Source: Parabacteroides distasonis ATCC 8503 | Lineage (GTDB): Bacteria > Bacteroidota > Bacteroidia > Bacteroidales > Tannerellaceae | DNA length: 64,000 nt | NCBI RefSeq assembly: GCF_000012845.1 | Contig: NC_009615.1 | Location: 1,945,501 to 2,009,500, forward strand | Reading direction: 5' to 3' | Part shown: one piece after another, positions 1 through 64,000 of the stretch | Position numbering within the stretch: position 1 is the stretch's first letter | How the letters are laid out: each line of letters starts with the position of its first letter | Notes under the pieces: generated by a model | What the model saw: only the letters and a program-made list of their open reading frames with translations | Told to the model about the DNA's origin: nothing | Databases searched by the model: none | Translations under genes and position numbers: made by a program

Positions 1-865
1 CGAAGATGTAAATATCCTCGGGGCGCAACACGACATCTACCGGCATTTGCTCCCCGAATCCCTCATCCACGCACTCGAACTCATGACCGGCGAAAGAGAC
101 TTGCCTATCCTTGATCATCGTCCCGTTCAAGATGTTACTCTCACCGATGAAATCAGCGACGAACGAATTGACCGGCTCGTTATAAATATCGATCGGGGTA
201 CCGATTTGCTGGATCTTTCCCTCGCTCATGACAACGATCGTGTCGCTCAGCGTCAGCGCTTCCTCTTGGTCGTGGGTCACGTACACGAACGTAATGCCTA
301 AGGACTTATGCATCTCTTTCAATTCCATTTGCATGTCCTTGCGCATCTTCAAGTCCAAGGCCGCCAACGGCTCATCCAGCAATAACACCTCCGGCTCATT
401 CACGATAGCGCGAGCGATCGCCACACGTTGCTGCTGGCCACCGGAAAGGGAATCGACATCCCGATCCTCATAGTCTGTCAACCCTACCATTTTCAACGCC
501 TGTTTCACTTTCTTCTCGATCGTGGCGGAAGGAAGTTTCTTCAGCTTCAGGCCAAAGGCGATATTATTGTACACATTCAGATGTGGAAATAAAGCATATT
601 TCTGGAATACCGTATTTACGGGACGTTTATGCGGCGGCGTCTGCGTAATCTCCTTCCCGGACATCGTGATAACGCCCTCGGAGGCCGTCTGGAAGCCGGC
701 TATCAAACGCAACAGGGTAGTCTTTCCGCAACCGGAAGGCCCCAAAATGGTTACAAACTCGCCCTTGCGGACCTGTAAATTTACATCATTCAGCACGGCC
801 TTCTCGCCAAAATACTTCGATACGTGCTCCACGCTGATAATGCGATCCGATTTTCGTATTGACAT
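1..865 (-). CDS. potA: Spermidine/putrescine ABC transporter ATP-binding protein (5' part; 3' end outside window)
   Basis: ATPase of the polyamine importer; it drives uptake of spermidine/putrescine through PotBC with the binding protein PotD. Read on the minus strand from the ATG at 865-863, the frame stays open to base 1 (288 codons), so the gene continues past the window edge. Visible motifs: Walker [10 protein letters not shown] near residue 43, signature [13 protein letters not shown] near 140, Walker [12 protein letters not shown] just after, and the switch His in [10 protein letters not shown]. The tail after residue about 240 enters the TOBE-like region ([11 protein letters not shown]), which is typical of PotA/CysA-type ATPases. 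potB/C/D would be expected just outside the window. A weak -7-like element (TACATTCG, one mismatch from TAnnTTTG) lies at 925-932 on the minus strand. Other CysA-family importers are possible, but the polyamine assignment fits the overall sequence best. Confidence 0.88.
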
Positions 866-1055
866 TCTCGCTTGATCTAATTAGAATTAAACAATCATGA
901 ACAATGTTCTTATTTATTTTTGCGCGAATGTACAGATTTTAATAAGGCCGGGCACTATCGTTTTTACAAAATCTGACCTTACACCGGGTGAGAAGCGTCG
1001 CATTTCTCCAAGATTCGACCGCGCACCCGACGCGGGCGGGATATTTGGGAAATAT

Positions 1056-4000
1056 TCAATCCACGTATATCCGGTAGCTCCCCGATCCCAATCGGTACAC
1101 AGCCTTCCCATCCTTCAATCCCACGGGCGTGATCCCCTCCTGCCCTTTCTCCATACGAACGGACTTCTCCGATTTGGCGGGCAGATATAAGGTAGCCGTC
1201 GTATTAGCGGGAATGGTTGCCTCGTATATATAGCCCTTCTTTTGGATTTGCCATCCACTCTCGATACGGCCATAGGCGGAATCGTAATGACCCCGGATGA
1301 ACGAGAAGGTTCCGCCGATACGGGGTTGAAGGATGATGTGCTTATAGGCGGGTTGTTCCTCATCCCGCTGGATACCCAAGGTATAAGCTATCATCCACTC
1401 CTCGATAGCGCCATACGAATAATGGTTGAAAGAGTTCATATCCACAGGGCCGAAGCCATTTACCAACGTGTAGGAATTCCAACGTTCCCAAATCGTGGTA
1501 GCGCCTTGCAGGACAGGATACAGCCATGAAGGATAGGCGGTTTGCTCAAACAGCTTATAGGCGACATCGTCATAACCATTGTCGGATAATACCAAATTCA
1601 GGTAAGGCGTACCGATAAAGCCGGTCGTAAGCGTATAATTATGTTTCTTGATATTCTCTACCAGATACCGGATCGCCAAGGGTTTGTTTTTCTCATTGAA
1701 CAGATCGAACTGGAGAGGAACCACGTATGAGGTCTGCGTATCCACGATCTTCGCCTCGGTAGCCGCCGTTCCGGGCCACATACCTACTTGCGAATCCTTG
1801 CCAAAGATAGATTCCACCGTCGGGGCGAACGTGCGTCCTTCCTCGTTTACGAACAAGTCGTTAAAGGACCTCTTCACGTTCTCGTAGAAAGTACGGAAAC
1901 GCCTTTGGTCCGCATCCTTCCCTAAACGTTTCGCTACCTGCTCCATAATCAAAGCGTCGTAGGCGGAGTAAGCGGTGTTCGTCAACATGGAATTCGTCGG
2001 CTCGATAGCCAGCCAATCGCCGAAACCACCGAAGGGCTGTACATAGCGTACGGCACGACGCTCCAAATAATCCATATAAGCGACCATGGAAGCGTAATGT
2101 TGCTCCAGAATACGCACGTCTCCGTATTGTTGATACATTTGCCACGGTACGATCACGCCGGCTTCCATCCATCCCATGGCACCTCCGCCATCCTCCGCGC
2201 CGTGTGGAGGGAAACCGACCACGGGTATATAGTTCGCGTAACTACCGTCATCTCCTTGATTATCCCGGACCGAGTAGAGCCAACGGGTGTAAAACGGATC
2301 GACATTCATATTATAAGTAGCCGTACGAGCAAATACCTGCGCATCCCCTGTCCAGCCCATACGCTCATCCCGTTGCGGGCAATCGGTCGGAACCGACAGG
2401 AAATTACCCCGTTGGCCCCAAATGATATTGCTGAACAAACGGTTGACACGCTCGTCCGACGTCTCATAACCGCTCGTCCGCGCACCGATAGATTCCAGCA
2501 CGATCCCTTTCACCGCCTCCAAGGGTAACGGCCTCTCCAACCCGTGAATCTCCACGTAACGGAAACCATGGAACGTAAAGCGAGGCTCATACGTCTCACC
2601 CGCCGCATCCCCTCTCAGGATATAACGATCCGTGGAAAGGGCGCTCCGGTAATTATCCGTATAGACTTGCCCTTTCTTCTCCTTATACATCGCGATCGTG
2701 TACGGGGCGACAGGTTTGGTAGGGATCGTTTCCGGATAATTCATCTCCCCGAAACGGATCGTGATTTCCTGTCCGGCCTTTCCCTTGAAAGTCAGACGGG
2801 GAACACCGACCATATTCTGCCCCATATCATAGACATAGACGCCGGGAATAGGCTCTACCATGGACTGAGCGGTCAGGGTCACATTATTTTGTATCGGGCT
2901 GCCTACATATCCTTGGATCTCCACATTTACCGGAGGAGCGGCGAATAAGGTCGCCGGTTTCCATGACGAGTCATCAAAACCCGGAGCATCCCAGCCGTTC
3001 ACCTCTTTCCGGGCATCATATTCCTCTCCATTCTGAAGGCCGTTAAAAGTGATCGGTCCCCGGTCATAACATTTCCAGCTATCATTCGTAACGATCGTCT
3101 CACGAGTACCGTCGGCATACTCGATCACGATCTTTCCCAATAAGGACTGGCGGGTTCCGTATTGATCCTGCCAACCGGTAAGGAAACCGCTATGCTCGCT
3201 CCACCATCCGGCGCCCAACATCGCCCCGATACCATTATCGCCCGGTCGTAGCAAATCCGTTATATCATACGTATTATACATGATACGGTAACGGTAATCC
3301 GTCCAACCCGGATTCAGATAATCCTTTCCAACCTTCTGCCCGTTCACCGAGAACTCGTAGACACCCCTAGCGGTAGCGTATAAACGGGCGCTCTTGACCG
3401 GTTTCTCTATCTTTATCGCTTTCCGGAGCATGGGAGCGGATACGTTCTCGCCCGGATACCAGACATTGAGCTTTCCCTCCCCTTTCTCCACATAAGTCTC
3501 GGCAGGATTGTACAGAAGCGTATTCCACGTATCCTCGCTGATACACAAGTTGGAGAATGTAGCGGTCTGCCCTTTAGGTTGCAGGAAACCGATCGCGTAC
3601 AAACGGCAATGATAAACCAACTCTCCATCCGGATAAGGATACACGGTGAAAGCCCCTTCCTTGCCTCCCCAGAAATCACCACGGCTCTTCCGTTCTTTCT
3701 CCTCGGGAGTCAAAGAGGAATTCACCAAGGTCTTTCCATCGATCTCTATATCCACGAAATATTTCAAGGCATATTGGGCCGTCGTCACCTTCAACCGGAT
3801 ATGATGCGCCTTATGCTTATCCGAGGCTGGGATGATGGAGGCCAGACTCTCCGAGGCGTCTTGCGTCGTTTTTCCATCCGTGGTATGGCGTAAGATGAAA
3901 CGGGCGTCCCCCGAACCATTCAAGTCCAGTTCAGCAGACACATAATTATCAGCGTCCCTCGCCCCAAAGACAAATGCGGCTTTATCATTACCCTCGGCCA

Positions 4001-4499
4001 CCCGCACATCATAGTCGATCACATAATGCGAGCGATATTTGGAGAGTTGTGTCTCCGACGAGCCGATCCAACGGGCGCCACTCCATCCGGAACCCAGAAG
4101 ACCGGTCTCGAACCACGCAGGCTCGGTGGAGGTAATTTCCGTTCCCGATTCATCCCATACGGAAACTTTCCAATAATAGCGAGTGGAAGGTTGTAATGCT
4201 TTTCCTTGATAAACTACGCCGACCGATTCCCCGGAAAGAACCTTTCCCGAATCATAGATATAACGCCCGGCAGCCAATTGCTCCGGACTATCGGCCACCC
4301 ATAACCGATAAGCCTGCCCACAGGCCCCATAGCGATCGGACTCCATCTGCCAGTTAAAACGTGGCTGACTGACATCAATTCCCAGTGGATTGGTTTGATA
4401 CTCAACCTGTAGGTTCTTCAATACGGTAACCGCACCCAGAGGTAGCCATCCGGCCAGCAACCCTAAGATTATAGACAAAATACATCGTGTGCTCTTCAT
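1056..4499 (-). CDS. Secreted alpha-L-rhamnosidase, GH78 family
   Basis: Predicted to release terminal alpha-L-rhamnose from plant glycans or glycosides in the periplasm or at the cell surface. The 1147-residue product begins with a signal peptide (about residues 1-23, ending near LGA). A fibronectin-like N-terminal domain follows (VTVLKNLQVEYQTNPLGID, typical for the family). Then comes an inserted sandwich domain of about 190 residues with concanavalin-like features (FVFGARDADNYVSAELDL, near 175), a jelly-roll with the NGQKVG/YLNPGWTDY block, and the (alpha/alpha)6 catalytic domain. The hallmark DCPQRDERMGWTGD lies near residues 705-718 and carries the acidic residue used as general acid in GH78. 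A C-terminal beta domain ends the protein. It stands alone between potA and fumC, not in a PUL; no rhamnose catabolic genes are adjacent. The ATG at 4499 is well placed before the signal peptide. Confidence 0.92.
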   Translation of the reverse strand: MKSTRCILSIILGLLAGWLPLGAVTVLKNLQVEYQTNPLGIDVSQPRFNWQMESDRYGACGQAYRLWVADSPEQLAAGRYIYDSGKVLSGESVGVVYQGKALQPSTRYYWKVSVWDESGTEITSTEPAWFETGLLGSGWSGARWIGSSETQLSKYRSHYVIDYDVRVAEGNDKAAFVFGARDADNYVSAELDLNGSGDARFILRHTTDGKTTQDASESLASIIPASDKHKAHHIRLKVTTAQYALKYFVDIEIDGKTLVNSSLTPEEKERKSRGDFWGGKEGAFTVYPYPDGELVYHCRLYAIGFLQPKGQTATFSNLCISEDTWNTLLYNPAETYVEKGEGKLNVWYPGENVSAPMLRKAIKIEKPVKSARLYATARGVYEFSVNGQKVGKDYLNPGWTDYRYRIMYNTYDITDLLRPGDNGIGAMLGAGWWSEHSGFLTGWQDQYGTRQSLLGKIVIEYADGTRETIVTNDSWKCYDRGPITFNGLQNGEEYDARKEVNGWDAPGFDDSSWKPATLFAAPPVNVEIQGYVGSPIQNNVTLTAQSMVEPIPGVYVYDMGQNMVGVPRLTFKGKAGQEITIRFGEMNYPETIPTKPVAPYTIAMYKEKKGQVYTDNYRSALSTDRYILRGDAAGETYEPRFTFHGFRYVEIHGLERPLPLEAVKGIVLESIGARTSGYETSDERVNRLFSNIIWGQRGNFLSVPTDCPQRDERMGWTGDAQVFARTATYNMNVDPFYTRWLYSVRDNQGDDGSYANYIPVVGFPPHGAEDGGGAMGWMEAGVIVPWQMYQQYGDVRILEQHYASMVAYMDYLERRAVRYVQPFGGFGDWLAIEPTNSMLTNTAYSAYDALIMEQVAKRLGKDADQRRFRTFYENVKRSFNDLFVNEEGRTFAPTVESIFGKDSQVGMWPGTAATEAKIVDTQTSYVVPLQFDLFNEKNKPLAIRYLVENIKKHNYTLTTGFIGTPYLNLVLSDNGYDDVAYKLFEQTAYPSWLYPVLQGATTIWERWNSYTLVNGFGPVDMNSFNHYSYGAIEEWMIAYTLGIQRDEEQPAYKHIILQPRIGGTFSFIRGHYDSAYGRIESGWQIQKKGYIYEATIPANTTATLYLPAKSEKSVRMEKGQEGITPVGLKDGKAVYRLGSGSYRIYVD

Positions 4500-4515
4500 A
4501 ATACAAAGAATTAAA

Positions 4516-4546
4516 ATGATAACGGTACAAAAATATCCATTATCAT
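4516..4546 (-). promoter_or_regulatory. Promoter -7 element inside a 10-bp dyad, upstream of the GH78 gene
   Basis: On the minus strand the Bacteroides-type -7 element TATTTTTG occupies 4535-4528, about 30 bases before the rhamnosidase ATG. It lies almost exactly between the arms of an inverted repeat: ATGATAACGG at 4516-4525 and CCATTATCAT at 4537-4546 (one G/T mismatch in 10). A dyad around the -7 box is a plausible operator. It could instead act as the hairpin ending fumC on the incoming minus transcript. No good -33 TTTG was found. Function is inferred from position only. Confidence 0.35.
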
Positions 4547-4593
4547 CTTAACTCTTTGTTTCATTTTTGGGAGAAGATGTAGCAGTTTTGACA

Positions 4594-5994
4594 CTACTCA
4601 ATCTTTCCTACCATCTTGGACGGGTCTACCCAACGATCAAACTCCTCGGCGGTCACATAACCGGACTCGATAGCCGCCTCCCGCAAAGTCTTATTTTCTT
4701 GATAGGCTTTCTGGGCGATAGCGGCGGCCTTGTAATATCCTATTTTCGGATTCAAGGCGGTAACCAGCATTAAGGAGCTATCCAGATGGCGTTTGATGTT
4801 TTCGTTCACCGGGGTAATGCCTTTTACGCAATGTTCGCTGAAATTCAGGCAACCGTCACCGATCAAGCGGGCGCTTTGCAAGAAGTTCGAGATAATCACC
4901 GGCTTAAATACGTTCAACTCGAACTGCCCGTTGGAGCCGGCTATCGAGATTGTCACGTCGTTACCCATTACTTGAGCGGCGATCATCGTCAATGACTCGC
5001 ATTGCGTAGGATTCACCTTTCCCGGCATGATGGAGGAACCCGGCTCGTTCTCCGGCAAATGGATCTCACCGATACCGGCACGAGGACCTGAGCCCAACAT
5101 TCGTATATCGTTTGCGATCTTCATTAAGCTGACCGCTACGGATTTCAAGGCTCCATGCGCCTCAACCAAGGCATCATGGGTAGCTAGGGCCTCGAATTTA
5201 TTCGGAGCGGTTACAAAAGGAAGCCCAGTCAACTCTGATATCTTCTTAGCGACACACTCGTCATAATTGACCGGGGCGTTAATACCGGTCCCAACCGCCG
5301 TACCTCCTAAAGCCAATTCGGAGATATGCGATAGGGAATCCTTTACTTTCCGTATACCATATTCTAATTGAGCCGCATAGCCACTGAACTCTTGCCCCAA
5401 TGTCAATGGAGTGGCATCCATAAAATGAGTCCTCCCGATCTTCACGATCTTCATGAACTCCTCACTTTTTAGCGCCAACGCACGATACAGACTCTCCAAT
5501 CCCGGGATCGTCACCTCCGCTATCACCTTATAGGCGGCAATATGCATAGCGGAAGGAAACGTATCATTGGAGGATTGCGATTTATTCACGTCATCGTTCG
5601 GAAGCAGCACTTTCTCCTTATCCGTTAGCTTTCCTCCGCTCAGCACATGTGCCCGGTTGGCGATCACCTCATTGACATTCATATTCGTCTGGGTCCCGCT
5701 CCCCGTTTGCCATACGATCAAGGGGAAGGAGTCATTTAATTTACCCGCCAAGATCTCGTCGCATACCTTACCGATCAACTCGCATTTCTCCGGAGACAAG
5801 ACACCGGCGTCTTTATTAGCCAAAGCCGCTCCTTTTTTCAAGTAAGCGAACGCCTCTATCACCTCTTCGGGCATCCGGCTAATATCGGTGGCGATCTTGA
5901 AATTATTCACGCTCCGTTGTGTTTGCGGCCCATAATAAACGTCCGCCGGCACTTCCACCTCACCTAAGGTATCTTTCTCTATTCTATACTTCAT
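4594..5994 (-). CDS. fumC: Class II fumarate hydratase (fumarase C)
   Basis: Interconverts fumarate and L-malate in the cytosol; in these anaerobes it serves the reductive branch leading to succinate/propionate. The 466-residue length is standard for iron-independent class II fumarases. Visible motifs: [20 protein letters not shown] near residues 96-115, the [18 protein letters not shown] block near 185, and the superfamily signature [11 protein letters not shown] at 319-329. The N-terminus ([20 protein letters not shown]) is close to the canonical start, so ATG 5994 is accepted. Aspartase belongs to the same superfamily, but the N-terminus and signature context match FumC. Many Bacteroidota rely on class I Fe-S fumarase, so the class II enzyme may be the only one or an oxygen-tolerant second copy; the window cannot decide this. 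It appears monocistronic. Confidence 0.95.
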
Positions 5995-6144
5995 GACACA
6001 TAAGTTTTATTAATCTCTTCTATGTATAAACTATCTGGATATCGAATTGTTTATGTTACATTCACGAGTATATCATGAAAAGACATTTATCATGGAACAG
6101 AATTCAGATCATAGAGAAACGGCTTATTTCGCCTCCGATGTTTT

Positions 6145-7077
6145 TTAATAGTTTTTCTTCTCGTCAATAATGTATTCGGGACGGGCCTTGATCTCGTCAA
6201 AGAGGATACCGACATATTGCCCTAACACGCCGACCGTCAATAACTGTACACCTCCAAAGAAGATAATGGAAGTCATGATAGAAGTCCAGCCAACCTCGGC
6301 GTTACTAAAACCATAGATCTTGCCCAACGTGAACCAAACCGCCAAGATTATACCGACCAATACGGATATAAACCCGAGACTCGTCGCCAAACGCAACGGC
6401 TTCTTCGAGAAATAAAGCATTGCCGTCGACGCGAATTTCAGCATCTTACTAATCGGATATTTCGTCTCGCCGGCGATACGCGCCTCACGCTCATAATAAA
6501 ACGGCACTTGGTGGAAGCCCACCCAGCTTATCAAGCCACGGATATATTTTCCCCGTTCCTTAAAACGGTCGAACTCATTCATCACCTTCCGGTCCACTAA
6601 ACGGAAATCTCCCGTATCCAGCGGGAAATGGACCTCGCTCATATAATTCATCACCCGGTAAAAAGCCTTGGAGGTGAACAGCTTGAAAAGACTCTCCCCT
6701 TCCCGTGACTTACGGACGCAATAAACCACGTTAGCATTCTCTCTCTCCTGCACTTCCAGCAGATCCGGAATCAATTCCGGCGGATCCTGCATATCGGCGT
6801 CGATGATAATCGCCAAATCAGCGTCACAGTTATTGATACCCGCCGTTACCGCCGGTTGATGACCGAAATTCCGGGAGAAGTGAATCACCTTCACATGAGG
6901 ATCGGTAGCGGCTATATGATCCAACAAAGAACGTGTCTTATCCTGACTACCATCATTTATATAGATAATCTCCGTAGGGTTCGGCAACTTTACCAAGACC
7001 TCTTTCGTACGCCGATACGATTCCTCGATCACGGCTTCCTCGTTGTAACACGGGACTATAACCGCTAACTTCTTCAT
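6145..7077 (-). CDS. Glycosyltransferase family 2 with C-terminal membrane anchor (GtrB/DPM1-like)
   Basis: Predicted to transfer a sugar from a nucleotide donor to a polyprenyl phosphate on the inner face of the cytoplasmic membrane. The GT-A domain spans about residues 1-220: VIVPCYNEEAVIEESY at the N-terminus, NDGSQDKT at 41-48, and the metal-binding DAD at 93-95 (IIDADMQDPPELI). Two hydrophobic segments follow (about 229-255 and 265-290), the layout of bactoprenol glucosyltransferase GtrB and its relatives such as ArnC. It starts 5 bases after the stop of the GtrA-like gene, so the two are co-transcribed. The usual role of such a pair is periplasmic modification of surface polysaccharide, O-antigen or lipid A. 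The sugar cannot be read from the sequence. Confidence 0.88.
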   Translation of the reverse strand: MKKLAVIVPCYNEEAVIEESYRRTKEVLVKLPNPTEIIYINDGSQDKTRSLLDHIAATDPHVKVIHFSRNFGHQPAVTAGINNCDADLAIIIDADMQDPPELIPDLLEVQERENANVVYCVRKSREGESLFKLFTSKAFYRVMNYMSEVHFPLDTGDFRLVDRKVMNEFDRFKERGKYIRGLISWVGFHQVPFYYEREARIAGETKYPISKMLKFASTAMLYFSKKPLRLATSLGFISVLVGIILAVWFTLGKIYGFSNAEVGWTSIMTSIIFFGGVQLLTVGVLGQYVGILFDEIKARPEYIIDEKKNY

Positions 7078-7082
7078 GCCTT

Positions 7083-7463
7083 TTAAGCTTTAAAGGTATA
7101 AAACTTATTTACTAAAAAATTAATCACCGTATAGAAAGCCATTCCAATCAAGTGGTTGTAGTAATGATCGATCGTAAGTCGGGAATTCAAGATCAGTACC
7201 AATCCGTACTGTAAAGCATAACAAATAATAAAAGCGATCGTGAACCGAACCGCCCCTTTCGTCCATCCGGTGGAACTTCCCTTGAAAGTCCATTGCTTGT
7301 TCCAGATGAAACTGTTTAATATGCCTGCCACATATCCCGTTAAGTTAGATAAACCTTCCCGGCATCCGAAGAGTTTCATCATCACCCAGATAACGATCAT
7401 CGTTATCAAGGTATTGCTCAACCCGACTACACCATACTTAATAGCTTGCTTAATCGTCTCCAT
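7083..7463 (-). CDS. GtrA-family small membrane protein (putative lipid-linked sugar flippase)
   Basis: Four predicted transmembrane helices fill the 126 residues (about 8-30, 38-58, 70-92, 100-122), with the family's conserved pattern: ...YGVVGLSNTLI at the start, NSFIWNKQWTF between helices 2 and 3, and NFLVNKFYTF at the C-terminus. GtrA proteins are thought to move polyprenyl-phosphate-linked sugars across the membrane. Here it is paired with the GtrB-like transferase immediately downstream. Its ATG (7463) overlaps the last 14 bases of the upstream gene, which suggests translational coupling in one operon of three genes. Confidence 0.88.
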   Translation of the reverse strand: METIKQAIKYGVVGLSNTLITMIVIWVMMKLFGCREGLSNLTGYVAGILNSFIWNKQWTFKGSSTGWTKGAVRFTIAFIICYALQYGLVLILNSRLTIDHYYNHLIGMAFYTVINFLVNKFYTFKA

Positions 7464-8199
7464 TCTTATTTATAATCTCGGAAACCTCCTCCGCTGTCAA
7501 TTCCTTGACATTCGTGATCGTGAAAACATTCGAGAGGAAATCGCCGTATTGGTTACATTCATTGATCACCCGATCCAACGTGGCTTTTATATCCGTACGC
7601 ACCGGGATCAAGAACACCAACTCCACATACTGCTCACCGATCGTCAAACGCTCGATCTCGCAGTCCGTTTTCGGCAGATAATAAGCGAACTCCCGCTCGA
7701 TTGTCTGCCGCTGATATTCTTGGAAAGGTTTCTTGCCTTTAGACGTCATCAAGACATAGAAACGCAGCTTCTCCCCTTTTCCTCCCAAGCCGGTCGAGAT
7801 ATAAATTTGTTTCTCGTCGGAGAAATCGGACTCTAAGGAGATACGAGACTCCATCAAAGCCATGTAGGCCCAATCTGTCACTTCTGGGTCCGGATGCTGG
7901 GTGTATTCCTCCAACAAGCGGTACGCACGGACGGATTTCGAGGTAGCCAATTGAGATAACAGATATCTCTTCTCGGTCTTGTCCTTGGTTTCCTCCGTCA
8001 ACAAAGTGTTGTACAGGGTCTCGCACTCATCCTCCGATAAGGGACGAGGAGGCCGGTTTTCCTTCCGTACGTTTTCCGAGTATTTGAAATACTCCATCTG
8101 AAGTTCAACCGGCACACGCTGTTCTAGTATATGGAAATGTCCCTCCATCCTACTGAAGGAATCACGGAACTTTTTGAATACATCACCTTCTTCTTTCAT
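7450..8199 (-). CDS. Conserved hypothetical protein, possible HEAT-like helical repeats
   Basis: A 249-residue soluble protein with no recognised catalytic motif. The middle (LLSQLATSKSVRAYRLLEEY then DPEVTDWAYMALMESRISLES) reads like one or two HEAT/armadillo-type helical pairs. The C-terminal half is a mixed alpha/beta segment ending in a charged tail. The open frame extends upstream to 8505, but the extra 102 residues overlap the 3' end of the transporter gene and would place the promoter element at 8247-8254 inside the gene. The ATG at 8199 (MKEEGDVFKKF) is therefore the better start. First gene of an operon with the GtrA/GtrB pair; it may support surface-glycan modification, but this is only association. 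Confidence 0.75.
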   Translation of the reverse strand: MKEEGDVFKKFRDSFSRMEGHFHILEQRVPVELQMEYFKYSENVRKENRPPRPLSEDECETLYNTLLTEETKDKTEKRYLLSQLATSKSVRAYRLLEEYTQHPDPEVTDWAYMALMESRISLESDFSDEKQIYISTGLGGKGEKLRFYVLMTSKGKKPFQEYQRQTIEREFAYYLPKTDCEIERLTIGEQYVELVFLIPVRTDIKATLDRVINECNQYGDFLSNVFTITNVKELTAEEVSEIINKNGDD

Positions 8200-8246
8200 A
8201 GATCGTCTTTTTTCGTTATTAAACTCCCATAAACAAGAAACAAGAA

Positions 8247-8254
8247 CAAAGGTA
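8247..8254 (-). promoter_or_regulatory. Bacteroides-type -7 promoter element for the 249-aa/gtrA/gtrB operon
   Basis: TACCTTTG on the minus strand matches TAnnTTTG, 48 bases ahead of the ATG at 8199 and inside the gap that follows the transporter gene. No clear TTTG -33 box is visible. It supports a transcript separate from the ribose operon and the shorter start of the hypothetical gene. Confidence 0.5.
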
Positions 8255-8288
8255 ATGTTTTTTCCGGAATAAATAAAAATAACGTTAT

Positions 8289-9290
8289 TTAAGCTCCCGC
8301 ATAAATTAAAAACCCAAGTCCGATCACGAATAAAATAAACATCCCGACATTCAGACGATTGGAAATGGCTGGTGCTCCCTTGAACTCTTTCCAGATAAGG
8401 ATGCCCCATAAAGCGGAGACTAGCGTGGCTCCTTGCCCCAATCCGTAAGATATAGCCGCTCCCGCTTTCTCTGACGCTATCATACTGAAAGATTGACCGA
8501 TACACCAGATAACACCCCCCAATACACCCACGAGGTGCGTACTCATATTTCCCTTAAAATAACCGCATATGGAGACAGGCTTACCTTCCACCGGATGTTT
8601 CATTGCCAATGTGTTAAACAAGAAATTACTAACAAATACTCCTATGGCAAAAACAAATACGGCGGTATAAGGCGTCAACTTCCCGGGTGCCGGAGAAGCG
8701 AAATTCTCCATATCCATGGAAGCGGCGACAAAACGATAGAAAAAGGCCATGATCACGCCGGCCACAACCGATATAAGGATCCCCTTCCCCGATACTTTCT
8801 TGGTACCGACCAAGGCTTTCTTATAAGCCAGGCCATTCAAGATGATGGCGACCGTGATTAAAGCTACACCGATAAAGATATAAGTTGGTTCCCCCTTCGC
8901 CGCCCCGAAATAGTTAACCAATACGCCTAGCACCAAGGCTAATCCGATCCCAACCGGAAAAGCAACCGACAATCCGCAAATGGCGATCGCCGCAGACAAC
9001 AAGATATTGGCAGCATTAAAAATAATACCGCCCAAAAAGGCACTCCCTAAACTAGCGAGGTTCGCTTGCGCCAAATCCGGCAGGAAACTGCGTCCTTCCG
9101 TCCCGATGCTACCCAAGGTAAAGCCGGAAATCAGAGAAAAGAGCAAGACACCAATCACGTAGTCCCAATAGAAGAACTCATATCTCCAAGTCTTGGAGGC
9201 TAATTTCTGCGTATTCCCCCACGATCCCCAACAAAGCATCGTAACGACACAGAATATGACAGCTAAAGAATAATCTTGTACGATATACAT
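8289..9290 (-). CDS. Multi-spanning sugar transporter (DMT/GRP or RhaT-like), probably for ribose
   Basis: A 333-residue integral membrane protein with about ten hydrophobic helices from the N-terminus (LAVIFCVVTMLCWGSWGNT) to the C-terminus (FILFVIGLGFLIYAGA). The N-terminal CWGSWGNTQK and FYWDYVIG blocks are typical of the sugar-transporter branch of the drug/metabolite superfamily, which includes glucose/ribose porters and the rhamnose-proton symporter RhaT. It is the last gene of the ribokinase operon, starting 7 bases after the nucleoside hydrolase stop, so ribose (or another sugar freed from nucleosides) is the likely cargo. Databases often label this branch multidrug DMT permease or RhaT; the operon argues against rhamnose. 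Substrate is inferred from context. Confidence 0.8.
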   Translation of the reverse strand: MYIVQDYSLAVIFCVVTMLCWGSWGNTQKLASKTWRYEFFYWDYVIGVLLFSLISGFTLGSIGTEGRSFLPDLAQANLASLGSAFLGGIIFNAANILLSAAIAICGLSVAFPVGIGLALVLGVLVNYFGAAKGEPTYIFIGVALITVAIILNGLAYKKALVGTKKVSGKGILISVVAGVIMAFFYRFVAASMDMENFASPAPGKLTPYTAVFVFAIGVFVSNFLFNTLAMKHPVEGKPVSICGYFKGNMSTHLVGVLGGVIWCIGQSFSMIASEKAGAAISYGLGQGATLVSALWGILIWKEFKGAPAISNRLNVGMFILFVIGLGFLIYAGA

Positions 9291-9297
9291 AAAAATA

Positions 9298-10302
9298 CTA
9301 TTTAATAGATCGTTGATGCATCATATAATTCTCTATCAAGGAAGCGACCTCCGTAGGCGGCATCTTCTCGATCAAACGAAGATCACGGCCATTGGGATTT
9401 GCCACCCAATTGTTAGTCCCCTCATCATCTACGACATGAAAGGTTCCTCGCTCTACATCGAAATAAGGCTCATAACCTTTTATAGCGACCAATACCGCCG
9501 TATGATCCCAGCTCATGCGCCCTTCTGGGTCTCCCTCCGCAAAACAAAGGGCATACGCATCTTTTACAGGACTGTTCTCCACGTTCATTTGCACCAGTTT
9601 CTTTCCGGTCAAGATTACGTTCCCGATCTCAAAACCGCTAAAGACAATCTCTGTAGGCCATTCCTCCGCTACGACTTTAGAGGCAGGGACATCGCAATAC
9701 ACATTGAATTCTTTACCTTCCGGAAACAGGCCCGCCATAGAAACCAAACGTTTCACTTTCTTGGCGACTAATTCCTTTCCGGAGAGATCGCTATATTCAT
9801 CAGCTCCCGATTGAAGCAAATCCCTTAAATTAGAGAAGAAACCAATCGTACAAATAACAACGCTGGTATCCGGTTGTTCGCTCAGAATCTTACGATACAC
9901 CTTCAGGGCATCCGGAGCGTCGGAAGTCTTCGCCGTATGATGCGGATAGTTAGCGGGTAACTCGTCAGTCCACTTCGTTTTATGCCAAGTAGTCAAGGAG
10001 GCCCCCGGTTCGCTCTTTGGTGCCCCTACCGGTATGTCCGGACGGTTGAAATAAGTATTCAGCACCTCAATGCAAGGCACCACCCGCTCATCATGGTTGG
10101 AGGAAAGAGTCGCAAGAATATTTACCTGACCGCTATCCGCCAAGGCATGCATCAAGGCCATAGCGCCCACATCATCATAGTCCGGACCTAAATCGGTATC
10201 TAGAATAAGATTTACCGGTTGAGGCTTATCGGTTTGAGAAACATTCCCCTTACAGGAGATAAACAAGGCGAATAAGCCCATCAGAAACAATGATTTCTTC
10301 AT
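9298..10302 (-). CDS. Periplasmic/surface lipoprotein nucleoside hydrolase
   Basis: Predicted to split nucleosides into base and ribose outside the cytoplasm. A lipoprotein signal ends in FISC (Cys17). The calcium- and ribose-binding motif DTDLGPDYDDVGAM follows, with the DxD...DD arrangement seen in secreted nucleoside hydrolases of Bacteroidota. C-terminally, SWDHTAVLVA matches the active-site block that contacts the base/ribose. The frame could begin 42 bases earlier (10344), but that adds a basic, non-signal extension and overlaps the upstream gene; the ATG at 10302 gives a clean lipoprotein signal, so it is chosen. It lies 13 bases after the ADP-ribosylglycohydrolase-like gene, in one operon with ribokinase and a sugar transporter. 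Confidence 0.88.
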   Translation of the reverse strand: MKKSLFLMGLFALFISCKGNVSQTDKPQPVNLILDTDLGPDYDDVGAMALMHALADSGQVNILATLSSNHDERVVPCIEVLNTYFNRPDIPVGAPKSEPGASLTTWHKTKWTDELPANYPHHTAKTSDAPDALKVYRKILSEQPDTSVVICTIGFFSNLRDLLQSGADEYSDLSGKELVAKKVKRLVSMAGLFPEGKEFNVYCDVPASKVVAEEWPTEIVFSGFEIGNVILTGKKLVQMNVENSPVKDAYALCFAEGDPEGRMSWDHTAVLVAIKGYEPYFDVERGTFHVVDDEGTNNWVANPNGRDLRLIEKMPPTEVASLIENYMMHQRSIK

Positions 10303-10315
10303 AATCTTTATAATT

Positions 10316-11872
10316 TTATTGGTGAACAATCTCTTTCGGAGCATCCGAGTAAATCAGTATCTCACCGAAATGTACGGAGACATCATTACGTGGATTTAGC
10401 CATTTAAACGTAGCCGTATGTTTTCCCTTGGGCAGCTGATACTTCCAAAACAGGTCGTTCCTACGAGTCGTATAGGATGCCGGAAGGTTCGCCGTCTCAA
10501 CCAGCTCCCCATCTAGGTACATCTCTACTTTCGCTACGTATTTATCATCTTTAGCGTTCACAAAGCCTTTGAATACGGCGCCTGTTCCCTCAAATGGAAG
10601 TTCTCCTACATCGGACAAATTCTTATTAACCGCCACTTTCTCTATCGGATACATACCCTCGAAAGCCTTCTCGTAACGAACGGCTACAGGTTGCTGGCAT
10701 TTGATCGTCACCTCGTCACCTGAAACGGAACCGCCGTTGCGCTCTATCACTTGCAACGCTTGATCGAAGCCCATTTGGTAAGTCTTATTCAATGAGATGG
10801 TCGTATAGGCAAAATCCATATTCTCCACCTCTCTCAAGTTCTTCATCCAATAATCCGGTATACGGCTATAACCAAGGATTGTTCCTAAGATACCACCCGC
10901 AGAGGCTGGGTTGCAATCCGAATCTTGTCCACAACGGGTAGAGATATCCAATGTCTTATAGAAATCTCCCTCACCATAAAGCAAGCCGATAAGAATGTAT
11001 GCGCTATTGATCACGGCATCGATATTGAACGGAACGAAAACGCCATCCGGACAACCAATATCCGAGCTCCATTTCTTCTCACACTCAAACCAAGTGCGTT
11101 TCCAATCGTCCGGATATTCCTTATGCCAGCGGATCACATCGCTCATACATTTATAATAGGTACTTTGCTCCGGTATCGTCTTTAACGCCTCGGTCACGAT
11201 AAACTCGATATCATCCGAGATAAACGATAACGAATACATCGCCCCGACATACACACCGCCGTACCAACCGTCTCCGTAATTCATGATATGCCCGATCTTA
11301 TCAGAAATCTCGGAAGCCGTATTCGGCATACCCGGCGACATCAGTCCGGCATAGTCCGCCTCGATCTGATAATCCAGATCATCCGCATGAGGGTTATTCA
11401 GCCAATGGCCGGACGCCGGAGGCATGATCCCTTGCAAAATATTATAACGTGCCGACTGGTTAGCATGCCATAACGTATATCCCGCCGTAGCGAACGCCAT
11501 GGCGAATGAGTCCACAGGAGCGTCCAATCCCAACCGGTCAAAGACATCCACGAATGTAAGGTCCATATAAACATCATCGTACAATCCGGGTACATTCTCG
11601 TACCACCACTTGATATATCCGTCCGGCCATACGATCGGTACGTATTCTTGAATCATCGTTCCGTTATATTTGAACTCCGTCGGACCGCCATACGTACAGC
11701 CTATGGTTTGTCCGGCCCAACCTCCCTTAATCTTATCCATCAACTTTTCTTTACTAATCGTAAACTCAGCGGGCACCGTCGTTTGATCCTTTGCCGAGGG
11801 TTGTTGGGAACATGAGGTCACCCCTATAAATAAAGAGACTCCCGCTATCATCGCAAATACTGTTTGTTTCAT
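10316..11872 (-). CDS. ADP-ribosylglycohydrolase-like lipoprotein
   Basis: Likely cleaves an N- or O-glycosidic bond to ribose (ADP-ribose-type or nucleoside-like substrate) in the periplasm. After a lipoprotein signal (VTSC, Cys21), the ARH/DraG fold is recognisable: GGWAGQTIGCTYGG near residue 50, the acidic DDVYMDLTFVDVF near 98, and the C-terminal metal-site block CGQDSDCNPASAGGILG near 327. The DSD arrangement there matches the di-metal site of the family. A beta-rich extension of about 130 residues follows, ending in a carbohydrate-binding-like sandwich. At 518 residues it is longer than plain ARH enzymes (about 300). It sits between ribokinase (22 bases upstream) and nucleoside hydrolase, which points to ribose release as its role. 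The exact substrate is unknown. Confidence 0.85.
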   Translation of the reverse strand: MKQTVFAMIAGVSLFIGVTSCSQQPSAKDQTTVPAEFTISKEKLMDKIKGGWAGQTIGCTYGGPTEFKYNGTMIQEYVPIVWPDGYIKWWYENVPGLYDDVYMDLTFVDVFDRLGLDAPVDSFAMAFATAGYTLWHANQSARYNILQGIMPPASGHWLNNPHADDLDYQIEADYAGLMSPGMPNTASEISDKIGHIMNYGDGWYGGVYVGAMYSLSFISDDIEFIVTEALKTIPEQSTYYKCMSDVIRWHKEYPDDWKRTWFECEKKWSSDIGCPDGVFVPFNIDAVINSAYILIGLLYGEGDFYKTLDISTRCGQDSDCNPASAGGILGTILGYSRIPDYWMKNLREVENMDFAYTTISLNKTYQMGFDQALQVIERNGGSVSGDEVTIKCQQPVAVRYEKAFEGMYPIEKVAVNKNLSDVGELPFEGTGAVFKGFVNAKDDKYVAKVEMYLDGELVETANLPASYTTRRNDLFWKYQLPKGKHTATFKWLNPRNDVSVHFGEILIYSDAPKEIVHQ

Positions 11873-11894
11873 ACTATTAGATTGTTTTTATAGA

Positions 11895-12818
11895 TTAATC
11901 AAAAATATCCACCTCATTCCGATAAGGAGCGGAAGATTGCGCTCCCACACGAGTCACGGAAATGGCGGAAGCTTTGCAAGCGAATCTCACGGCTTCCCTT
12001 AAATCCCGCCCCTCAGCCAAAGCCACCGTTAAAGCGCCGTTGAAAATATCCCCGGCGGCAGTAGTATCAACGGCTTCCACTTTTATCGCAGGAACCATAT
12101 CTACCATGGAATCACAATAGATCAAAGCTCCTTTTGAGCCTAAAGTAACGATTACGTTCTGTACTCCCATCTCCATTATAACTTGCGCAGCCTTCTTCGC
12201 GGAAACCTCATCCGTGATCTTCACGCCAGAGATCATCTCTGCCTCTGTCTCATTCGGGGTAATCATATACAGATGCCGGAGTAACGTAGCCGACAAAGTT
12301 TGAGCTGGAGCCGGATTCAATATTACCCGTTTGTTCTTCTTCGATGCCATCTTAGCGACAAACTCGACAGTATCCATAGGAATCTCCAATTGCATTAAAA
12401 TCAAATCGGCTTTTTCTATCGCCTCTTCCGATTTCGCTAAATCAGAAGGTAATAGATTAGCATTAGCTCCGGAGGCCACCACAATACAGTTTTCAGCATG
12501 AGCATCCACCGTAATCAACGCTACGCCAGATGGATTCTTCGGATCTGAGAAAATATAGGAAGTATCAATCCCCTCTTCCTCAAATAGCTGCTGGGATTGA
12601 TGTCCGAATATATCACTGCCTGTTTTACAAATAAACGAGACCTGTCCCCCTAACCGCGCAACAGCAACCGCTTGATTCGCTCCTTTCCCACCCGGGTTCA
12701 TAAAAAATGTTCCGCCCAATACCGTCTCTCCCGGACGAGGGAGATGATTCGTCTTTATGACCATATCGGTATTGCTACTTCCAACAACCAATATATTATG
12801 ATTCCGTAAGTCTTTCAT
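11895..12818 (-). CDS. rbsK: Ribokinase
   Basis: PfkB-family kinase that phosphorylates ribose to ribose 5-phosphate with ATP in the cytosol. The N-terminus carries the sugar-binding NTDMVI and GGKGANQAVAVARLGG (from residue 43). The C-terminal PfkB signature DTTAAGDIFNGA has the catalytic base at about Asp257, and NPAPA near 165 is also typical. Length (307) is standard. First gene of an operon whose later members free and import ribose; the product can enter the pentose phosphate pathway through the rpiB and tkt genes about 13 kb away. A -7 element at 12915-12922 (minus) lies about 97 bases ahead of the ATG. Confidence 0.93.
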   Translation of the reverse strand: MKDLRNHNILVVGSSNTDMVIKTNHLPRPGETVLGGTFFMNPGGKGANQAVAVARLGGQVSFICKTGSDIFGHQSQQLFEEEGIDTSYIFSDPKNPSGVALITVDAHAENCIVVASGANANLLPSDLAKSEEAIEKADLILMQLEIPMDTVEFVAKMASKKNKRVILNPAPAQTLSATLLRHLYMITPNETEAEMISGVKITDEVSAKKAAQVIMEMGVQNVIVTLGSKGALIYCDSMVDMVPAIKVEAVDTTAAGDIFNGALTVALAEGRDLREAVRFACKASAISVTRVGAQSSAPYRNEVDIFD

Positions 12819-12914
12819 GCTTTTCTCTTATTAATCATTCGTTTAACAAAAATATCATATATTCCGCTTGGTACACCAGATTTCATGTTAATTTAAATTC
12901 ATTCACCGATGTCG

Positions 12915-12922
12915 CAAATATA
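12915..12922 (-). promoter_or_regulatory. -7 promoter element for the ribose-scavenging operon
   Basis: TATATTTG on the minus strand, a full match to TAnnTTTG, in the divergent gap between rbsK and the helical-repeat gene. A TTGA lies about 24 bases upstream, slightly beyond the usual 19-21 spacing. Assignment to rbsK rests on orientation. Confidence 0.5.
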
Positions 12923-12981
12923 AAAAGATCCAAAATATAAAAATCATCAATTAATCTTCATCGTAGATAAACCCAAATCGA

Positions 12982-12989
12982 TATATTTG
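12982..12989 (+). promoter_or_regulatory. -7 promoter element for the divergent helical-repeat gene
   Basis: TATATTTG on the plus strand, 57 bases before the ATG at 13047. The -33 box is not clear. The two -7 boxes of this divergent region are 59 bases apart, close enough for a shared regulator to act on both. Confidence 0.5.
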
Positions 12990-13046
12990 CATCATACAAT
13001 TTCTCATATTCACTATATATCAAACACTTGATAACATCAAAAGTCC

Positions 13047-14567
13047 ATGAATAACACATACATATTATTAATGCTTGTCAACACCTTGACAAAAGCTGAG
13101 AAAAGATATTTCCATCTTTGCGCAAACCTTCAAAACGGTGATAAGGTATACCTCACCCTTTTTAATCTAATAGACGCTAATACGTCTCCCGAACAGCTGT
13201 ATACACGCTTTTGTCAGATTCAAGACGGGAAGAGTTTCGAGACCGCAGTCAAACATTTATATCGGGTACTTCTAGAATGTTTAGTTAGACTAAGAGAAAA
13301 ACAGGATGTCCAAACAAGAATTTTCAATTATATATCAAAGGCTGGCGTATTATTCGAACGAGAAATATTTGATGAAGCTTTCATTGAATTAGATAAAGCA
13401 AAAAAATTAGCGATCACTTATGAAAATGATTCCTTGCTTTTATTGATTCGGAGAACGGAACTGAAATACTTAAGCGCTCTTGATTTTAAAACAATCTCAG
13501 AAAAGCAGCTGGTAAACAAGCAAATGAAAATCAATGAAGTATTAAAATACGCAAGAACCCTTAATCAACATACACAGCTATACGATATTCTTAAACACCG
13601 TTTAATTAACAAAGGCTATATCCGTTCCGACAAACAAAAAGAGGATTTAAACGATCTCGTATTGAGCGAACTCCATTTAATCGCAAACAATTCCTACCAA
13701 GGATTCGAAGCGCAAAAGTTACATTTGCTATTCCAAGCCACTTATTATCTTAACTCCGGCAATTATAAATCGGCTATCCGATATTACCAAGAGCTTATCA
13801 ACTTATTTAACGACAACCAACATTTAATATTAAATCCTCCTATCTACTATTTAAGTGCCATACAAGGTATTTTAGACAGTTTATGTATTGCCGGATTATA
13901 TCATGAAACTCCCTTTTTCCTTTCTAAACTAGAAGAATTAACACAAAATGAGTACTCCACTGAATTCATCTTACATCTGAAAACCTTGATATATATCTAC
14001 AAATCCAATAGCTTGTTACAAGCCGGAAACTTTGAACAGGCCTTAGAGCTAAGGGATAAGCAAGAAAATGAATTACTAAAAAAAGTAACATCATTAGGAC
14101 TTGAGTCTCAATTACGGTTATATCTAAGCTTCGCTGTATTAGGCATGTATACGAAAGATTATGTACAAGCTCGCAAATACATGAAAAAGATATTTAGTTT
14201 GGGAAAGTTATTTTGCGCATTTCCTTCTTACAAGATAGCAAGATTGGTAAATCTTTTACTCCAAGCAGAATTAGGCAATTATGATTTCTTTAAGAACGAA
14301 ATTATTTCCATCAAAAGAAACATCCGCTTCGAGAAACAGACTTATATCACAGAAAAGTTAATATTCAAGTTTATACAGGGCTATCCGCTTCCATCATACG
14401 AGAAAGCTAGAAATAAACGCTGGCTACAATACCAAAAAGACATTCAAAAAATCGAACAAGATAAATATGAACGCCAACTTTTAAAGACATTTGATGTCCT
14501 TGCTTGGATTGAGAGTAAATTAACCCAACGGTCGCTGGCAGATATTTTTGCAGAAAAAGCTCACTGA
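13047..14567 (+). CDS. Hypothetical helical-repeat (TPR-like) cytosolic protein
   Basis: A 506-residue protein without a signal peptide or transmembrane segment. It is almost wholly alpha-helical, with TPR-like helix pairs (for example NSGNYKSAIRYYQELINLF near 235 and LLQAGNFEQALELRDKQENE near 335). The N-terminus, LTKAEKRYFHLCANLQNGDK followed by LFNLIDANTS, is a block found in other Bacteroidota TPR-like proteins of unknown role; no enzyme motif or helix-turn-helix was recognised. It is AT-richer than its neighbours. It is divergent from the ribose operon and separated only by the paired promoters, so a regulatory or scaffold link to that operon is possible but unproven. Confidence 0.7.
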   Translation: MNNTYILLMLVNTLTKAEKRYFHLCANLQNGDKVYLTLFNLIDANTSPEQLYTRFCQIQDGKSFETAVKHLYRVLLECLVRLREKQDVQTRIFNYISKAGVLFEREIFDEAFIELDKAKKLAITYENDSLLLLIRRTELKYLSALDFKTISEKQLVNKQMKINEVLKYARTLNQHTQLYDILKHRLINKGYIRSDKQKEDLNDLVLSELHLIANNSYQGFEAQKLHLLFQATYYLNSGNYKSAIRYYQELINLFNDNQHLILNPPIYYLSAIQGILDSLCIAGLYHETPFFLSKLEELTQNEYSTEFILHLKTLIYIYKSNSLLQAGNFEQALELRDKQENELLKKVTSLGLESQLRLYLSFAVLGMYTKDYVQARKYMKKIFSLGKLFCAFPSYKIARLVNLLLQAELGNYDFFKNEIISIKRNIRFEKQTYITEKLIFKFIQGYPLPSYEKARNKRWLQYQKDIQKIEQDKYERQLLKTFDVLAWIESKLTQRSLADIFAEKAH

Positions 14568-14587
14568 TAGATTAATGCCAGAGCAAG

Positions 14588-14941
14588 TCATGACGTATGT
14601 AAAACCCGGCTTTCCATAATACCACTCATCTGCTGCAACGCCCAATCCACCAAGCCTTGGATATGGGGAATAAGACTTAATCCTCTTTCCGTTAAGCAGT
14701 ATTCTACTCGGGGAGGAACTTCCGCATAGACCTTTCGTTCGATCAGACCATCCGATTCCAACGTGCGCAAGGTTACGGTCAGCATACGTTGCGATACATC
14801 CGCAATGGTTTTATGGATATCACTAAAACGCATGGTACCGTTAGCACTTAAAGTGATAAGCACTAGCATAGACCATTTATCTCCTAGCCGGCTCAATACG
14901 TCTCTTACGGGGCAATTCCCTGTCGGATGAAAGTTTTTCAT
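14588..14941 (-). CDS. HxlR-family winged-helix transcriptional regulator
   Basis: A 117-residue DNA-binding protein with the HxlR layout: N-terminal CPVRDVLSRLGDKWSMLVL with a conserved Cys (Cys10) that in some relatives senses electrophiles or thiol oxidation, the recognition-helix region DVSQRMLTVTLRTLESDGLI, and the wing RKVYAEVPPRVEYCLTERG. Divergent from the DJ-1/PfpI gene with a perfect dyad between them (15039-15061), the common arrangement for a regulator and its target. Its stop faces the stop of the helical-repeat gene 20 bases away. Confidence 0.92.
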   Translation of the reverse strand: MKNFHPTGNCPVRDVLSRLGDKWSMLVLITLSANGTMRFSDIHKTIADVSQRMLTVTLRTLESDGLIERKVYAEVPPRVEYCLTERGLSLIPHIQGLVDWALQQMSGIMESRVLHTS

Positions 14942-15016
14942 TTTTTAACCTTTTCTATTTACTTGAATCTCAACAATGGTTACATCCATGTAAGTTCCTT
15001 ATTTATAAGTGCCTTC

Positions 15017-15047
15017 TTGTTTTCTCTAAAAAAGGGACTTACTTTTA
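15017..15047 (+). promoter_or_regulatory. Predicted promoter of the DJ-1/PfpI gene
   Basis: TTG at 15017-15019, a 20-base spacer, then TACTTTTA at 15040-15047 (one mismatch from TAnnTTTG). The same 12-base string TTACTTTTACAC also occurs ahead of galM at 21481-21492, which supports it as a promoter core. The ATG is 61 bases downstream. The -7 box overlaps the left arm of the candidate HxlR operator. Confidence 0.5.
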
Positions 15048-15061
15048 CACCACAAAAGTAA
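15039..15061. promoter_or_regulatory. Candidate HxlR operator (8-bp perfect dyad)
   Basis: TTACTTTT at 15039-15046 and AAAAGTAA at 15054-15061 are perfect inverted repeats with a 7-base spacer. They cover the -7 box for the plus-strand DJ-1/PfpI gene. They also cover a minus-strand TACTTTTG (15060-15053) that could be the hxlR promoter. A site over both divergent promoters fits an autoregulated HxlR repressor. Binding is inferred. Confidence 0.5.
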
Positions 15062-15107
15062 TAAACTTACGAAAAATAACTATTGTATCACTTAATAATT
15101 TACGATT

Positions 15108-15638
15108 ATGGCAAAGAAAGTAGCAGTTTTAGCGGTAAATCCAGTAAATGGATTTGGTTTGTTCCAATATTTGGAATCATTTTTCGAGAATGGCATTACT
15201 TATAAAGTATATGCGGTTGCCGATTCAAAAGAGATCAAAACGAACTCTGGCATAGCTTTGACAGTAGACGATGTGATCGCTAATTTAAAAGGGCATGAAG
15301 ATGAATACGACGCAATGGTATTCGCTTGTGGCGATGCGGTTCCTGTTTTCCAGCAGAACGCTAGCAAACAATACAATATCGATCTAATGGATGTGATTAA
15401 GAATTTCGGGGAAAAGGGTAAAATTATGATTGGACATTGCGCTGCCGCTATGCTCTTCGACTTCACCGGAATCACGGAAGGAAAGACGCTAGCGGTACAT
15501 CCGTTGGCTAAGCCTGCCATTAGCAAAGGACAAACAACAGATGAGGATTCCGTAGTCGATGGCAATTTCTTTACAGCGAAAGAAGAACATTATATCTGTA
15601 CTATGATGCCTCAAGTTTTGGAGGCCTTGAAGAAATAA
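15108..15638 (+). CDS. DJ-1/PfpI family protein
   Basis: Class-I-glutamine-amidotransferase-like protein of 176 residues. The nucleophile elbow GHCAAAMLF places the reactive cysteine at about Cys111, preceded by KIMI as the beta strand. MVFACGDAVPVFQQN near 70 is the other conserved pocket loop. Relatives act as chaperones, deglycases or glyoxalase-like enzymes in carbonyl or oxidative stress; the exact reaction cannot be read. Divergence from an HxlR regulator with a conserved cysteine fits a redox or electrophile response. Cytosolic, no signal peptide. Followed directly by the composite repeat at 15645. Confidence 0.85.
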   Translation: MAKKVAVLAVNPVNGFGLFQYLESFFENGITYKVYAVADSKEIKTNSGIALTVDDVIANLKGHEDEYDAMVFACGDAVPVFQQNASKQYNIDLMDVIKNFGEKGKIMIGHCAAAMLFDFTGITEGKTLAVHPLAKPAISKGQTTDEDSVVDGNFFTAKEEHYICTMMPQVLEALKK

Positions 15639-15644
15639 GTTCTA

Positions 15645-15740
15645 AGTATCTTAGCTTCATCAGCAAAGTATCTTAAGTTCGTCGGCAAAGTAACCTAAGA
15701 TACTTTGCCGATGAAGTTAACTTCGTTGCCGATGTAAGTT
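15645..15740. repeat. Composite intergenic repeat, 22-bp direct units then inverted units
   Basis: Lies between convergent genes. Two 22-bp direct units (15645-15666 and 15667-15688, 18 of 22 identical) are followed by a partial third (15689-15704). The pattern then turns round: 15705-15725 and 15726-15740 are related units in the opposite orientation, each starting TTGCCGATG. GAAGTTAACTTC near 15713-15724 is a perfect 12-base palindrome. The block begins 6 bases after the DJ-1/PfpI stop and ends at the stop of the permease gene. No target-site duplication or coding function was seen. Confidence 0.7.
15682..15711. terminator. Hairpin between convergent genes (bidirectional terminator-like)
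   Basis: TCGGCAAAGTA (15682-15692) pairs perfectly with TACTTTGCCGA (15701-15711) across an 8-base loop. It lies inside the composite repeat between the DJ-1/PfpI gene and the permease gene. No long U-run follows on either strand, so it may stop or protect RNA ends rather than act as a classical intrinsic terminator. Confidence 0.45.
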
Positions 15741-15742
15741 GC

Positions 15743-18091
15743 CTATAACATATCCACCGGATTCTCATTCGCCGCCCTCCAACTTTGGAACGTGACCACT
15801 CCTACCGTCAGGATACTGATCCCTAGCAATGCGACAAAATAAATCAAATAACCGACAGGGGCTTTCTCCATAAAATTACTGGCCCATCTCTCCATAAAAT
15901 AATAGGAAACTGGAATCGAGATAACAAAACTAATGAGCAAGACCTTTAAATAGACTTTATTCAAACGATATAGTATCTCACTCACGAAAGATCCATACAC
16001 CCGCCTTATACCAATTTCTCGCCGCTGATAGTGGACATCAAACAATACCAGACTTAAAATACCTGCCAATGCCATCCAGATAGATAAAACACTGGATAAA
16101 ATAACCCGGTCGCCAAACTGGATTTCTTTTTCATACAGATGCCGGGAAAATGTATCGCAAAACTCAAAATCGGATAAACATGAAGGAGAAAGTTCGCTGA
16201 GCATGTCCCTAATATAAAGTAAAACATTTCCTTTATCAGCCCCCGGCATCAACTTAATATAAGCGTAAGGCATATAAAATTCCTCATTCGTCACAAAAGC
16301 GACAGGATAAGTAGCTAGCAGCTCCGATGCTTTATGTGTGGAAGCGATCACCACCTCATCCGTAAATCCTAATACCCGGGCATCATTCCCCCAAAAGGTT
16401 TTCATACGGTCACCCACATGAAGGTTTAATTGCCTTTTCGCTTTTTGGTCAAAAACCAAAAGCAACTCTTTATTCCTCCCATCTTCCATCCTTGAGACAC
16501 GCCCTTCGTTCGCGGTAATATCCATAAGGGATAAAAAATTAGGTGATACATTCAAATAATAAAAATAAATAGTCTCTCCATTAAACTCTGCGGCCCCGCC
16601 ACGATTCTCATTGGTCGCTCCTATCTTACTAGCGGCGAAAGCCACATCCTCAATTCCCGCATAACCACGCAAACGGTTGGTAAAATTCTCTTTATATTTC
16701 TCGGTTATCTCCTTATTCAATTCTACGACAACTACATTATCATTCCCGAAACCAAAGGAATGACTCCGCATTGTCTCTATCTGCTTATAAATAAACAGTG
16801 ACAGGACGATCAATATAATTGAAACCGTATACTGAAAACCAACCAGACATTCCCGCATTCTTTTTCCCTTTGGAGACAAACCGAAAGAACCATTCAGCAC
16901 GATTCGCTGAGGAATAGAAGTCGCATAAATAGCCGGATATGCACCGGCCAATAGTCCCGCACACAAAGCCATAAATAATCCACCCCAAAAAACTATTCCC
17001 TTCATATGAAAGCCTCCTCCAATGCAACCTTCATAAACCAATAACAGCAACAAGGATATAGCATAAGACAATAGCGCAAAAAGAAAAGACTCTAACCAAA
17101 GAAATCCACGCAACCGCCATACCGAGTCCCCTAGAATTTTGCGGATGTTAATACTTTTTATTCTTGCCGGAACCAATGCCATTGTAAAGTTTATAAAATT
17201 AATCACTGCTATCAATACCACTAGAAACGAAGCGCTAAACAACAAATCCGTTTGTCTTTTATTCCCTGATTTTATGTAAGTAACACTATTCATATCATTC
17301 ATATAATAAATATCGCATAAATTCACCAAACGGGTCTGTACCTCTTGGAGCCTCTCGTATTGCTTGAAGGGAAATGCTTGGTTAAACTGGGAGCAAATGA
17401 GATCTTTTTGTGACGGATCATCTAAAAGGACATAACAAAGGAAAATCCAGTTATCCCAATCATCCATACAATAAGTCGACGATAAAGAAGTATAAATGGC
17501 ATTATTCAATTGTGTGTTTTCCGGGAAATCTTTATAAACTCCTCCTACGACTAGTGATTTTCGTTCCTTGCTCCAAATCTCTTCTTCCGCAAGCAACTCC
17601 TTACCAATAGCCGATGACTCGCCAAATATCTTCCGGACCATACTTTCCGGCAAAAGGCATTTCTCCGGATCATCTAAGCAATCTAGTGAACCTTCCACCA
17701 ATTGGAAGTCAAATATAGAAACGATCCCCGGAGTACAGGTTATCACCGGTTCCTTATAACCTTTGAGAATCTCGTCCCTCCCGATCGTAAAATAAACTTC
17801 CCCTACGTAAGGATTTATGATCGTACTTACCAATATATGTGGAGAAGACGAGGCAAATGCTTGGGCGAAAGGCAGGATTTGCGTAGGCCATTGACTTTTA
17901 CTCGTTACACAATCCAATCGATAAATAACCTCGGCTTTCGAGTGTATTTTATCAAAAGTTCGTTCGGATTCCGTACGGATAGCTACGCTATTAAATAAAG
18001 TAAAGGCGATTACGAGGCCGCATATATTTAGTGTTGCCGCCATTTTATTTGCCTTCAACGTGATAATAAAATTTCGATATATAGAGTTCAT
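15743..18091 (-). CDS. ABC transporter permease, FtsX/MacB-like, full-length
   Basis: A 782-residue inner-membrane protein with the duplicated layout of Bacteroidota FtsX-like permeases. A first N-terminal helix (about 20-38) is followed by a large periplasmic MacB-type domain (FPENTQLNNAIYTSLSS near 185). Three membrane helices come next (about 280-300, 325-345, 365-390). A second anchor near 425-440 precedes another periplasmic domain, and the last three helices lie around 665, 715 and 755. The final ENPVDML is the usual C-terminal signature (normally N-P-x-x-x-L). Such proteins work with an ATPase in lipoprotein or peptide export or signalling, but no ATPase or adaptor gene is adjacent, so this is an orphan permease here. 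Confidence 0.85.
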   Translation of the reverse strand: MNSIYRNFIITLKANKMAATLNICGLVIAFTLFNSVAIRTESERTFDKIHSKAEVIYRLDCVTSKSQWPTQILPFAQAFASSSPHILVSTIINPYVGEVYFTIGRDEILKGYKEPVITCTPGIVSIFDFQLVEGSLDCLDDPEKCLLPESMVRKIFGESSAIGKELLAEEEIWSKERKSLVVGGVYKDFPENTQLNNAIYTSLSSTYCMDDWDNWIFLCYVLLDDPSQKDLICSQFNQAFPFKQYERLQEVQTRLVNLCDIYYMNDMNSVTYIKSGNKRQTDLLFSASFLVVLIAVINFINFTMALVPARIKSINIRKILGDSVWRLRGFLWLESFLFALLSYAISLLLLLVYEGCIGGGFHMKGIVFWGGLFMALCAGLLAGAYPAIYATSIPQRIVLNGSFGLSPKGKRMRECLVGFQYTVSIILIVLSLFIYKQIETMRSHSFGFGNDNVVVVELNKEITEKYKENFTNRLRGYAGIEDVAFAASKIGATNENRGGAAEFNGETIYFYYLNVSPNFLSLMDITANEGRVSRMEDGRNKELLLVFDQKAKRQLNLHVGDRMKTFWGNDARVLGFTDEVVIASTHKASELLATYPVAFVTNEEFYMPYAYIKLMPGADKGNVLLYIRDMLSELSPSCLSDFEFCDTFSRHLYEKEIQFGDRVILSSVLSIWMALAGILSLVLFDVHYQRREIGIRRVYGSFVSEILYRLNKVYLKVLLISFVISIPVSYYFMERWASNFMEKAPVGYLIYFVALLGISILTVGVVTFQSWRAANENPVDML

Positions 18092-18166
18092 GATACGCTT
18101 GTTTTTCGTATAAAATAAATTGACACAACTCTCCTCTATGCCCTTGAAGACAGGGCATAATCATGT

Positions 18167-18529
18167 CTAATTCAGCATACGACAAAGCACATAGCAAGAG
18201 TATCGTTCTTGCCAAAAGACGGATTTTAATCGAACATAACTTACCCTCCGTTCGTAAAACAACAAAGCTACCGACAGGGTAAACAAAGCGAGGAAAAAAG
18301 TCAATGAGGCAATAAGGTACAAAAGTTTCTCCCCAAAAGCGGAGAAAGACGTCAAAGGAGTTATGATTTCTTGAAAAGAGATGAAAGCAGCCGGCTCTTT
18401 ATTCGCTATTGAAAATAAAGATGTAGAAGCACACACCCGTACCTTCTTTTGGGAGAAAGAATCGTTGGCGACCACAGTCAATGCGGCAAAAACGACCATG
18501 CACAAAAACATTGCCTTTAACCACTTCAT
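18167..18529 (-). CDS. Small hypothetical membrane protein
   Basis: A 120-residue product beginning MKWLKAMFLCMVVFAALTVV, a probable signal peptide or anchor, with a second strongly hydrophobic segment (YLIASLTFFLALFTLSVALLF, about residues 70-91) and a basic, cysteine-containing tail. No family was recognised. The frame is open for 9 more codons upstream, but a well-spaced promoter (18554-18586) ends only 25 bases before the ATG at 18529, which decides the start and supports the gene as real. A regulatory small protein for the neighbouring permease is possible but unsupported. Confidence 0.5.
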   Translation of the reverse strand: MKWLKAMFLCMVVFAALTVVANDSFSQKKVRVCASTSLFSIANKEPAAFISFQEIITPLTSFSAFGEKLLYLIASLTFFLALFTLSVALLFYERRVSYVRLKSVFWQERYSCYVLCRMLN

Positions 18530-18553
18530 AACAAGAACAAAATTGATCAAAGG

Positions 18554-18586
18554 CAAATGTATGGATTTTCACTCAATAAATCCAAA
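18554..18586 (-). promoter_or_regulatory. Predicted promoter of the small membrane protein gene
   Basis: On the minus strand: TTTG (18586-18583), a 21-base spacer, then TACATTTG (18561-18554), both full matches to the Bacteroides -33/-7 consensus. The start codon is 25 bases downstream, leaving a short leader. The surrounding 18530-18831 gap (302 bp) holds this promoter and the repeat at 18660-18728; the remaining sequence shows nothing else. Confidence 0.6.
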
Positions 18587-18659
18587 CAATAAGCATGCAA
18601 ATAACACGAATATGTAAATCATTGATTATCATCATCCTTAAAAACATGATTATATTTCT

Positions 18660-18728
18660 GAAAAAACACGTACATGTTTTCCACAAAAGTCGTACATGTT
18701 TTTCGGAAAACACGTACACGTTTTTACC
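18660..18728. repeat. Three tandem 22-24 bp units with palindromic core
   Basis: Units at 18660-18682, 18683-18704 and 18705-18728 share the core CGTACATGTTTT or CGTACACGTTTT preceded by an A-run, so each is itself close to a palindrome. No terminal inverted repeat is evident, unlike the elements at 43113 and 58117. It lies upstream of the small membrane protein promoter and downstream of the outer-membrane protein gene. Function unknown. Confidence 0.65.
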
Positions 18729-18831
18729 GGGTCATACGACAGAAGACAAGAACAAATATAGAAATAGACAATAACCCTCCTTATCATGATGAGAATTTCC
18801 CTCATCAGTCCCGTGTAGGTTTGAGGCTATA

Positions 18832-21291
18832 TCAAAACCCAAGCCCCAACTCAAAGGCGAACCGGAAACTATCCGTCGAGCCGAACCAAGAATATTTAGT
18901 GGTGAACTTATTCAAGAAAGTAAGCCAAATCCCGCCACCATAGGAAGTATGCCAACTATGGGAACGCTCACCGGGAAACCAGACCCGCCCATAATCAAAG
19001 CCCGCGAATAGACCATATTTTAAGGGAGTGAACGGATTCTTTAGTTTTCCCATGTCCAAGCGTAAATCCGAGTATTGGTAAAAGGATTGCTTTCCGATAA
19101 AACGGTTCTCACGGAATCCCCTTAAATCAATCGTGGCGGCTTGATAGAACTCATAGTCATTATCGAATAATACCGTTCCCTTCATCAAGGAGGCCCAAGT
19201 AAAACGATCCGAGAACCGTACGTTCCATGAAAGGCTTCCCTGCGCATAGGGGAAATTACGTTCCGGCTTTTTCAAATTCATTTTCCATCCGGCCGTCCAT
19301 TCGGTTTCCAATAGGGGAAGCCACGAATAAGGCTGTTTCGTTATCCGGTAAGTAGCGCCAAGACCTACGAAATAATTCGTGCGGAAAATAGGATGATCTT
19401 CTCCATAAACCGTATAAATATATCGATCATCCGTACGTTTAGCCTTGTACATATCCAAAGAGCCAAAGAATGTCATCACCTCTTCTTTCCTCAAATCCAT
19501 CTCGAAGGATGGATTAAACATATACGTCCGGAGCTTCACCCGGTTATAATTCTTTTTCTCCTCTTTATAGCCCGCCGTATTATTTCCAAATCCGAAGAAG
19601 TTCTCGAAGTTACGGGGTGAAGAAATGGAGGCATTTAGGTATAAACGTCTCCGGCCATCATAATTAGGGAAGATACCTGCATACATGAACCCTTTCAAAT
19701 AATTATACCCGATCCGATGCTGATAGGTGAATGGGGCTCGTTTAAAGCCATACATCGTATATGTAAAGAACGTACCCAAACTAATACCTTTATCCGAATC
19801 ATATATTCCCCACGGGGTAAAAGATATCTTATGGTATTTTATCTTTTGGTAATCATATTTATAATCTTTATCGTAGACATGTATTTTCCGGTTATGATTC
19901 AATTGGTATTGGTTCTCCCCCTCTCCGGAGATCAAGTATATCGGAAAATCTTTCCGTGTATTTCCCTTCACTTCAAACGTATCGTTTCCCGCAAGCCCAT
20001 ATAACCACAGTTCCTTGGTTTCCTTGCCGGAGAATTGTTGTTCCAACCTACAGTCTCCGGTCTCGGGATCATAAATCCGTAAAACAGTCCGGTCCGGCGC
20101 TTGCCGCTCGATCAAGAAATAATCGGATTGATTGGTTCCGGCAACCACTGGCGTACGTTGCAATAAGCGATAATATTGGCTGGCAACCGCTTCCAGCTCT
20201 AGCCTCCTTCGTTTCAACTTTCGTTTAATCAGTTCTATCTCATCATGTTTTACACCTTCCGGCAAATAAGTAAAAGCGCTATCGATCAAAGAGTCGGTCA
20301 TCTGTCTCCGAATTTCTTGGGCTTGGCGTATCCAAACCGACTCATCACTGCGGCCTGCTACCGCCATATCCAGCGCAAAAGCTAGCTTATTGATTTTCTT
20401 TGTATCTTTTAAAATCAGGCTATCATAATTACAGATAAAATCCAACGATAACATCTTCAACATTTGCTTGAACAATACTCCGTCCACCTTCGTGAAAGCA
20501 TGATTCCTATCGATCACGATCGGGGTATAAATTACGCTATCATTGACGGTATGTGACTGCCACTCCCAGTTTTCGTTCGTCTTATTCCAATCTCCGGTCC
20601 ACATATCGAAAATACGTTCCCGAATGTATAGATTTTGATCCGCCATATAGTTTTTACTCACTTGAAGGCTGTCTAGAAAGTCTTCCGTGGTATACAAATT
20701 AGACCTTAAATTAATATCCGGAACATTGATTAGATTGACCAGCCTATCTTGTATATCGCTGCCGTCCGCAACTGTGTCTTTCCGTATGTGGGAAGGAATA
20801 TAGTAAATACGGGAGGGAGAAAAACTCAATCCCGCGGACTTCGCTAAATAATCTGCGACCAAAAAGGTATAGGGATTGATAATCGTATAAGCATCTCCTA
20901 AGAACTCATCCAAATATGTATTCTTAAAATCAGTCTTATTATATATTTCCCGGAAAAACTTCGACTCCAAGAAACTTGTAGAGCCACCCAAGGGCTTTAG
21001 CAAATACAATTGCTTACGCTTATTCTCCAACAATAATCCGTGAAACCCTTCCGCTTGCCCGACGATATCCATCCCACCCCCCAACGTTTCTATCGTAGCC
21101 GAAGGAACCCTGATCGGGATCGTATAAAGGTGACGATAATGCCTCCCCCACATCCAATTATAGATCTTGCTTTTACCACTATCCGCTTGCGGATAAATGG
21201 ACTTACGTACCCAATCTTGAGATTGGGAATAAAGCAAGCCGGGCATAAGCACAAAGAGTATGAGTATGATATATTTATAGGACGACCGCAT
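18832..21291 (-). CDS. Outer-membrane Omp85-like barrel protein with atypical kinase-like N-terminal region
   Basis: An 819-residue exported protein (signal peptide ending near YSQ). Residues about 60-400 resemble the conserved domain that follows the metallophosphoesterase domain in many Bacteroidota surface antigens: ETLGGGMDIVGQAEGFHGL, then KQLYLLKPLGG, then a segment like the catalytic loop of atypical kinases (FDMWTGDWNKTNENWEW near 227-243, with PIVIDRNHAF near 252). After a beta-rich linker (about 400-480) comes a C-terminal 16-strand-type barrel with the Omp85 hallmark LRGFRENRF near 720 and a terminal Phe (ELGLGF). The phosphoesterase domain itself is absent here. ATG 21291 is chosen over a TTG two codons upstream. 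Kinase activity is only inferred from the DRN/GDW pattern. Confidence 0.7.
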   Translation of the reverse strand: MRSSYKYIILILFVLMPGLLYSQSQDWVRKSIYPQADSGKSKIYNWMWGRHYRHLYTIPIRVPSATIETLGGGMDIVGQAEGFHGLLLENKRKQLYLLKPLGGSTSFLESKFFREIYNKTDFKNTYLDEFLGDAYTIINPYTFLVADYLAKSAGLSFSPSRIYYIPSHIRKDTVADGSDIQDRLVNLINVPDINLRSNLYTTEDFLDSLQVSKNYMADQNLYIRERIFDMWTGDWNKTNENWEWQSHTVNDSVIYTPIVIDRNHAFTKVDGVLFKQMLKMLSLDFICNYDSLILKDTKKINKLAFALDMAVAGRSDESVWIRQAQEIRRQMTDSLIDSAFTYLPEGVKHDEIELIKRKLKRRRLELEAVASQYYRLLQRTPVVAGTNQSDYFLIERQAPDRTVLRIYDPETGDCRLEQQFSGKETKELWLYGLAGNDTFEVKGNTRKDFPIYLISGEGENQYQLNHNRKIHVYDKDYKYDYQKIKYHKISFTPWGIYDSDKGISLGTFFTYTMYGFKRAPFTYQHRIGYNYLKGFMYAGIFPNYDGRRRLYLNASISSPRNFENFFGFGNNTAGYKEEKKNYNRVKLRTYMFNPSFEMDLRKEEVMTFFGSLDMYKAKRTDDRYIYTVYGEDHPIFRTNYFVGLGATYRITKQPYSWLPLLETEWTAGWKMNLKKPERNFPYAQGSLSWNVRFSDRFTWASLMKGTVLFDNDYEFYQAATIDLRGFRENRFIGKQSFYQYSDLRLDMGKLKNPFTPLKYGLFAGFDYGRVWFPGERSHSWHTSYGGGIWLTFLNKFTTKYSWFGSTDSFRFAFELGLGF

Positions 21292-21481
21292 GGACAATTT
21301 CTTTCTATCTTTGTTTTACTAATAACAGGGGTAAGACAAGAGTTGTTTTGTTTTTTTAGCCTAAGAGAAGAATCAAGGACTTGACGTATAAACAAGCGAT
21401 AATTATATATTTTTGGTAGACAAATCTAAAATCATGCTATAAAACATTATTCAGAAAGGTTATAAATACAAAGAAGAAAGT

Positions 21482-21489
21482 TACTTTTA
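21482..21489 (+). promoter_or_regulatory. -7-like promoter element for the galM operon
   Basis: TACTTTTA inside TTACTTTTACAC, the same 12 bases found at the DJ-1/PfpI promoter. It lies 28 bases before the galM ATG. No TTTG box was found about 20 bases upstream, so the support is moderate. Confidence 0.4.
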
Positions 21490-21516
21490 CACGCAATTTC
21501 AATAATATTGATACGC

Positions 21517-22593
21517 ATGAAGAACATAAATACACTGTCGGGCTTGTCTGTTGCTAACTTCAGCAAGCAAATTGACGGGAAAGAAACGGCGCTTTATACC
21601 CTGTGTAACAAGGTTGGAGCAGAGCTAGCGATCACGAATTATGGAGCGAAAATCGTCTCACTGATGGTTCCGGATAAGAACGGAAAAATGACCGATGTCG
21701 TTACTGGCCATAATTCGATTGAAGAGTACTTAACATCAGAAGAACCTTATTTCGGTGCCATTTGCGGTCGTTATGGAAATCGTATCGCCGCTGGAAAATT
21801 CACGATCGACGGTATTACTTATGACAAATTAGCCATAAATAATGGCCCCAATAGCTTGCATGGCGGAATCAAGGGATTCAATGCGGTCGTATGGGACGCC
21901 AAACAAATAGACGAGCAAACCATTGAGTTGAAATATACCTCCGCCGATGGCGAGGAAGGTTTCCCCGGAGAACTAAAGACAACCGTAACTTATCATCTGA
22001 CAAATGAGAATGAGGTCGTTATCTCCTATCAAGCCTCTACGGACAAACCTACGGTCTTGAATCTAACCAATCATTCTTATTTTAACCTATCCGGTGCGGG
22101 AGACCCTTATATAGGAGACCATATTCTCACGATCAACGCCGACTATTATCTGCCTACAGACAATACGGCAATCCCGTACGGACCTAAAGAGAAGGTAGAA
22201 GGTACACCGATGGACTTCCGGACTCCTCATGAGGTAGGCGAACGAATCAATGACAATTTCGAACAGCTTATATTCGGTAAGGGATATGACCACACGTACA
22301 TATTAAATAAAGAGGACAACGAACTTTCTTACTGCGCTCGCTGCTCCTCCCCCAAGACCGGTATCGTAATGGAAACTTATACGACTCAACCGGGCGTGCA
22401 ATTATACACAGGTAACTGGATGACTGGGAATTTCGAAGGTAAGAACGGACAACGCTACCCGGAACGGGCCGCTTTATGTCTGGAAACCCAACATTTCCCC
22501 GATAGCCCCAACAAACCGGAATATCCGACAACGGAACTCCGCCCGGGCGAGGTTTTCCAAAGTACTACTATTTATAAATTCAGTGTAGAATAA
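21517..22593 (+). CDS. galM: Aldose 1-epimerase (galactose mutarotase)
   Basis: Interconverts alpha and beta anomers of galactose and other aldoses, feeding galactokinase. A 358-residue protein of the GalM fold: the N-terminal ITNYGAKIVSLMVPDKNG, substrate-binding GRYGNRIAAGKF near 90, the catalytic-His block NSLHGGIKGFN near 117, a second His in NLTNHSYFNLSG near 190, and the C-terminal general-base region ALCLETQHFPDSPN. The ATG at 21517 is preferred over a TTG three codons upstream. It begins a plus-strand cluster with the sugar transporter (45 bases later) and galK. No signal peptide is obvious, so it is cytosolic, unlike the lipoprotein mutarotases of many Bacteroides. Confidence 0.94.
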   Translation: MKNINTLSGLSVANFSKQIDGKETALYTLCNKVGAELAITNYGAKIVSLMVPDKNGKMTDVVTGHNSIEEYLTSEEPYFGAICGRYGNRIAAGKFTIDGITYDKLAINNGPNSLHGGIKGFNAVVWDAKQIDEQTIELKYTSADGEEGFPGELKTTVTYHLTNENEVVISYQASTDKPTVLNLTNHSYFNLSGAGDPYIGDHILTINADYYLPTDNTAIPYGPKEKVEGTPMDFRTPHEVGERINDNFEQLIFGKGYDHTYILNKEDNELSYCARCSSPKTGIVMETYTTQPGVQLYTGNWMTGNFEGKNGQRYPERAALCLETQHFPDSPNKPEYPTTELRPGEVFQSTTIYKFSVE

Positions 22594-22638
22594 GAGAATA
22601 ATTTAAGTAATCTAATAATCTAAAACAACAAAAAAGAA

Positions 22639-23913
22639 ATGGAATCAACAGCAAAAAAGAATTACACATTGCCTATTATCATGATGGTGGCTCTCTTCTT
22701 CATGATATCTTTCGTGACGGGTCTACAGAACCCATTCGGTATCATCGTTAAGAACCAGTTCGCTGCCAGCAACTTCATGTCGCAGCTGGGTAACGCGGCT
22801 AACTTTATCGCCTATGCCTTCATGGGTATTCCGGCCGGTATGCTATTGCAGAAGATCGGTTACAAGAAAACCGCTTTGTTAGCGATCATCGTAGGTTTCT
22901 GTGGTGTAGGTATTTCTTATCTTTCCGGTGTGGCTGGTAGCTACGCTGTTTATTTGACAGGTGCTTTCGTGTCCGGTTTCTCTATGTGTATGTTGAATAC
23001 CGTAGTAAACCCGATGTTGAACACGCTAGGTGGTGGTGGAAACAAAGGTAACCAATTAATTCAGGTTGCCGGCTCCGTAAACTCTATCGGCGCTACGATC
23101 GTTCCGGTATTGGTTGGTTATTTGATCGGTGACGCTGCCAAGGCTCAGATCAGTGACGCTAACCCGGCATTGTTCTTGGCTATGGGTATCTTTGCCATCG
23201 TATTTATCGTATTGTTCTGCATGCAAATTCCAGAACCGCATATGGTTAAGGAAAATGAAGCCAAGACTCCGGACAAGCACAGCGCGCTTTCTTTCCGTCA
23301 CTTCATTTTAGGTGCCATCGCAATCTTCTTGTATGTGGGTGTCGAAGTAGGTATTCCTAACTTCATGAACTTGTTCGCTACTTCTTCTGAGATCGGTATC
23401 GATCCTACAGTAGCCGGTTCTATCGTGGGTACATATTGGTTCTTGATGATGATCGGACGTTTGTTCGGTGCCTCTTTCGGAGCTAAGATCTCTAGTAAGG
23501 CGATGTTGTCATCAGCCGCCACGGTAGGTATGATCTTTATCTTGATCGCTATCTTTGCCCCTGCTACGACTAAAGTTAGTATGCCTGTATTCTTGTCTGA
23601 TATCTCTTTCGGTATGGTTGAGGTTCCGGTTGGAATCATGTTCATGGCTCTTTGTGGTTTATGTACTTCCATCATGTGGGGTGGTATCTTCAACTTGGCA
23701 GTAGAAGGTTTAGGTAAATATACGGCAGCCGCTTCCGGTATCTTCATGGTGATGGTTTGCGGTGGAGGTATTCTTCCGTTGATCCAAGGAGCTGTAGCCG
23801 ACGCTGGCGGTTTCATTACTAGCTTTTGGGTGGTATTCCTAGGATTGGCATATTTGCTATATTACGCTTTGATCGGTAGCAAGAACGTAAACAAAGACAT
23901 TCCTGTTGAATAA
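22639..23913 (+). CDS. Glucose/galactose MFS transporter (GluP/FucP-like)
   Basis: A 424-residue major-facilitator protein with 12 predicted helices, beginning MMVALFFMISFVTGLQNPFG. This matches the FucP/GluP sugar-proton symporter branch; the glycine-rich first-half signature is seen in GMLLQKIGYKKTALLA near 72. The second half repeats the pattern (IGRLFGASFGAKISSKAML near 275). Placed between galM and galK, galactose and/or glucose is the likely cargo. Codon use looks strongly biased, with many TTC/GGT/ATC codons, as expected for a highly expressed gene. A 12-bp hairpin separates it from galK. Confidence 0.9.
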   Translation: MESTAKKNYTLPIIMMVALFFMISFVTGLQNPFGIIVKNQFAASNFMSQLGNAANFIAYAFMGIPAGMLLQKIGYKKTALLAIIVGFCGVGISYLSGVAGSYAVYLTGAFVSGFSMCMLNTVVNPMLNTLGGGGNKGNQLIQVAGSVNSIGATIVPVLVGYLIGDAAKAQISDANPALFLAMGIFAIVFIVLFCMQIPEPHMVKENEAKTPDKHSALSFRHFILGAIAIFLYVGVEVGIPNFMNLFATSSEIGIDPTVAGSIVGTYWFLMMIGRLFGASFGAKISSKAMLSSAATVGMIFILIAIFAPATTKVSMPVFLSDISFGMVEVPVGIMFMALCGLCTSIMWGGIFNLAVEGLGKYTAAASGIFMVMVCGGGILPLIQGAVADAGGFITSFWVVFLGLAYLLYYALIGSKNVNKDIPVE

Positions 23914-23936
23914 TAAGGACAGGACATAATATGATA

Positions 23937-23983
23937 AAGAAGAAATTATCCGGCAGAGTTATCTGAATGGGTAATTTCTTCTT
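23937..23983 (+). terminator. Strong hairpin between sugar transporter and galK (attenuator or 3'-end protector)
   Basis: AAGAAGAAATTA (23937-23948) pairs perfectly with TAATTTCTTCTT (23972-23983) over a 23-base loop, followed by GTTTATTC. It begins 24 bases after the transporter stop and ends 37 bases before the galK ATG. It could partly terminate transcription or stabilise the upstream mRNA, lowering galK relative to the transporter. Confidence 0.5.
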
Positions 23984-24020
23984 GTTTATTCAATTATTTA
24001 CCTTAATCAAATTAAGTATC

Positions 24021-25166
24021 ATGCAACAAAAAATCAGAACTAAATTTAAAGAGTTATTTAATACCGAAGGTAGCTTATACACATCCCCGGGACGTATTAA
24101 CTTGATCGGTGAACACACTGATTATAATGGAGGTTTCGTTTTTCCGGGTGCTGTAGATAAAGGGATGATCGCCGAGATCAAACCGAATGGGACGGGCAAA
24201 GTCCGGGCGTTCTCCATCGACTTAAATGATTACGCTGAATTTGGCTTGACCGAGGAGGACGCTCCTTCCGCAAGCTGGGCAAGATATATCTTTGGCGTAT
24301 GCCGGGAGATTATTAAACGAGGTGGTAATATCCAAGGTTTCGATACCGTATTCGCTGGAGACGTACCTCTGGGCGCTGGAATGTCTTCTTCCGCCGCATT
24401 GGAAAGTACTTATGCTTTCGCATTGAATGACTTATTCTCATTGAATATCGATAAATTCGAGTTGGCTAAGATCGGTCAAGCTACAGAACATAATTATTGT
24501 GGCGTGAATTGCGGTATCATGGACCAATTCGCTTCCGTATTCGGCAAGGCCGGAAGTTTGATCCGCTTGGATTGCCGTTCTTTGGAATATAAATATTATC
24601 CGTTTAATCCGGTTGGTTACAAACTCGTGTTATTGGATTCGGTCGTTAAGCATGAGTTGGCATCCTCAGCCTACAACAAACGCCGTAAATCCTGCGAGAA
24701 CGTGGTAGCCGCCATTCGCCGCAACCATCCGGAAGTAGAGTTCTTACGTGACGCTACGATGGAGATGCTGAACGAGGTAAAAGCGGATGTCAGCGCAGAG
24801 GATTACATGCGTGCCGAATATGTTATCGAGGAAATCCAACGTGTACTCGACGTATGTGCCGCTTTGGAGAAAGGCGACTATGAGACTGTCGGCGAAAAGA
24901 TGTACGGCACGCATCAAGGTATGAGCAAGCTTTATGAAGTTAGCTGCGAGGAACTGGATTTCTTGAACGATATCGCCAAGGAATGTGGTGTAACGGGTTC
25001 TCGTGTCATGGGTGGAGGATTCGGCGGTTGTACGATCAACTTGGTTAAGGATGAGTTGTACGACGATTTCGTGAAGAAAGCCTTCTCCGCTTATAAAGAG
25101 AAGTTTGGCCGTGAACCTAAATTATATAATGTAGTAATCAGCGACGGAGCACGCAAGCTCTGTTAA
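24021..25166 (+). CDS. galK: Galactokinase
   Basis: GHMP-family kinase that phosphorylates alpha-D-galactose to galactose 1-phosphate. Residues near 17-30 give the galactokinase signature GRINLIGEHTDYNGG. The ATP-binding GHMP motif VPLGAGMSSSAALES is near 115, NCGIMDQFASVFG near 155 contains the catalytic-region Asp, and the C-terminal GGGFGGCTINLV is near 330. Length (381) is normal. The frame runs 18 codons further upstream, but that extension reads through the hairpin at 23937-23983; ATG 24021 (MQQKIRTKF) matches the usual family start. galE and galT are not in the window, so the rest of the Leloir pathway must be elsewhere. Confidence 0.95.
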   Translation: MQQKIRTKFKELFNTEGSLYTSPGRINLIGEHTDYNGGFVFPGAVDKGMIAEIKPNGTGKVRAFSIDLNDYAEFGLTEEDAPSASWARYIFGVCREIIKRGGNIQGFDTVFAGDVPLGAGMSSSAALESTYAFALNDLFSLNIDKFELAKIGQATEHNYCGVNCGIMDQFASVFGKAGSLIRLDCRSLEYKYYPFNPVGYKLVLLDSVVKHELASSAYNKRRKSCENVVAAIRRNHPEVEFLRDATMEMLNEVKADVSAEDYMRAEYVIEEIQRVLDVCAALEKGDYETVGEKMYGTHQGMSKLYEVSCEELDFLNDIAKECGVTGSRVMGGGFGGCTINLVKDELYDDFVKKAFSAYKEKFGREPKLYNVVISDGARKLC

Positions 25167-25186
25167 TCTTTAAAATCCATAAAACG

Positions 25187-25879
25187 ATGTCAGCAGCTTT
25201 TTATCAAGACGAAGTAAAATTCTATGTTGCCGTAGATTGTATCATTCTAGGGTTTAACAATAAGGAGTTGAATGTTTTATTATACAAACGTTCGTTCGAG
25301 CCGATGAAAGGACAGTGGTCTCTTATGGGAGGCTTCGTGAAATCCGGGGAAAGCGTGGATGAAGCAGCATCACGGGTATTAACCGATTGCACGGGCATCG
25401 AGCATCTTTTTATGGAACAAATAGGGGCTTACGGAGATGTATCGCGTGACCTAGGGGAGCGGGTTATCTCCGTAGCTTACTATTCCTTGGTGAATATGAA
25501 TGATTTTAGTCCCGAGATATTGGAAAGCCATAACGCTACTTGGACCAAGATATCCGAGCTTCCCGACTTGATTTTCGACCATAACCAAATGATAAACGAT
25601 ACGTTGTCCGTCCTTAAAAAGAAAGCGGCAAGCCGCCCTATCGGTTTCAATTTGCTTCCCGAGCAATTTACCTTGCCCCAACTACAGACATTGTATGAGG
25701 CCATCTACCAAACCCTTTTAGACAAACGAAACTTCCGCAAAAAGCTAAACGCCATGGATATTTTGGAAAAACTGGATATCAAAGACAAGAAAAGTTCTAA
25801 ACGAGGAGCTTTCCTCTACAAATTCAACGAGAAAAAATACAACAAATGGGTTGAACAGGGTTTTGACTTCTCGCTCTAA
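25187..25879 (+). CDS. Nudix-derived sugar regulator (AraR/NrtR-like), degenerate Nudix box
   Basis: A 230-residue protein with an N-terminal Nudix fold and a C-terminal winged helix (FTLPQLQTLYEAIYQTLLDKRNFRKKL near 165-190), the layout of NrtR and of the Bacteroides arabinose regulator AraR. The Nudix box starts at Gly49 (GFVKSGESVDEAASR). The required R-E-x-x-E-E has become RVLTDC at 63-68: all three catalytic glutamates are missing, so hydrolysis is unlikely and ligand sensing is expected. It sits 20 bases after galK and ahead of tkt-rpiB, so control of pentose or galactose genes is a reasonable inference. In B. thetaiotaomicron a related regulator lies among arabinose genes. The effector is unknown. 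Confidence 0.82.
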   Translation: MSAAFYQDEVKFYVAVDCIILGFNNKELNVLLYKRSFEPMKGQWSLMGGFVKSGESVDEAASRVLTDCTGIEHLFMEQIGAYGDVSRDLGERVISVAYYSLVNMNDFSPEILESHNATWTKISELPDLIFDHNQMINDTLSVLKKKAASRPIGFNLLPEQFTLPQLQTLYEAIYQTLLDKRNFRKKLNAMDILEKLDIKDKKSSKRGAFLYKFNEKKYNKWVEQGFDFSL

Positions 25880-26023
25880 TCCGAATGATGTATACCCGCA
25901 AGAATAAGGCGCTCAGCGGGCTATCTTAAATATCTCTCAATTTATCAAAAATATAAGAAGATAGGAACCTTTACCGAAAAGGAATTGTTTGATTGATATA
26001 ACGGCTCTTACAAAGAGTTTGAT

Positions 26024-26031
26024 TATCTTTG
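26024..26031 (+). promoter_or_regulatory. -7 promoter element for tkt-rpiB
   Basis: TATCTTTG, a full match to TAnnTTTG, 28 bases before the transketolase ATG. A TTG or TTTG lies 28-32 bases upstream, which is wider than usual. It suggests tkt-rpiB can be transcribed apart from the gal genes. Confidence 0.55.
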
Positions 26032-26059
26032 CAGTCAAATAAATAATTCATCTGATAAA

Positions 26060-28090
26060 ATGAACGATATTCAAGTAATGAACAAAGCAGCTGATAACAT
26101 CCGTATACTGGCTGCGTCAATGGTGGAGAAAGCGAACTCCGGGCACCCGGGTGGCGCTATGGGTGGTGCAGACTTTGTTAACGTACTGTTCTCAGAGTTC
26201 TTAATATACGATCCCAAGAATCCCAAATGGGAAGGACGCGATCGTTTCTTCCTTGACCCGGGGCATATGTCTCCGATGCTTTATTCCGTACTGGCTTTAA
26301 GCGGCAAATTCACATTGGATGAACTTCAACAGTTCCGCCAATGGGGAAGCGTTACTCCGGGACATCCTGAGGTAGACGTTATGCGTGGTATCGAAAACAC
26401 GTCCGGCCCGCTGGGACAAGGACATACTTATGCGGTAGGTGCGGCTATCGCGGCTAAATTCTTGAAAGCACGTCTGGGTGAGGAAGTAATGAACCAGACT
26501 ATTTACGCATATATTTCCGATGGAGGTATCCAAGAGGAAATCTCCCAAGGTGCCGGACGTATCGCCGGAACTTTAGGACTGGATAACTTGATCATGTTCT
26601 ACGACGCTAACAACGTGCAGCTATCTACCAAGGTAGAAGACGTCGATGCGGAGAACGTAGCCATGAAATACGAGGCTTGGGGCTGGAAAGTCATTCAAAT
26701 AAACGGTAACGACATAAACGAGATCCGCAAGGCTTTAAAAGAGGCTAAGGCAGAGATCTCCAAACCGACTTTGATCATCGGTAACACCGTTATGGGGAAA
26801 GGTGCTGTCGGCGCTGATAACAGCTGTTACGAGAATAAGGTATCTACTCACGGACAACCTTTATCCGCGGCAGGAGCTTCCATCGCAGATACGATCAAGA
26901 ACCTAGGAGGCGATCCGGAACATCCGTTCGCAATCCTTCCTGAGGTAGCCGAATTATATGCCAAACGTGCGAAAGAACTGGAAGTAATCGTCGCCGAGCG
27001 TTACGCCGTGAAAGACCTCTGGGCGAAAGCTCACCCGGACTTAGCGGCTAAGATGGAGCAATGGTTCTCCGGTAAGGCTCCTAAAATCGACTGGGCCGCA
27101 ATCGAGCAGAAAGCGAACCAAGCGACCCGTGCCGCTTCCGCTACCGTATTAGGTGTGCTTGCTACCCATGTAGAAAACATGATCGTAGCTTCCGCCGACC
27201 TTTCCAATTCCGATAAGACAGACGGCTTCTTGAAAAAGACTCATGCTTTCGTGAAAGGCGACTTTAGCGGAGCTTTCTTCCAAGCGGGTGTAGCCGAGCT
27301 TTCTATGGCTTGTATCTGTATCGGTATGTCTTTACATGGTGGCGTGATCGCCGCTTGCGGTACTTTCTTCGTATTCTCCGATTACATGAAGCCTGCGTTA
27401 CGTATGGCCGCATTGATGGAGCAGCCCGTTAAGTTCATCTGGACACACGACGCTTTCCGTGTTGGAGAAGACGGACCTACGCACGAGCCGGTAGAGCAAG
27501 AAGCTCAAGTTCGTTTATTAGAGAAATTGAAGAATCATAAGGGACACAACTCCATGTTGGTACTTCGTCCGGCAGACGTTGTGGAGACAACAGTCGCATG
27601 GAAACTAGCGATGGAGAACGTTTACACTCCTACCGCATTGATTCTTTCTCGTCAGAATATCACAGATCTTCCCGCTAAGGAAAACCGCTATCAAGAGGCT
27701 TTGCAAGCGGAAAAGGGTGCCTATATCGTCAATGAAGACGCTAATGCGGATGTAATTCTTTTGGCTTCCGGTTCCGAGGTATCGACTTTGGTCGAGGGCG
27801 CCGCCCTGCTTCGTGCCGATGGCATAAAGGTTCGTATCGTTTCCGTACCTTCCGAAGGTCTATTCCGTTCACAAAGCAAAGAATACCAAGAATCCATTCT
27901 TCCCGCAGGAAGCAAGATTTTCGGCTTAACCGCTGGTCTTCCGGTTAATCTGGAAGGGTTGGTAGGTCCTAACGGCAAGGTATGGGGACTTGAATCCTTC
28001 GGTTTCTCCGCCCCTTACAAAGTATTGGACGAGAAATTAGGTTTCACGGCTAAGAACGTTTATAACCAAGTAAAAGAATTATTAGCATAA
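26060..28090 (+). CDS. tkt: Transketolase
   Basis: Thiamine-diphosphate enzyme that moves two-carbon units between pentose phosphates and glycolytic sugars. The 676 residues are full length. Visible motifs: KANSGHPGGAMGGADF near 23-38 (substrate and cofactor His), GPLGQGHTYAVGAAIA near 115, the ThDP signature GD-like block YISDGGIQEEISQGA near 150 with NN at DANNVQLS, and in the second domain FWTHDAFRVGEDGPTHEPVEQ-like residues near 465-485. The C-terminal domain ends GLPVNLEGLVGPNGKVWG-type, as in the bacterial family. It is followed two bases later by rpiB, so both are clearly one transcript feeding pentoses into central metabolism. Confidence 0.95.
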   Translation: MNDIQVMNKAADNIRILAASMVEKANSGHPGGAMGGADFVNVLFSEFLIYDPKNPKWEGRDRFFLDPGHMSPMLYSVLALSGKFTLDELQQFRQWGSVTPGHPEVDVMRGIENTSGPLGQGHTYAVGAAIAAKFLKARLGEEVMNQTIYAYISDGGIQEEISQGAGRIAGTLGLDNLIMFYDANNVQLSTKVEDVDAENVAMKYEAWGWKVIQINGNDINEIRKALKEAKAEISKPTLIIGNTVMGKGAVGADNSCYENKVSTHGQPLSAAGASIADTIKNLGGDPEHPFAILPEVAELYAKRAKELEVIVAERYAVKDLWAKAHPDLAAKMEQWFSGKAPKIDWAAIEQKANQATRAASATVLGVLATHVENMIVASADLSNSDKTDGFLKKTHAFVKGDFSGAFFQAGVAELSMACICIGMSLHGGVIAACGTFFVFSDYMKPALRMAALMEQPVKFIWTHDAFRVGEDGPTHEPVEQEAQVRLLEKLKNHKGHNSMLVLRPADVVETTVAWKLAMENVYTPTALILSRQNITDLPAKENRYQEALQAEKGAYIVNEDANADVILLASGSEVSTLVEGAALLRADGIKVRIVSVPSEGLFRSQSKEYQESILPAGSKIFGLTAGLPVNLEGLVGPNGKVWGLESFGFSAPYKVLDEKLGFTAKNVYNQVKELLA

Positions 28091-28092
28091 AG

Positions 28093-28524
28093 ATGGGTAT
28101 AGTAGGTTTGTGTAGCGATCACGCTGGTTTTGAGTTAAAAGAATATATAAAGACAATCCTCGATGAAAGGGGATTGTCTTATAAAGATTTTGGAACTTAT
28201 TCCTCTGACAGTTGCGATTATCCGGATTTCGCCCATCTGATGGGCAAGGCCGTAGAAGCTGGTGAGGTTTATCCGGGAATAGCTGTCTGCGGTACAGGGA
28301 ATGGCATTAGTATGACCTTGAACAAACATCGGGGTGTCCGTGCCGCCTTATGCTGGCGAGAGGATATCGCGAAACTGGCACGTGAGCATAACGATGCGAA
28401 CGTGTTATCAATGCCCGGTCGTTTTATCAGCAAGGAAGAGGCTAAGAAAATCGTTGAGATATTCTTGGATACACCTTTTGAGGGTGGTCGCCACCAACGT
28501 CGTATAGACAAGATCCCTTTGTAG
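28093..28524 (+). CDS. rpiB: Ribose-5-phosphate isomerase B
   Basis: Interconverts ribose 5-phosphate and ribulose 5-phosphate. The 143-residue protein shows the RpiB/LacA-B signature: SDHAGFELKEYIK at 8-20, YPDFAHLMGKAV near 43, and the phosphate-binding CGTGNGISM at 66-74 with the catalytic Cys66. The acidic DYPD motif and the C-terminal GGRHQRRIDKI complete the fold. Its start is 2 bases after the tkt stop. It would handle ribose 5-phosphate from the ribokinase operon near 12 kb as well as internal pools. Confidence 0.95.
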   Translation: MGIVGLCSDHAGFELKEYIKTILDERGLSYKDFGTYSSDSCDYPDFAHLMGKAVEAGEVYPGIAVCGTGNGISMTLNKHRGVRAALCWREDIAKLAREHNDANVLSMPGRFISKEEAKKIVEIFLDTPFEGGRHQRRIDKIPL

Positions 28525-28556
28525 AGTCCGCGTAAAAGTCACTTTATAAAATAAAG

Positions 28557-28597
28557 AAGGCTCTCCCATGGTTCGCTTACCATTCGGAGAGCCTTTT
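28557..28597 (+). terminator. Intrinsic terminator of the tkt-rpiB transcript
   Basis: AAGGCTCTCC (28557-28566) pairs perfectly with GGAGAGCCTT (28586-28595), followed by TT. It lies 33 bases after the rpiB stop. The upstream A-rich flank means it could also act on the opposite strand for the convergent carboxyltransferase gene. Confidence 0.8.
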
Positions 28598-28666
28598 CGT
28601 ATCACCGTTTAAACGGCAACGTACATATAATAGATGACGGATGCCAAATTTGAGGACTTTCTACTA

Positions 28667-30244
28667 TTAAACAGTCGATCTCGCTTTTTGTTCTTTCCAT
28701 TTAGTTAAAAATGTACGGGCTACCGTCGGGAACAACTCCAGCAACAGTATTTCTTTCTCATTCTCAGCTAATAGCACATCCAAATCCTCCAATACAGGAT
28801 TCTCTTGCATCACGTAATGGGAACCGTCGTAAGGCACCTCATTTTGTACGCCGGCGATTTTCAACCGAAACGCCGGATCTACCGGAATCGGCGTCTTGCC
28901 ATACTCTCCTTTTACCAAGGCGATAAACTGGTTGGAAGGATTACTATACATCGGGCGACCTTTCAGCTCATCCAGCGCACAGGAAACCGCTTGCGCCCCG
29001 ATAATCTGGCTCGTAGGCGTCACCAACGGAGGTAAGCCGGCATCCATCCGTACTTGCGGAATGAGCGACATCGCCTTCTCCAACAAGTCGATCTGCCCCA
29101 ATTGCTTCAACTGGGCAACCATATTCGTATACATACCTCCCGGGATCTGCGCTTTTTTCACCAACTCGTTCGGCTCGGGGAAATCAAAATACTCCTCGAT
29201 CGCACGGCAATAAAGCAGCAAATCGTCCTCCTTATCTTTCCGGGCGGCCTCGATGGCATCGTTGAAGAAGCGGTCGATCTCGGCGGGGAAACTATCCTCT
29301 ACGGGATTAAAGGGCCTCGGGAATTTCTTCGCGGTATCGAACACGGAAAGCTCCTTGCGGATCGTCAATAACTCCTTGTTGATCTTAGCGATCGCGTCCA
29401 TATCAAGATCCAGCTCGATACCCAATTTCTTGCAGAAGATATAGACCAGCTCCACGGCGGGAGCGGCCGGTCCTCCGGCGAAGTTCCAGATATTCGTATC
29501 AACGATGTCCACCCCATTGATAATGGCGGATACGACCGACGCCAATCCGTAACCGGGCGTACAATGCGTATGGAAATCCACCGGTACCTTCAGGCTCTTC
29601 TTGAACAATCGCACCAATTCCGCCGTACGAGCCGGAGGTATCAAACCACTCATATCCTTCAGGGTGATCATATCAGCGCCCAGCGACTCCAGTTGAAGGG
29701 CCTTGTTTAAGAAATACTCATTCGTAAAAACAGGCTTATGCAAGGGCCGTCCATGCAAGGCGGCTTTTATACGTTCTACCGGGGAATGGTGAGGATCTAT
29801 CGTATAACAGATGGCACAGTCAGCCTTTCCCCCGAATTTCTTCACATAACGGATCGTGGATTTCACGTTATCCACGTCGTTCAAAGCATCGAAAATACGC
29901 ATGATATCGATACCAGAACGAATCGAGTTCCGGCAAAAGCCTTCTATAATCTCGTCGGGATAAGGATTATAACCGAATAAATTACGCCCACGGGAAAGAG
30001 CGGATAACTTGGAGGAATTTCCTATTTTCTCTTTGATGATCTCTAAACGATCCCACGGATTCTCACCTAAATAACGCATCACGGAATCGGGAACCGCCCC
30101 ACCCCATACTTCCATGGCATAAAAGCCTGCGTCTTTGTAGTAAGGAAGTACACGGTCTATTTGCGCTTGAGACATTCTTGTAGCGAATGCCGATTGCTGA
30201 CCATCGCGAAGAGTCAAATCACGAATCAATAATTTACGTATCAT
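28667..30244 (-). CDS. Biotin-dependent carboxyltransferase subunit (PycB/OadA/transcarboxylase 5S-like), no biotinyl domain
   Basis: Carboxyl transfer between carboxybiotin and pyruvate/oxaloacetate. The HMG-CoA-lyase-like TIM barrel begins with RDLTLRDGQQS (residues 8-18) with the metal-binding Asp9. MEVWGGAVPDSVMRYL near 43 contacts the substrate, TLKDMSGL near 195 holds the lysine that is carbamylated in relatives, and HTH at 225-227 supplies the other metal ligands. The conserved C-terminal PYC_OADA domain follows (IPGGMYTNMVAQLKQLG near 370). The protein stops at 525 residues with no biotinyl lysine motif (AMKM), so a separate biotin carrier must exist. No carrier or membrane subunit genes flank it. 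Pyruvate carboxylase, oxaloacetate decarboxylase and transcarboxylase 5S are all possible roles. Confidence 0.85.
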   Translation of the reverse strand: MIRKLLIRDLTLRDGQQSAFATRMSQAQIDRVLPYYKDAGFYAMEVWGGAVPDSVMRYLGENPWDRLEIIKEKIGNSSKLSALSRGRNLFGYNPYPDEIIEGFCRNSIRSGIDIMRIFDALNDVDNVKSTIRYVKKFGGKADCAICYTIDPHHSPVERIKAALHGRPLHKPVFTNEYFLNKALQLESLGADMITLKDMSGLIPPARTAELVRLFKKSLKVPVDFHTHCTPGYGLASVVSAIINGVDIVDTNIWNFAGGPAAPAVELVYIFCKKLGIELDLDMDAIAKINKELLTIRKELSVFDTAKKFPRPFNPVEDSFPAEIDRFFNDAIEAARKDKEDDLLLYCRAIEEYFDFPEPNELVKKAQIPGGMYTNMVAQLKQLGQIDLLEKAMSLIPQVRMDAGLPPLVTPTSQIIGAQAVSCALDELKGRPMYSNPSNQFIALVKGEYGKTPIPVDPAFRLKIAGVQNEVPYDGSHYVMQENPVLEDLDVLLAENEKEILLLELFPTVARTFLTKWKEQKARSTV

Positions 30245-30246
30245 AC

Positions 30247-30308
30247 CAAATTTGTTTAGATCGTTTTAGTCAATATTCTGATTATATAACAAGATCTAAA
30301 CAAATTTG
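30247..30308 (-). promoter_or_regulatory. Perfect 16-bp dyad directly upstream of the carboxyltransferase start codon
   Basis: CAAATTTGTTTAGATC at 30247-30262 and its exact reverse complement at 30293-30308 are separated by 30 bases; the inner arm ends only 2 bases before the ATG (30244). In RNA this would form a 16-bp stem ending at the start codon and could hide the ribosome entry site. As DNA it could be a paired operator, since each arm holds the palindrome CAAATTTG and a GATC. No match to a known riboswitch was recognised. Confidence 0.6.
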
Positions 30309-30350
30309 ATAAAGATTACGGGGTTAATAATAACCAATTTTTCTAAAACC

Positions 30351-31271
30351 TCAGTCTTTTACTTCCACAACGATCATTACGGGAAAGTGGTCGGAAGGGG
30401 TACGGGCCTCATATTTACTCAATGACACCTCTTTCGGGAAATTACCGTTTTGCTCCTTCCGGGCGCTTTCTTTCGCCTCGGAGCGATAAGTATCCGTTAA
30501 GATTCCATACTTCTTCACCTCAAATTCTTTCGTAAGAAAAAGGTGGTCGATACGGCTATCGGTCTTGCGGTCCGGATGGAAACCGTTGAAGGTACCATTC
30601 GGGGCATAGCGGAAATCAGCGATCTCATAAGAGTCACGCATGATACCGGAACCATCTAACAACTGATAGGACTCACTTGTTTGGTCCACGTTGAAATCGC
30701 CGGTAAGGATAGCGGGAAGTTTCTTGGGGAACTCCTTGATCTTCTCCAAGATCAGCTTGGCGCTCTCGGCACGTGCCTGTACGCCTACATGGTCCATGTG
30801 AAGGTTGAAGAACAAGAAAGTGAAACCGGTTTGCTTATCCCGGAACTCACCCCACGTACAGATACGGGGAAGGACGGCATCCCAGCCCTTATTCGGACGG
30901 TCGGTGATCTCGGATAGCCAGAAATCGCCATGCTCCAAAACCTCGAACTTGTCCGTGCGGTAAAAGATAGCCGAATGCTCTCCCGCCCGCTTACCATCGT
31001 CACGTCCCACACCGATATAATCATATCCGGGCATGGCTTGCCTCAAGTCCTGCAATTGCGAATATTTGCCCTCTTGGGTACCAAAGATATCGAACCCGTG
31101 AAATTGTACGATCTGGGCGATGTAGGGATAGCGTTGTCCCCAACCGTTACCGTTCGTGGAATCGCCGCCGTTGGCGTTACGCAAATTATAGGTGGCAACC
31201 ACCATTGTCTCCGCCTGTAAGGTTAATACGGCGCAAAAAAGAAAAATAAAAGAATAAATAACTTTCTTCAT
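30351..31271 (-). CDS. Secreted endonuclease/exonuclease/phosphatase-family protein
   Basis: Exported Mg-dependent phosphoesterase of the EEP superfamily (DNase I, sphingomyelinase and inositol-phosphatase relatives). Signal peptide: residues 1-20 (to LQA). Superfamily motifs: VATYNLRNANGG near 25 (metal Asn), TQEGKYSQL near 66 (metal Glu), FNLHMDHVG near 155 (catalytic His), LTGDFNVDQTSES near 190 (Asp/Asn pair), RIDHLFL near 238, and the C-terminal catalytic SDHFPVMI. Substrate cannot be deduced; many Bacteroidota copies act on phosphodiester lipids or nucleic acid. Co-transcribed with the lipoprotein phosphodiesterase 11 bases upstream. Confidence 0.88.
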   Translation of the reverse strand: MKKVIYSFIFLFCAVLTLQAETMVVATYNLRNANGGDSTNGNGWGQRYPYIAQIVQFHGFDIFGTQEGKYSQLQDLRQAMPGYDYIGVGRDDGKRAGEHSAIFYRTDKFEVLEHGDFWLSEITDRPNKGWDAVLPRICTWGEFRDKQTGFTFLFFNLHMDHVGVQARAESAKLILEKIKEFPKKLPAILTGDFNVDQTSESYQLLDGSGIMRDSYEIADFRYAPNGTFNGFHPDRKTDSRIDHLFLTKEFEVKKYGILTDTYRSEAKESARKEQNGNFPKEVSLSKYEARTPSDHFPVMIVVEVKD

Positions 31272-31282
31272 GATCTATGTTT

Positions 31283-32218
31283 TTAATTATCCTCGAAAGC
31301 TGATAATATCGGACGGGCGATCCACACCTGCGGCTGCGGTACGTCCAATAGGTAAGCCATCGTACCGGCGATATCATATACCATCGTGCTCTCCGGGATT
31401 TTGAAGCCTTTCTTTACGTTCTTTCCATAGAAAACGATCGGGGTTTGCATCTCGTTCATCGTCTTGCCACCGTGACCGGTCTCGATACCGCCGTGGTCGG
31501 CCGTCAGTATAACCACCGTATCATCCATGATACCCGCCTCACGAACGGCGTCCATCACTTGCGTCAAGCAACTGTCCAAATGATTCACCATGGCGAAATA
31601 CTCCGGGGAACTCCATCCCTTGCCATGTCCGGTACCATCCGGCTGATCGTATATAATCGCGCAAAGGTTCGGCTTCTTCTCCTTGATATACTGAACGGCT
31701 ACCGGGGTACATCCGTTCGGGTTCTCAGCCGACATCGGGGCATGCTTACGGAAGCTCATGGCCAAGGTATCCACCAGATAATTCATGCCTTCCCACTCAT
31801 AGATATAGCCAATCTCAGCCTCGGGAGCCTTATCCCGGTACATGCCGAAGATATTCGGGAAACGGTTGTCGCTATTCACGACACGGGAAGGAAGCTCCGG
31901 CGTACGAGATCCCCACTCCGTATATCCGTGCAACTCCGGTCCTGCTCCCATAAACATGGAAGCCCAATTACAAGCACTCGACGAAGGCAGGATCGAACGA
32001 TTCTCTAACGTGGAAGCACCTTCCGCCATCATCTTACGGAAAGTAGGCATATCCGCCCCATTATTCAAGCAATGGGCGCTCAAGCCGTCGAAACCAATCA
32101 AGATTACATGCTTTGGCAGATTCTTCTCTTTCAAAGGCACTTGCTGAGGTGCCGTATTACAGGCGCTCAGGCAGTATGCGATTACCGCACAACAAATAAA
32201 TAAGATTTGCTTTTTCAT
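31283..32218 (-). CDS. Alkaline-phosphatase-superfamily lipoprotein phosphodiesterase (NPP-like)
   Basis: Type I phosphodiesterase/nucleotide pyrophosphatase-like enzyme, 311 residues, anchored as a lipoprotein (LSAC, Cys20). The metal-binding GFDGLSAHC is at 42-50, the nucleophile region ILPSSSACNWASMFMG at 76-91, GYIYEW near 137, and the second metal site DGTGHGKGW near 195 then TADHGGIETGHGG near 245 with the paired Asp-His and His. It pairs with the EEP phosphoesterase, suggesting stepwise removal of phosphodiesters outside the cell. Known relatives act on nucleotides, phospholipids or glycerophosphodiesters; the substrate here is unknown. Start ATG 32218 is supported by a well-spaced promoter. 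Confidence 0.87.
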   Translation of the reverse strand: MKKQILFICCAVIAYCLSACNTAPQQVPLKEKNLPKHVILIGFDGLSAHCLNNGADMPTFRKMMAEGASTLENRSILPSSSACNWASMFMGAGPELHGYTEWGSRTPELPSRVVNSDNRFPNIFGMYRDKAPEAEIGYIYEWEGMNYLVDTLAMSFRKHAPMSAENPNGCTPVAVQYIKEKKPNLCAIIYDQPDGTGHGKGWSSPEYFAMVNHLDSCLTQVMDAVREAGIMDDTVVILTADHGGIETGHGGKTMNEMQTPIVFYGKNVKKGFKIPESTMVYDIAGTMAYLLDVPQPQVWIARPILSAFEDN

Positions 32219-32272
32219 CTTACCGTGTTTTTCTTTTATGATTAATATTGAAGTATCTTAGATTCCGTCAGA

Positions 32273-32302
32273 CAAAGGTACAAAGTTTAAATAAAGTTCA
32301 AA
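32273..32302 (-). promoter_or_regulatory. Predicted promoter for the two phosphoesterase genes
   Basis: Minus strand: TTTG (32302-32299), an 18-base spacer, then TACCTTTG (32280-32273). Both match the Bacteroides consensus. The ATG at 32218 lies 55 bases downstream. Confidence 0.6.
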
Positions 32303-32311
32303 AAGATCATT

Positions 32312-32319
32312 TATCTTTG
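32312..32319 (+). promoter_or_regulatory. -7 promoter element for the GH76 gene
   Basis: TATCTTTG, full match to TAnnTTTG, 33 bases before the ATG at 32353. It lies only 32 bases from the divergent -7 box, so both promoters may be controlled together. No convincing -33 TTTG was seen. Confidence 0.5.
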
Positions 32320-32352
32320 TAGCTTAATCTAATCTTATTTTAATAAATACGT

Positions 32353-33444
32353 ATGTACAAACATTTCCTGACAAGCGTATTGCTTGTATTTTTCATGCTA
32401 TCCTGTAGCAAACTTTCCCCTTTTGAAGGAAAGATGCGAGAATGCGTACAAACCTCCCTAAGCTGGAGAAACGACACGACCGGTATCTGGGAAACAGCAG
32501 GCTGGTGGAACTCGGCGAACGTATTAACCGCCACCATTCGCTACGGTGCCGTAACCAAAGATCCGGCCATCCCTTCTGTCATAGAGGATGTATTCGAGAA
32601 AGCCCGTCATTACCAAGTAGGCGTAGACTCAACCGGTACTCCCCGTTATTGCGACAACTTCATCAACGATTATTACGATGACGAGGGTTGGTGGGCATTG
32701 GCATGGATCGAGGCCTCCAAACTGACCGGAGAGAAAAAGTACCTAGATATGGCCGAGATCATATTCGATGATATGACAACCGGCTGGAGCGACGCTTGCG
32801 GAGGCGGCATTTTCTGGAAGAAGAATCCACTGCATTACAAGAACTCGATTGCCAACAACTTATTCTCCCTTACGGCGATCCGTTTATATAAAGCGACCCA
32901 GAATCCGGCATACCTCGACTGGTTCAAGAAGAACGTAGATTGGTATATGCGAACCGGCATGATCAATACGAACATCTACCAAATCGAAGACGGTACCAAA
33001 GACGATTGTACCCCCAACCGAAATGCCCACTACACCTATAACCAAGGCGTAGCCATCGCTGTCTTAGCCGAGATGTATCTCCAAACCAACGATAAATCTT
33101 ATTTGGAACTAGCGGAAAAGATCGCCGACGCTACCATCACCACACAATTGATAACTGACGAGGGTATTCTCCGTGAAATGAAGCCCGAGATCGATGATAG
33201 CAACGACGGTGTCCAATTTAAGGGTATCTTCATCCGTCATTTAGCCTTCCTGTATGAAGTGACAAAGAATCCGGCTTATAAAGATTTCATCTTGAAAAAT
33301 GCGGAATCCATCATCACAAAAGATTATGATCCCACATCCAAAAGCTTCGGTTGTTATTGGTACGGCCCTTTCCACAAGGAAAACTCGGCAGCAAACGCTT
33401 GCGCTTTGGAATGCGTGATAGAGGCTTATGATTTAACGAAATAG
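32353..33444 (+). CDS. GH76 alpha-1,6-mannanase lipoprotein
   Basis: Predicted endo-acting alpha-1,6-mannanase, as used on fungal mannan backbones. A lipoprotein signal ends in LSC (Cys18). The (alpha/alpha)6 GH76 domain has the family hallmark YYDDEGWWALAW with the paired aspartates at 109-110 that act as nucleophile and acid/base. CGGGIFWKKNPLHYKNSIAN near 150-170 and the C-terminal YWYGPFHKENSAANAC are further conserved blocks. Length (363) is close to other single-domain GH76 enzymes. It is divergent from two secreted phosphoesterases, not in a SusCD locus. Joint action on phosphorylated mannans is possible but only inferred. Confidence 0.88.
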   Translation: MYKHFLTSVLLVFFMLSCSKLSPFEGKMRECVQTSLSWRNDTTGIWETAGWWNSANVLTATIRYGAVTKDPAIPSVIEDVFEKARHYQVGVDSTGTPRYCDNFINDYYDDEGWWALAWIEASKLTGEKKYLDMAEIIFDDMTTGWSDACGGGIFWKKNPLHYKNSIANNLFSLTAIRLYKATQNPAYLDWFKKNVDWYMRTGMINTNIYQIEDGTKDDCTPNRNAHYTYNQGVAIAVLAEMYLQTNDKSYLELAEKIADATITTQLITDEGILREMKPEIDDSNDGVQFKGIFIRHLAFLYEVTKNPAYKDFILKNAESIITKDYDPTSKSFGCYWYGPFHKENSAANACALECVIEAYDLTK

Positions 33445-33840
33445 GTATCCGGAAAGACGCAGCTTGTCGTTATTCACATAGCCAACGGGCGATATTCCGC
33501 TCTGGCTCCCCCGGAGCTGGAACGGATGTAACATACGGCTCTGGCTCATTGACAAAAAAACGGGACGGCGGACATCTCCGCCGTCCCGCCCAAAAGAGAC
33601 AGCCTTATCTCTGTTTGTATTCATGTCAAGGCTGGTTTTTTACTGATAACGGGGCCATATAAACCCTGTTTTTCATATCGTGCACAAACATAAGACTTCT
33701 TTTTCACAAAAGAACAAATTCCTTCTTCTTTCTAGAAATACATGCTTTATAACATACCGCACGCCCTCTCGGTTGCTAGCGTGGACTTCTATTACAAAGG
33801 ATAGGCGACGCAGCACGCTACGTCTCCCTCCGTTTTCTTT
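33445..33840. other. 396-bp gap between convergent GH76 and sulfatase genes
   Basis: Holds the strong hairpin at 33561-33588 and a smaller imperfect palindrome at 33807-33824, 17 bases after the sulfatase stop (stem GACGCAGC with GCTACGTC, one G-U pair). A 63-codon minus-strand frame at 33433-33624 runs through the hairpin and is not accepted as a gene. No RNA gene or mobile element was recognised. Confidence 0.6.
33553..33588 (-). terminator. Intrinsic terminator downstream of the sulfatase operon
   Basis: CGGGACGGCGG (33561-33571) pairs perfectly with CCGCCGTCCCG (33578-33588) around a 6-base loop. Read on the minus strand it is followed by seven Ts (complement of 33554-33560), so it is a classical terminator for the PUL1 transcript, about 250 bases after the last sulfatase stop. 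A strong hairpin is also available to the plus-strand GH76 transcript, but without a U-run. Confidence 0.75.
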
Positions 33841-35415
33841 TTACCAATAATAGGTATCCATAATCTCCTTCATTTTAGGGGTATTCGTGTCCTCATCCTT
33901 AACATCTTTCCGCAGCTTCAGCATCTCCTCCTTCATTTGCCGGATGATCTTAGCGTATTGGGGATCGTTATAAGCGTTGTGATTCTCACGAGGATCGGAT
34001 TGAAGGTCGTAAAACTCCCATGCTGGTGTCGTGGTCTTATCCTCCGAACCAGTCATATTCAGACGGTCGCCATAGAAAAACATCAGTTTATACCGCTCAT
34101 TACGGATACCCATATGGGCCGGACGGTTCGAATGTTGGGTCCAATAACGATAATACATCTCCTTACGCCAATCCTTTGGGGTATTTCCTTTCAGATTATC
34201 GCGAAAACTATGGCCCTGCGATTCATTCGGGGTCTTCACGCCTGCGTAATCCGCCAACAAAGAGGCAAAATCCACGTTCAAGATCATATCCTTATTGCGG
34301 GTCCCCGCCGGGATCTCTTTCGGGTAACGGATCACGAAAGGCATACGTAGAGACTCCTCATACATCATACGCTTATCAAAGAAACCATGCTCTCCTAAGA
34401 AATAACCTTGGTCGGATACGTACACCACGATCGTATTATCGGCGATTCCCATATCGTCCAGCGCTTTCAATAACTTCCCGATATTATCGTCGATCGTAGC
34501 CCCGCAACGCAGATAGTCGCGCACCAATTTCTGGTAAGCGGCGCTACGGGCGGCAGATCGATGCATCCCCTTCGTCGTAAAAGGCAACTCCGGATACCGG
34601 CACCACCATTTATCAGGGTCTTGCGACGCCACGTCCCAACGACGGGCCAACTCCTCCAAAGGCTGTCCGGAGAAAGTACGTCCATTCGTCTCCGGCCCCC
34701 AATCAAATAAGTTCTCCGGTTCCGGGAAAACAACGCCGTCATACAAATGCCTCATCCGTTCTGGAAAATCCCAAGGTTCGTGTGTAGCCTTGAAATGACA
34801 ACACATCATGAAAGGCCGGTCCTTATCGGCCTCTTTCATCCAACGGATCGCCTTATCTGTCACGATATCCGTGGAGAAACCTCGTACCCGCTCCCCGAAA
34901 TTACGCTCACCCGGCCAAGGTTCCGTACAATTTATAAAAGTAGGGTCTCGGTACTCGCCTTGGTCATGGAACACGGAATAGAAGTCGAAACCTTGCGGTT
35001 GCGTTTTCAGATGCCATTTACCGACCAAAGCGGTCTGATAGCCTCCCGCCCGCATTTGCTTGGCGATATTATCCTGCTCCGGATCAAAAGAATCACTTAA
35101 CGTGTAGACACCGTTCACGTGACTATAGGCTCCGGTCAAGATCGCCGCGCGACTCGGAGAAGAGATCGAGTTCGTACAAAAACAATTATCCAATACGCAA
35201 CCCTCCGCAGCCAAGCGACGGATATTCTCGTTGCGGGCATATTCCCCCAACACGCCCCCGTAAATACCCCACGATTGGGAAGTATGATCATCCGATAGGA
35301 TAAACAAGATATTGGGACGTTCCTCTTGCGCCGGTTTATTGGCGGCAAAGAGAGACTGCCCGTTTCCCGAAAGGCAACAGGCAGTCATTCCGATACTAAT
35401 GATCGATTGTTTCAT
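33841..35415 (-). CDS. S-type sulfatase, exported (N-acetylglucosamine-6-sulfatase-like subfamily)
   Basis: Removes sulfate esters from glycans after export. The 524-residue product has a probable signal peptide (about 1-25). Motifs: NILFILSDDH (metal site, 35-44), the formylglycine motif SSPSR at 85-89 where Ser85 is converted by an anaerobic maturase, GKWHL near 140 (catalytic Lys and His), THEPWDFP near 210, and the second metal site VSDQGYFLGEHG near 350. The HxPWxxP and DQGYFLGEHG blocks resemble GlcNAc-6-sulfatase-like family S1 enzymes; this subfamily call is tentative. Its ATG overlaps the TGA of the preceding sulfatase (ATGA, 35412-35415), so the two are translationally coupled. The anSME maturase is not in the window. 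Confidence 0.9.
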   Translation of the reverse strand: MKQSIISIGMTACCLSGNGQSLFAANKPAQEERPNILFILSDDHTSQSWGIYGGVLGEYARNENIRRLAAEGCVLDNCFCTNSISSPSRAAILTGAYSHVNGVYTLSDSFDPEQDNIAKQMRAGGYQTALVGKWHLKTQPQGFDFYSVFHDQGEYRDPTFINCTEPWPGERNFGERVRGFSTDIVTDKAIRWMKEADKDRPFMMCCHFKATHEPWDFPERMRHLYDGVVFPEPENLFDWGPETNGRTFSGQPLEELARRWDVASQDPDKWWCRYPELPFTTKGMHRSAARSAAYQKLVRDYLRCGATIDDNIGKLLKALDDMGIADNTIVVYVSDQGYFLGEHGFFDKRMMYEESLRMPFVIRYPKEIPAGTRNKDMILNVDFASLLADYAGVKTPNESQGHSFRDNLKGNTPKDWRKEMYYRYWTQHSNRPAHMGIRNERYKLMFFYGDRLNMTGSEDKTTTPAWEFYDLQSDPRENHNAYNDPQYAKIIRQMKEEMLKLRKDVKDEDTNTPKMKEIMDTYYW

Positions 35416-36842
35416 AAGTCATGACGTTTTTTCCCTTGTACTAAACCCGGTTCCCTACGTTCCGTACCCTTCATACGAGTCAAGTCATCCCCTAACTCAT
35501 GGCGTTTCTGGTCCGCGATCTTCATCAATTTAGCGGCTTCCTCCGGATATTGGGTAATCACGTTATAACGCTCTCCCGGATCACGGCGCAGGTCGTACAT
35601 CTCCGGCTTCATGATCTCCAGATTCGTCAACTTACCCGGCTGGCCGTCGTTTCCCGGCTCATAAGCCCCATAAGTAACGTATTTATGGGGGAATACCAAT
35701 TTGAACATTCCATCCGTAACAGCCTCCAAGTCATTCTTTCGATAGTAATAGACGAAAGACTCACGTGGGTTGGCGTCTTTTTTACCCTCGATCAACGGCA
35801 AGATACTTACTCCGTCAATCTTGCGAGGAGGAAGCGGAGCCTGCGTGATCTCGGCGAACGTAGGAAGAAGGTCGATATTAGAAGCTAACTTATTACAAGT
35901 CGTGCCCGGTAACGTCTTACCTTTCCAGTACATGATACAAGGAACCCGGTTACCACCATCAAAGGTCGTAGCCTTTGCCTCACGTAACCCACCGGCTGAA
36001 CCGGCATGATTCCCGTAATTGGTCCAAGGGCCATTATCGGAAGTCAAGATCACCAACGTATTATCTTCCAAGCCCAGCTCACGCAATGCCTTGAATATCT
36101 CACCTACACTCCAGTCGATCTCCATCATCACGTCGCCATATAAACCCTGCTCGCTCTTTCCCTTGAATTTATCGGAAACGGCCAACGGTACATGGGGCAT
36201 ATTATGGGCCAGATACAAGAAGAAAGGCTTATTCTTATTCTTCTTGATGAAATTAACAGAACGGGTGGTATAATCCGTAGTCAACCGTGTTTGGTCCGTA
36301 TTATAACCGATAATCTCATTTCCGTCATAAGTCGGCAAATCCGGGAAATTAAAGACCTCACCTTGTTGCGGGTGGAATGGCCACATATCGTTAGAATACG
36401 GCAACCCATAATACTCATCGAAGCCATTTTGCAAGGGGAGGAACTCCTTTTGGCTACCTAAATGCCATTTACCGAAGATAGCGGTACTATATCCTTTCTG
36501 TTTCAATACCTCTGCGATCGTCATCTCCTCTGGATGGACACCGTAGTTCGAATCTGGCCCCGGAGCGCCGGAAAAACCGATACGATTCGGATAGCAGCCG
36601 GTCAACAAGCCGGCACGAGAGGCTCCACTGATCGGCTGTCCTACCAAAAAGTGCGTAAAACGAACGCCTTCCGCCGCCATCTTATCGATATTCGGAGTGG
36701 TATATCCGTAAGCTCCATTAAAAGAAAAATCTCCGTAACCCACATCATCCAAATTGATTAGGACGATATTCGTGTAATCAGCGGCTATGCCTGCCATTGA
36801 AAAAGCTGAGGCGGCCGTCAGTAACATTAGTTTATTCTTCAT
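35412..36842 (-). CDS. Arylsulfatase A-like S-type sulfatase, exported
   Basis: A 476-residue sulfatase with a signal peptide (1-21). Motifs: NIVLINLDDVGYGD (metal site, 25-38), the formylglycine motif SGASR at 72-76 (Ser72; Ala in place of the more common Pro, allowed by the family pattern), GKWHLGSQ near 118, HNMPHVPL near 190, and TSDNGPWTNYGNHAGSAGG near 250, followed by FDGGNRVPC, the arylsulfatase A/galactose-sulfatase pattern. The frame is open for 27 codons upstream, but that stretch lacks signal character and ATG 36842 begins a clean signal. Follows susD by 84 bases in PUL1. With the second sulfatase it implies a sulfated target such as mucin O-glycan or another host or algal glycan. 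Confidence 0.9.
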   Translation of the reverse strand: MKNKLMLLTAASAFSMAGIAADYTNIVLINLDDVGYGDFSFNGAYGYTTPNIDKMAAEGVRFTHFLVGQPISGASRAGLLTGCYPNRIGFSGAPGPDSNYGVHPEEMTIAEVLKQKGYSTAIFGKWHLGSQKEFLPLQNGFDEYYGLPYSNDMWPFHPQQGEVFNFPDLPTYDGNEIIGYNTDQTRLTTDYTTRSVNFIKKNKNKPFFLYLAHNMPHVPLAVSDKFKGKSEQGLYGDVMMEIDWSVGEIFKALRELGLEDNTLVILTSDNGPWTNYGNHAGSAGGLREAKATTFDGGNRVPCIMYWKGKTLPGTTCNKLASNIDLLPTFAEITQAPLPPRKIDGVSILPLIEGKKDANPRESFVYYYRKNDLEAVTDGMFKLVFPHKYVTYGAYEPGNDGQPGKLTNLEIMKPEMYDLRRDPGERYNVITQYPEEAAKLMKIADQKRHELGDDLTRMKGTERREPGLVQGKKRHDL

Positions 36843-36926
36843 GATATTATTTATTGAAATATTGGCTTTGAAGTGCCATCCTGTGTTTGGCACTTCAAAG
36901 ATAACAGTTTTTAATTTACCCAAGAA

Positions 36927-38432
36927 TTAATCCCAGTTCGGATTTTGCTCCAAATTAGGGTTCAAGACTGTTTGGTTATAAGGGATCGGCCATAAATAAT
37001 CTCGTTTCGGATTAAAAGAACGTTTCACGACTTCTATTCCCTCATAATTATGCATCATACCATTATTTTCTTTCTCAGCGGTTTTCCAGCGCAAGATATC
37101 CGAATAGTAGAGTCCTTCAAAGGTCAACTCGATACGGCGTTCACGGCGGATTACCTCACGCATCTGATCTTTCGTCAAACCTTTTGGTACTTCCGGCATA
37201 TTGATATCCGGACGCCTACGCAATTGGTTGATGGCATCATAAACTGACTGATCAGGACCACTCGCCTCATTCTGCGCCTCGGCATACGTCAACAGAACTT
37301 CCGCATAACGAATCAAAATGAAATTGAAAGCCGAACGTTCTACTAAAGGAATCGTTACATCATCCTCATAAGAAGTGTATTTCTTCACACCGAAACCCGT
37401 AGTCGCCACATCTTCTTTTGTGATCGTCTTTCCTAAATACGGATAACCGATGCAAACGATCGATTTCAATAAACGGGGATCTCTGTTCTCATACGGACGA
37501 GTCGGATCATAAAGTGGTGACTCTTCTATCGTCTTCCCGTCAACACAGAGATATGTATCAACCAGTTCCTTCAAGGGAGCCGGACGATTCAAGCGCCAGA
37601 TATTCTGATCATAATCCGTTGGATACTCTGGCAATTTCGCTTCTATATCAAAGATTACCTCACAATTATATTTATTATCTTCGCTAAAGAAATGACGATA
37701 ATCATTGAATAATTGATAAACGCCAGACTCCATTACCTGCTTAGCAGCTTGGGCCGCCTCCGCCCAACGAGAATTATATAATAAAGTACGGGCTTTTAAC
37801 GCTAACGCAGCACCTTTTGTCGCACGTCCCAAGTCTGAGCTAGCATAGGTGTCCGGTAGCACGGCAGCGGCCTCCTCCAAATCCTTGACAATCTGATTCA
37901 CTACCTCTTCCTTGGAATTGCGAGGTAATTCGGCTTGCTCATCCGCATTGGGAGCATCTATAATCAGTGGCACACCTCCGAATTTATCGACCAGACTTAA
38001 ATAATAGAAAGCTCGTAAGAACTTGGCTTCACCCACCATCTTCGCCTTCTCCGACTCGTCCATATCGACACCTCCTACATTAGCGATGAAAGTATTCGTA
38101 CGGCCAATGCCAACGTAACAGTTCTTCCATAAGCTTCCGATTAAAGCCGTAGTAGACAAATGTTCACCTTTTCCAATTGCTTGCGTACCATTCGCCTCGT
38201 TATAAGGCATCGCATTCGCTGTCAACATATCGAATTCCATCGTATGCAATGAACGCCAAAGTTTCAATGCGTTGTAACATCCCATTATACCGGCACTCGC
38301 ATGCTCTTTTGTCTTCCAGAATGTTTCCGTGGAATATTGATCGGAAGGATCTACATCCAACCAGCTATCGCAAGCGGTTAAACTCATACAAGCGACAGCG
38401 ACACATATCATCTTATATATTTTACGTCTCAT
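36927..38432 (-). CDS. SusD/RagB outer-membrane glycan-binding lipoprotein (PUL1)
   Basis: Surface lipoprotein that caps the SusC channel and binds the incoming oligosaccharide. Lipobox LTAC (Cys21) followed by DSWLDVDPSDQYS. TPR-rich SusD fold: AKFLRAFYYLSLVDKFGGVPL near 145, ATKGAALALKARTLLY near 205, and the C-terminal RRERRIELTFEGLYYSDILRW near 430 with the closing DYLWPIPYNQTVLNPNLEQNP. Length (501) is normal. 18 bases after the susC stop, with the two sulfatases next in the same direction. Confidence 0.95.
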   Translation of the reverse strand: MRRKIYKMICVAVACMSLTACDSWLDVDPSDQYSTETFWKTKEHASAGIMGCYNALKLWRSLHTMEFDMLTANAMPYNEANGTQAIGKGEHLSTTALIGSLWKNCYVGIGRTNTFIANVGGVDMDESEKAKMVGEAKFLRAFYYLSLVDKFGGVPLIIDAPNADEQAELPRNSKEEVVNQIVKDLEEAAAVLPDTYASSDLGRATKGAALALKARTLLYNSRWAEAAQAAKQVMESGVYQLFNDYRHFFSEDNKYNCEVIFDIEAKLPEYPTDYDQNIWRLNRPAPLKELVDTYLCVDGKTIEESPLYDPTRPYENRDPRLLKSIVCIGYPYLGKTITKEDVATTGFGVKKYTSYEDDVTIPLVERSAFNFILIRYAEVLLTYAEAQNEASGPDQSVYDAINQLRRRPDINMPEVPKGLTKDQMREVIRRERRIELTFEGLYYSDILRWKTAEKENNGMMHNYEGIEVVKRSFNPKRDYLWPIPYNQTVLNPNLEQNPNWD

Positions 38433-38450
38433 ATTATTATTCCTTATTAT

Positions 38451-41400
38451 TTAAAATGTGACATTAACACCTGCCGTATAAGTCCGTACAGACGGATAGG
38501 CATACCAGTTGCTTCCCTTCAAGTTCTTCTCCGGATCAAAATCCTTCATCGGAGAGAACGTGAATAAGTTTTGCGCATTGACAAAGACCTTCAATCTCTT
38601 AACAACACCGCTTTTCAAGAAAGAGACCGGTACGTTATAAGAAAGTTGCAAGTTCTTCAAACGTAAATAAGAGGCGTTTCTCAACCAGAAATCATTTGTA
38701 CGGAAATTCTCATTCAAGCATCCTTCATATGTAGTCAAGATAGGCAATGTAGCGCTGGTTCCCCGCTCGGGAGTCCAAGCATCCGTCAACCATTGTTCCG
38801 GCAAACCACAACCAAACCATAAAGGAGTAGCACCAATGCGGTCTCCATATGTATAGACATCAGTTACACCTTGGAAGAAAGCGCTCAGATCCCAATCCTT
38901 ATATCCTAAGTTGATATTGAATCCATAAGTTATCTTAGGAATCACACCACCACGTATCTGGCGGTCATCTTCGGTAATTTTCCCATCTCCATTCGTATCC
39001 TCAAACTTCAGATATCCCGGTTTAGTAGCCGCGGTTTGATACGGACTATTCTTGATTTCCTCCTCAGATTGGAAAATACCGATAGCATGAAGCATATAAT
39101 AAGAATCGATAGGCTTTCCTTCTTCCAAGATAAACATTCCATCAATGATTGTTTGCCCCTTCAAGCTAACGATCTTATTTTTGATAAAGGTCATATTTCC
39201 ATTTACCTCGTAACGGAAGTTCCCGATATTGTTCCGATACCCCATATTCAACTCGAAACCTTTATTGCTCACCTCGCCGATATTACGGATCGGCCCATCC
39301 AGACCACCTACTTGATCCGGCAAAGTAACCTTACGCAAGATGTCGGAAGTACGTTTATCAAAGAACTCGAAAGAGAAATCCAAGTTTCCGTTTAATAAGC
39401 TAGCGTCAATACCGACATTCGTCATGGTCGTTGTCTCCCATGTAATGTTCGGATCGTTATAAGCGGTAATAGCCGCTCCGGATTGCATCGCTCCATTCAA
39501 CGGGTAGTTATAATCCGTGATTGAACCATCATTTTTTATCACCTTCAAGTTCATTAGGTCCACGTAGCGGAACAAATCGATACGCTCGTTACCCAATTGT
39601 CCCCAAGAAGCTCTCAATTTCAGATTGTAGATCCAAGGAATATCTTTCATAAATTCTTCCTCGCTCAAACGCCATCCGGCAGAGAATGAAGGGAAAATAC
39701 CCCAACGATTTCCTTTGGCAAAACGGGACGAACCATCATAACGAAAGTTACCCTCAAATAAATAACGGTCTTTATAACCATAATTCACCCTACCAAAATA
39801 AGACATCAAGACTGATCTCGAGGAAGTGCCCGCTACACTCGGATTACTAGAACCCGCATTTAATTCGTGCAACTCGTTCCCTAAGAAACCTTCTACCTTA
39901 GCGGAAAATTCAGTCTTATCATCACTCTCAAAACTATAGCCAGCCAAGACTTTTACGTCATGGGCATCATTGAACTTCTTGCCCCAAGATAAGGTATTGA
40001 ATACCGTAACTGCCAAGTTATTCTTATCACCTTTATAAGCATGGCGTGTATTCTGACCGTCATAAACCACTCGTTTTTCCTCATTGGTCTTCAACTGATA
40101 TTCGTATACATCAGGCGCAAAACGAGATTGCAGATAATCATATTTGTTTAAACCGACATTCAAGTTATAAACGATATCAAACGGAAGCTTATATTCCGCA
40201 GACAAATTCGCCAACATACGCAAGGACTTATGCTTGTTCTCGCCCTCATCGGCCAACGCCAACGGATGGCGATAGATATTATGCCCAGGAGTACGGATAA
40301 AAGTATCCGCATAGCGACCATCGGCCGTATAAGTCGGGTGGAAAGCCTGCGCTTTATAAGTCATCTCCACTAAGTTTGCCACACCCGCTACCGGCTCATT
40401 ATAGATCTGATAATGCGCATTGATATTAGCGCCGATCTTCAAACGGCTATTTACCTGAGCAGTCGTATTCACGGCTAAAGTATATTTATTGGAGTCCGTA
40501 CCACGCAATACTCCATTTTGATCGCCATAACCTAAAGATACGGAATACGTATATTTATCATCACCTCCGGAGAAACGCATGTTATGCTCCATGATAAAGG
40601 CATTATTATACATGATATCCAACCAATTATTCTGCGGATACATAATCGGGTCTGTCAACATACCTTGTTTGTACTCCTCGATTAACGCATCAGAATAATC
40701 CACCGTTAGTTTACCTTCGTTCCGTTGCGCTTGGTTTCTCATTTCCATAAATACGACCGGGTCATATACGAAATCCGGCAGATAGGTAGCCTGCTGCACG
40801 CCAAAATAATTATTATAATCGACGGTAAACTTACCTTTCTTTCCCCCCTTTGTCTTTACCAAGACAACGCCATTCGCCGCACGAGAACCGTAGATAGCGG
40901 AAGAAGCCGCATCTTTCAATACGGAAATACTCTCAATATCATTCGGATTTACCGCTTCCAACGGAAACTCGATGCCATCCACCAAAATCAATGGATTATT
41001 ATCGTTCAAGGTTCCCTGACCACGAATACGAATCGTCGCCCCGTCCGCTCCCGGCTGAGCACCCGCTTGATTTACGTAAACACCTTGCGTACCTTGCAAC
41101 GCTTGGGTCGAGTTGGTGATCGGGCGATTCTCCAACGTCTCCGCATCCAAAGAGGAGATCGCTCCCGTTAAATTCACTTTCTTCTGCGTTCCGTAACCTA
41201 CGACCACGACCTCATCCAACTTCTGGGTATCCTCGGACAGGCTAACCATTACTTTCGAAGAATTACCGACCTCGACCGTACGATCCGTATAACCGATATA
41301 AGAAACTACCAAGATCGCATTGTCCGGTACTTCCAGACTGAAGTTTCCATCGATATCCGTAATCGTTCCGTTCGTAGTGCCTTTAACGACAACATTCGCC

Positions 41401-41825
41401 CCGATAATGGGTTCTCCCAACGCATCTTTTACTTGTCCGGTAATCTTTCGTGGCGAAGACTGGAATAAGGCATTCGGATGTGAGACACTTGAAACACTCT
41501 TTGACTTAATTATAATCTGCCGGTCTACAATCTCATATTGGTATCCCGTATTTTTCAAGGCTTGCTCTAAGACCTCCTCTAACGAGGCATTATTTGCTTT
41601 TACACTCGTTTTCCTATTTACATTTACTTGATTATCATTCAAGAAGAACGTGTACTCACTATTTTTCTCTATTTCTTTTAGCACTTCCGATATACTGCAA
41701 TCCTGTTTATTCATGGAAAGCTTATAATTCTGTCCATAGGTAGAAGCGGATACAGTACATGCGAAAGCCAAGGATAACAACGTACTTATCTTCATGACTC
41801 GGTTTACTTTTCTGATTTTTTTCAT
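38451..41825 (-). CDS. SusC/RagA TonB-dependent transporter with STN domain (PUL1)
   Basis: Outer-membrane importer of 1124 residues. After the signal peptide (to about 30, ASTYGQ) comes an STN signalling domain (about 35-108, LSMNKQDCSISEVLKEIEKN), which receives or gives the signal for the FecR/sigma pair. A carboxypeptidase-regulatory-like domain follows (ITGQVKDALGEPIIGANVVV near 127), then the TonB box region DEVVVVGYGTQKK, the plug (LRGQ/IRIRGQGTLNDNNPLILVDG, AIYGSRAANGVV), and the 22-strand barrel ending in aromatic TAGVNVTF. The STN domain makes this a hybrid-type, ECF-regulated transporter. A long hairpin precedes the gene at 41908. Confidence 0.95.
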   Translation of the reverse strand: MKKIRKVNRVMKISTLLSLAFACTVSASTYGQNYKLSMNKQDCSISEVLKEIEKNSEYTFFLNDNQVNVNRKTSVKANNASLEEVLEQALKNTGYQYEIVDRQIIIKSKSVSSVSHPNALFQSSPRKITGQVKDALGEPIIGANVVVKGTTNGTITDIDGNFSLEVPDNAILVVSYIGYTDRTVEVGNSSKVMVSLSEDTQKLDEVVVVGYGTQKKVNLTGAISSLDAETLENRPITNSTQALQGTQGVYVNQAGAQPGADGATIRIRGQGTLNDNNPLILVDGIEFPLEAVNPNDIESISVLKDAASSAIYGSRAANGVVLVKTKGGKKGKFTVDYNNYFGVQQATYLPDFVYDPVVFMEMRNQAQRNEGKLTVDYSDALIEEYKQGMLTDPIMYPQNNWLDIMYNNAFIMEHNMRFSGGDDKYTYSVSLGYGDQNGVLRGTDSNKYTLAVNTTAQVNSRLKIGANINAHYQIYNEPVAGVANLVEMTYKAQAFHPTYTADGRYADTFIRTPGHNIYRHPLALADEGENKHKSLRMLANLSAEYKLPFDIVYNLNVGLNKYDYLQSRFAPDVYEYQLKTNEEKRVVYDGQNTRHAYKGDKNNLAVTVFNTLSWGKKFNDAHDVKVLAGYSFESDDKTEFSAKVEGFLGNELHELNAGSSNPSVAGTSSRSVLMSYFGRVNYGYKDRYLFEGNFRYDGSSRFAKGNRWGIFPSFSAGWRLSEEEFMKDIPWIYNLKLRASWGQLGNERIDLFRYVDLMNLKVIKNDGSITDYNYPLNGAMQSGAAITAYNDPNITWETTTMTNVGIDASLLNGNLDFSFEFFDKRTSDILRKVTLPDQVGGLDGPIRNIGEVSNKGFELNMGYRNNIGNFRYEVNGNMTFIKNKIVSLKGQTIIDGMFILEEGKPIDSYYMLHAIGIFQSEEEIKNSPYQTAATKPGYLKFEDTNGDGKITEDDRQIRGGVIPKITYGFNINLGYKDWDLSAFFQGVTDVYTYGDRIGATPLWFGCGLPEQWLTDAWTPERGTSATLPILTTYEGCLNENFRTNDFWLRNASYLRLKNLQLSYNVPVSFLKSGVVKRLKVFVNAQNLFTFSPMKDFDPEKNLKGSNWYAYPSVRTYTAGVNVTF

Positions 41826-41907
41826 AACTTTGTAATGTTTCTGATGAATAAATTAGCAGGTGTGTCGGCCTCTCAACTCCTAACGCCTGCCGTCAAGAAC
41901 ATTTGCT

Positions 41908-41943
41908 CAGGAGGAGAAACCTAGTTTGTCCTCCTGTTTTTTT
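41908..41943 (+). terminator. Long hairpin plus T-run between fecR and susC of PUL1
   Basis: CAGGAGGA (41908-41915) pairs with TCCTCCTG (41929-41936), and the loop continues the stem as AAAC/GTTT after one G-G mismatch, leaving a 3-base CTA loop. Seven Ts follow on the plus strand (41937-41943), so it is a textbook terminator for plus-strand (antisense) RNA. On the sense (minus) strand it is a stable leader hairpin between the fecR stop and the susC start. It may separate fecR and susC expression. Confidence 0.6.
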
Positions 41944-41997
41944 ATTAGACTTAAGAACTGTTAACAAGCATATCTTTTAGAATTTAACGTTAGACAC

Positions 41998-42969
41998 TCA
42001 TTTATCTCCCTTTATATATAGTTCATATTCATTGTCTTTCTCTCTGTATTTAATGGGTGACGTATTGCTCAGCATAAACAGGATTCGCTCCAAGGATTCA
42101 TCCCGTACCTTAAACGTAAACCGATATTTCTCCGCTATCTCCTTCGGGCATTTTATCTTCCGCCCGAACCAAGGCTCCAGACGGGTAAGGATCATGCTCA
42201 AGCGTTCGTTCTCAAAACTGAGGACACCGTTACGCCAACCCGAATACTCCTCGGCATTAACCGTCTTAACTCTAACGGTATTCGCTTGTTTGTCGAAAAC
42301 CAACATCTCGTTCGGATTCAATATCACCTCACGCCTGTTCTTCATATTGGGACCTCCCAAGCCAATCTTCACCTTACCGTTTAGCAGGATCGTCTCCAAC
42401 TTGCTCTCGGAATCATAATTGAAAACCTCGAAGGCCGTGCCCAAGGCCGTTACATCCATGTTCTTGGTATGCACGGTAAATGGTCTTTCCCGATCTTTCG
42501 CCACGTCGAAGAAGGCTTGCCCTTTTAATTCCACATCACGGGTCTTGCCATCGAAACTCTTTGGGTAGATCAATTGGCTATTAGGCCCCATTCTCACGGT
42601 CGTACCGTCCGATAAGGAAACCGACTCTATGCAACGGACACCGGAGGCCATTACATATATATATTGATCTTCTTTCGTATGAGACCAATAAACTACGCTT
42701 CCTACACCTAAAAGTAGCAATATGGAGGCGGCTATCGCCGTAATCTTATAGACCCAGAGTTTACGGACACCGTTTGTCGCCATTGTCCGGGCTATGATTC
42801 GTTCCCACATGCGATTCCCCACCACGGGATTCACGCGATCCGCAGCCTCGTCCCATTGGGAACGCATACGCTCTTCCACTTTTGGGTCACACAGCAAACG
42901 TTGCCGATCTTTCTCATCCAGAGCATCCCGCATCAACTTCTTCAATATCGTTCTCGTATCTTCGCTCAT
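41998..42969 (-). CDS. FecR-family anti-sigma factor (PUL1)
   Basis: Inner-membrane anti-sigma factor of 323 residues. A cytosolic N-terminal part (1-95) that should bind the ECF sigma factor, one transmembrane helix (about 99-117, ITAIAASILLLLGVGSVVYW), then the periplasmic FecR domain (VSLSDGTTVRMGPNSQLIYP near 145, VELKGQAFFDVAKDRERPF near 170, VTALGTAFEVFNY near 200) and a C-terminal STN-like segment (LSMILTRLEPWFGRKIK near 265). The frame extends 25 codons upstream, but ATG 42969 (MSEDTRTIL) is the natural start. Expected partner: the ECF sigma at 43969-44511, with the HU-like gene lying between them on the other strand. Confidence 0.92.
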   Translation of the reverse strand: MSEDTRTILKKLMRDALDEKDRQRLLCDPKVEERMRSQWDEAADRVNPVVGNRMWERIIARTMATNGVRKLWVYKITAIAASILLLLGVGSVVYWSHTKEDQYIYVMASGVRCIESVSLSDGTTVRMGPNSQLIYPKSFDGKTRDVELKGQAFFDVAKDRERPFTVHTKNMDVTALGTAFEVFNYDSESKLETILLNGKVKIGLGGPNMKNRREVILNPNEMLVFDKQANTVRVKTVNAEEYSGWRNGVLSFENERLSMILTRLEPWFGRKIKCPKEIAEKYRFTFKVRDESLERILFMLSNTSPIKYREKDNEYELYIKGDK

Positions 42970-43292
42970 GTTTATTATTCTTGTTCTATTTATAAATACA
43001 CGCCATGTTTTCCTTCCCCCTATTGGGTGATAAAAAAATTTCACTTAGGTATACAAGAAATATAACGGATCTTCCTTGCTTTCCATCCTTATATTTCCGT
43101 CCTTTGTATTCAATGAAATTGGTTGCCGACGGTGTCGGCAGTATTTCCGACGCCGTCAGCAATATTTCCGACAGCGTCAGCAGCATTGCCGAGGGCGTCG
43201 GCAACCGATTTCATCAAATAGAAACGCCAAAGAGATAAACGTTAAATCTCCGAGGCATCCTATACATTATCCATTTAAATAACGAGAAAATC
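42970..43292. other. 323-bp divergent gap between fecR (PUL1) and HU-like gene
   Basis: Its main content is the 102-bp repeat element at 43113-43214. No -7 box of good quality was found on either strand. A 41-codon plus-strand frame (43113-43238) spans the repeat and would give a run of heptapeptides; it is listed as a finding, not as a gene. Confidence 0.6.
43113..43214. repeat. 102-bp element: four ~21-bp palindromic units between terminal inverted repeats
   Basis: The outer 19 bases (43113-43131 and 43196-43214) are inverted copies with one mismatch. Inside, units start at 43123, 43144, 43165 and 43186, a strict 21-base period. Each has an 18-base near-palindromic core (for example TTGCCGACGGTGTCGGCA at 43123-43140) and a 3-base spacer. 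The plan (10 + four units + 10) equals that of the unrelated element at 58117-58220. Confidence 0.8.
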
Positions 43293-43913
43293 ATGGGAAA
43301 ACCAAGAAGTGGCATCCAAGTCAGTATTTATAATACACCGGGCAATGAACAACGCGGGCCAACATCCTGCGCACGAGTCATCACCAGAGATACCAAACGC
43401 ATGAACGATATATGTGAGTATATTTCCGAATGCTCATCCGTCACCTCCGCCGACATAAAAGGTGTATTGGAGGCACTTACTTCCTATATCGGCAGGGAAT
43501 TATCCTATGGGTACAGCGTGGAACTGGAAGGATTGGGACATTTCTCGCCATCGGTAAAAAGCAAAGAAGTAACGGACCAGAAAGGAAATACTAAATCAAG
43601 CGCTAGCATACACGGCGTTAACTTCCGCTGCTCTCCCCGACTGAAGGAGATGGTAAAAAAGAACGCCCCCATCTTGGTTAAACGGGAAAATCTGCCCAAA
43701 ACGGGAATCGAGGGAAGGAAGGCTAAGATGTTATCTTATCTAGAAAGAAACTCATATATAAATCTCACCGATTACGCCGGCTTGAACAATTGTACCCGCT
43801 ACCGTGCGAGCGAGGATATCAAGCAATTTATCAAGGATAACGTAATAGCCAGCGTAGGATATCGAACACACCGGATTTATGTGCTGCCTGAAAAAGAAGA
43901 CGGGCAAAACTAA
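43293..43913 (+). CDS. HU/IHF-like DNA-binding protein with C-terminal winged-helix-like extension
   Basis: A 206-residue Bacteroidota-type HU relative. The HU fold covers about residues 30-125: TSADIKGVLEALTSYIGREL, then YSVELEGLGHFSPSVKSKE and IHGVNFRCSPRLKEMVKK, the pattern of the divergent HU family. The C-terminal part (about 140-206: RKAKMLSYLERNSYINLTDY, then CTRYRASEDIKQFIKD) reads as a helix-turn-helix/winged-helix module. It lies on the plus strand between a minus-strand ECF sigma gene and its presumed fecR partner. Such proteins often bind near surface-polysaccharide or PUL genes; a nucleoid or regulatory role here is inferred. Confidence 0.85.
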   Translation: MGKPRSGIQVSIYNTPGNEQRGPTSCARVITRDTKRMNDICEYISECSSVTSADIKGVLEALTSYIGRELSYGYSVELEGLGHFSPSVKSKEVTDQKGNTKSSASIHGVNFRCSPRLKEMVKKNAPILVKRENLPKTGIEGRKAKMLSYLERNSYINLTDYAGLNNCTRYRASEDIKQFIKDNVIASVGYRTHRIYVLPEKEDGQN

Positions 43914-43968
43914 AACTTAAGACGCAGTGGCACTTCCGGACTCTACAAATACGTGACCTAGGAAAGCG

Positions 43969-44511
43969 CTAGATAAACCAGATAAGTAACATGATATTTT
44001 TCTTCAAGAACTTCAAGGCTTCGCTGATCTGGTTCTCAACGGTCTTCTCGGAAATATTGAGTTGGAAGGCTATCTCTTTATAGCTTTTATGCTCCTTCCG
44101 GCTTAGATTAAAGATAACCCGGCGTCTTTCCGGCAATTCCTCTATCAAATGATCGATATACTCCCCCAAGTTATAGGCGGTGATCTCTTCCTCTAAGTCG
44201 TAGGAGGTATCCATAGCGGACAAGACCGTCATTTTATAAAAGTCCTCGTTCACGTTCTTCCGGTGATGATTAAAGATCAAGTTACGGGTGATGATAAACA
44301 GAAGACCCTTGAAGTTATCATCCTCCCGGATGAATTCCCTCGACTCCCAGACCTTGATAAACACCTCTTGTACCACATCCTCGGCTACATCCCGATTATT
44401 CAAATAAAGCCCGCAGAAATGATAAACCTTTTCCCAATATTGTTTATACAACATCGAAAAAGCCTCCCTATCTCCTTCTTTCAACGACTTTATAATTTGT
44501 CTCTCTTCCAT
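43969..44511 (-). CDS. ECF-type RNA polymerase sigma-70 factor (PUL1)
   Basis: Directs RNA polymerase to susC/D promoters when released by FecR. 180 residues with region 2 (MLYKQYWEKVYHFCGLYL then DVAEDVVQEVFIKVWESRE near 45, LLFIITRNLIFNHHRK near 72) and region 4 (LPERRRVIFNLSRKEHKSYK then EIAFQLNISEKTVENQISEA near 155). Belongs to the Bacteroidota FecI-like subfamily. Its start is 110 bases from the divergent fecR of PUL2 and about 1.0 kb (past the HU gene) from the fecR of PUL1. Orientation favours PUL1, but either anti-sigma could be its partner. Confidence 0.93.
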   Translation of the reverse strand: MEERQIIKSLKEGDREAFSMLYKQYWEKVYHFCGLYLNNRDVAEDVVQEVFIKVWESREFIREDDNFKGLLFIITRNLIFNHHRKNVNEDFYKMTVLSAMDTSYDLEEEITAYNLGEYIDHLIEELPERRRVIFNLSRKEHKSYKEIAFQLNISEKTVENQISEALKFLKKNIMLLIWFI

Positions 44512-44621
44512 TTAGCATCACATATCGTTTCGCGAAGATAATAAAATCATATACTAATAAAAGTTAATGATATCCCAGTTCTCCCGGACTTCTTTGTACT
44601 ATTAATATAGCACGAGAAATA

Positions 44622-45635
44622 ATGGAAGAAGAAAACAAATATATAAGCGATTTATTAATCCGATATGTAAATGGACTCTATACACGGAACGATATAGAGA
44701 CCTTGCGGAAGCTAGCCGCATCCATAACCGAGCGAGCAGAATTAGAAAGCGAAATGGACCGGGTCTGGAACGAGGCGCAAGACTTACCTCAATCCGATTC
44801 CCATAATCATCTGCTTTATAAGAAGGAGGCGCAAGACCTGTTGGATAAGACACGTAAAAGAGAAAGAAGAATCTCCCTATCCACTTTCATCAAGTACGCG
44901 GCGAGCATAGCGATTATCGTTTCCATCGGATTCGGAGCGAAACTATACCTAAATCATTCAGCAAAGCAGCATACATCTGCCAGCGACCATCTCCTAACGG
45001 AAATAAGCGTCAATCATGGCGAACATAAGCAAGTCACCCTTCCCGATGGCACGGTCGTTCATCTAAACGCCGGTACCGTCATGCGATACCCAACGGAATT
45101 TACCTCTGACATCCGTTTGGTAGAAATGGAAGGAGAAGCTTTTTTCAATGTCATGAGAGACGAGGGCAAGCCCTTCATCGTCCGTACCCGGCAAGCCGAC
45201 GTAAAAGTACTCGGAACCTCTTTCAACGTAAAAGCCTATCAAGAGGATGAGTTGATGGCCGTCAGCGTTCGGACCGGAAAAGTTGAGGTGGATATGCCCG
45301 AAAGCGTAATGCGCCTATTACCGAACGAGCAGATAATCGTGAATAACACAAATGGAGAGATTCTTAAAAAGAACGAGGACGCCCAAAAAGTAACGGCTTG
45401 GCTGCAAGGCGGCCTTTATTTCAACCGGACACCTATCAGTAGCGTTATACACGATTTGGAGCGGATGTATAATCAAGAGATCGTACTCGATCCGAATGTC
45501 GTATTCGACGATTACATCTATGGCGAGCACGACAATAAAAGTCTGGAAGCCGTACTGAACGCAATTCAATATTCAACCGGCATCCGATACCGGAAAGAAG
45601 AAAGTCGGATCGTGTTATATAAAACGAGTCATTAA
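44622..45635 (+). CDS. FecR-family anti-sigma factor (PUL2)
   Basis: 337 residues. Cytosolic sigma-binding region (1-85: MEEENKYISDLLIRYVNGLY), one membrane helix (about 90-108, FIKYAASIAIIVSIGFGAKL), the FecR domain (VTLPDGTVVHLNAGTVMRYP near 138, EGEAFFNVMRDEGKPF near 172, VKVLGTSFNVKAY near 195), and a C-terminal STN-like segment (ISSVIHDLERMYNQEIV near 275). It opens PUL2 with susC 191 bases downstream. It is divergent from the PUL1 sigma gene, while the second sigma gene (54696-55274) lies at the far end of PUL2; which one it restrains is uncertain. Confidence 0.93.
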   Translation: MEEENKYISDLLIRYVNGLYTRNDIETLRKLAASITERAELESEMDRVWNEAQDLPQSDSHNHLLYKKEAQDLLDKTRKRERRISLSTFIKYAASIAIIVSIGFGAKLYLNHSAKQHTSASDHLLTEISVNHGEHKQVTLPDGTVVHLNAGTVMRYPTEFTSDIRLVEMEGEAFFNVMRDEGKPFIVRTRQADVKVLGTSFNVKAYQEDELMAVSVRTGKVEVDMPESVMRLLPNEQIIVNNTNGEILKKNEDAQKVTAWLQGGLYFNRTPISSVIHDLERMYNQEIVLDPNVVFDDYIYGEHDNKSLEAVLNAIQYSTGIRYRKEESRIVLYKTSH

Positions 45636-45826
45636 CCTTAAAATCGATTTGCCCATGAAAGATACGACATAAGCTTAGCCACATAAAAAAGGGAAACCGA
45701 CCTCTGACCTTCGATCTCCCTTTATCTTTCCCGATATGTACACCCTTGGATTGGACCCCCTTGGAGATTACATAAATCGGACTGTTTTTAAAAGTGTATA
45801 AAAACAACCTTTAAACATACAAAATT

Positions 45827-48800
45827 ATGAACTTTCCAACTATTACTAGGAATAATTGGATGTGTTGTTCTATTATTTTAGTTTTTTTAGCGTTAGGCTC
45901 CCCTGAACCTCTGCAAGCGCAAGAAAATCAGAAAGAAAGAATAACAATTCAAGTCAAAAACCAACCCATACAGAAAGTCTTTGATGATTTGTCGAAGCAG
46001 ACAGGATTAAAATTTTTCTATGGAGAAGCCATCGCGAACCGGAACGTACAGGTTAACCTAAAGTTCAAAAACGCTCCCGTCAACAGCGTATTGAACGAGA
46101 TCACCCGGCAAGCCAATCTTTATTTTAAGCGGGAGAATAACACGATAGCCGTCAGTCTCGGAAACGCGGGCAACGCCTCCGTTCCGGTGACGCAAGACCG
46201 AAAAGTGACCGGTATCATTACAGATGAACGGGGCGAACCGATCATCGGAGCGAATGTCGTGGTAAAAGGTACGTCAAATGGTACAGTTACCGACCTGAAC
46301 GGTCAGTACAGCATCGAGGCGAACGGTAAATCGATCCTACTCATATCCTACATCGGCTATTTATCGGAAGAAGTGGCCGTAGGCAACAACAAAACCCTCA
46401 ATATCCAGCTAAAGGAAGACACCCAGAAGCTTGATGAGGTAGTCGTGATCGGTTACGGAACACAGAAACGAAGCAATCTTTCCGGAGCGATCTCGAAAAT
46501 ATCCTCCGAGGTAATCGACTCTAAGCCGGTTACAAATGTCCTGTCCGCCTTGCAAGGAGAAATTCCCGGTATGGTCGTTCAGCGAACATCCGGACAACCG
46601 GGTAACGAGGAATTCGACTTGAACGTGCGTGGCGCCTCCTCCACGAACGGAGGGAATACCCCGCTAGTCTTGGTCGACGGAATCCCCGGGGATATGAATA
46701 TGATCAACCCGCAGGATATCGAGGCTATATCGGTATTGAAAGATGCCTCAGCCTCCATATATGGTTCCCGTGCCGCCGGAGGTGTTGTATTAATCACGAC
46801 TAAGAAAGGAAAGAGCGGAGCACCGAAACTTACTTACAACGGGAACTTGGCGATCACGAAAATGACCGGAATCATGAAAGCCCCGACAAATTATGAGATG
46901 GCGATTATGGATAACGAGGCGAACATACACAACGGTGCCGCCCCACTCTATACCCAAGAGCTTCTGGATCGCATCTTAGCGAACGATCCGAACCCTATCG
47001 ACCATCCCACCCAACCCGGCTGGAAGCTCTTTTTCACGAACACGGACTGGATGGACGAGTTGCTGACCAATGGCGTACAACATCGCCATAACCTAACAAT
47101 CTCCGGTGGAGGCGAGAAGTCTAACTATTACCTATCCGCCGGCTACAGCAAACAATTTGGCGTGGTAAAATATGCAGACGATAATAATACCAAATACAAT
47201 CTGCGTATGAATTATGATTATCGATTGGCAAAGTGGCTAAAATTAGAGACAAAGGTATCTTTGGATAACCAGAAACGTACGGACATAGGAAGTAATGGCG
47301 CTTGGGTGATCGGCGAGGCGATGTTTGATATGCCGAACTTCCCGATCTATAACGCCAACGGAGAGTTCTTCACGCAAGGAGGCTGGAGCAATGCGATAGC
47401 GCTGGCCAAGGAAAGCGAGACCGCCACGTTCAATACCCGGGAGATGAACGGTAACTTTAGATTGATCGCCGATATCACGGACGGACTCGTGTTTAACGCT
47501 CAAGTGGGCTTAAACTACAAAAACAAGAATAACGAGGATATAGCGAAAGCCATCCCGCTCTATACATGGGACGGTGACATCAATTATTATACGGGAGCAG
47601 GTAGTCCCGAACAATCCGCTGTAGATCGTACGACCGAGGAAACCATCTATCAAAATTATACGGCTTACTTGAATTATAATAAGAACTTCGGACTGGATCA
47701 TCATTTAGATGCCATGTTAGGTATGGCTTATGAGGCAGAAGAGGTCCGTATGTTCATGGCACGCCGAGATAATTTCATCACAGACGAATTATGGGAACTC
47801 AACCTTGGTGGCACCGGAAATATGAAGAACGACGCCAAAGCTGAACATTGGGCGACAAGCTCGGCTTTCGCCCGTATCGGATACAGCTTCAAGAATAAGT
47901 ATATCTTGGAGACAAACTTCCGCTACGATGGTTCCTCCCGCTTCGCCCCGGGTAACCGTTGGAGAATGTTCCCCGGCGTATCCGCTAGCTGGCGTATCTC
48001 TCAAGAGGAATTCCTAAAGAGCTCTAAGGTATTCAACGAATTGAAACTAAGAGCTTCTTACGGACAAACAGGTAATCAAGAAGGTATTCGTCTATACGAT
48101 TATATCCAGTTGCTAAAATTCAGGGACGACGGTTGGGGAACTAAATTGACCTATCCTTTCGGCAGCGGTTCACAAACACAAGCGATGGGGCTGGATGTCT
48201 TAGCCGGCGTAAATCGCACATGGGAGATCTTGGAGAATATCAACGCAGGTATTGATGCCGCTTTCTTAGACTCCCGCTTAGGATTCTCTTTCGACTACTT
48301 CGTGAAGATGAACAATAATATGTTGATCCCCGTAACTTATCCCAGTATGCTAGGGGCAACTCCCCCGGATACGAACTCGGGCAAATTGCGTACGAATGGC
48401 TTCGAGCTTACCTTAAACTGGACGGACAAAATCGGTAATGTCGAATATTCCGCACAATTCCAATTGAGCGACGCTAAGAACAAGCTCGTGGAATACGGAG
48501 GCTCGGACACTTATGAGCTAGGCTTGAACAAGACGAGAGAAGGATATCCCATCAACTCCTATTTCGCCTATGTATATGATGGCGTAGTCAAGGACCAAGC
48601 GGATCTGGACGCTTACAAGAAGCTGGAAGGCGTACCCTCTAATATCGGTATCGGCGATGCCAAATTCAAGGATCTGAACGGCGATGGGAAAATCTCCACT
48701 TACGGTGATAAGGAAGGGGACGACGGCGACGCTAAGTATGTCGGCTCAACCACTCCCCGATATACATTCGGATTAAACTTGGGTGCCAAGTGGAACAACT

Positions 48801-49234
48801 TTGATATCAGCGTATTCTTCCAAGGAGTCGCTAAACGCACCTTGTTCCGTGAAGGTGAGTTCTCCATGCCTTGGAGCGACTGGTGGAGATATCCGCCTCA
48901 GTTCTATTACGGGCAAACCTGGAATGAGGATCGTCAAGACGCATATTATCCTCGTCTGACCCACGGCGATATCAGGCATTGGAACTACCAAGCGTCTACG
49001 ATGCAAAAGATCAACGCCGCTTACGTACGCCTAAAGAACATCCAGATCGGATATACCCTGCCGAAAAGCTTATTGCAGAAGATCGGTATCGAGCGGACCC
49101 GTTTTTATGTAAGCGGACAAGACTTATTCGAGATACACGGGGTAAAAGGCGGTTGGGACCCAGAGTCTGACACTGGAGGTTTCAACTATCCGTTCCAACG
49201 TTACTACTCATTTGGTATCGACTTGACTTTCTAA
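45827..49234 (+). CDS. SusC/RagA TonB-dependent transporter with STN domain (PUL2)
   Basis: 1135 residues. Signal peptide to about 31 (LQAQ), STN domain (about 38-112: ITIQVKNQPIQKVFDDLSKQ), carboxypeptidase-regulatory-like domain (VTGIITDERGEPIIGANVVV near 128), TonB box region DEVVVIGYGTQKR, plug with LNVRGASSTNGGNTPLVLVD and SIYGSRAAGGVVLITTKKGK, and the barrel ending FGIDLTF. An acidic calcium-like loop, KDLNGDGKISTYGDKEGDDG, lies near 945. Paired with susD 27 bases downstream. The 191-base leader (45636-45826) has a weak 7-bp stem (AAAGGGA/TCCCTTT near 45688-45724) that may end the fecR message. Confidence 0.95.
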   Translation: MNFPTITRNNWMCCSIILVFLALGSPEPLQAQENQKERITIQVKNQPIQKVFDDLSKQTGLKFFYGEAIANRNVQVNLKFKNAPVNSVLNEITRQANLYFKRENNTIAVSLGNAGNASVPVTQDRKVTGIITDERGEPIIGANVVVKGTSNGTVTDLNGQYSIEANGKSILLISYIGYLSEEVAVGNNKTLNIQLKEDTQKLDEVVVIGYGTQKRSNLSGAISKISSEVIDSKPVTNVLSALQGEIPGMVVQRTSGQPGNEEFDLNVRGASSTNGGNTPLVLVDGIPGDMNMINPQDIEAISVLKDASASIYGSRAAGGVVLITTKKGKSGAPKLTYNGNLAITKMTGIMKAPTNYEMAIMDNEANIHNGAAPLYTQELLDRILANDPNPIDHPTQPGWKLFFTNTDWMDELLTNGVQHRHNLTISGGGEKSNYYLSAGYSKQFGVVKYADDNNTKYNLRMNYDYRLAKWLKLETKVSLDNQKRTDIGSNGAWVIGEAMFDMPNFPIYNANGEFFTQGGWSNAIALAKESETATFNTREMNGNFRLIADITDGLVFNAQVGLNYKNKNNEDIAKAIPLYTWDGDINYYTGAGSPEQSAVDRTTEETIYQNYTAYLNYNKNFGLDHHLDAMLGMAYEAEEVRMFMARRDNFITDELWELNLGGTGNMKNDAKAEHWATSSAFARIGYSFKNKYILETNFRYDGSSRFAPGNRWRMFPGVSASWRISQEEFLKSSKVFNELKLRASYGQTGNQEGIRLYDYIQLLKFRDDGWGTKLTYPFGSGSQTQAMGLDVLAGVNRTWEILENINAGIDAAFLDSRLGFSFDYFVKMNNNMLIPVTYPSMLGATPPDTNSGKLRTNGFELTLNWTDKIGNVEYSAQFQLSDAKNKLVEYGGSDTYELGLNKTREGYPINSYFAYVYDGVVKDQADLDAYKKLEGVPSNIGIGDAKFKDLNGDGKISTYGDKEGDDGDAKYVGSTTPRYTFGLNLGAKWNNFDISVFFQGVAKRTLFREGEFSMPWSDWWRYPPQFYYGQTWNEDRQDAYYPRLTHGDIRHWNYQASTMQKINAAYVRLKNIQIGYTLPKSLLQKIGIERTRFYVSGQDLFEIHGVKGGWDPESDTGGFNYPFQRYYSFGIDLTF

Positions 49235-49261
49235 GGTTTTCTATTTAATAAAACGAATATT

Positions 49262-50908
49262 ATGAAACGATTCAATATAATTATCACGTTATCCGCCACC
49301 TTAGGACTATTCAGTTGTGAGCTGGATAAAATGCCAATGGATCAAGTGTCGGACGCTGTATTCTGGCAAAAGCCGGCCGACTTTGAATTGGCCGCCAACG
49401 ATTTCTATTTTGGGCTCCAAGAGGTCTCCCAATATATAGACATGAACTCGGATATCGCCTTTGGTTCCGGCACGAACGATGTCAGCGACGGTTCCTATCT
49501 GGCCCCGGTCAACTCGGATGATTGGGACAACCCATGGAAATTTGTCCAATCTACCTCTTATTTGCTTAAGAAAGCGGAGGAATCCGGTTTGTCGGACGAA
49601 GAGATCGGACGTTGGAAAGCAGAAGCGCATTTCTTCCGTGCCTACAACTATTGGAAATTGGTGAAAACTTATGGAGGAGTGCCTAAGATAGACATCCCGT
49701 TAAATACCTCCTCGGAGGAACTTTACACACCTCGTTCCAGCCAACAGGAGATCATCGATTTTATTATCGAGGACTTGGATAAGGCCATTCCTCTCCTTCC
49801 GAAGCAAAGCGGACTGACCGCTGAGGAATTAGGACGTACCACGCAAGGGGCGGCATTAGCTCTCAAGGCCCGTGCGGCCTTGTTCGAAGGAACTTGGCAA
49901 AAATACCACGGGATGGCGGACGCAGGCAAATACCTCGACCTAGCTATCCAAGCGGCCCAAGCCATTGTCGATTCCAAGGAGTATGAACTATATCGCGAGA
50001 AAGGAGAACTCAGTTACAAATATCTTCATATCCTAGAAGGCGACGACAGCAAGGAAGTCTTGTTGGCAAGACGGTATTACAAATTGAGAGCGACTCATAA
50101 CTGGACCCGGGAACTATTATTAGGTGCCATGGTACCGACAAAGAACCTTGCGGACGTATACCTTTGTACCGATGGTTTACCTATCGATAAATCCAAGTTG
50201 TTCAAAGGATTCCAAACCCAGACAAGCGAATTTGAGAACCGGGATTCCCGGATGGCGCAAACGTTTGTCGTACCCGGTAGCGAGATATTCTCGGAAGGGG
50301 GCGGATGGGCAACCGTAGAGCCGGGATTCATCGGTAACAATTCCACCCGGACCGGATACATGATCCGCAAGTTTATGGATGAAACGCTGGATGCCGTACA
50401 ATTCATTGGGGAATACGATTTCAAGGAATTCCGTTACGGAGAGGTCCTATTAATCTTGGCCGAGGCTTTATACGAGAAGAACGGACAGATCACGGACGAG
50501 CAATTAGACCTGACCATTAATGACCTGCGAAACCGGGCGAATATGCCTCGCTTGACCAATGCGTTTGTAGCGACGAACGGACTGAATATGCAGGAAGAGA
50601 TCCGGCGTGAGAGAACCGTGGAACTGGCATTCGAAGGATACCGTCGGGACGACCTACGTCGTTGGGGCACGGCAGAAACAGTTCTTCCCCTTGCGATCCG
50701 TGGCGTGAAATTCGTGGGTACGGAGTATCAACAGAAATTCCCGGAGTTGGTGATCGGACAGGATATACAGGTGGATAGCGAAGGCTTTATCATCGCCCAA
50801 CCTGCGTCCGCCCGCAAGTTCCAGACACCGAAGCATTGGCTATCCCCGATCCCTTTGCAACAGGTACAATTGTCGAAAGGAACCTTGGAACAGAACCCGG
50901 GTTGGTAA
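49262..50908 (+). CDS. SusD/RagB outer-membrane glycan-binding lipoprotein (PUL2)
   Basis: 548 residues with lipobox LFSC (Cys19), then ELDKMPMDQVSDAVFW. SusD-fold markers: WKAEAHFFRAYNYWKLVKTY near 118-137, GRTTQGAALALKARAALFEG near 195, and the C-terminal RRERTVELAFEGYRRDDLRR near 455-474, closing with HWLSPIPLQQVQLSKGTLEQ. It is longer than the PUL1 protein, in line with a different ligand. Operon with the DUF4091 and DUF5107 genes downstream. Confidence 0.95.
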   Translation: MKRFNIIITLSATLGLFSCELDKMPMDQVSDAVFWQKPADFELAANDFYFGLQEVSQYIDMNSDIAFGSGTNDVSDGSYLAPVNSDDWDNPWKFVQSTSYLLKKAEESGLSDEEIGRWKAEAHFFRAYNYWKLVKTYGGVPKIDIPLNTSSEELYTPRSSQQEIIDFIIEDLDKAIPLLPKQSGLTAEELGRTTQGAALALKARAALFEGTWQKYHGMADAGKYLDLAIQAAQAIVDSKEYELYREKGELSYKYLHILEGDDSKEVLLARRYYKLRATHNWTRELLLGAMVPTKNLADVYLCTDGLPIDKSKLFKGFQTQTSEFENRDSRMAQTFVVPGSEIFSEGGGWATVEPGFIGNNSTRTGYMIRKFMDETLDAVQFIGEYDFKEFRYGEVLLILAEALYEKNGQITDEQLDLTINDLRNRANMPRLTNAFVATNGLNMQEEIRRERTVELAFEGYRRDDLRRWGTAETVLPLAIRGVKFVGTEYQQKFPELVIGQDIQVDSEGFIIAQPASARKFQTPKHWLSPIPLQQVQLSKGTLEQNPGW

Positions 50909-50943
50909 GGGTTTTTCCAAGAATAAGCGACTATATACATGAG

Positions 50944-50979
50944 GGTAGGCCCAACCTATACGAGAAGGGAGGGCCTACC
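50944..50979 (+). terminator. Hairpin between susD and the DUF4091 gene (PUL2)
   Basis: GGTAGGCCC (50944-50952) pairs perfectly with GGGCCTACC (50971-50979) over an 18-base loop, in the 123-base gap. There is no U-run, so it more likely reduces read-through or protects the susCD message than fully terminates. Confidence 0.5.
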
Positions 50980-51031
50980 TATCTGGGAGGGGAATCCCAT
51001 TTAAATATGAATTATCTTAAATTTTTATAGC

Positions 51032-52855
51032 ATGAAGAAATACTTTTTAGCGGTAGCTAGTTTTTTTATTTATTCTCATATCAGTCTAGGCCAAGTGTAT
51101 CCGGGGCAGATGGATTCCACGTTTGTCCCTGTACGGAGTCACCACTATGACCCGGAGTTAACATTTGATTTTTGCGTGAATGAACCCGCTTGGAGCAATC
51201 AGGCGGGTATCCATTCCGCCTTCGGATCGACCGACCGGCTTTATTTCCGGAAAGAAGTACCCGTAAACCATGACAACGATTTATCATCTTCCTACTCTAC
51301 GACCGTTTGGAGGGGGGAAAGAGCGAATGCCCAGATATTGGTATGGTCGTCAGAAGCGTTGGAACAAGTACGTGTCTCTACGCAAGACTTGAGGAGCGCC
51401 GAGGGAAACATCATCCCGAAAGACCGGATTACCTTCGAGTTGGTGCGTTACGTATTGTCCAATTATCCGTATGCCGAGAAAAAAGCCATCTGCGGGGAAT
51501 CTCCCTACAAATCCGGCTTCTCGATGCCAGACCGTTTCGAGACGCTGGACCGCTTCGATCTCCCTTCCCAAACCACCCGTCCGGTATGGATGATGGTGGA
51601 TGTGCCGAGAGGAACCGCTCCCGGTACGTATAAAGGCAAAGTGGAGGTACGGGCGAAAGGCAAGGCTCCTCAACTATTGAATCTGGAGATCGTGGTGCAA
51701 AACCAGTTGCTCCCCTATCCGAAAGACTGGAAATACCGTCTGGACCTATGGCAGAACCCATGGGCCGTGGCATGGTACAATCACGTGGAACCTTGGTCAC
51801 CAGAACATAAGATGCTTCTCAAGCAGCATTTGAAGCATTATGCCGACGCAGGTGGTACCTACATCACGACTTATGGAGTACATTCTCCTTGGTCCGATAA
51901 CTCCTATATGATCGAGGGGGGTATGATCGAGTGGATCAAGAAAGCAGACGGCACATGGGCCTTCGACTACAAGATCTTCGACGAGTACGTAGAATTAGCG
52001 ATGGAATGTGGCATCGACGAGGCAATCACCCTCTACACCCCGATTCCTTGGGGATTCCGTCACCGCTATAAGGACGAGGCTACAGGCGATTATTCTTATA
52101 TCAACTGGGCGCCAAGCTCGGAGGAATTCAAGAAGATGTGGAATATCTTCCTCACGGATTTCAAGTTCCATCTGGAGGCTAAAAGCTGGTTGGACATCAC
52201 CTATATCGGAATCAACGAGAATCCGATGGAAGAGACCTTAGCGGCTATCCATGTCGTGCGTAACCATGATAAATGCTGGAAGATCACTTACGCCGGCAAT
52301 TGGCATAAGGAATTGGACGGACTGCTGGACGATTATTCTTTCCTCTACGGGGAGGAACCTACCATCACCGAGCAAAAGGCACGGACCGCCACCGGACGCA
52401 CGTCCACCGTATACGTATGCTGTAACCCGCCGATCCCGAACAACTTCGTGTTCTCACCTCCTATCGAGGGACGTTGGATCAGTTGGTATGTAATGGCGTA
52501 TGGGTACGACGGCTTCTTGCGATGGGCTTACGACGCTTGGCCGGAAGATGCCGATCGCGACGCACGTCATGGCTCTTGGGCGGCGGGCGACTGCTATATG
52601 GTATATCCGGGAGGCAAGAGTTGCATCCGCTTCGAGAAGATGAGAGAGGGTATCGTGGATTTCGAGAAGGTCCGTATCTTACGGGAGCTGACCGCCCAAT
52701 CGGGTAATGCTCAAGCCCAAGGCTTATTGAAGCAGCTGGACCAACATTTGTCCATCTTCCCCAAAGAGAAAGAGTTCGACGAGAGCAAGATATCGGCAGA
52801 CGTACGTAAGGGTAACCTCATCATCCGTCAACTGTCCGATCTATTGGCGAAATAA
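51032..52855 (+). CDS. Exported DUF4091 protein, GH123-like glycoside hydrolase
   Basis: 607 residues with a signal peptide (to about 20, SLGQ). An N-terminal beta-sandwich (about 40-220: STTVWRGERANAQILVWSSE) is followed by a TIM-barrel-like domain with Trp/Asp/Glu-rich loops: YADAGGTYITTYGVHSPW near 270, ITLYTPIPWGFR near 335, ITYIGINENPMEETL near 390, and the DUF4091 signature FLRWAYDAWPEDADRDARHG near 498 then FEKMREGIVDFEKVRIL. GH123 relatives are beta-N-acetylgalactosaminidases, so a GalNAc-containing glycan is a candidate target, but the activity of this branch is not established. Located directly after susCD in PUL2. Confidence 0.82.
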   Translation: MKKYFLAVASFFIYSHISLGQVYPGQMDSTFVPVRSHHYDPELTFDFCVNEPAWSNQAGIHSAFGSTDRLYFRKEVPVNHDNDLSSSYSTTVWRGERANAQILVWSSEALEQVRVSTQDLRSAEGNIIPKDRITFELVRYVLSNYPYAEKKAICGESPYKSGFSMPDRFETLDRFDLPSQTTRPVWMMVDVPRGTAPGTYKGKVEVRAKGKAPQLLNLEIVVQNQLLPYPKDWKYRLDLWQNPWAVAWYNHVEPWSPEHKMLLKQHLKHYADAGGTYITTYGVHSPWSDNSYMIEGGMIEWIKKADGTWAFDYKIFDEYVELAMECGIDEAITLYTPIPWGFRHRYKDEATGDYSYINWAPSSEEFKKMWNIFLTDFKFHLEAKSWLDITYIGINENPMEETLAAIHVVRNHDKCWKITYAGNWHKELDGLLDDYSFLYGEEPTITEQKARTATGRTSTVYVCCNPPIPNNFVFSPPIEGRWISWYVMAYGYDGFLRWAYDAWPEDADRDARHGSWAAGDCYMVYPGGKSCIRFEKMREGIVDFEKVRILRELTAQSGNAQAQGLLKQLDQHLSIFPKEKEFDESKISADVRKGNLIIRQLSDLLAK

Positions 52856-52878
52856 TGGGCTTATATAGCAGGAAAGAC

Positions 52879-54681
52879 ATGAAAGCATATCGTTTAATCC
52901 TATCACTCATGGCAAGCGTAGCCGTAGGGACAGCATTCTCGCAGACAACAGGTGTTGTTTGCGAGGAGTTCGACCAGATACAGCTGACGCACGTATTGAC
53001 GCCCACCGGCCCGCTACCGACTGCCTTGGACCCGAATGGCGTATACCCCTATATGAGTTATAGCGAGACCTCAAATCGTCCGGTGCCTAAAAGGTACCGG
53101 ATGATCTCGCTAGAGAACGAGAAAGTCAAGGCCATCATCTGCCCTGATCTTTGCGGGAAAGTAATATCCCTCACTCACAAGGAGAGCGGCAAGGAGGTCT
53201 TGTACAGGCCGGACGTAATCAAATACACACGGATATTACCCCGCTTCTATTTCGTGGCCGGGGGGATCGAGGTCAGTTTCCCGATCTCCCACTCTCCCAC
53301 GCAAAATGAGCCGGTGCTTTATCAGATCGATCATACGGGAGACCGCACATATGTAACATGCGGAGAACGGGAATCTCATTACGGTATGCAATGGTCTGTA
53401 GAATATTCCTTAGGAGATAAGGACGAATGCCTTACCCAAAGGGTTGTTTACTACAACCCGGGAAAGCAAGCCTATCCATGGATGTCATGGTCCAACGCCG
53501 CCCTTCCTTGCGCACCGGATACCCAATACGATTTCCCGAACGGAACCGTATTATCCCATGCCTCCACGTTGGATACGATCGACTGGAAAACGGAAGGAAC
53601 CCATCATGAACGGGATATCAAAGAGATGACCGGCTACTTCTGGAAGACGAAAGACGTGAACGCTTTCGGGGCTTACACCCCCTCCTTGGGTAGCGGCCTC
53701 TACCACATCGCCGACGAATCCAGTACGCCCGGTATCAAGCTATGGAGTTATGGCGTAGCCGGCGACAAGGAATGGTCTATGCTCAGTACCCCCGACCGGC
53801 AGCCTTACGTAGAAATCCAAGGTGGCCCGATCAGCGACCAATCTATCAAGCTCGAATTGCGTCCCGGCGAGAAAAAGAATCACGTAGAATATTGGATACC
53901 GACAGATCATCCTTTGGATATCTATTCCTTAAAGGTTCCGGCATTAAGGCTTCGCCCGATCGATCGCATCCCGCTATTCGACTGGGCCCGGAAGAATGAA
54001 TCTTCCATCTGGATCGCCTTAGCCGATGCCTATAAGAATAAGTCCACGCTTCCCGCCGCCCCCTATCCGGAAGACGGGCAGTGGGCTCCATCCGGCATGG
54101 AAGATCTGGACGATGCTTTTCGTTGGGCGATCCAAATATCTCCCCGGCCGGAACGGGATTATTGGCAATTCCACTATGGGACTTGGTTGGCTGGAAGAGA
54201 ACGTGTAGAGGAGGCGATCGAACAACTATCCATTCCGGATATCGATCTGGCGAAAGCTTTATTGGCAAGGCTATATGTTCGTCGGCAGGCGTGGGAAAAG
54301 GCGAGAGATACTTACGCCGCTATCCCCGAGACCTCGTGGTTGAACCTACATCCCCAGTTGGTTATCGAGCGGGATAAAGTATTAAAGAAGTTTGGAACAG
54401 AGGCTTTACCGGAACGGGAAAAATGGTTGGATAAGATAAACGCGTCCTCTGATGAATGGGTGGTCGAGCGAAAGGTACAGCTACTGATTGATAAGAAGCA
54501 ATATCAAGAAGCCAAGGATTTATTACTATCCACCCATTTCCAGAAAGTGCATCAAACTTACACCCGTACGGGACTTTGGGAACAGATCAACGAAGGCTTG
54601 GGCCTCTCCCCGCAACCTGTACCGGAACAACTCGGCGAGGATCGCTTAGCCCGGTTCGGTGCCTATCGGGAATATGAATAA
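52879..54681 (+). CDS. Exported DUF5107-domain protein with C-terminal helical repeats
   Basis: About 600 residues: signal peptide (MKAYRLILSLMASVAVG), an N-terminal galactose-mutarotase-like beta-sandwich (about 30-350: YRMISLENEKVKAIICPDLC, then FVAGGIEVSFPISHSPTQNE), and a C-terminal region (about 370-590) of TPR-like helix pairs (FHYGTWLAGRERVEEAIEQL). DUF5107 proteins accompany glycan-degrading genes; no activity is assigned. An in-frame ATG at 52855 overlaps the stop of the previous gene (TAATG), but the ATG at 52879 has an AGGAAAG just upstream and starts a proper signal peptide, so it is preferred. Last gene of PUL2, ending 14 bases before the convergent sigma gene. Confidence 0.8.
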   Translation: MKAYRLILSLMASVAVGTAFSQTTGVVCEEFDQIQLTHVLTPTGPLPTALDPNGVYPYMSYSETSNRPVPKRYRMISLENEKVKAIICPDLCGKVISLTHKESGKEVLYRPDVIKYTRILPRFYFVAGGIEVSFPISHSPTQNEPVLYQIDHTGDRTYVTCGERESHYGMQWSVEYSLGDKDECLTQRVVYYNPGKQAYPWMSWSNAALPCAPDTQYDFPNGTVLSHASTLDTIDWKTEGTHHERDIKEMTGYFWKTKDVNAFGAYTPSLGSGLYHIADESSTPGIKLWSYGVAGDKEWSMLSTPDRQPYVEIQGGPISDQSIKLELRPGEKKNHVEYWIPTDHPLDIYSLKVPALRLRPIDRIPLFDWARKNESSIWIALADAYKNKSTLPAAPYPEDGQWAPSGMEDLDDAFRWAIQISPRPERDYWQFHYGTWLAGRERVEEAIEQLSIPDIDLAKALLARLYVRRQAWEKARDTYAAIPETSWLNLHPQLVIERDKVLKKFGTEALPEREKWLDKINASSDEWVVERKVQLLIDKKQYQEAKDLLLSTHFQKVHQTYTRTGLWEQINEGLGLSPQPVPEQLGEDRLARFGAYREYE

Positions 54682-54695
54682 AGGGAGGTGTGTTT

Positions 54696-55274
54696 TTAGA
54701 GCAGTAGCTTCATATAAGTCTCCGCATATTTAGCCAGAAACGCCCGGATCACTTTCAAGGCCGTAGAGATATGTTGTTGTACCGTATATACCGAGATACC
54801 CAAACTGTCGGCTATCTCCTTATGGGATTTCATATCTTTACGGCTCATATCAAAAACCCTTTTTTGTTGTGGGGTCAACGTTTCAAGCGCCTTATCCAAC
54901 AATGCGTTTAAATCCGTATCCAATACCGAGTCCTCCGTCTCGTTCGTGCTATCCAATGAGGCGGACCGTATCTTATCCCTCAGCTCCAACTCACGATCCA
55001 GTCCCGCCAACAGGTTTAAGATCCGATTTTTCACGATCGTATACACATACGGGCCAAAAGGTACATTCGGGTTCAAGAAACGGCGATTCTGCCAAATAGA
55101 GGCGAAAGCATCCTGAAAAACATCTTCCGCCATATCCCGGGATTTAAGGAATTTCAAGGAAAACCACATCAAGCGGTCCTTATACAGGGCATATAATTCA
55201 CAAAAGGCCGACTCGTCCCCTTCTAGCAAGTCCGCCACAAGCCTTCTTTCTTTCTCTGAATCAATGTCTGCCAT
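54696..55274 (-). CDS. ECF-type RNA polymerase sigma-70 factor (near PUL2)
   Basis: 192 residues with region 2 (FCELYALYKDRLMWFSLKFL, DMAEDVFQDAFASIWQNRRF near 49, GPYVYTIVKNRILNLL near 73) and region 4 (LTPQQKRVFDMSRKDMKSHK then EIADSLGISVYTVQQHISTA near 160). The frame stays open to 55652, but those codons overlap the topB promoter and start; ATG 55274 (MADIDSEKER) matches the family. It is convergent with the DUF5107 gene and divergent from topB. Probable partner: the PUL2 FecR about 9 kb away, an unusual separation, or an anti-sigma elsewhere. Confidence 0.92.
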   Translation of the reverse strand: MADIDSEKERRLVADLLEGDESAFCELYALYKDRLMWFSLKFLKSRDMAEDVFQDAFASIWQNRRFLNPNVPFGPYVYTIVKNRILNLLAGLDRELELRDKIRSASLDSTNETEDSVLDTDLNALLDKALETLTPQQKRVFDMSRKDMKSHKEIADSLGISVYTVQQHISTALKVIRAFLAKYAETYMKLLL

Positions 55275-55400
55275 TCGACTTATTCTCCCACTTCGATTAC
55301 ATAGGTTCAAATGTATGCAAAATTCCCAAAGGTAAAAACAAATTGAACCAAAATCAGCAACTCCATCATACAGCTTTATAAACTCACGATAACAAACATC

Positions 55401-55432
55401 TTTGCTCATTCGGAAATAATCATGTATTTTTG
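55401..55432 (+). promoter_or_regulatory. Predicted promoter of topB
   Basis: TTTG at 55401-55404, a 20-base spacer, then TATTTTTG at 55425-55432: a full -33/-7 match with ideal spacing. The ATG is 31 bases downstream. An upstream frame starting at 55430 would begin inside the -7 box, which supports the shorter start. Confidence 0.7.
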
Positions 55433-55462
55433 TCTGTTCATTTAAGAAAGGATGATGTATTG

Positions 55463-57556
55463 ATGAAAGTTTGTATCGCCGAAAAGCCGAGTGTGGCCCG
55501 GGAAATCGCGGAAGTATTAGGGGCAACCCAACGAATGAATGGGTATATCGAAGGAAACGGATATCAGGTAACTTGGACATTCGGGCATTTGTGTACCCTG
55601 AAAGAACCGCATGAATACGCGGAGAACTGGAAACGCTGGAGTCTGGGGTCACTACCTATGATCCCTCCCCGGTTCGGTATCAAACTAATCGAGAATCCTA
55701 CGTATGAGCAACAATTCAAGGTAATCGAGAGCCTGATGCAAAATGCCGAGATGGTCATTAACTGCGGTGATGCCGGCCAAGAGGGAGAGCTGATCCAACG
55801 CTGGGTCATGCAAAAGGCAGGTTGTAAATGCCCGGTCTACCGCCTTTGGATCTCCTCGCTTACGGAGGAGGCGATTCGGGAAGGTTTCCAAAAACTAAAA
55901 GAACAGACGGAATTCAATAAGTTATATGAGGCCGGGCTATCCCGTGCCATCGGTGACTGGTTGCTGGGGATGAACGCCACCCGCCTTTATACCTTGCGCT
56001 ACGGGCAGAACCGGCAGGTATTATCGATCGGCCGTGTGCAAACCCCGACGCTCGCCTTGATCGTAAACCGGCAAGCCGAGATCGACAATTTCAAACCGGA
56101 ACCCTATTGGGAATTAAAGACCATTTACAGGAATACGACTTTCTCCGCCACGAAAGGTAAGTTCACGAAGAAAGAGGAAGGTGAGGCTTTTCTGGAGAAG
56201 GTAAAGGAACAGGATTTTACCGTTACCAGTATCACCGAGAAGAAAGGGAAGGAATTCGCCCCTCGCCTATTCGACTTGACCTCGTTGCAGGTGGAATGTA
56301 ATAAGAAATTCGCGTTTACGGCGGACGATACCCTAAAGCTGATCCAATCGCTCTACGAGAAGAAGGTGACAACCTACCCGCGTGTCGACACGACTTTCCT
56401 TAGTGATGATATTTATCCGAAAGTTCCCAATACCTTGAAAGGGCTGGTGGATTATACGGAGCTTACCGCTCCTTTGATGAATCAGAAATTGCCGAAGAGC
56501 AAGAAAGTGTTTGATAACTCGAAGGTTACCGATCACCATGCGATCATCCCTACCGGAGTCCCCGCCCGCAATCTTACGGATACGGAACGGAAGGTGTACG
56601 ATTTGGTAGCCCGTCGTTTTATCGCCGCCTTTTATCCGGATTGCGAGATATCGACCACTACGGTCTTGGGTCAAGTGGATAAGGTGGAATTCAAGGTAAC
56701 CGGAAAGCAAATCCTCAAACCGGGTTGGCGTGTCGTATTCGGAGCCGAGCAGAAAGATCCGGAGGCTGAACCTACCGAGGAAGAAGGCGTATTACCCGAT
56801 TTCGTGAAAGGAGAAAGCGGCCCGCATAAACCGATCTTGAAAGAGACTTGGACCCAGCCTCCGAAACCTTATACAGAAGCTACTTTATTGCGGGCGATGG
56901 AAACCGCCGGTAAATTAGTGGATAATGACGAGCTGCGGGATGCCTTAAAGGAAAACGGCATCGGCCGTCCTTCTACCCGTGCGGCGATCATCGAGACTTT
57001 ATTTAAGCGTAATTATATACGAAAGGAACGTAAGAATCTTTATCCCACCGCTACCGGCGCGGAATTGATCGGCACGATCCATGAGGAACTGCTGAAAAGC
57101 GCAGAGTTGACGGGGCTTTGGGAAAAGAAACTACGCCAGATTGAACGAGGGACTTATGAGGCCCGTACTTTTCTGGATGAGTTGAAGCAGATGGTAAACG
57201 AGGTCGTCATAAACGTCCTTTCCGACCAAACCCGGCGAACGATTACGATTGAGGATACGTCTAAAGCAGCTAAAGAAACTCCCAAAGACGAACCCAAGGA
57301 GAAAAAGGAAAAGAAACCTCGTAAGCCTCGTGCCAAGAAAGAGAAAGCAGAGGCTACTCCCGAATTGGAGCTTCCATCAACGGATAAGCCCGTTTGCCCC
57401 ATCTGTCACAAAGGCTCTATCCTCCGGGGCAAAACCGCTTATGGCTGCTCTGAATACAAGAATGGATGTACGTTCCGCTTGGATTACGCTACGTATGGAA
57501 ATAATTTAACGGATGAGGAGTTAGGTACGGTTATCAGTAAATTAAAGTCTATTTAA
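55463..57556 (+). CDS. topB: DNA topoisomerase III (type IA)
   Basis: Relaxes negatively supercoiled DNA and unlinks DNA through single-strand passage. The 697-residue protein shows the Toprim domain (CIAEKPSVAREIAEVLG at the N-terminus, NCGDAGQEGELIQRW near 90), QVLSIGRVQTPTLALIVNRQ near 180, the active-site tyrosine Tyr305 in TTYPRVDTTFLSDD, HHAIIPTG near 360, and GIGRPSTRAAIIETLFKR near 500. A Lys-rich linker (about 600-640) leads to a C-terminal zinc-finger-like module (CPICHKGSILRGKTAYGCSE). ATG 55463 is chosen over an alternative 11 codons upstream. Some topB copies ride on mobile elements, but no mobility gene is seen here. Confidence 0.94.
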   Translation: MKVCIAEKPSVAREIAEVLGATQRMNGYIEGNGYQVTWTFGHLCTLKEPHEYAENWKRWSLGSLPMIPPRFGIKLIENPTYEQQFKVIESLMQNAEMVINCGDAGQEGELIQRWVMQKAGCKCPVYRLWISSLTEEAIREGFQKLKEQTEFNKLYEAGLSRAIGDWLLGMNATRLYTLRYGQNRQVLSIGRVQTPTLALIVNRQAEIDNFKPEPYWELKTIYRNTTFSATKGKFTKKEEGEAFLEKVKEQDFTVTSITEKKGKEFAPRLFDLTSLQVECNKKFAFTADDTLKLIQSLYEKKVTTYPRVDTTFLSDDIYPKVPNTLKGLVDYTELTAPLMNQKLPKSKKVFDNSKVTDHHAIIPTGVPARNLTDTERKVYDLVARRFIAAFYPDCEISTTTVLGQVDKVEFKVTGKQILKPGWRVVFGAEQKDPEAEPTEEEGVLPDFVKGESGPHKPILKETWTQPPKPYTEATLLRAMETAGKLVDNDELRDALKENGIGRPSTRAAIIETLFKRNYIRKERKNLYPTATGAELIGTIHEELLKSAELTGLWEKKLRQIERGTYEARTFLDELKQMVNEVVINVLSDQTRRTITIEDTSKAAKETPKDEPKEKKEKKPRKPRAKKEKAEATPELELPSTDKPVCPICHKGSILRGKTAYGCSEYKNGCTFRLDYATYGNNLTDEELGTVISKLKSI

Positions 57557-57559
57557 AAT

Positions 57560-58051
57560 ATGAGAACAGAATGGTTTCCTCTGGTAAACGAGGAGGGTGA
57601 GACGATCGGAAAGGCTACTCGCAAGGAATGTCATAGCGGAAGTAAGTTGCTACATCCCGTAATCCATTTACATATCTTTAATAAGGATGGAGATCTATAT
57701 CTCCAAAAACGTTCCATGAACAAGGATATACAACCGGGAAAGTGGGACACGGCCGTAGGTGGGCATATTGATTATGGAGAAAGCGTGGAAGAGGCCCTGC
57801 GCCGTGAGGTTCGTGAGGAATTGGGCATTACTGATTTTACGCCTGTCTTCATCAAACGTTATATATTCGAGTCTTCCATAGAGAAGGAATTGGTAAACAG
57901 CTTCCGGACCACTTACGATGGCCCCATCACCCCCGATCCCGAGGAACTGGACGGAGGACGTTTCTGGCCGATCGAGGAGATCAAAGAGAATCTGGGGAAA
58001 GGCGCATTCACCCCGAATTTCGAAAAGGAATTCACCGCTATTTTCCTATAG
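57560..58051 (+). CDS. Nudix hydrolase (Idi-like branch), intact Nudix box
   Basis: 163-residue pyrophosphohydrolase, three bases after topB. The full box GHIDYGESVEEALRREVREE-LGI (Gly68 to Ile90) keeps every consensus residue, including Arg82, Glu83, Glu86 and Glu87. The N-terminus (FPLVNEEGETIGKATRKECH) and HPVIHLHIFNKDG give the pattern of the YfcD/isopentenyl-diphosphate-isomerase-like group. The substrate may be a nucleotide sugar or oxidised nucleotide; this cannot be decided. The contrast with the degenerate box of the regulator at 25187 is clear. Confidence 0.9.
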   Translation: MRTEWFPLVNEEGETIGKATRKECHSGSKLLHPVIHLHIFNKDGDLYLQKRSMNKDIQPGKWDTAVGGHIDYGESVEEALRREVREELGITDFTPVFIKRYIFESSIEKELVNSFRTTYDGPITPDPEELDGGRFWPIEEIKENLGKGAFTPNFEKEFTAIFL

Positions 58052-58394
58052 GATAAAAACGCTACACTTCAGCTAGAATAGTTATTCAAGAGCCTGTTCA
58101 TTCTTCGTAAGATACTGTTACATTCCACAAACCACGGCGTGAACTGTACAGACCACGACGTGAATTATACAAACCATGCTGTGGTCTGTACGATTCACGC
58201 CGTGGTTTGTGGAATGTAACTATATATGATTATCTTTATATATAGTAAATAAGATGTTTTGTCCTATAGTAATCGACCTATTATATTATAGCTGTAACCC
58301 CATATGTATCTTACCTCGAAACCTAACAATCTTTGCCTAAAGCACTAATACCTCTACCTTAAATCTAATGTTTGTTCAGACCTTAAAACTAATC
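58052..58394. other. 343-bp gap between convergent Nudix and DUF1080-PHP genes
   Basis: Its main content is the 104-bp repeat element at 58117-58220. The flank 58221-58394 is AT-rich without a recognised promoter, RNA gene or further hairpin of note. Confidence 0.6.
58117..58220. repeat. 104-bp element: four exact 21-bp units between perfect 27-bp terminal inverted repeats
   Basis: Bases 58117-58143 and 58194-58220 are perfect inverted copies (27 of 27). The element divides exactly into a 10-base outer arm, four 21-base units (58127-58147, 58148-58168, 58169-58189, 58190-58210) and a 10-base outer arm. Units 1-3 begin ACA-A/G-ACCA; unit 4 is close to the reverse complement of unit 1. In RNA it would form a long hairpin on either strand, which suits its place between convergent genes. 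No target-site duplication was seen. Confidence 0.9.
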
Positions 58395-59777
58395 TTATAT
58401 ATTAATGTGTGGTTTATACATATCTTGCGCTGTCAAACCGCATTCCTTTTTCATACGGATACAATAATCGAGCGTTCCTACCTCCGGCGTGATATTGTTG
58501 GAACCGAACGTGAACTTTACACCCGCGGCTTTCGCTTTCTGAATGATCGCTTTATTCGGAATATGATAAAGCTCGTTTATCTCCAAAGCCTTTCCACTTT
58601 TTGCCAAGGCATTCACGAAACGGTCGATACGCTCTTCTGTCCAAAACATATCATATCGGTCACTCATCGCATCGGGAAGGAAACAGGAATTCACGTACAT
58701 ATCGACCGGCTCTTCCAAGACAGAACAGATACGGTCCAACATCATATCCATATATGCTTGCTCATCATCGATAATCACTTCCTTGTTTACCCATAGGTGC
58801 GTACGCCGCCCCTTATGATCCAGAAACGTCATGGCATCGGTAAACACATAGTCAAAGCTGTTGCGGGCCGCCTCCGAAAAGGTTGTTACCCACTCACGTC
58901 CTTCCGCTTGCATAGCCAAGATAAAGGGTTGGGTACGCATGGTATCCAGATAATTATACAACTCCGTATCGTTCGTGATCGAGAAGCCGATGCCACAATT
59001 GATAGCCAAGCCATAATTAACACCCGTCTGGCGTGACTGCCGTGCGGCTACTTCCTTCGTCAATCCACCTTTTAAATGAACATGATAATCAAGCACGGGG
59101 AAGTCCTCTTGGTGCAAACGAATAATCTCGTCCGTCTGCTCATCCACGGCATTCGCCCATTGAGCGGGAATGTCTATTCCTTTCGCGCTGAACGCCTCTA
59201 ACGAGATATTCTTAAACTGAAGATTTCCACGTCCCGTACCTACCAGCGAGATAGTACCTTGGGATAACAATGCTTTAGCGTTCTCCTTCAAACGGAAAGG
59301 TTTGGAAGGCTCTATATATTCTACGACAGTCTCACCATTAATCCGCACCCGGATAAGCCGTCCTTCTACCCGGATATTCATCTTGAACCATTCGTTCTCT
59401 TTCACGAAACTCTTCGTCAGGTTCCGGACCGACACCAAGCTACCCGTCATCCGCCACCAAACCGGATCTTCCCGATCGTTGTTCAAGGCGATACGGTATC
59501 CTTTACGATCCGTAGCGTCTGTATGGATACCAATATAACCTTTGCCACCGGTCGTGGTACGTACATCCATATCTAACTCGAAGTTCGTATAGCCTTTGCC
59601 ATCGTTCAACAAGGCACGGGCGTTGGAACCGGCCAACGTAAGGACATCATTTTGTATGACTACGACGCCGGTTGTCTTCCATGCGTTGTGATCGACCGTA
59701 TCGGATACGTTCTCTTTCGTAAATCCCGTGAACACCAAACAGGCAATCACGGCAGCGATCATTAATTTAATCTTCAT
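58395..59777 (-). CDS. Exported two-domain protein: DUF1080 lectin-like domain plus PHP-like domain
   Basis: 460 residues with a signal peptide (to about 20, FTGFT). Residues about 30-195 form a DUF1080-type sandwich (GYTNFELDMDVRTTTGGKGY, IGIHTDATDRKGYRI, NEWFKMNIRVEGRLIRVRIN). Residues about 225-460 read as a PHP-type metal hydrolase: PVLDYHVHLKGGLT with the HxH near 230, FDYVFTDAMTFLDHKG near 315, ALEINELYHIP near 405 and VKFTFGSNN near 430. DUF1080 domains are linked to glycoside or keto-sugar hydrolases; PHP domains to phosphoesterases. The fusion suggests hydrolysis of a bound sugar ester, but no substrate can be named. Monocistronic. Confidence 0.8.
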   Translation of the reverse strand: MKIKLMIAAVIACLVFTGFTKENVSDTVDHNAWKTTGVVVIQNDVLTLAGSNARALLNDGKGYTNFELDMDVRTTTGGKGYIGIHTDATDRKGYRIALNNDREDPVWWRMTGSLVSVRNLTKSFVKENEWFKMNIRVEGRLIRVRINGETVVEYIEPSKPFRLKENAKALLSQGTISLVGTGRGNLQFKNISLEAFSAKGIDIPAQWANAVDEQTDEIIRLHQEDFPVLDYHVHLKGGLTKEVAARQSRQTGVNYGLAINCGIGFSITNDTELYNYLDTMRTQPFILAMQAEGREWVTTFSEAARNSFDYVFTDAMTFLDHKGRRTHLWVNKEVIIDDEQAYMDMMLDRICSVLEEPVDMYVNSCFLPDAMSDRYDMFWTEERIDRFVNALAKSGKALEINELYHIPNKAIIQKAKAAGVKFTFGSNNITPEVGTLDYCIRMKKECGLTAQDMYKPHINI

Positions 59778-59803
59778 GGCATCTCTTTTTAAAAGTTATG
59801 CCG

Positions 59804-59811
59804 CAAATGTA
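59804..59811 (-). promoter_or_regulatory. -7 promoter element for the DUF1080-PHP gene
   Basis: TACATTTG on the minus strand, full match to TAnnTTTG, 27 bases ahead of the ATG at 59777. A TTTG lies 15 bases upstream, shorter than the usual spacing. Confidence 0.45.
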
Positions 59812-59926
59812 TCCGGGAATAAGAAGCAAAAAGAAGATTGATATAAAAATGTAGACAGTACGATCCGCTATCCTATTAAATACAAATCAGTTAATAAAGA
59901 TCACCATCCTAAAAAATGTAGATTGA

Positions 59927-61582
59927 TTATAACGGATTCCGGTTAATCCCGATCCTCATCACCCAACCTTCAAACTCATCACGAGGCACTAACGCCTTAT
60001 TACGTACCTTGGTCCGGTAGTTATAGATCGTACTCAACGAGCAACGAAGAAAAGCGGCTATCCTTACGCTGTCCGTAACCCCCAACCGCATCAAGGCGAA
60101 TATACGAAGTTCCTTATTCAACAGATCCTCCGATTTCAAAACGATACGTTCCTCGGGCTGCAACAAAGCGTTGAAGTCCTTGACAAACGTAGGATATAAT
60201 CCAAGAAAGATTCGATCGAAGTTAACATAAAGCGCTTCCACCTCATTCTCCACCATACGGGTCGAACGGAGCATCTTGAATAACTCGTCCAACTGTTTAT
60301 TCATCGCCTTCTTCTGTAGCGATTTCTGGTAATCCTCCAGTTTATTAATATAGGTGGAGCAGAGATCGAGGAAATGAGCGATGTATTCCTCCTTGATATG
60401 GTTTGACTCCGATAGCTGTATATTTCGCTCTTGCAATAAATCATTCGTCTCGCTTATCTCTCTATTCAACTTTACCAAACGGGCATTGGTATTAACCAAC
60501 TCTTCTCGTATCGCTGAGATCTTCCGCATCTGCCTATACACATAGGCAAGAGAAAGGATCAGAAAGAGCGTCAATAGGCTGATCGACAAGAAATAAGTCA
60601 TCAATTGCCTTTTGCCCTGAGCTTCCCGTGTCTGATAGGAAGCATTAATGATAGGATAGAATTTAGATATCTCATTCATGCGGAACTGTATATTGCAAGT
60701 AACGGCACCTTCTATAGCTAGCTGCGCATATTTAAGGGCATTGGATAGATCACCACTTTCATAATAATTCAACGCCAGCTTTTGGATAGAACCACTATCC
60801 AAGAAGGCCCTCTTGATATCGGCGATAACCGACAAGGTATAATAGTCTCGGGCGAGATCGGTACGCCCATCCATATCATAAACATCTCCCAGCAGATAAG
60901 TGATCATCGCGAAATTCGGGTTATACCGCTCCTCTTTCTCCAATAAAGGGATGAGCACCTTCTCCGCAGACCTCGCCTGTCCGTGAGCCAGATATTTCTG
61001 CGCCAGATTTATCTTATACCGATAAGAGACCGTATCTAAGACAGACAATAACGAATCCTTGTATAAATCAAGTTGTTTCCTATATTCAAAAGAACCCAGA
61101 TTCGTACTGTAATAAGAGAAAAACGAATAATAAGCCTCATAGAAATCCTGTTTCTGCTCTTTAGACAGCAATTCACGGTCTATGCTTCGCAACAGACTTT
61201 CCGACTCACGGTACATCCCGGAGAAAGCATAAAGCGTAGCCAGTCGTAAGCGGGAAGTATAGATGCGTGCCGTATCCTTCATAAATGACGCTATTTCCAT
61301 ATTCCGCTTTATGTAATAGATGGCCGAGTCTTGTTGTATTTTCTTGAATTCCTCGTATAATTGGTGGTTGATCTCATATTCCTGCCACAACGATATCTTG
61401 CTCAAGAGAAACATGTCCTTTAGCTGCGTGATCCGTTGCTCCCGTTGCTGCAGATAAAAAGATCTATTCAAGACAGCTTCATCCAGCTCCTTGGCCAACA
61501 TGTCCCCTCTCAGCCCTCCCCATGCGAAGGCTTGAACCATCCCGACAATTAGAAATAAGATTACCTTTATTAGTTTATTCAT
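59927..61582 (-). CDS. Membrane-bound TPR regulator, DUF6377 family
   Basis: 551 residues. Signal peptide (to about 21, FAW), a periplasmic TPR-like region (about 25-325, with repeats such as ARIYTSRLRLATLYAFSGMY and LALNYYESGDLSNALKYAQL), one membrane helix (about 328-348, LMTYFLSISLLTLFLILSLA), a coiled coil (about 350-420, VNTNARLVKLNREISETNDL), and a cytosolic C-terminal domain with a helix-turn-helix-like end (LRIFALMRLGVTDSVRIAAF then LRCSLSTIYNYRTKVRNKAL). The layout resembles membrane regulators of the SusR type. A signal outside the cell would thus act directly on DNA. The target is unknown; the divergent or nearest genes do not point to one. Confidence 0.8.
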   Translation of the reverse strand: MNKLIKVILFLIVGMVQAFAWGGLRGDMLAKELDEAVLNRSFYLQQREQRITQLKDMFLLSKISLWQEYEINHQLYEEFKKIQQDSAIYYIKRNMEIASFMKDTARIYTSRLRLATLYAFSGMYRESESLLRSIDRELLSKEQKQDFYEAYYSFFSYYSTNLGSFEYRKQLDLYKDSLLSVLDTVSYRYKINLAQKYLAHGQARSAEKVLIPLLEKEERYNPNFAMITYLLGDVYDMDGRTDLARDYYTLSVIADIKRAFLDSGSIQKLALNYYESGDLSNALKYAQLAIEGAVTCNIQFRMNEISKFYPIINASYQTREAQGKRQLMTYFLSISLLTLFLILSLAYVYRQMRKISAIREELVNTNARLVKLNREISETNDLLQERNIQLSESNHIKEEYIAHFLDLCSTYINKLEDYQKSLQKKAMNKQLDELFKMLRSTRMVENEVEALYVNFDRIFLGLYPTFVKDFNALLQPEERIVLKSEDLLNKELRIFALMRLGVTDSVRIAAFLRCSLSTIYNYRTKVRNKALVPRDEFEGWVMRIGINRNPL

Positions 61583-61607
61583 TACACGAACTGAGAATTA
61601 TCCAAAA

Positions 61608-61668
61608 GAAAAGGGTTCAGTCAAATCAACAGAGCATAAATAGCTTACCTCAGCTGAAGACTGAACCC
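61608..61668 (-). terminator. Terminator downstream of glmM
   Basis: GGGTTCAGTC (61613-61622) and GACTGAACCC (61659-61668) pair perfectly over 36 bases. On the minus strand the stem is followed by TTTTCTTTT (complement of 61604-61612), giving an intrinsic terminator 27 bases after the glmM stop. The loop holds a smaller potential hairpin (TCAGCTGAGG region). Confidence 0.65.
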
Positions 61669-61695
61669 AATATTTTAAAACGCCCCGAAAGGGTG

Positions 61696-63084
61696 TTATT
61701 TACACATCTCGTTGATGATCTGTATTAATTGACCGCCTAATTCCTCGGCTTCCTCCATCGTATGGGCCTCAGAGTAGATACGGATGATCGGTTCCGTATT
61801 GCTTTTACGCAAATGAACCCATTTATCCGGGAAATCGATCTTCACGCCGTCGATATCCGTAATATCATATTGAGAGAACTTCTCTTTTACTTTCGCTAAG
61901 ATAGCGTCCACGTCGATCTCCGGCGTTAACTGGACTTTTTGCTTGGAGATAAAATACGGAGGATAGGAAGCCTTCAACTCGCTCGTCTTCATCTTCTTCT
62001 TTGCCAGATGAGTCAGGAACAAGGCGATACCTACCAAAGCGTCGCGTCCGTAATGGCTGGCCGGATAGATCACTCCACCGTTGCCCTCACCACCGATCAC
62101 TGCATTCGTAGCCTTCATCTTGGTAACCACATTTACCTCACCTACAGCGGCGGCATTATATTCGCAGCCATGAGCACGGGTAACGTCACGAAGCGCACGG
62201 CTGGAGCTCAGGTTACTTACCGTATTACCCGGAGTATGGCTTAATACGTAATCACTGACAGCGACCAAGGTGTATTCCTCGTTGAACATCTCGCCATTCT
62301 CGCAGATAATCGCCAAACGGTCTACGTCCGGATCTACTACGAAACCGACATCCGCTTTCGCATGTCCCATCAAATCGGAGATCTCTGTCAAGTTTTCCGG
62401 AATGGGTTCCGGATTATGAGAGAAGTTTCCATGAGGGGCGCAATGCAGCTTAAAGATTTCCTTCACACCCAACGCATATAACAAATCCGGGATCACGATA
62501 CCGCCTACGGAGTTCACGCAATCGATAGCTACACGGAAGTTAGCGGCCTTAATAGCCTCCACGTCCACGAGATCCAGATTCAAGACGCTCTCAATATGTT
62601 TTTGCTTATAAGTCGCATTCGGGATTACCTTGCCCAAATGATCCACGTCGGCGAACTCGAAGTCCTCGGCGGCAGCTATGCGTAATACCTCAGCCCCCTC
62701 AGCGGCATTCAAGAACTCACCTTTCTCATTCAAAAGCTTCAAGGCATTCCATTGCTTCGGATTATGACTGGCGGTAAGGATAATACCTCCGCAAGCCCCT
62801 TCCATAGCTACGGCCAATTCGGTAGTCGGGGTCGTGGCCAGATCGATATCCACCACATCAAATCCCATACCGGTAAGCGTTCCTAGGACGACTTGTTTTA
62901 CCATCGGACCGGAGATACGTGCGTCACGCCCTACAACGATCTTATTGGTCTCCACTTTTGTGTTTTTTCGGATGAATGTAGCATAAGCGGCTACAAACTT
63001 AACAATAGCTAACGGATTCAATCCGTCTTCCGGGCTACCGCCTATTGTACCGCGAATACCGGAAATAGATTTAATTAGTGTCAT
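61696..63084 (-). CDS. glmM: Phosphoglucosamine mutase
   Basis: Converts glucosamine 6-phosphate to glucosamine 1-phosphate for peptidoglycan and LPS precursors. 462 residues with the phosphohexomutase landmarks: SGIRGTIGG at 8-16, the phosphoserine loop TASHNPKQWNALK with Ser106, the metal-binding DPDVDRLAI near 248, the sugar-binding GEGNGGVIYP near 330, and the phosphate-binding RKSNTEPIIRIYSE near 430. Phosphomannomutase is the close alternative; the GEGNGG loop and overall length favour GlmM. Its ATG overlaps the stop of the preceding DUF4827 gene by 4 bases (63081-63084). Confidence 0.9.
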   Translation of the reverse strand: MTLIKSISGIRGTIGGSPEDGLNPLAIVKFVAAYATFIRKNTKVETNKIVVGRDARISGPMVKQVVLGTLTGMGFDVVDIDLATTPTTELAVAMEGACGGIILTASHNPKQWNALKLLNEKGEFLNAAEGAEVLRIAAAEDFEFADVDHLGKVIPNATYKQKHIESVLNLDLVDVEAIKAANFRVAIDCVNSVGGIVIPDLLYALGVKEIFKLHCAPHGNFSHNPEPIPENLTEISDLMGHAKADVGFVVDPDVDRLAIICENGEMFNEEYTLVAVSDYVLSHTPGNTVSNLSSSRALRDVTRAHGCEYNAAAVGEVNVVTKMKATNAVIGGEGNGGVIYPASHYGRDALVGIALFLTHLAKKKMKTSELKASYPPYFISKQKVQLTPEIDVDAILAKVKEKFSQYDITDIDGVKIDFPDKWVHLRKSNTEPIIRIYSEAHTMEEAEELGGQLIQIINEMCK

Positions 63085-63653
63085 AAGTTTTCTTCAAATA
63101 TATATTCTAGAATTTCGTAATATACAGGTTGACCGTTTGATTGATCATTATAGGCTCCTCTTTTGAAAGGCACTATCATTTTCACTTTAGCCCGATCTCC
63201 AACATACTTCAAAGGCTCTTGCATTCCCTCACTTACATAATAATAAGAGGGATCATAAGGTGAATTCTTCGAATAATCCCCATATGTAAAAGCGATAGGA
63301 GAAGTTCCATTACTATGCGGGCCATAGTTCTCAATAGCGACAATAGTAGAATCCATGAAGTAACTCATCTTACAACGGTACAACATTTTCGTCTTATATT
63401 GCACCGCTCTCTGATCGCTTCCCTTATCAATAATATTCAAATAGACACCATTATCCAAGAGCACAAACTGATTTTCCTTAAATACGCTATCAGCAGGAAA
63501 ATCATCTAAGATCTCAAGGCCCTTATCATCGATAAAACGCTCGATTGCCTTTTTCTCATCTTTCAACATATCCGTGTACGACTTTGTCTTGCTACAAGAG
63601 ATAGCAACTAATGCGGCACACAGAATCAACAGGATATTAAAACCTTTCTTCAT
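63081..63653 (-). CDS. DUF4827-family lipoprotein
   Basis: 190 residues with lipobox AISC (Cys20), then SKTKSYTDMLKDEKKAIERF. A compact FKBP-like or cystatin-sized fold is possible (GVYLNIIDKG near 68, the basic MIVPFKRGAYNDQSNGQ near 160), but no activity is known for this family. Translationally coupled to glmM by an ATGA overlap, a link that is typical of this family and may reflect envelope assembly. A -7 element (TACATTTG) lies at 63680-63687. Confidence 0.82.
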   Translation of the reverse strand: MKKGFNILLILCAALVAISCSKTKSYTDMLKDEKKAIERFIDDKGLEILDDFPADSVFKENQFVLLDNGVYLNIIDKGSDQRAVQYKTKMLYRCKMSYFMDSTIVAIENYGPHSNGTSPIAFTYGDYSKNSPYDPSYYYVSEGMQEPLKYVGDRAKVKMIVPFKRGAYNDQSNGQPVYYEILEYIFEENL

Positions 63654-63679
63654 TTGTTAGTCTTTAATTGAATGAATCG

Positions 63680-63687
63680 CAAATGTA
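63680..63687 (-). promoter_or_regulatory. -7 promoter element for the DUF4827-glmM operon
   Basis: TACATTTG on the minus strand, full match to TAnnTTTG, 27 bases ahead of the ATG at 63653 and between two genes in the same direction. No well-spaced -33 box was found. Confidence 0.45.
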
Positions 63688-63705
63688 AATAATCTTCGTC
63701 AAACC

Positions 63706-64000
63706 TTACGCATGTTTGCCTAAATCTTCTGATTTATTAGGATTAAATTCCTGTAAACCTTTCTCAAACACGGCTACGGCCTCAGATAAAGAGCCATAGA
63801 ACTCACCTCCGGACGCATTTTTATGTCCACCCCCGTTGAAATAAGTAGAGGCAAACTGGTTGCAAGGGAAATCGCCCACGGAGCGAAGCGATACCTTTAT
63901 GTAATCGCTGTCCTCACGAATAAAGACACTAAAGCTTACGTTCTCTATGCTTAACGGTAAGTTCACGAAACCTTCCGTATCTCCAGTCTGGTACTGAAAA
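63706..64000 (-). CDS. DHH-family phosphoesterase, NrnA-like (3' part; start outside window)
   Basis: Only the C-terminal 97 or so residues are visible, read from the window edge (frame ...YQTGDTEGFVNLPLSIENV). The DHHA1 substrate-binding loop FNGGGHKNASGGEF near the end is the hallmark of bifunctional oligoribonuclease/PAP phosphatases (NrnA) and related cyclic-dinucleotide phosphodiesterases. TEGFVNLPLSI and SVFIREDSDYIKVSLRS are the usual preceding strands. The catalytic DHH domain must lie outside the window. Degrades short RNA or pAp; in some species also cyclic di-AMP products. Confidence 0.85.
   Translation of the reverse strand, partial: FQYQTGDTEGFVNLPLSIENVSFSVFIREDSDYIKVSLRSVGDFPCNQFASTYFNGGGHKNASGGEFYGSLSEAVAVFEKGLQEFNPNKSEDLGKHA

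Follow-up and report, generated by a model that had tools for sequence, protein, structure and literature searches.

Short palindromic arrays in Parabacteroides are associated with genes for winged-helix HU-HIG proteins

We analysed a 64-kb stretch of the genome of Parabacteroides distasonis ATCC 8503 (the stretch as a whole is called the window, and the genome G000). Here, a short palindromic array, element A, lies between a FecR-type gene and a gene encoding an HU-HIG protein (Table 1). Element A comprises four units of exactly 21 bp (43122–43142, 43143–43163, 43164–43184 and 43185–43205), each close to its own reverse complement, framed by outer arms that read AATGAAATTG (43112–43121) and CGATTTCATC (43206–43215). 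As read off the sequence, the element is bounded by a terminal inverted repeat of 19 bp with a single mismatch, which confirms the plan of four 21-base units with 10-base arms described in an earlier sequence-only reading of this DNA. TRF reported a period of 21, 3.7 copies and a score of 93, and a single long hairpin was predicted for either strand (z −9.2 and −9.9, 200 shuffles per strand). The HU-HIG gene starts 87 bp downstream of the units.

Table 1. Coordinates of the features discussed, counted from the first base of the window.
Feature	Position	Strand	Remarks
Other-family array	15641–15736		Period 22, between convergent genes
Family D array (AAAACACGTACGTGTTTT)	18660–18726		Period 22, three units
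FecR-type gene, opposite side of element A	41998–43044	−	ORF-caller start; true start may be internal
Segment with element A and HU-HIG gene	43044–43969		Replaced in sister genome G004 by ~141 bp
Promoter-like stretch 5′ of element A	43077–43106 (limits approximate)	+	Flanks aligned by eye
Element A	43112–43215 (~102 bases)		Four 21-bp quasi-palindromic units, 10-bp inverted arms
HU-HIG gene	43293–43913	+	206 aa; HU domain, then a winged helix at the C terminus; proposed to pair with element A
Element B	58117–58220		Four 21-bp units (58127–58210) with arms; one of 12 loci

The HU-HIG clade was reportedly defined in an earlier paper. The product of the gene next to element A matched PF18291 with an E-value of 2.2e-24 (86.3 bits against a curated 26.2); Pfam describes this family as an HU domain fused to a wHTH, Ig or glycine-rich motif. 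The AlphaFold2 model (mean pLDDT 81.9, pTM 0.59) contains an HU part and a C-terminal winged helix, a predicted fold of three helices (139–152, 158–165 and 169–181) and two strands. Foldseek searches with this model returned weak matches, none at E ≤ 1e-3, which include winged-helix regulators, the centromere binder AspA and single-chain IHF.

Element A is present elsewhere in the genome and the genus. A second copy in G000, with 89% identity, is placed between an ABC-transporter-type gene and rpsP (G000:C1:2026119–2026218), and relatives were found in 5 of the 37 other Parabacteroides genomes searched. Element A arrays lie 95 bp upstream of the orthologous HU-HIG gene in four genomes (G008, G012, G021 and G037). 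Within the promoter-like stretch, the orthologous loci read TATCTTTG, of which the window locus is an inexact match. There are also conserved dispersed copies of A: four species (L063 in G012, L064 in G008, L066 in G037 and L079 in G021) have one 73–97 bp from a CYTH-domain gene (MATEIERKF...), and two species (L070, L075) have one flanked by a sigma-factor gene and a TonB-type gene. The sister genome G004 has neither element A nor the HU-HIG gene at the window site and carries an array of another family instead. This replacement array (L225, ~13932–14072) belongs to a TTGCAG..CTGCAA family of period 22, also found at L057:5550 of G000.

We searched for arrays of this plan with a score, S, that combines palindromy at three centres spaced by p with tandem identity and ignores the sequence itself, over periods of 10–35. 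We sampled 464 kb of G000, made up of the whole window plus 20 evenly spaced stretches of 20 kb. At S ≥ 1.3, we obtained 4 arrays of period 21, 19 of period 22, 3 of period 23 and 2 of period 24, plus one each at periods 11, 12 and 14, whereas one Markov shuffle yielded 2 at period 10, 1 at period 11 and 0 at all others. Arrays of similar period therefore exceed shuffles; the lack of such an excess would, by the earlier reading's own account, have refuted it. Lowering the threshold to S ≥ 1.25 gave 32 merged matches, of which a simple ORF caller placed 27 in intergenic sequence and 5 overlapping a called ORF. A coding repeat was rejected because a period of 22 would not keep the reading frame (it is not divisible by 3) and because most matches, the 27 just mentioned, are intergenic. 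By eye, the 32 matches fall into at least 15 different kinds of unit sequence. Five other Parabacteroides genomes (340 kb) contributed 15 array matches, 11 of them at period 22, again with other unit sequences, so the earlier observation of one plan with different sequences holds more generally. We conclude that element A is a member of a class of short Parabacteroides arrays whose units are mirror-symmetric and 21–23 bases long.

Outside the genus, eleven other Bacteroidales genomes from different families (400 kb) gave 3 array matches, two of them inside called genes. At 80 named rpsP loci, intergenic arrays were found in Parabacteroides, Massilibacteroides, other Tannerellaceae, Candidatus Symbiothrix and two Porphyromonas. 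Of the remaining matches there, many are the coding tail of rpsP. A locus named P. distasonis (L145) shares its array with sister genome G004. The window also holds a 23-bp tandem array (GTAGGCCCAACC-type, 50934–50993) that TRF reported and the palindrome scan missed.

Some unit sequences recur. In G000, family A has two loci, family B has 12 diverged loci, and family D is also multi-copy, with 102 units at ≤3 mismatches against 4 for a reversed control. A further copy of element B sits upstream of a second HU-HIG gene (L300). The sequence-only reading held that each locus might have a private unit; families A, B and D show otherwise, but the idea comes close to the truth for each regulator gene. 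It also took a diverged ancestor shared by many copies as evidence against its view, and such ancestry is found within families, as in the 12 loci of B. Its statement that A is unrelated in sequence to the element at 58117 needs qualifying: both elements are 4 × 21 bp and have a unit core like ACGNCGT. Local and whole-array pairing did not separate clearly in complementarity matrices computed for 12 arrays of family B and 16 of family A. Two further segments were recorded in passing. An insertion of ~120 bp with long inverted ends (GCAGAGAAAACGCGTGAAT...) adjoins a B array in G004 (L243, ~1436–1570), is missing at the matching place in L029 and has the appearance of an ordinary MITE. G000 (L033, 1163–1307) has a 145-bp stretch, missing in G004 (L241), that by eye resembles a cobalamin riboswitch.

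We then called arrays, again sequence-blind, within ~250 bp upstream of PF18291 genes in five Parabacteroides genomes. The genes examined were 23/23 in G000, 14/14 in G011, 14/14 in G014, 12/12 in G013 and 38/53 in G037, where 15 weaker matches were left out. The family is markedly expanded in G037, which has 53 matches in a 6.5-Mb genome against 12–23 in the other four. Arrays were present upstream of 18 of the 20 winged-helix HU-HIG genes, compared with 12 of the 81 PF18291 genes without a winged helix and 25 of 634 genes in general (called genes of ≥150 aa in the sampled sequence of G000, G011 and G014). Against this general set, the Fisher p was 2e-21 for the winged-helix genes and 3.5e-4 for the others; in the general set, genes <300 bp from a stretch end were dropped and distances were taken from the called start, and for HU-HIG genes from the domain start. 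Shuffled upstream regions contained an array in 0 of 320 cases. The arrays, their period and position, and their association with these genes are direct observations.

By genome, the winged-helix genes with an array numbered 4/4 in G000, 2/2 in G011, 1/1 in G014, 11/12 in G037 and 0/1 in G013, and the unit sequences of the 11 G037 arrays mostly differ. One of the two misses, L364 (G013), has a degenerate 21-bp series by eye; the other, L387, has no callable array. Selection by length (≥190 aa from the domain start) gave 16/18 genes with an array, and 18/21 in the enlarged set. Selection by winged-helix profile gave 16/17 at first and the 18/20 of the enlarged set, counts in which the profile was built from array-bearing proteins, some of the 20 loci are orthologues, and L399 is the already known A locus of G037. 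PF18291 matches of <125 aa, the size of an ordinary HU, had an array in 0 of 20 cases. Across five genomes from other families, an array was called at 1 of 21 PF18291 genes, none of which had a winged helix.

Arrays near HU-HIG genes of the other kind were seen as well. Similar arrays of AAAACAC..GTGTTTT type, whose unit recalls family D of G000, lie ~155–210 bp upstream of a non-winged-helix HU-HIG gene (MPL.Y.LVKRKDMSK...) in four species (L315 in G011, L314 in G014, L381 in G037 and L362 in G013). G066, which belongs to the order but to another family, has a 22-bp ATGCGCAT-type array that ends 40 bp 5′ of a non-winged-helix HU-HIG gene (L349), and a second array of period 21 and similar sequence at L113:8611.

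Comparison of genomes revealed how the arrays change. HSPs between G000 and its sister G004 are mostly 91–99% identical (matches under 250, 300 or 150 bp were dropped, depending on the comparison), and nine array pairs differ by ~0–6 bases, counted by eye. Two arrays have been inverted between inverted repeats, as in an inverton. The B units at 58127–58210 are inverted in place in G004 (2 mismatches of 84 when reverse-complemented vs 16 direct), and the A array is inverted at one locus between G008 and G012 (2 vs 24). A third candidate, L319 vs L364, was dropped, with 63 direct and 66 reverse-complement identities in 88 columns. In G000 and G004, respectively, unit number is 4 and 3 in the A copy at rpsP, 4 and 5 in B at L023 and 1 and 3 in D at L137, and one 22-bp unit was gained or lost at X68250. 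Synteny changed at two D arrays and at B, where L243 joins the left of L029 to the right of L034. Palindrome-driven change of the arrays therefore occurs, both by inversion in place and by gain or loss of whole units.

Template switching between inverted-repeat arms homogenises the arms and inverts the spacers, according to the part of PMC8604942 that deals with it. Inversion by template switching, as presented in portions of PMC8604942 and PMC8794818, accounts for the in-place inversion of A and B and for arm repair, but leaves the fixed period and the link to a gene family unexplained. It would account for the inversions; a recombinase may also have been their route. One could go further and suppose that template switching and slippage at palindromes build and keep the arrays by themselves, the adjacency to HU-HIG genes being secondary. 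The two in-place inversions, the exact whole-unit changes, the synteny breaks at arrays and the arm homogenisation attributed to template switching (PMC8604942, in part) all agree with this. Yet such a process gives no reason for a 22-bp ruler or for the association with winged-helix HU-HIG genes; imperfect palindromes are kept nearly base for base in the sister genomes, and the class is rare in the 400 kb of the eleven other Bacteroidales genomes. We regard this explanation as unlikely. The sequence-only reading had proposed that a process rather than a common ancestor sets the plan. Palindrome-driven change is real, but process instead of descent is unsupported, since the plan goes with a protein family (18/20), A sites are orthologous and nine sister pairs are near-identical; this explanation is not the best fit.

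The same comparisons bear on mobility. If the arrays were non-autonomous mobile elements, MITE-like minisatellites of the BrickBuilt kind with inverted ends on which a transposase acts, one would understand why they form dispersed, multi-copy intergenic families with inverted ends and why, by eye, the flanks outside the B units are conserved. However, no clean empty site was found for any array among the orthologous segments compared between the sister genomes, one plan is common to unlike sequences, and array position is conserved across species, which makes mobility quite improbable as the explanation.

What kind of site are these arrays? TAnnTTTG, the promoter motif of Bacteroides, occurs within 60 bp upstream of the array at 9 of 18 HU-HIG arrays, against 0.34 expected; the window locus is without an exact box. 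On the mRNA strand, these 18 arrays have 33 G-U and 34 A-C mismatched pairs, and arrays between co-directional genes have 37 G-U and 32 A-C (arrays mostly inside called genes left out). Neither set showed an RNA-strand bias or a wobble preference, as expected if the site acts as DNA. The simplest reading is a DNA site between promoter and gene.

Alternatively, the arrays might act as RNA, forming leader or 3′-end hairpins that control termination or decay. Their predicted hairpins are very stable, and element A falls within the HU-HIG gene's putative leader. Moreover, 14 of 32 arrays lie between convergent genes, against 4.5–6.0 expected (14/33 and 13/33 with stricter gene calls; the 4 or 5 arrays mostly within called genes are left out of these counts). 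The even balance of G-U and A-C mismatches in both sets and the lack of any Rfam match at gathering scores in the whole 64-kb window argue against a role as RNA, which we judge highly unlikely. The excess between convergent genes is nonetheless odd for operators, and we count it against our preferred reading of the arrays as DNA operators, together with the milder excess of arrays at PF18291 genes without a winged helix (12/81).

We consider that element A is probably a DNA operator array, that the adjoining HU-HIG protein is the one most likely to bind it, and that Parabacteroides probably holds several such pairs. Nearly every winged-helix HU-HIG gene examined has its own array, usually of a different sequence, a short way upstream, and element A is therefore most likely a private landing strip of the neighbouring protein. 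As in operator arrays, the array lies upstream of the regulator gene both across paralogues (18/20) and across species (A sites in four other genomes). Under this reading, four mirror-symmetric 21-bp sites would stand between the promoter-like stretch and the start codon of the HU-HIG gene and, being two helical turns apart, would face one side of the helix. The HU and winged-helix product would bind them and tune or repress its own promoter, and may also act at the second genomic copy of A near rpsP. Given the gene–array association, the arrays most likely look alike because the proteins that bind them are paralogues with one binding geometry, and read differently because the specificity of these proteins has diverged. 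Inversion and unit gain or loss would edit the arrays, and near-symmetric sites should tolerate such edits. Protein–array binding, autoregulation, a role at dispersed copies and any role in the nucleoid are what we infer.

Array and protein likeness were compared over 16 pairs. With a phase-aware measure, Mantel tests gave r = 0.39 (p = 0.0017) between array likeness and likeness of the HU part, and r = 0.26 (p = 0.011) when the winged helix alone was used. With an earlier, phase-naive measure the correlations were not significant (r = 0.17 and 0.10, p = 0.10 and 0.20). Dispersed arrays resembled HU-HIG arrays of their own genome in 7 of 248 pairs at similarity ≥3.5, against 4 of 1372 for other genomes, and in 5 pairs against 0 at similarity ≥4; in this comparison the window A array was left out, and 9 of the 27 HU-HIG arrays came from genes without a winged helix. 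At similarity 3.5, 46 of the 51 dispersed arrays sampled in G000 matched none of its four winged-helix HU-HIG arrays. The genes downstream of other arrays (n = 58, judged by eye) were miscellaneous, except for two known HU-HIG genes and one TetR-like gene. The HU-HIG link thus covers a minority of the class in G000. Furthermore, G037 had only one dispersed array in 80 kb, despite its 53 PF18291 matches. The unmatched arrays, the preference for convergent genes and the scarcity in G037 suggest that other binders exist or that the class is wider than the HU-HIG link.

A bolder version of the operator reading is that these are parallel nucleoid systems with private codes, insulated from one another. 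Each HU and winged-helix paralogue would read only its own ~22-bp palindromic array, be encoded behind one copy of that array and organise or silence the chromosome at dispersed intergenic copies, and the codes would arise by paired drift of protein and array, helped by inversion and unit turnover. We advance this only tentatively, as a possibility that may well prove wrong. HU is the classic textbook example of a protein that binds DNA with little regard to sequence. If the proposal is true, a major gut genus would have sequence-specific, lineage-expanding nucleoid or regulator proteins of the HU family. A dozen protein–site pairs in one genome would amount to a natural experiment from which a recognition code might be readable. 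The proposal would moreover explain part of what is apparently a large and undescribed class of intergenic repeats, and it makes the question of one plan with many sequences directly testable.

Several known systems resemble these arrays in part. REP/BIME repeats are dispersed intergenic palindromes with several families per genome, and the Parabacteroides arrays are likewise, but differ in their strict tandem period of 21–24 bp. A RAYT-driven REP/BIME origin was rejected, since PF01797 had 0 matches in G000; across the order, a match is present in 45 of 60 genomes. Of the described repeats that we found, the nearest is BrickBuilt, an intergenic minisatellite/MITE of Porphyromonas gingivalis with a 23-nt unit, inverted ends and long predicted stem-loops. 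The portion of PMC4596501 that describes it presents one family with a non-repetitive leader and tail, IS5-type ends and 1 to 22.8 units. On that partial description (PMC4596501), the arrays share with BrickBuilt the bacterial order, the intergenic location, a similar unit length, inverted ends and stem-loops, but they form many unlike families of 3–5 palindromic units tied to HU-HIG genes. Element A itself was rejected as a BrickBuilt copy: its period is 21 and not 23, and its arms (AATGAAATTG/CGATTTCATC) are unlike the GAGACC-type ends set out in that part of PMC4596501.

Among the literature matches listed, titles and abstract openings contained no description of the arrays or of their tie to HU-HIG genes, and at title and abstract level the matches listed described no DNA target of an HU-HIG protein. 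The protein next to element A belongs to this family (PF18291), and we propose the array in cis as its target. Repressor operator arrays and centromere sites are regularly spaced palindromic sites beside the gene of their winged-helix binder. The layout here is the same, and AspA–DNA entries are among the weak Foldseek matches. What sets the Parabacteroides arrays apart from these systems is the HU fold in the protein and the presence of many parallel families in one genome.
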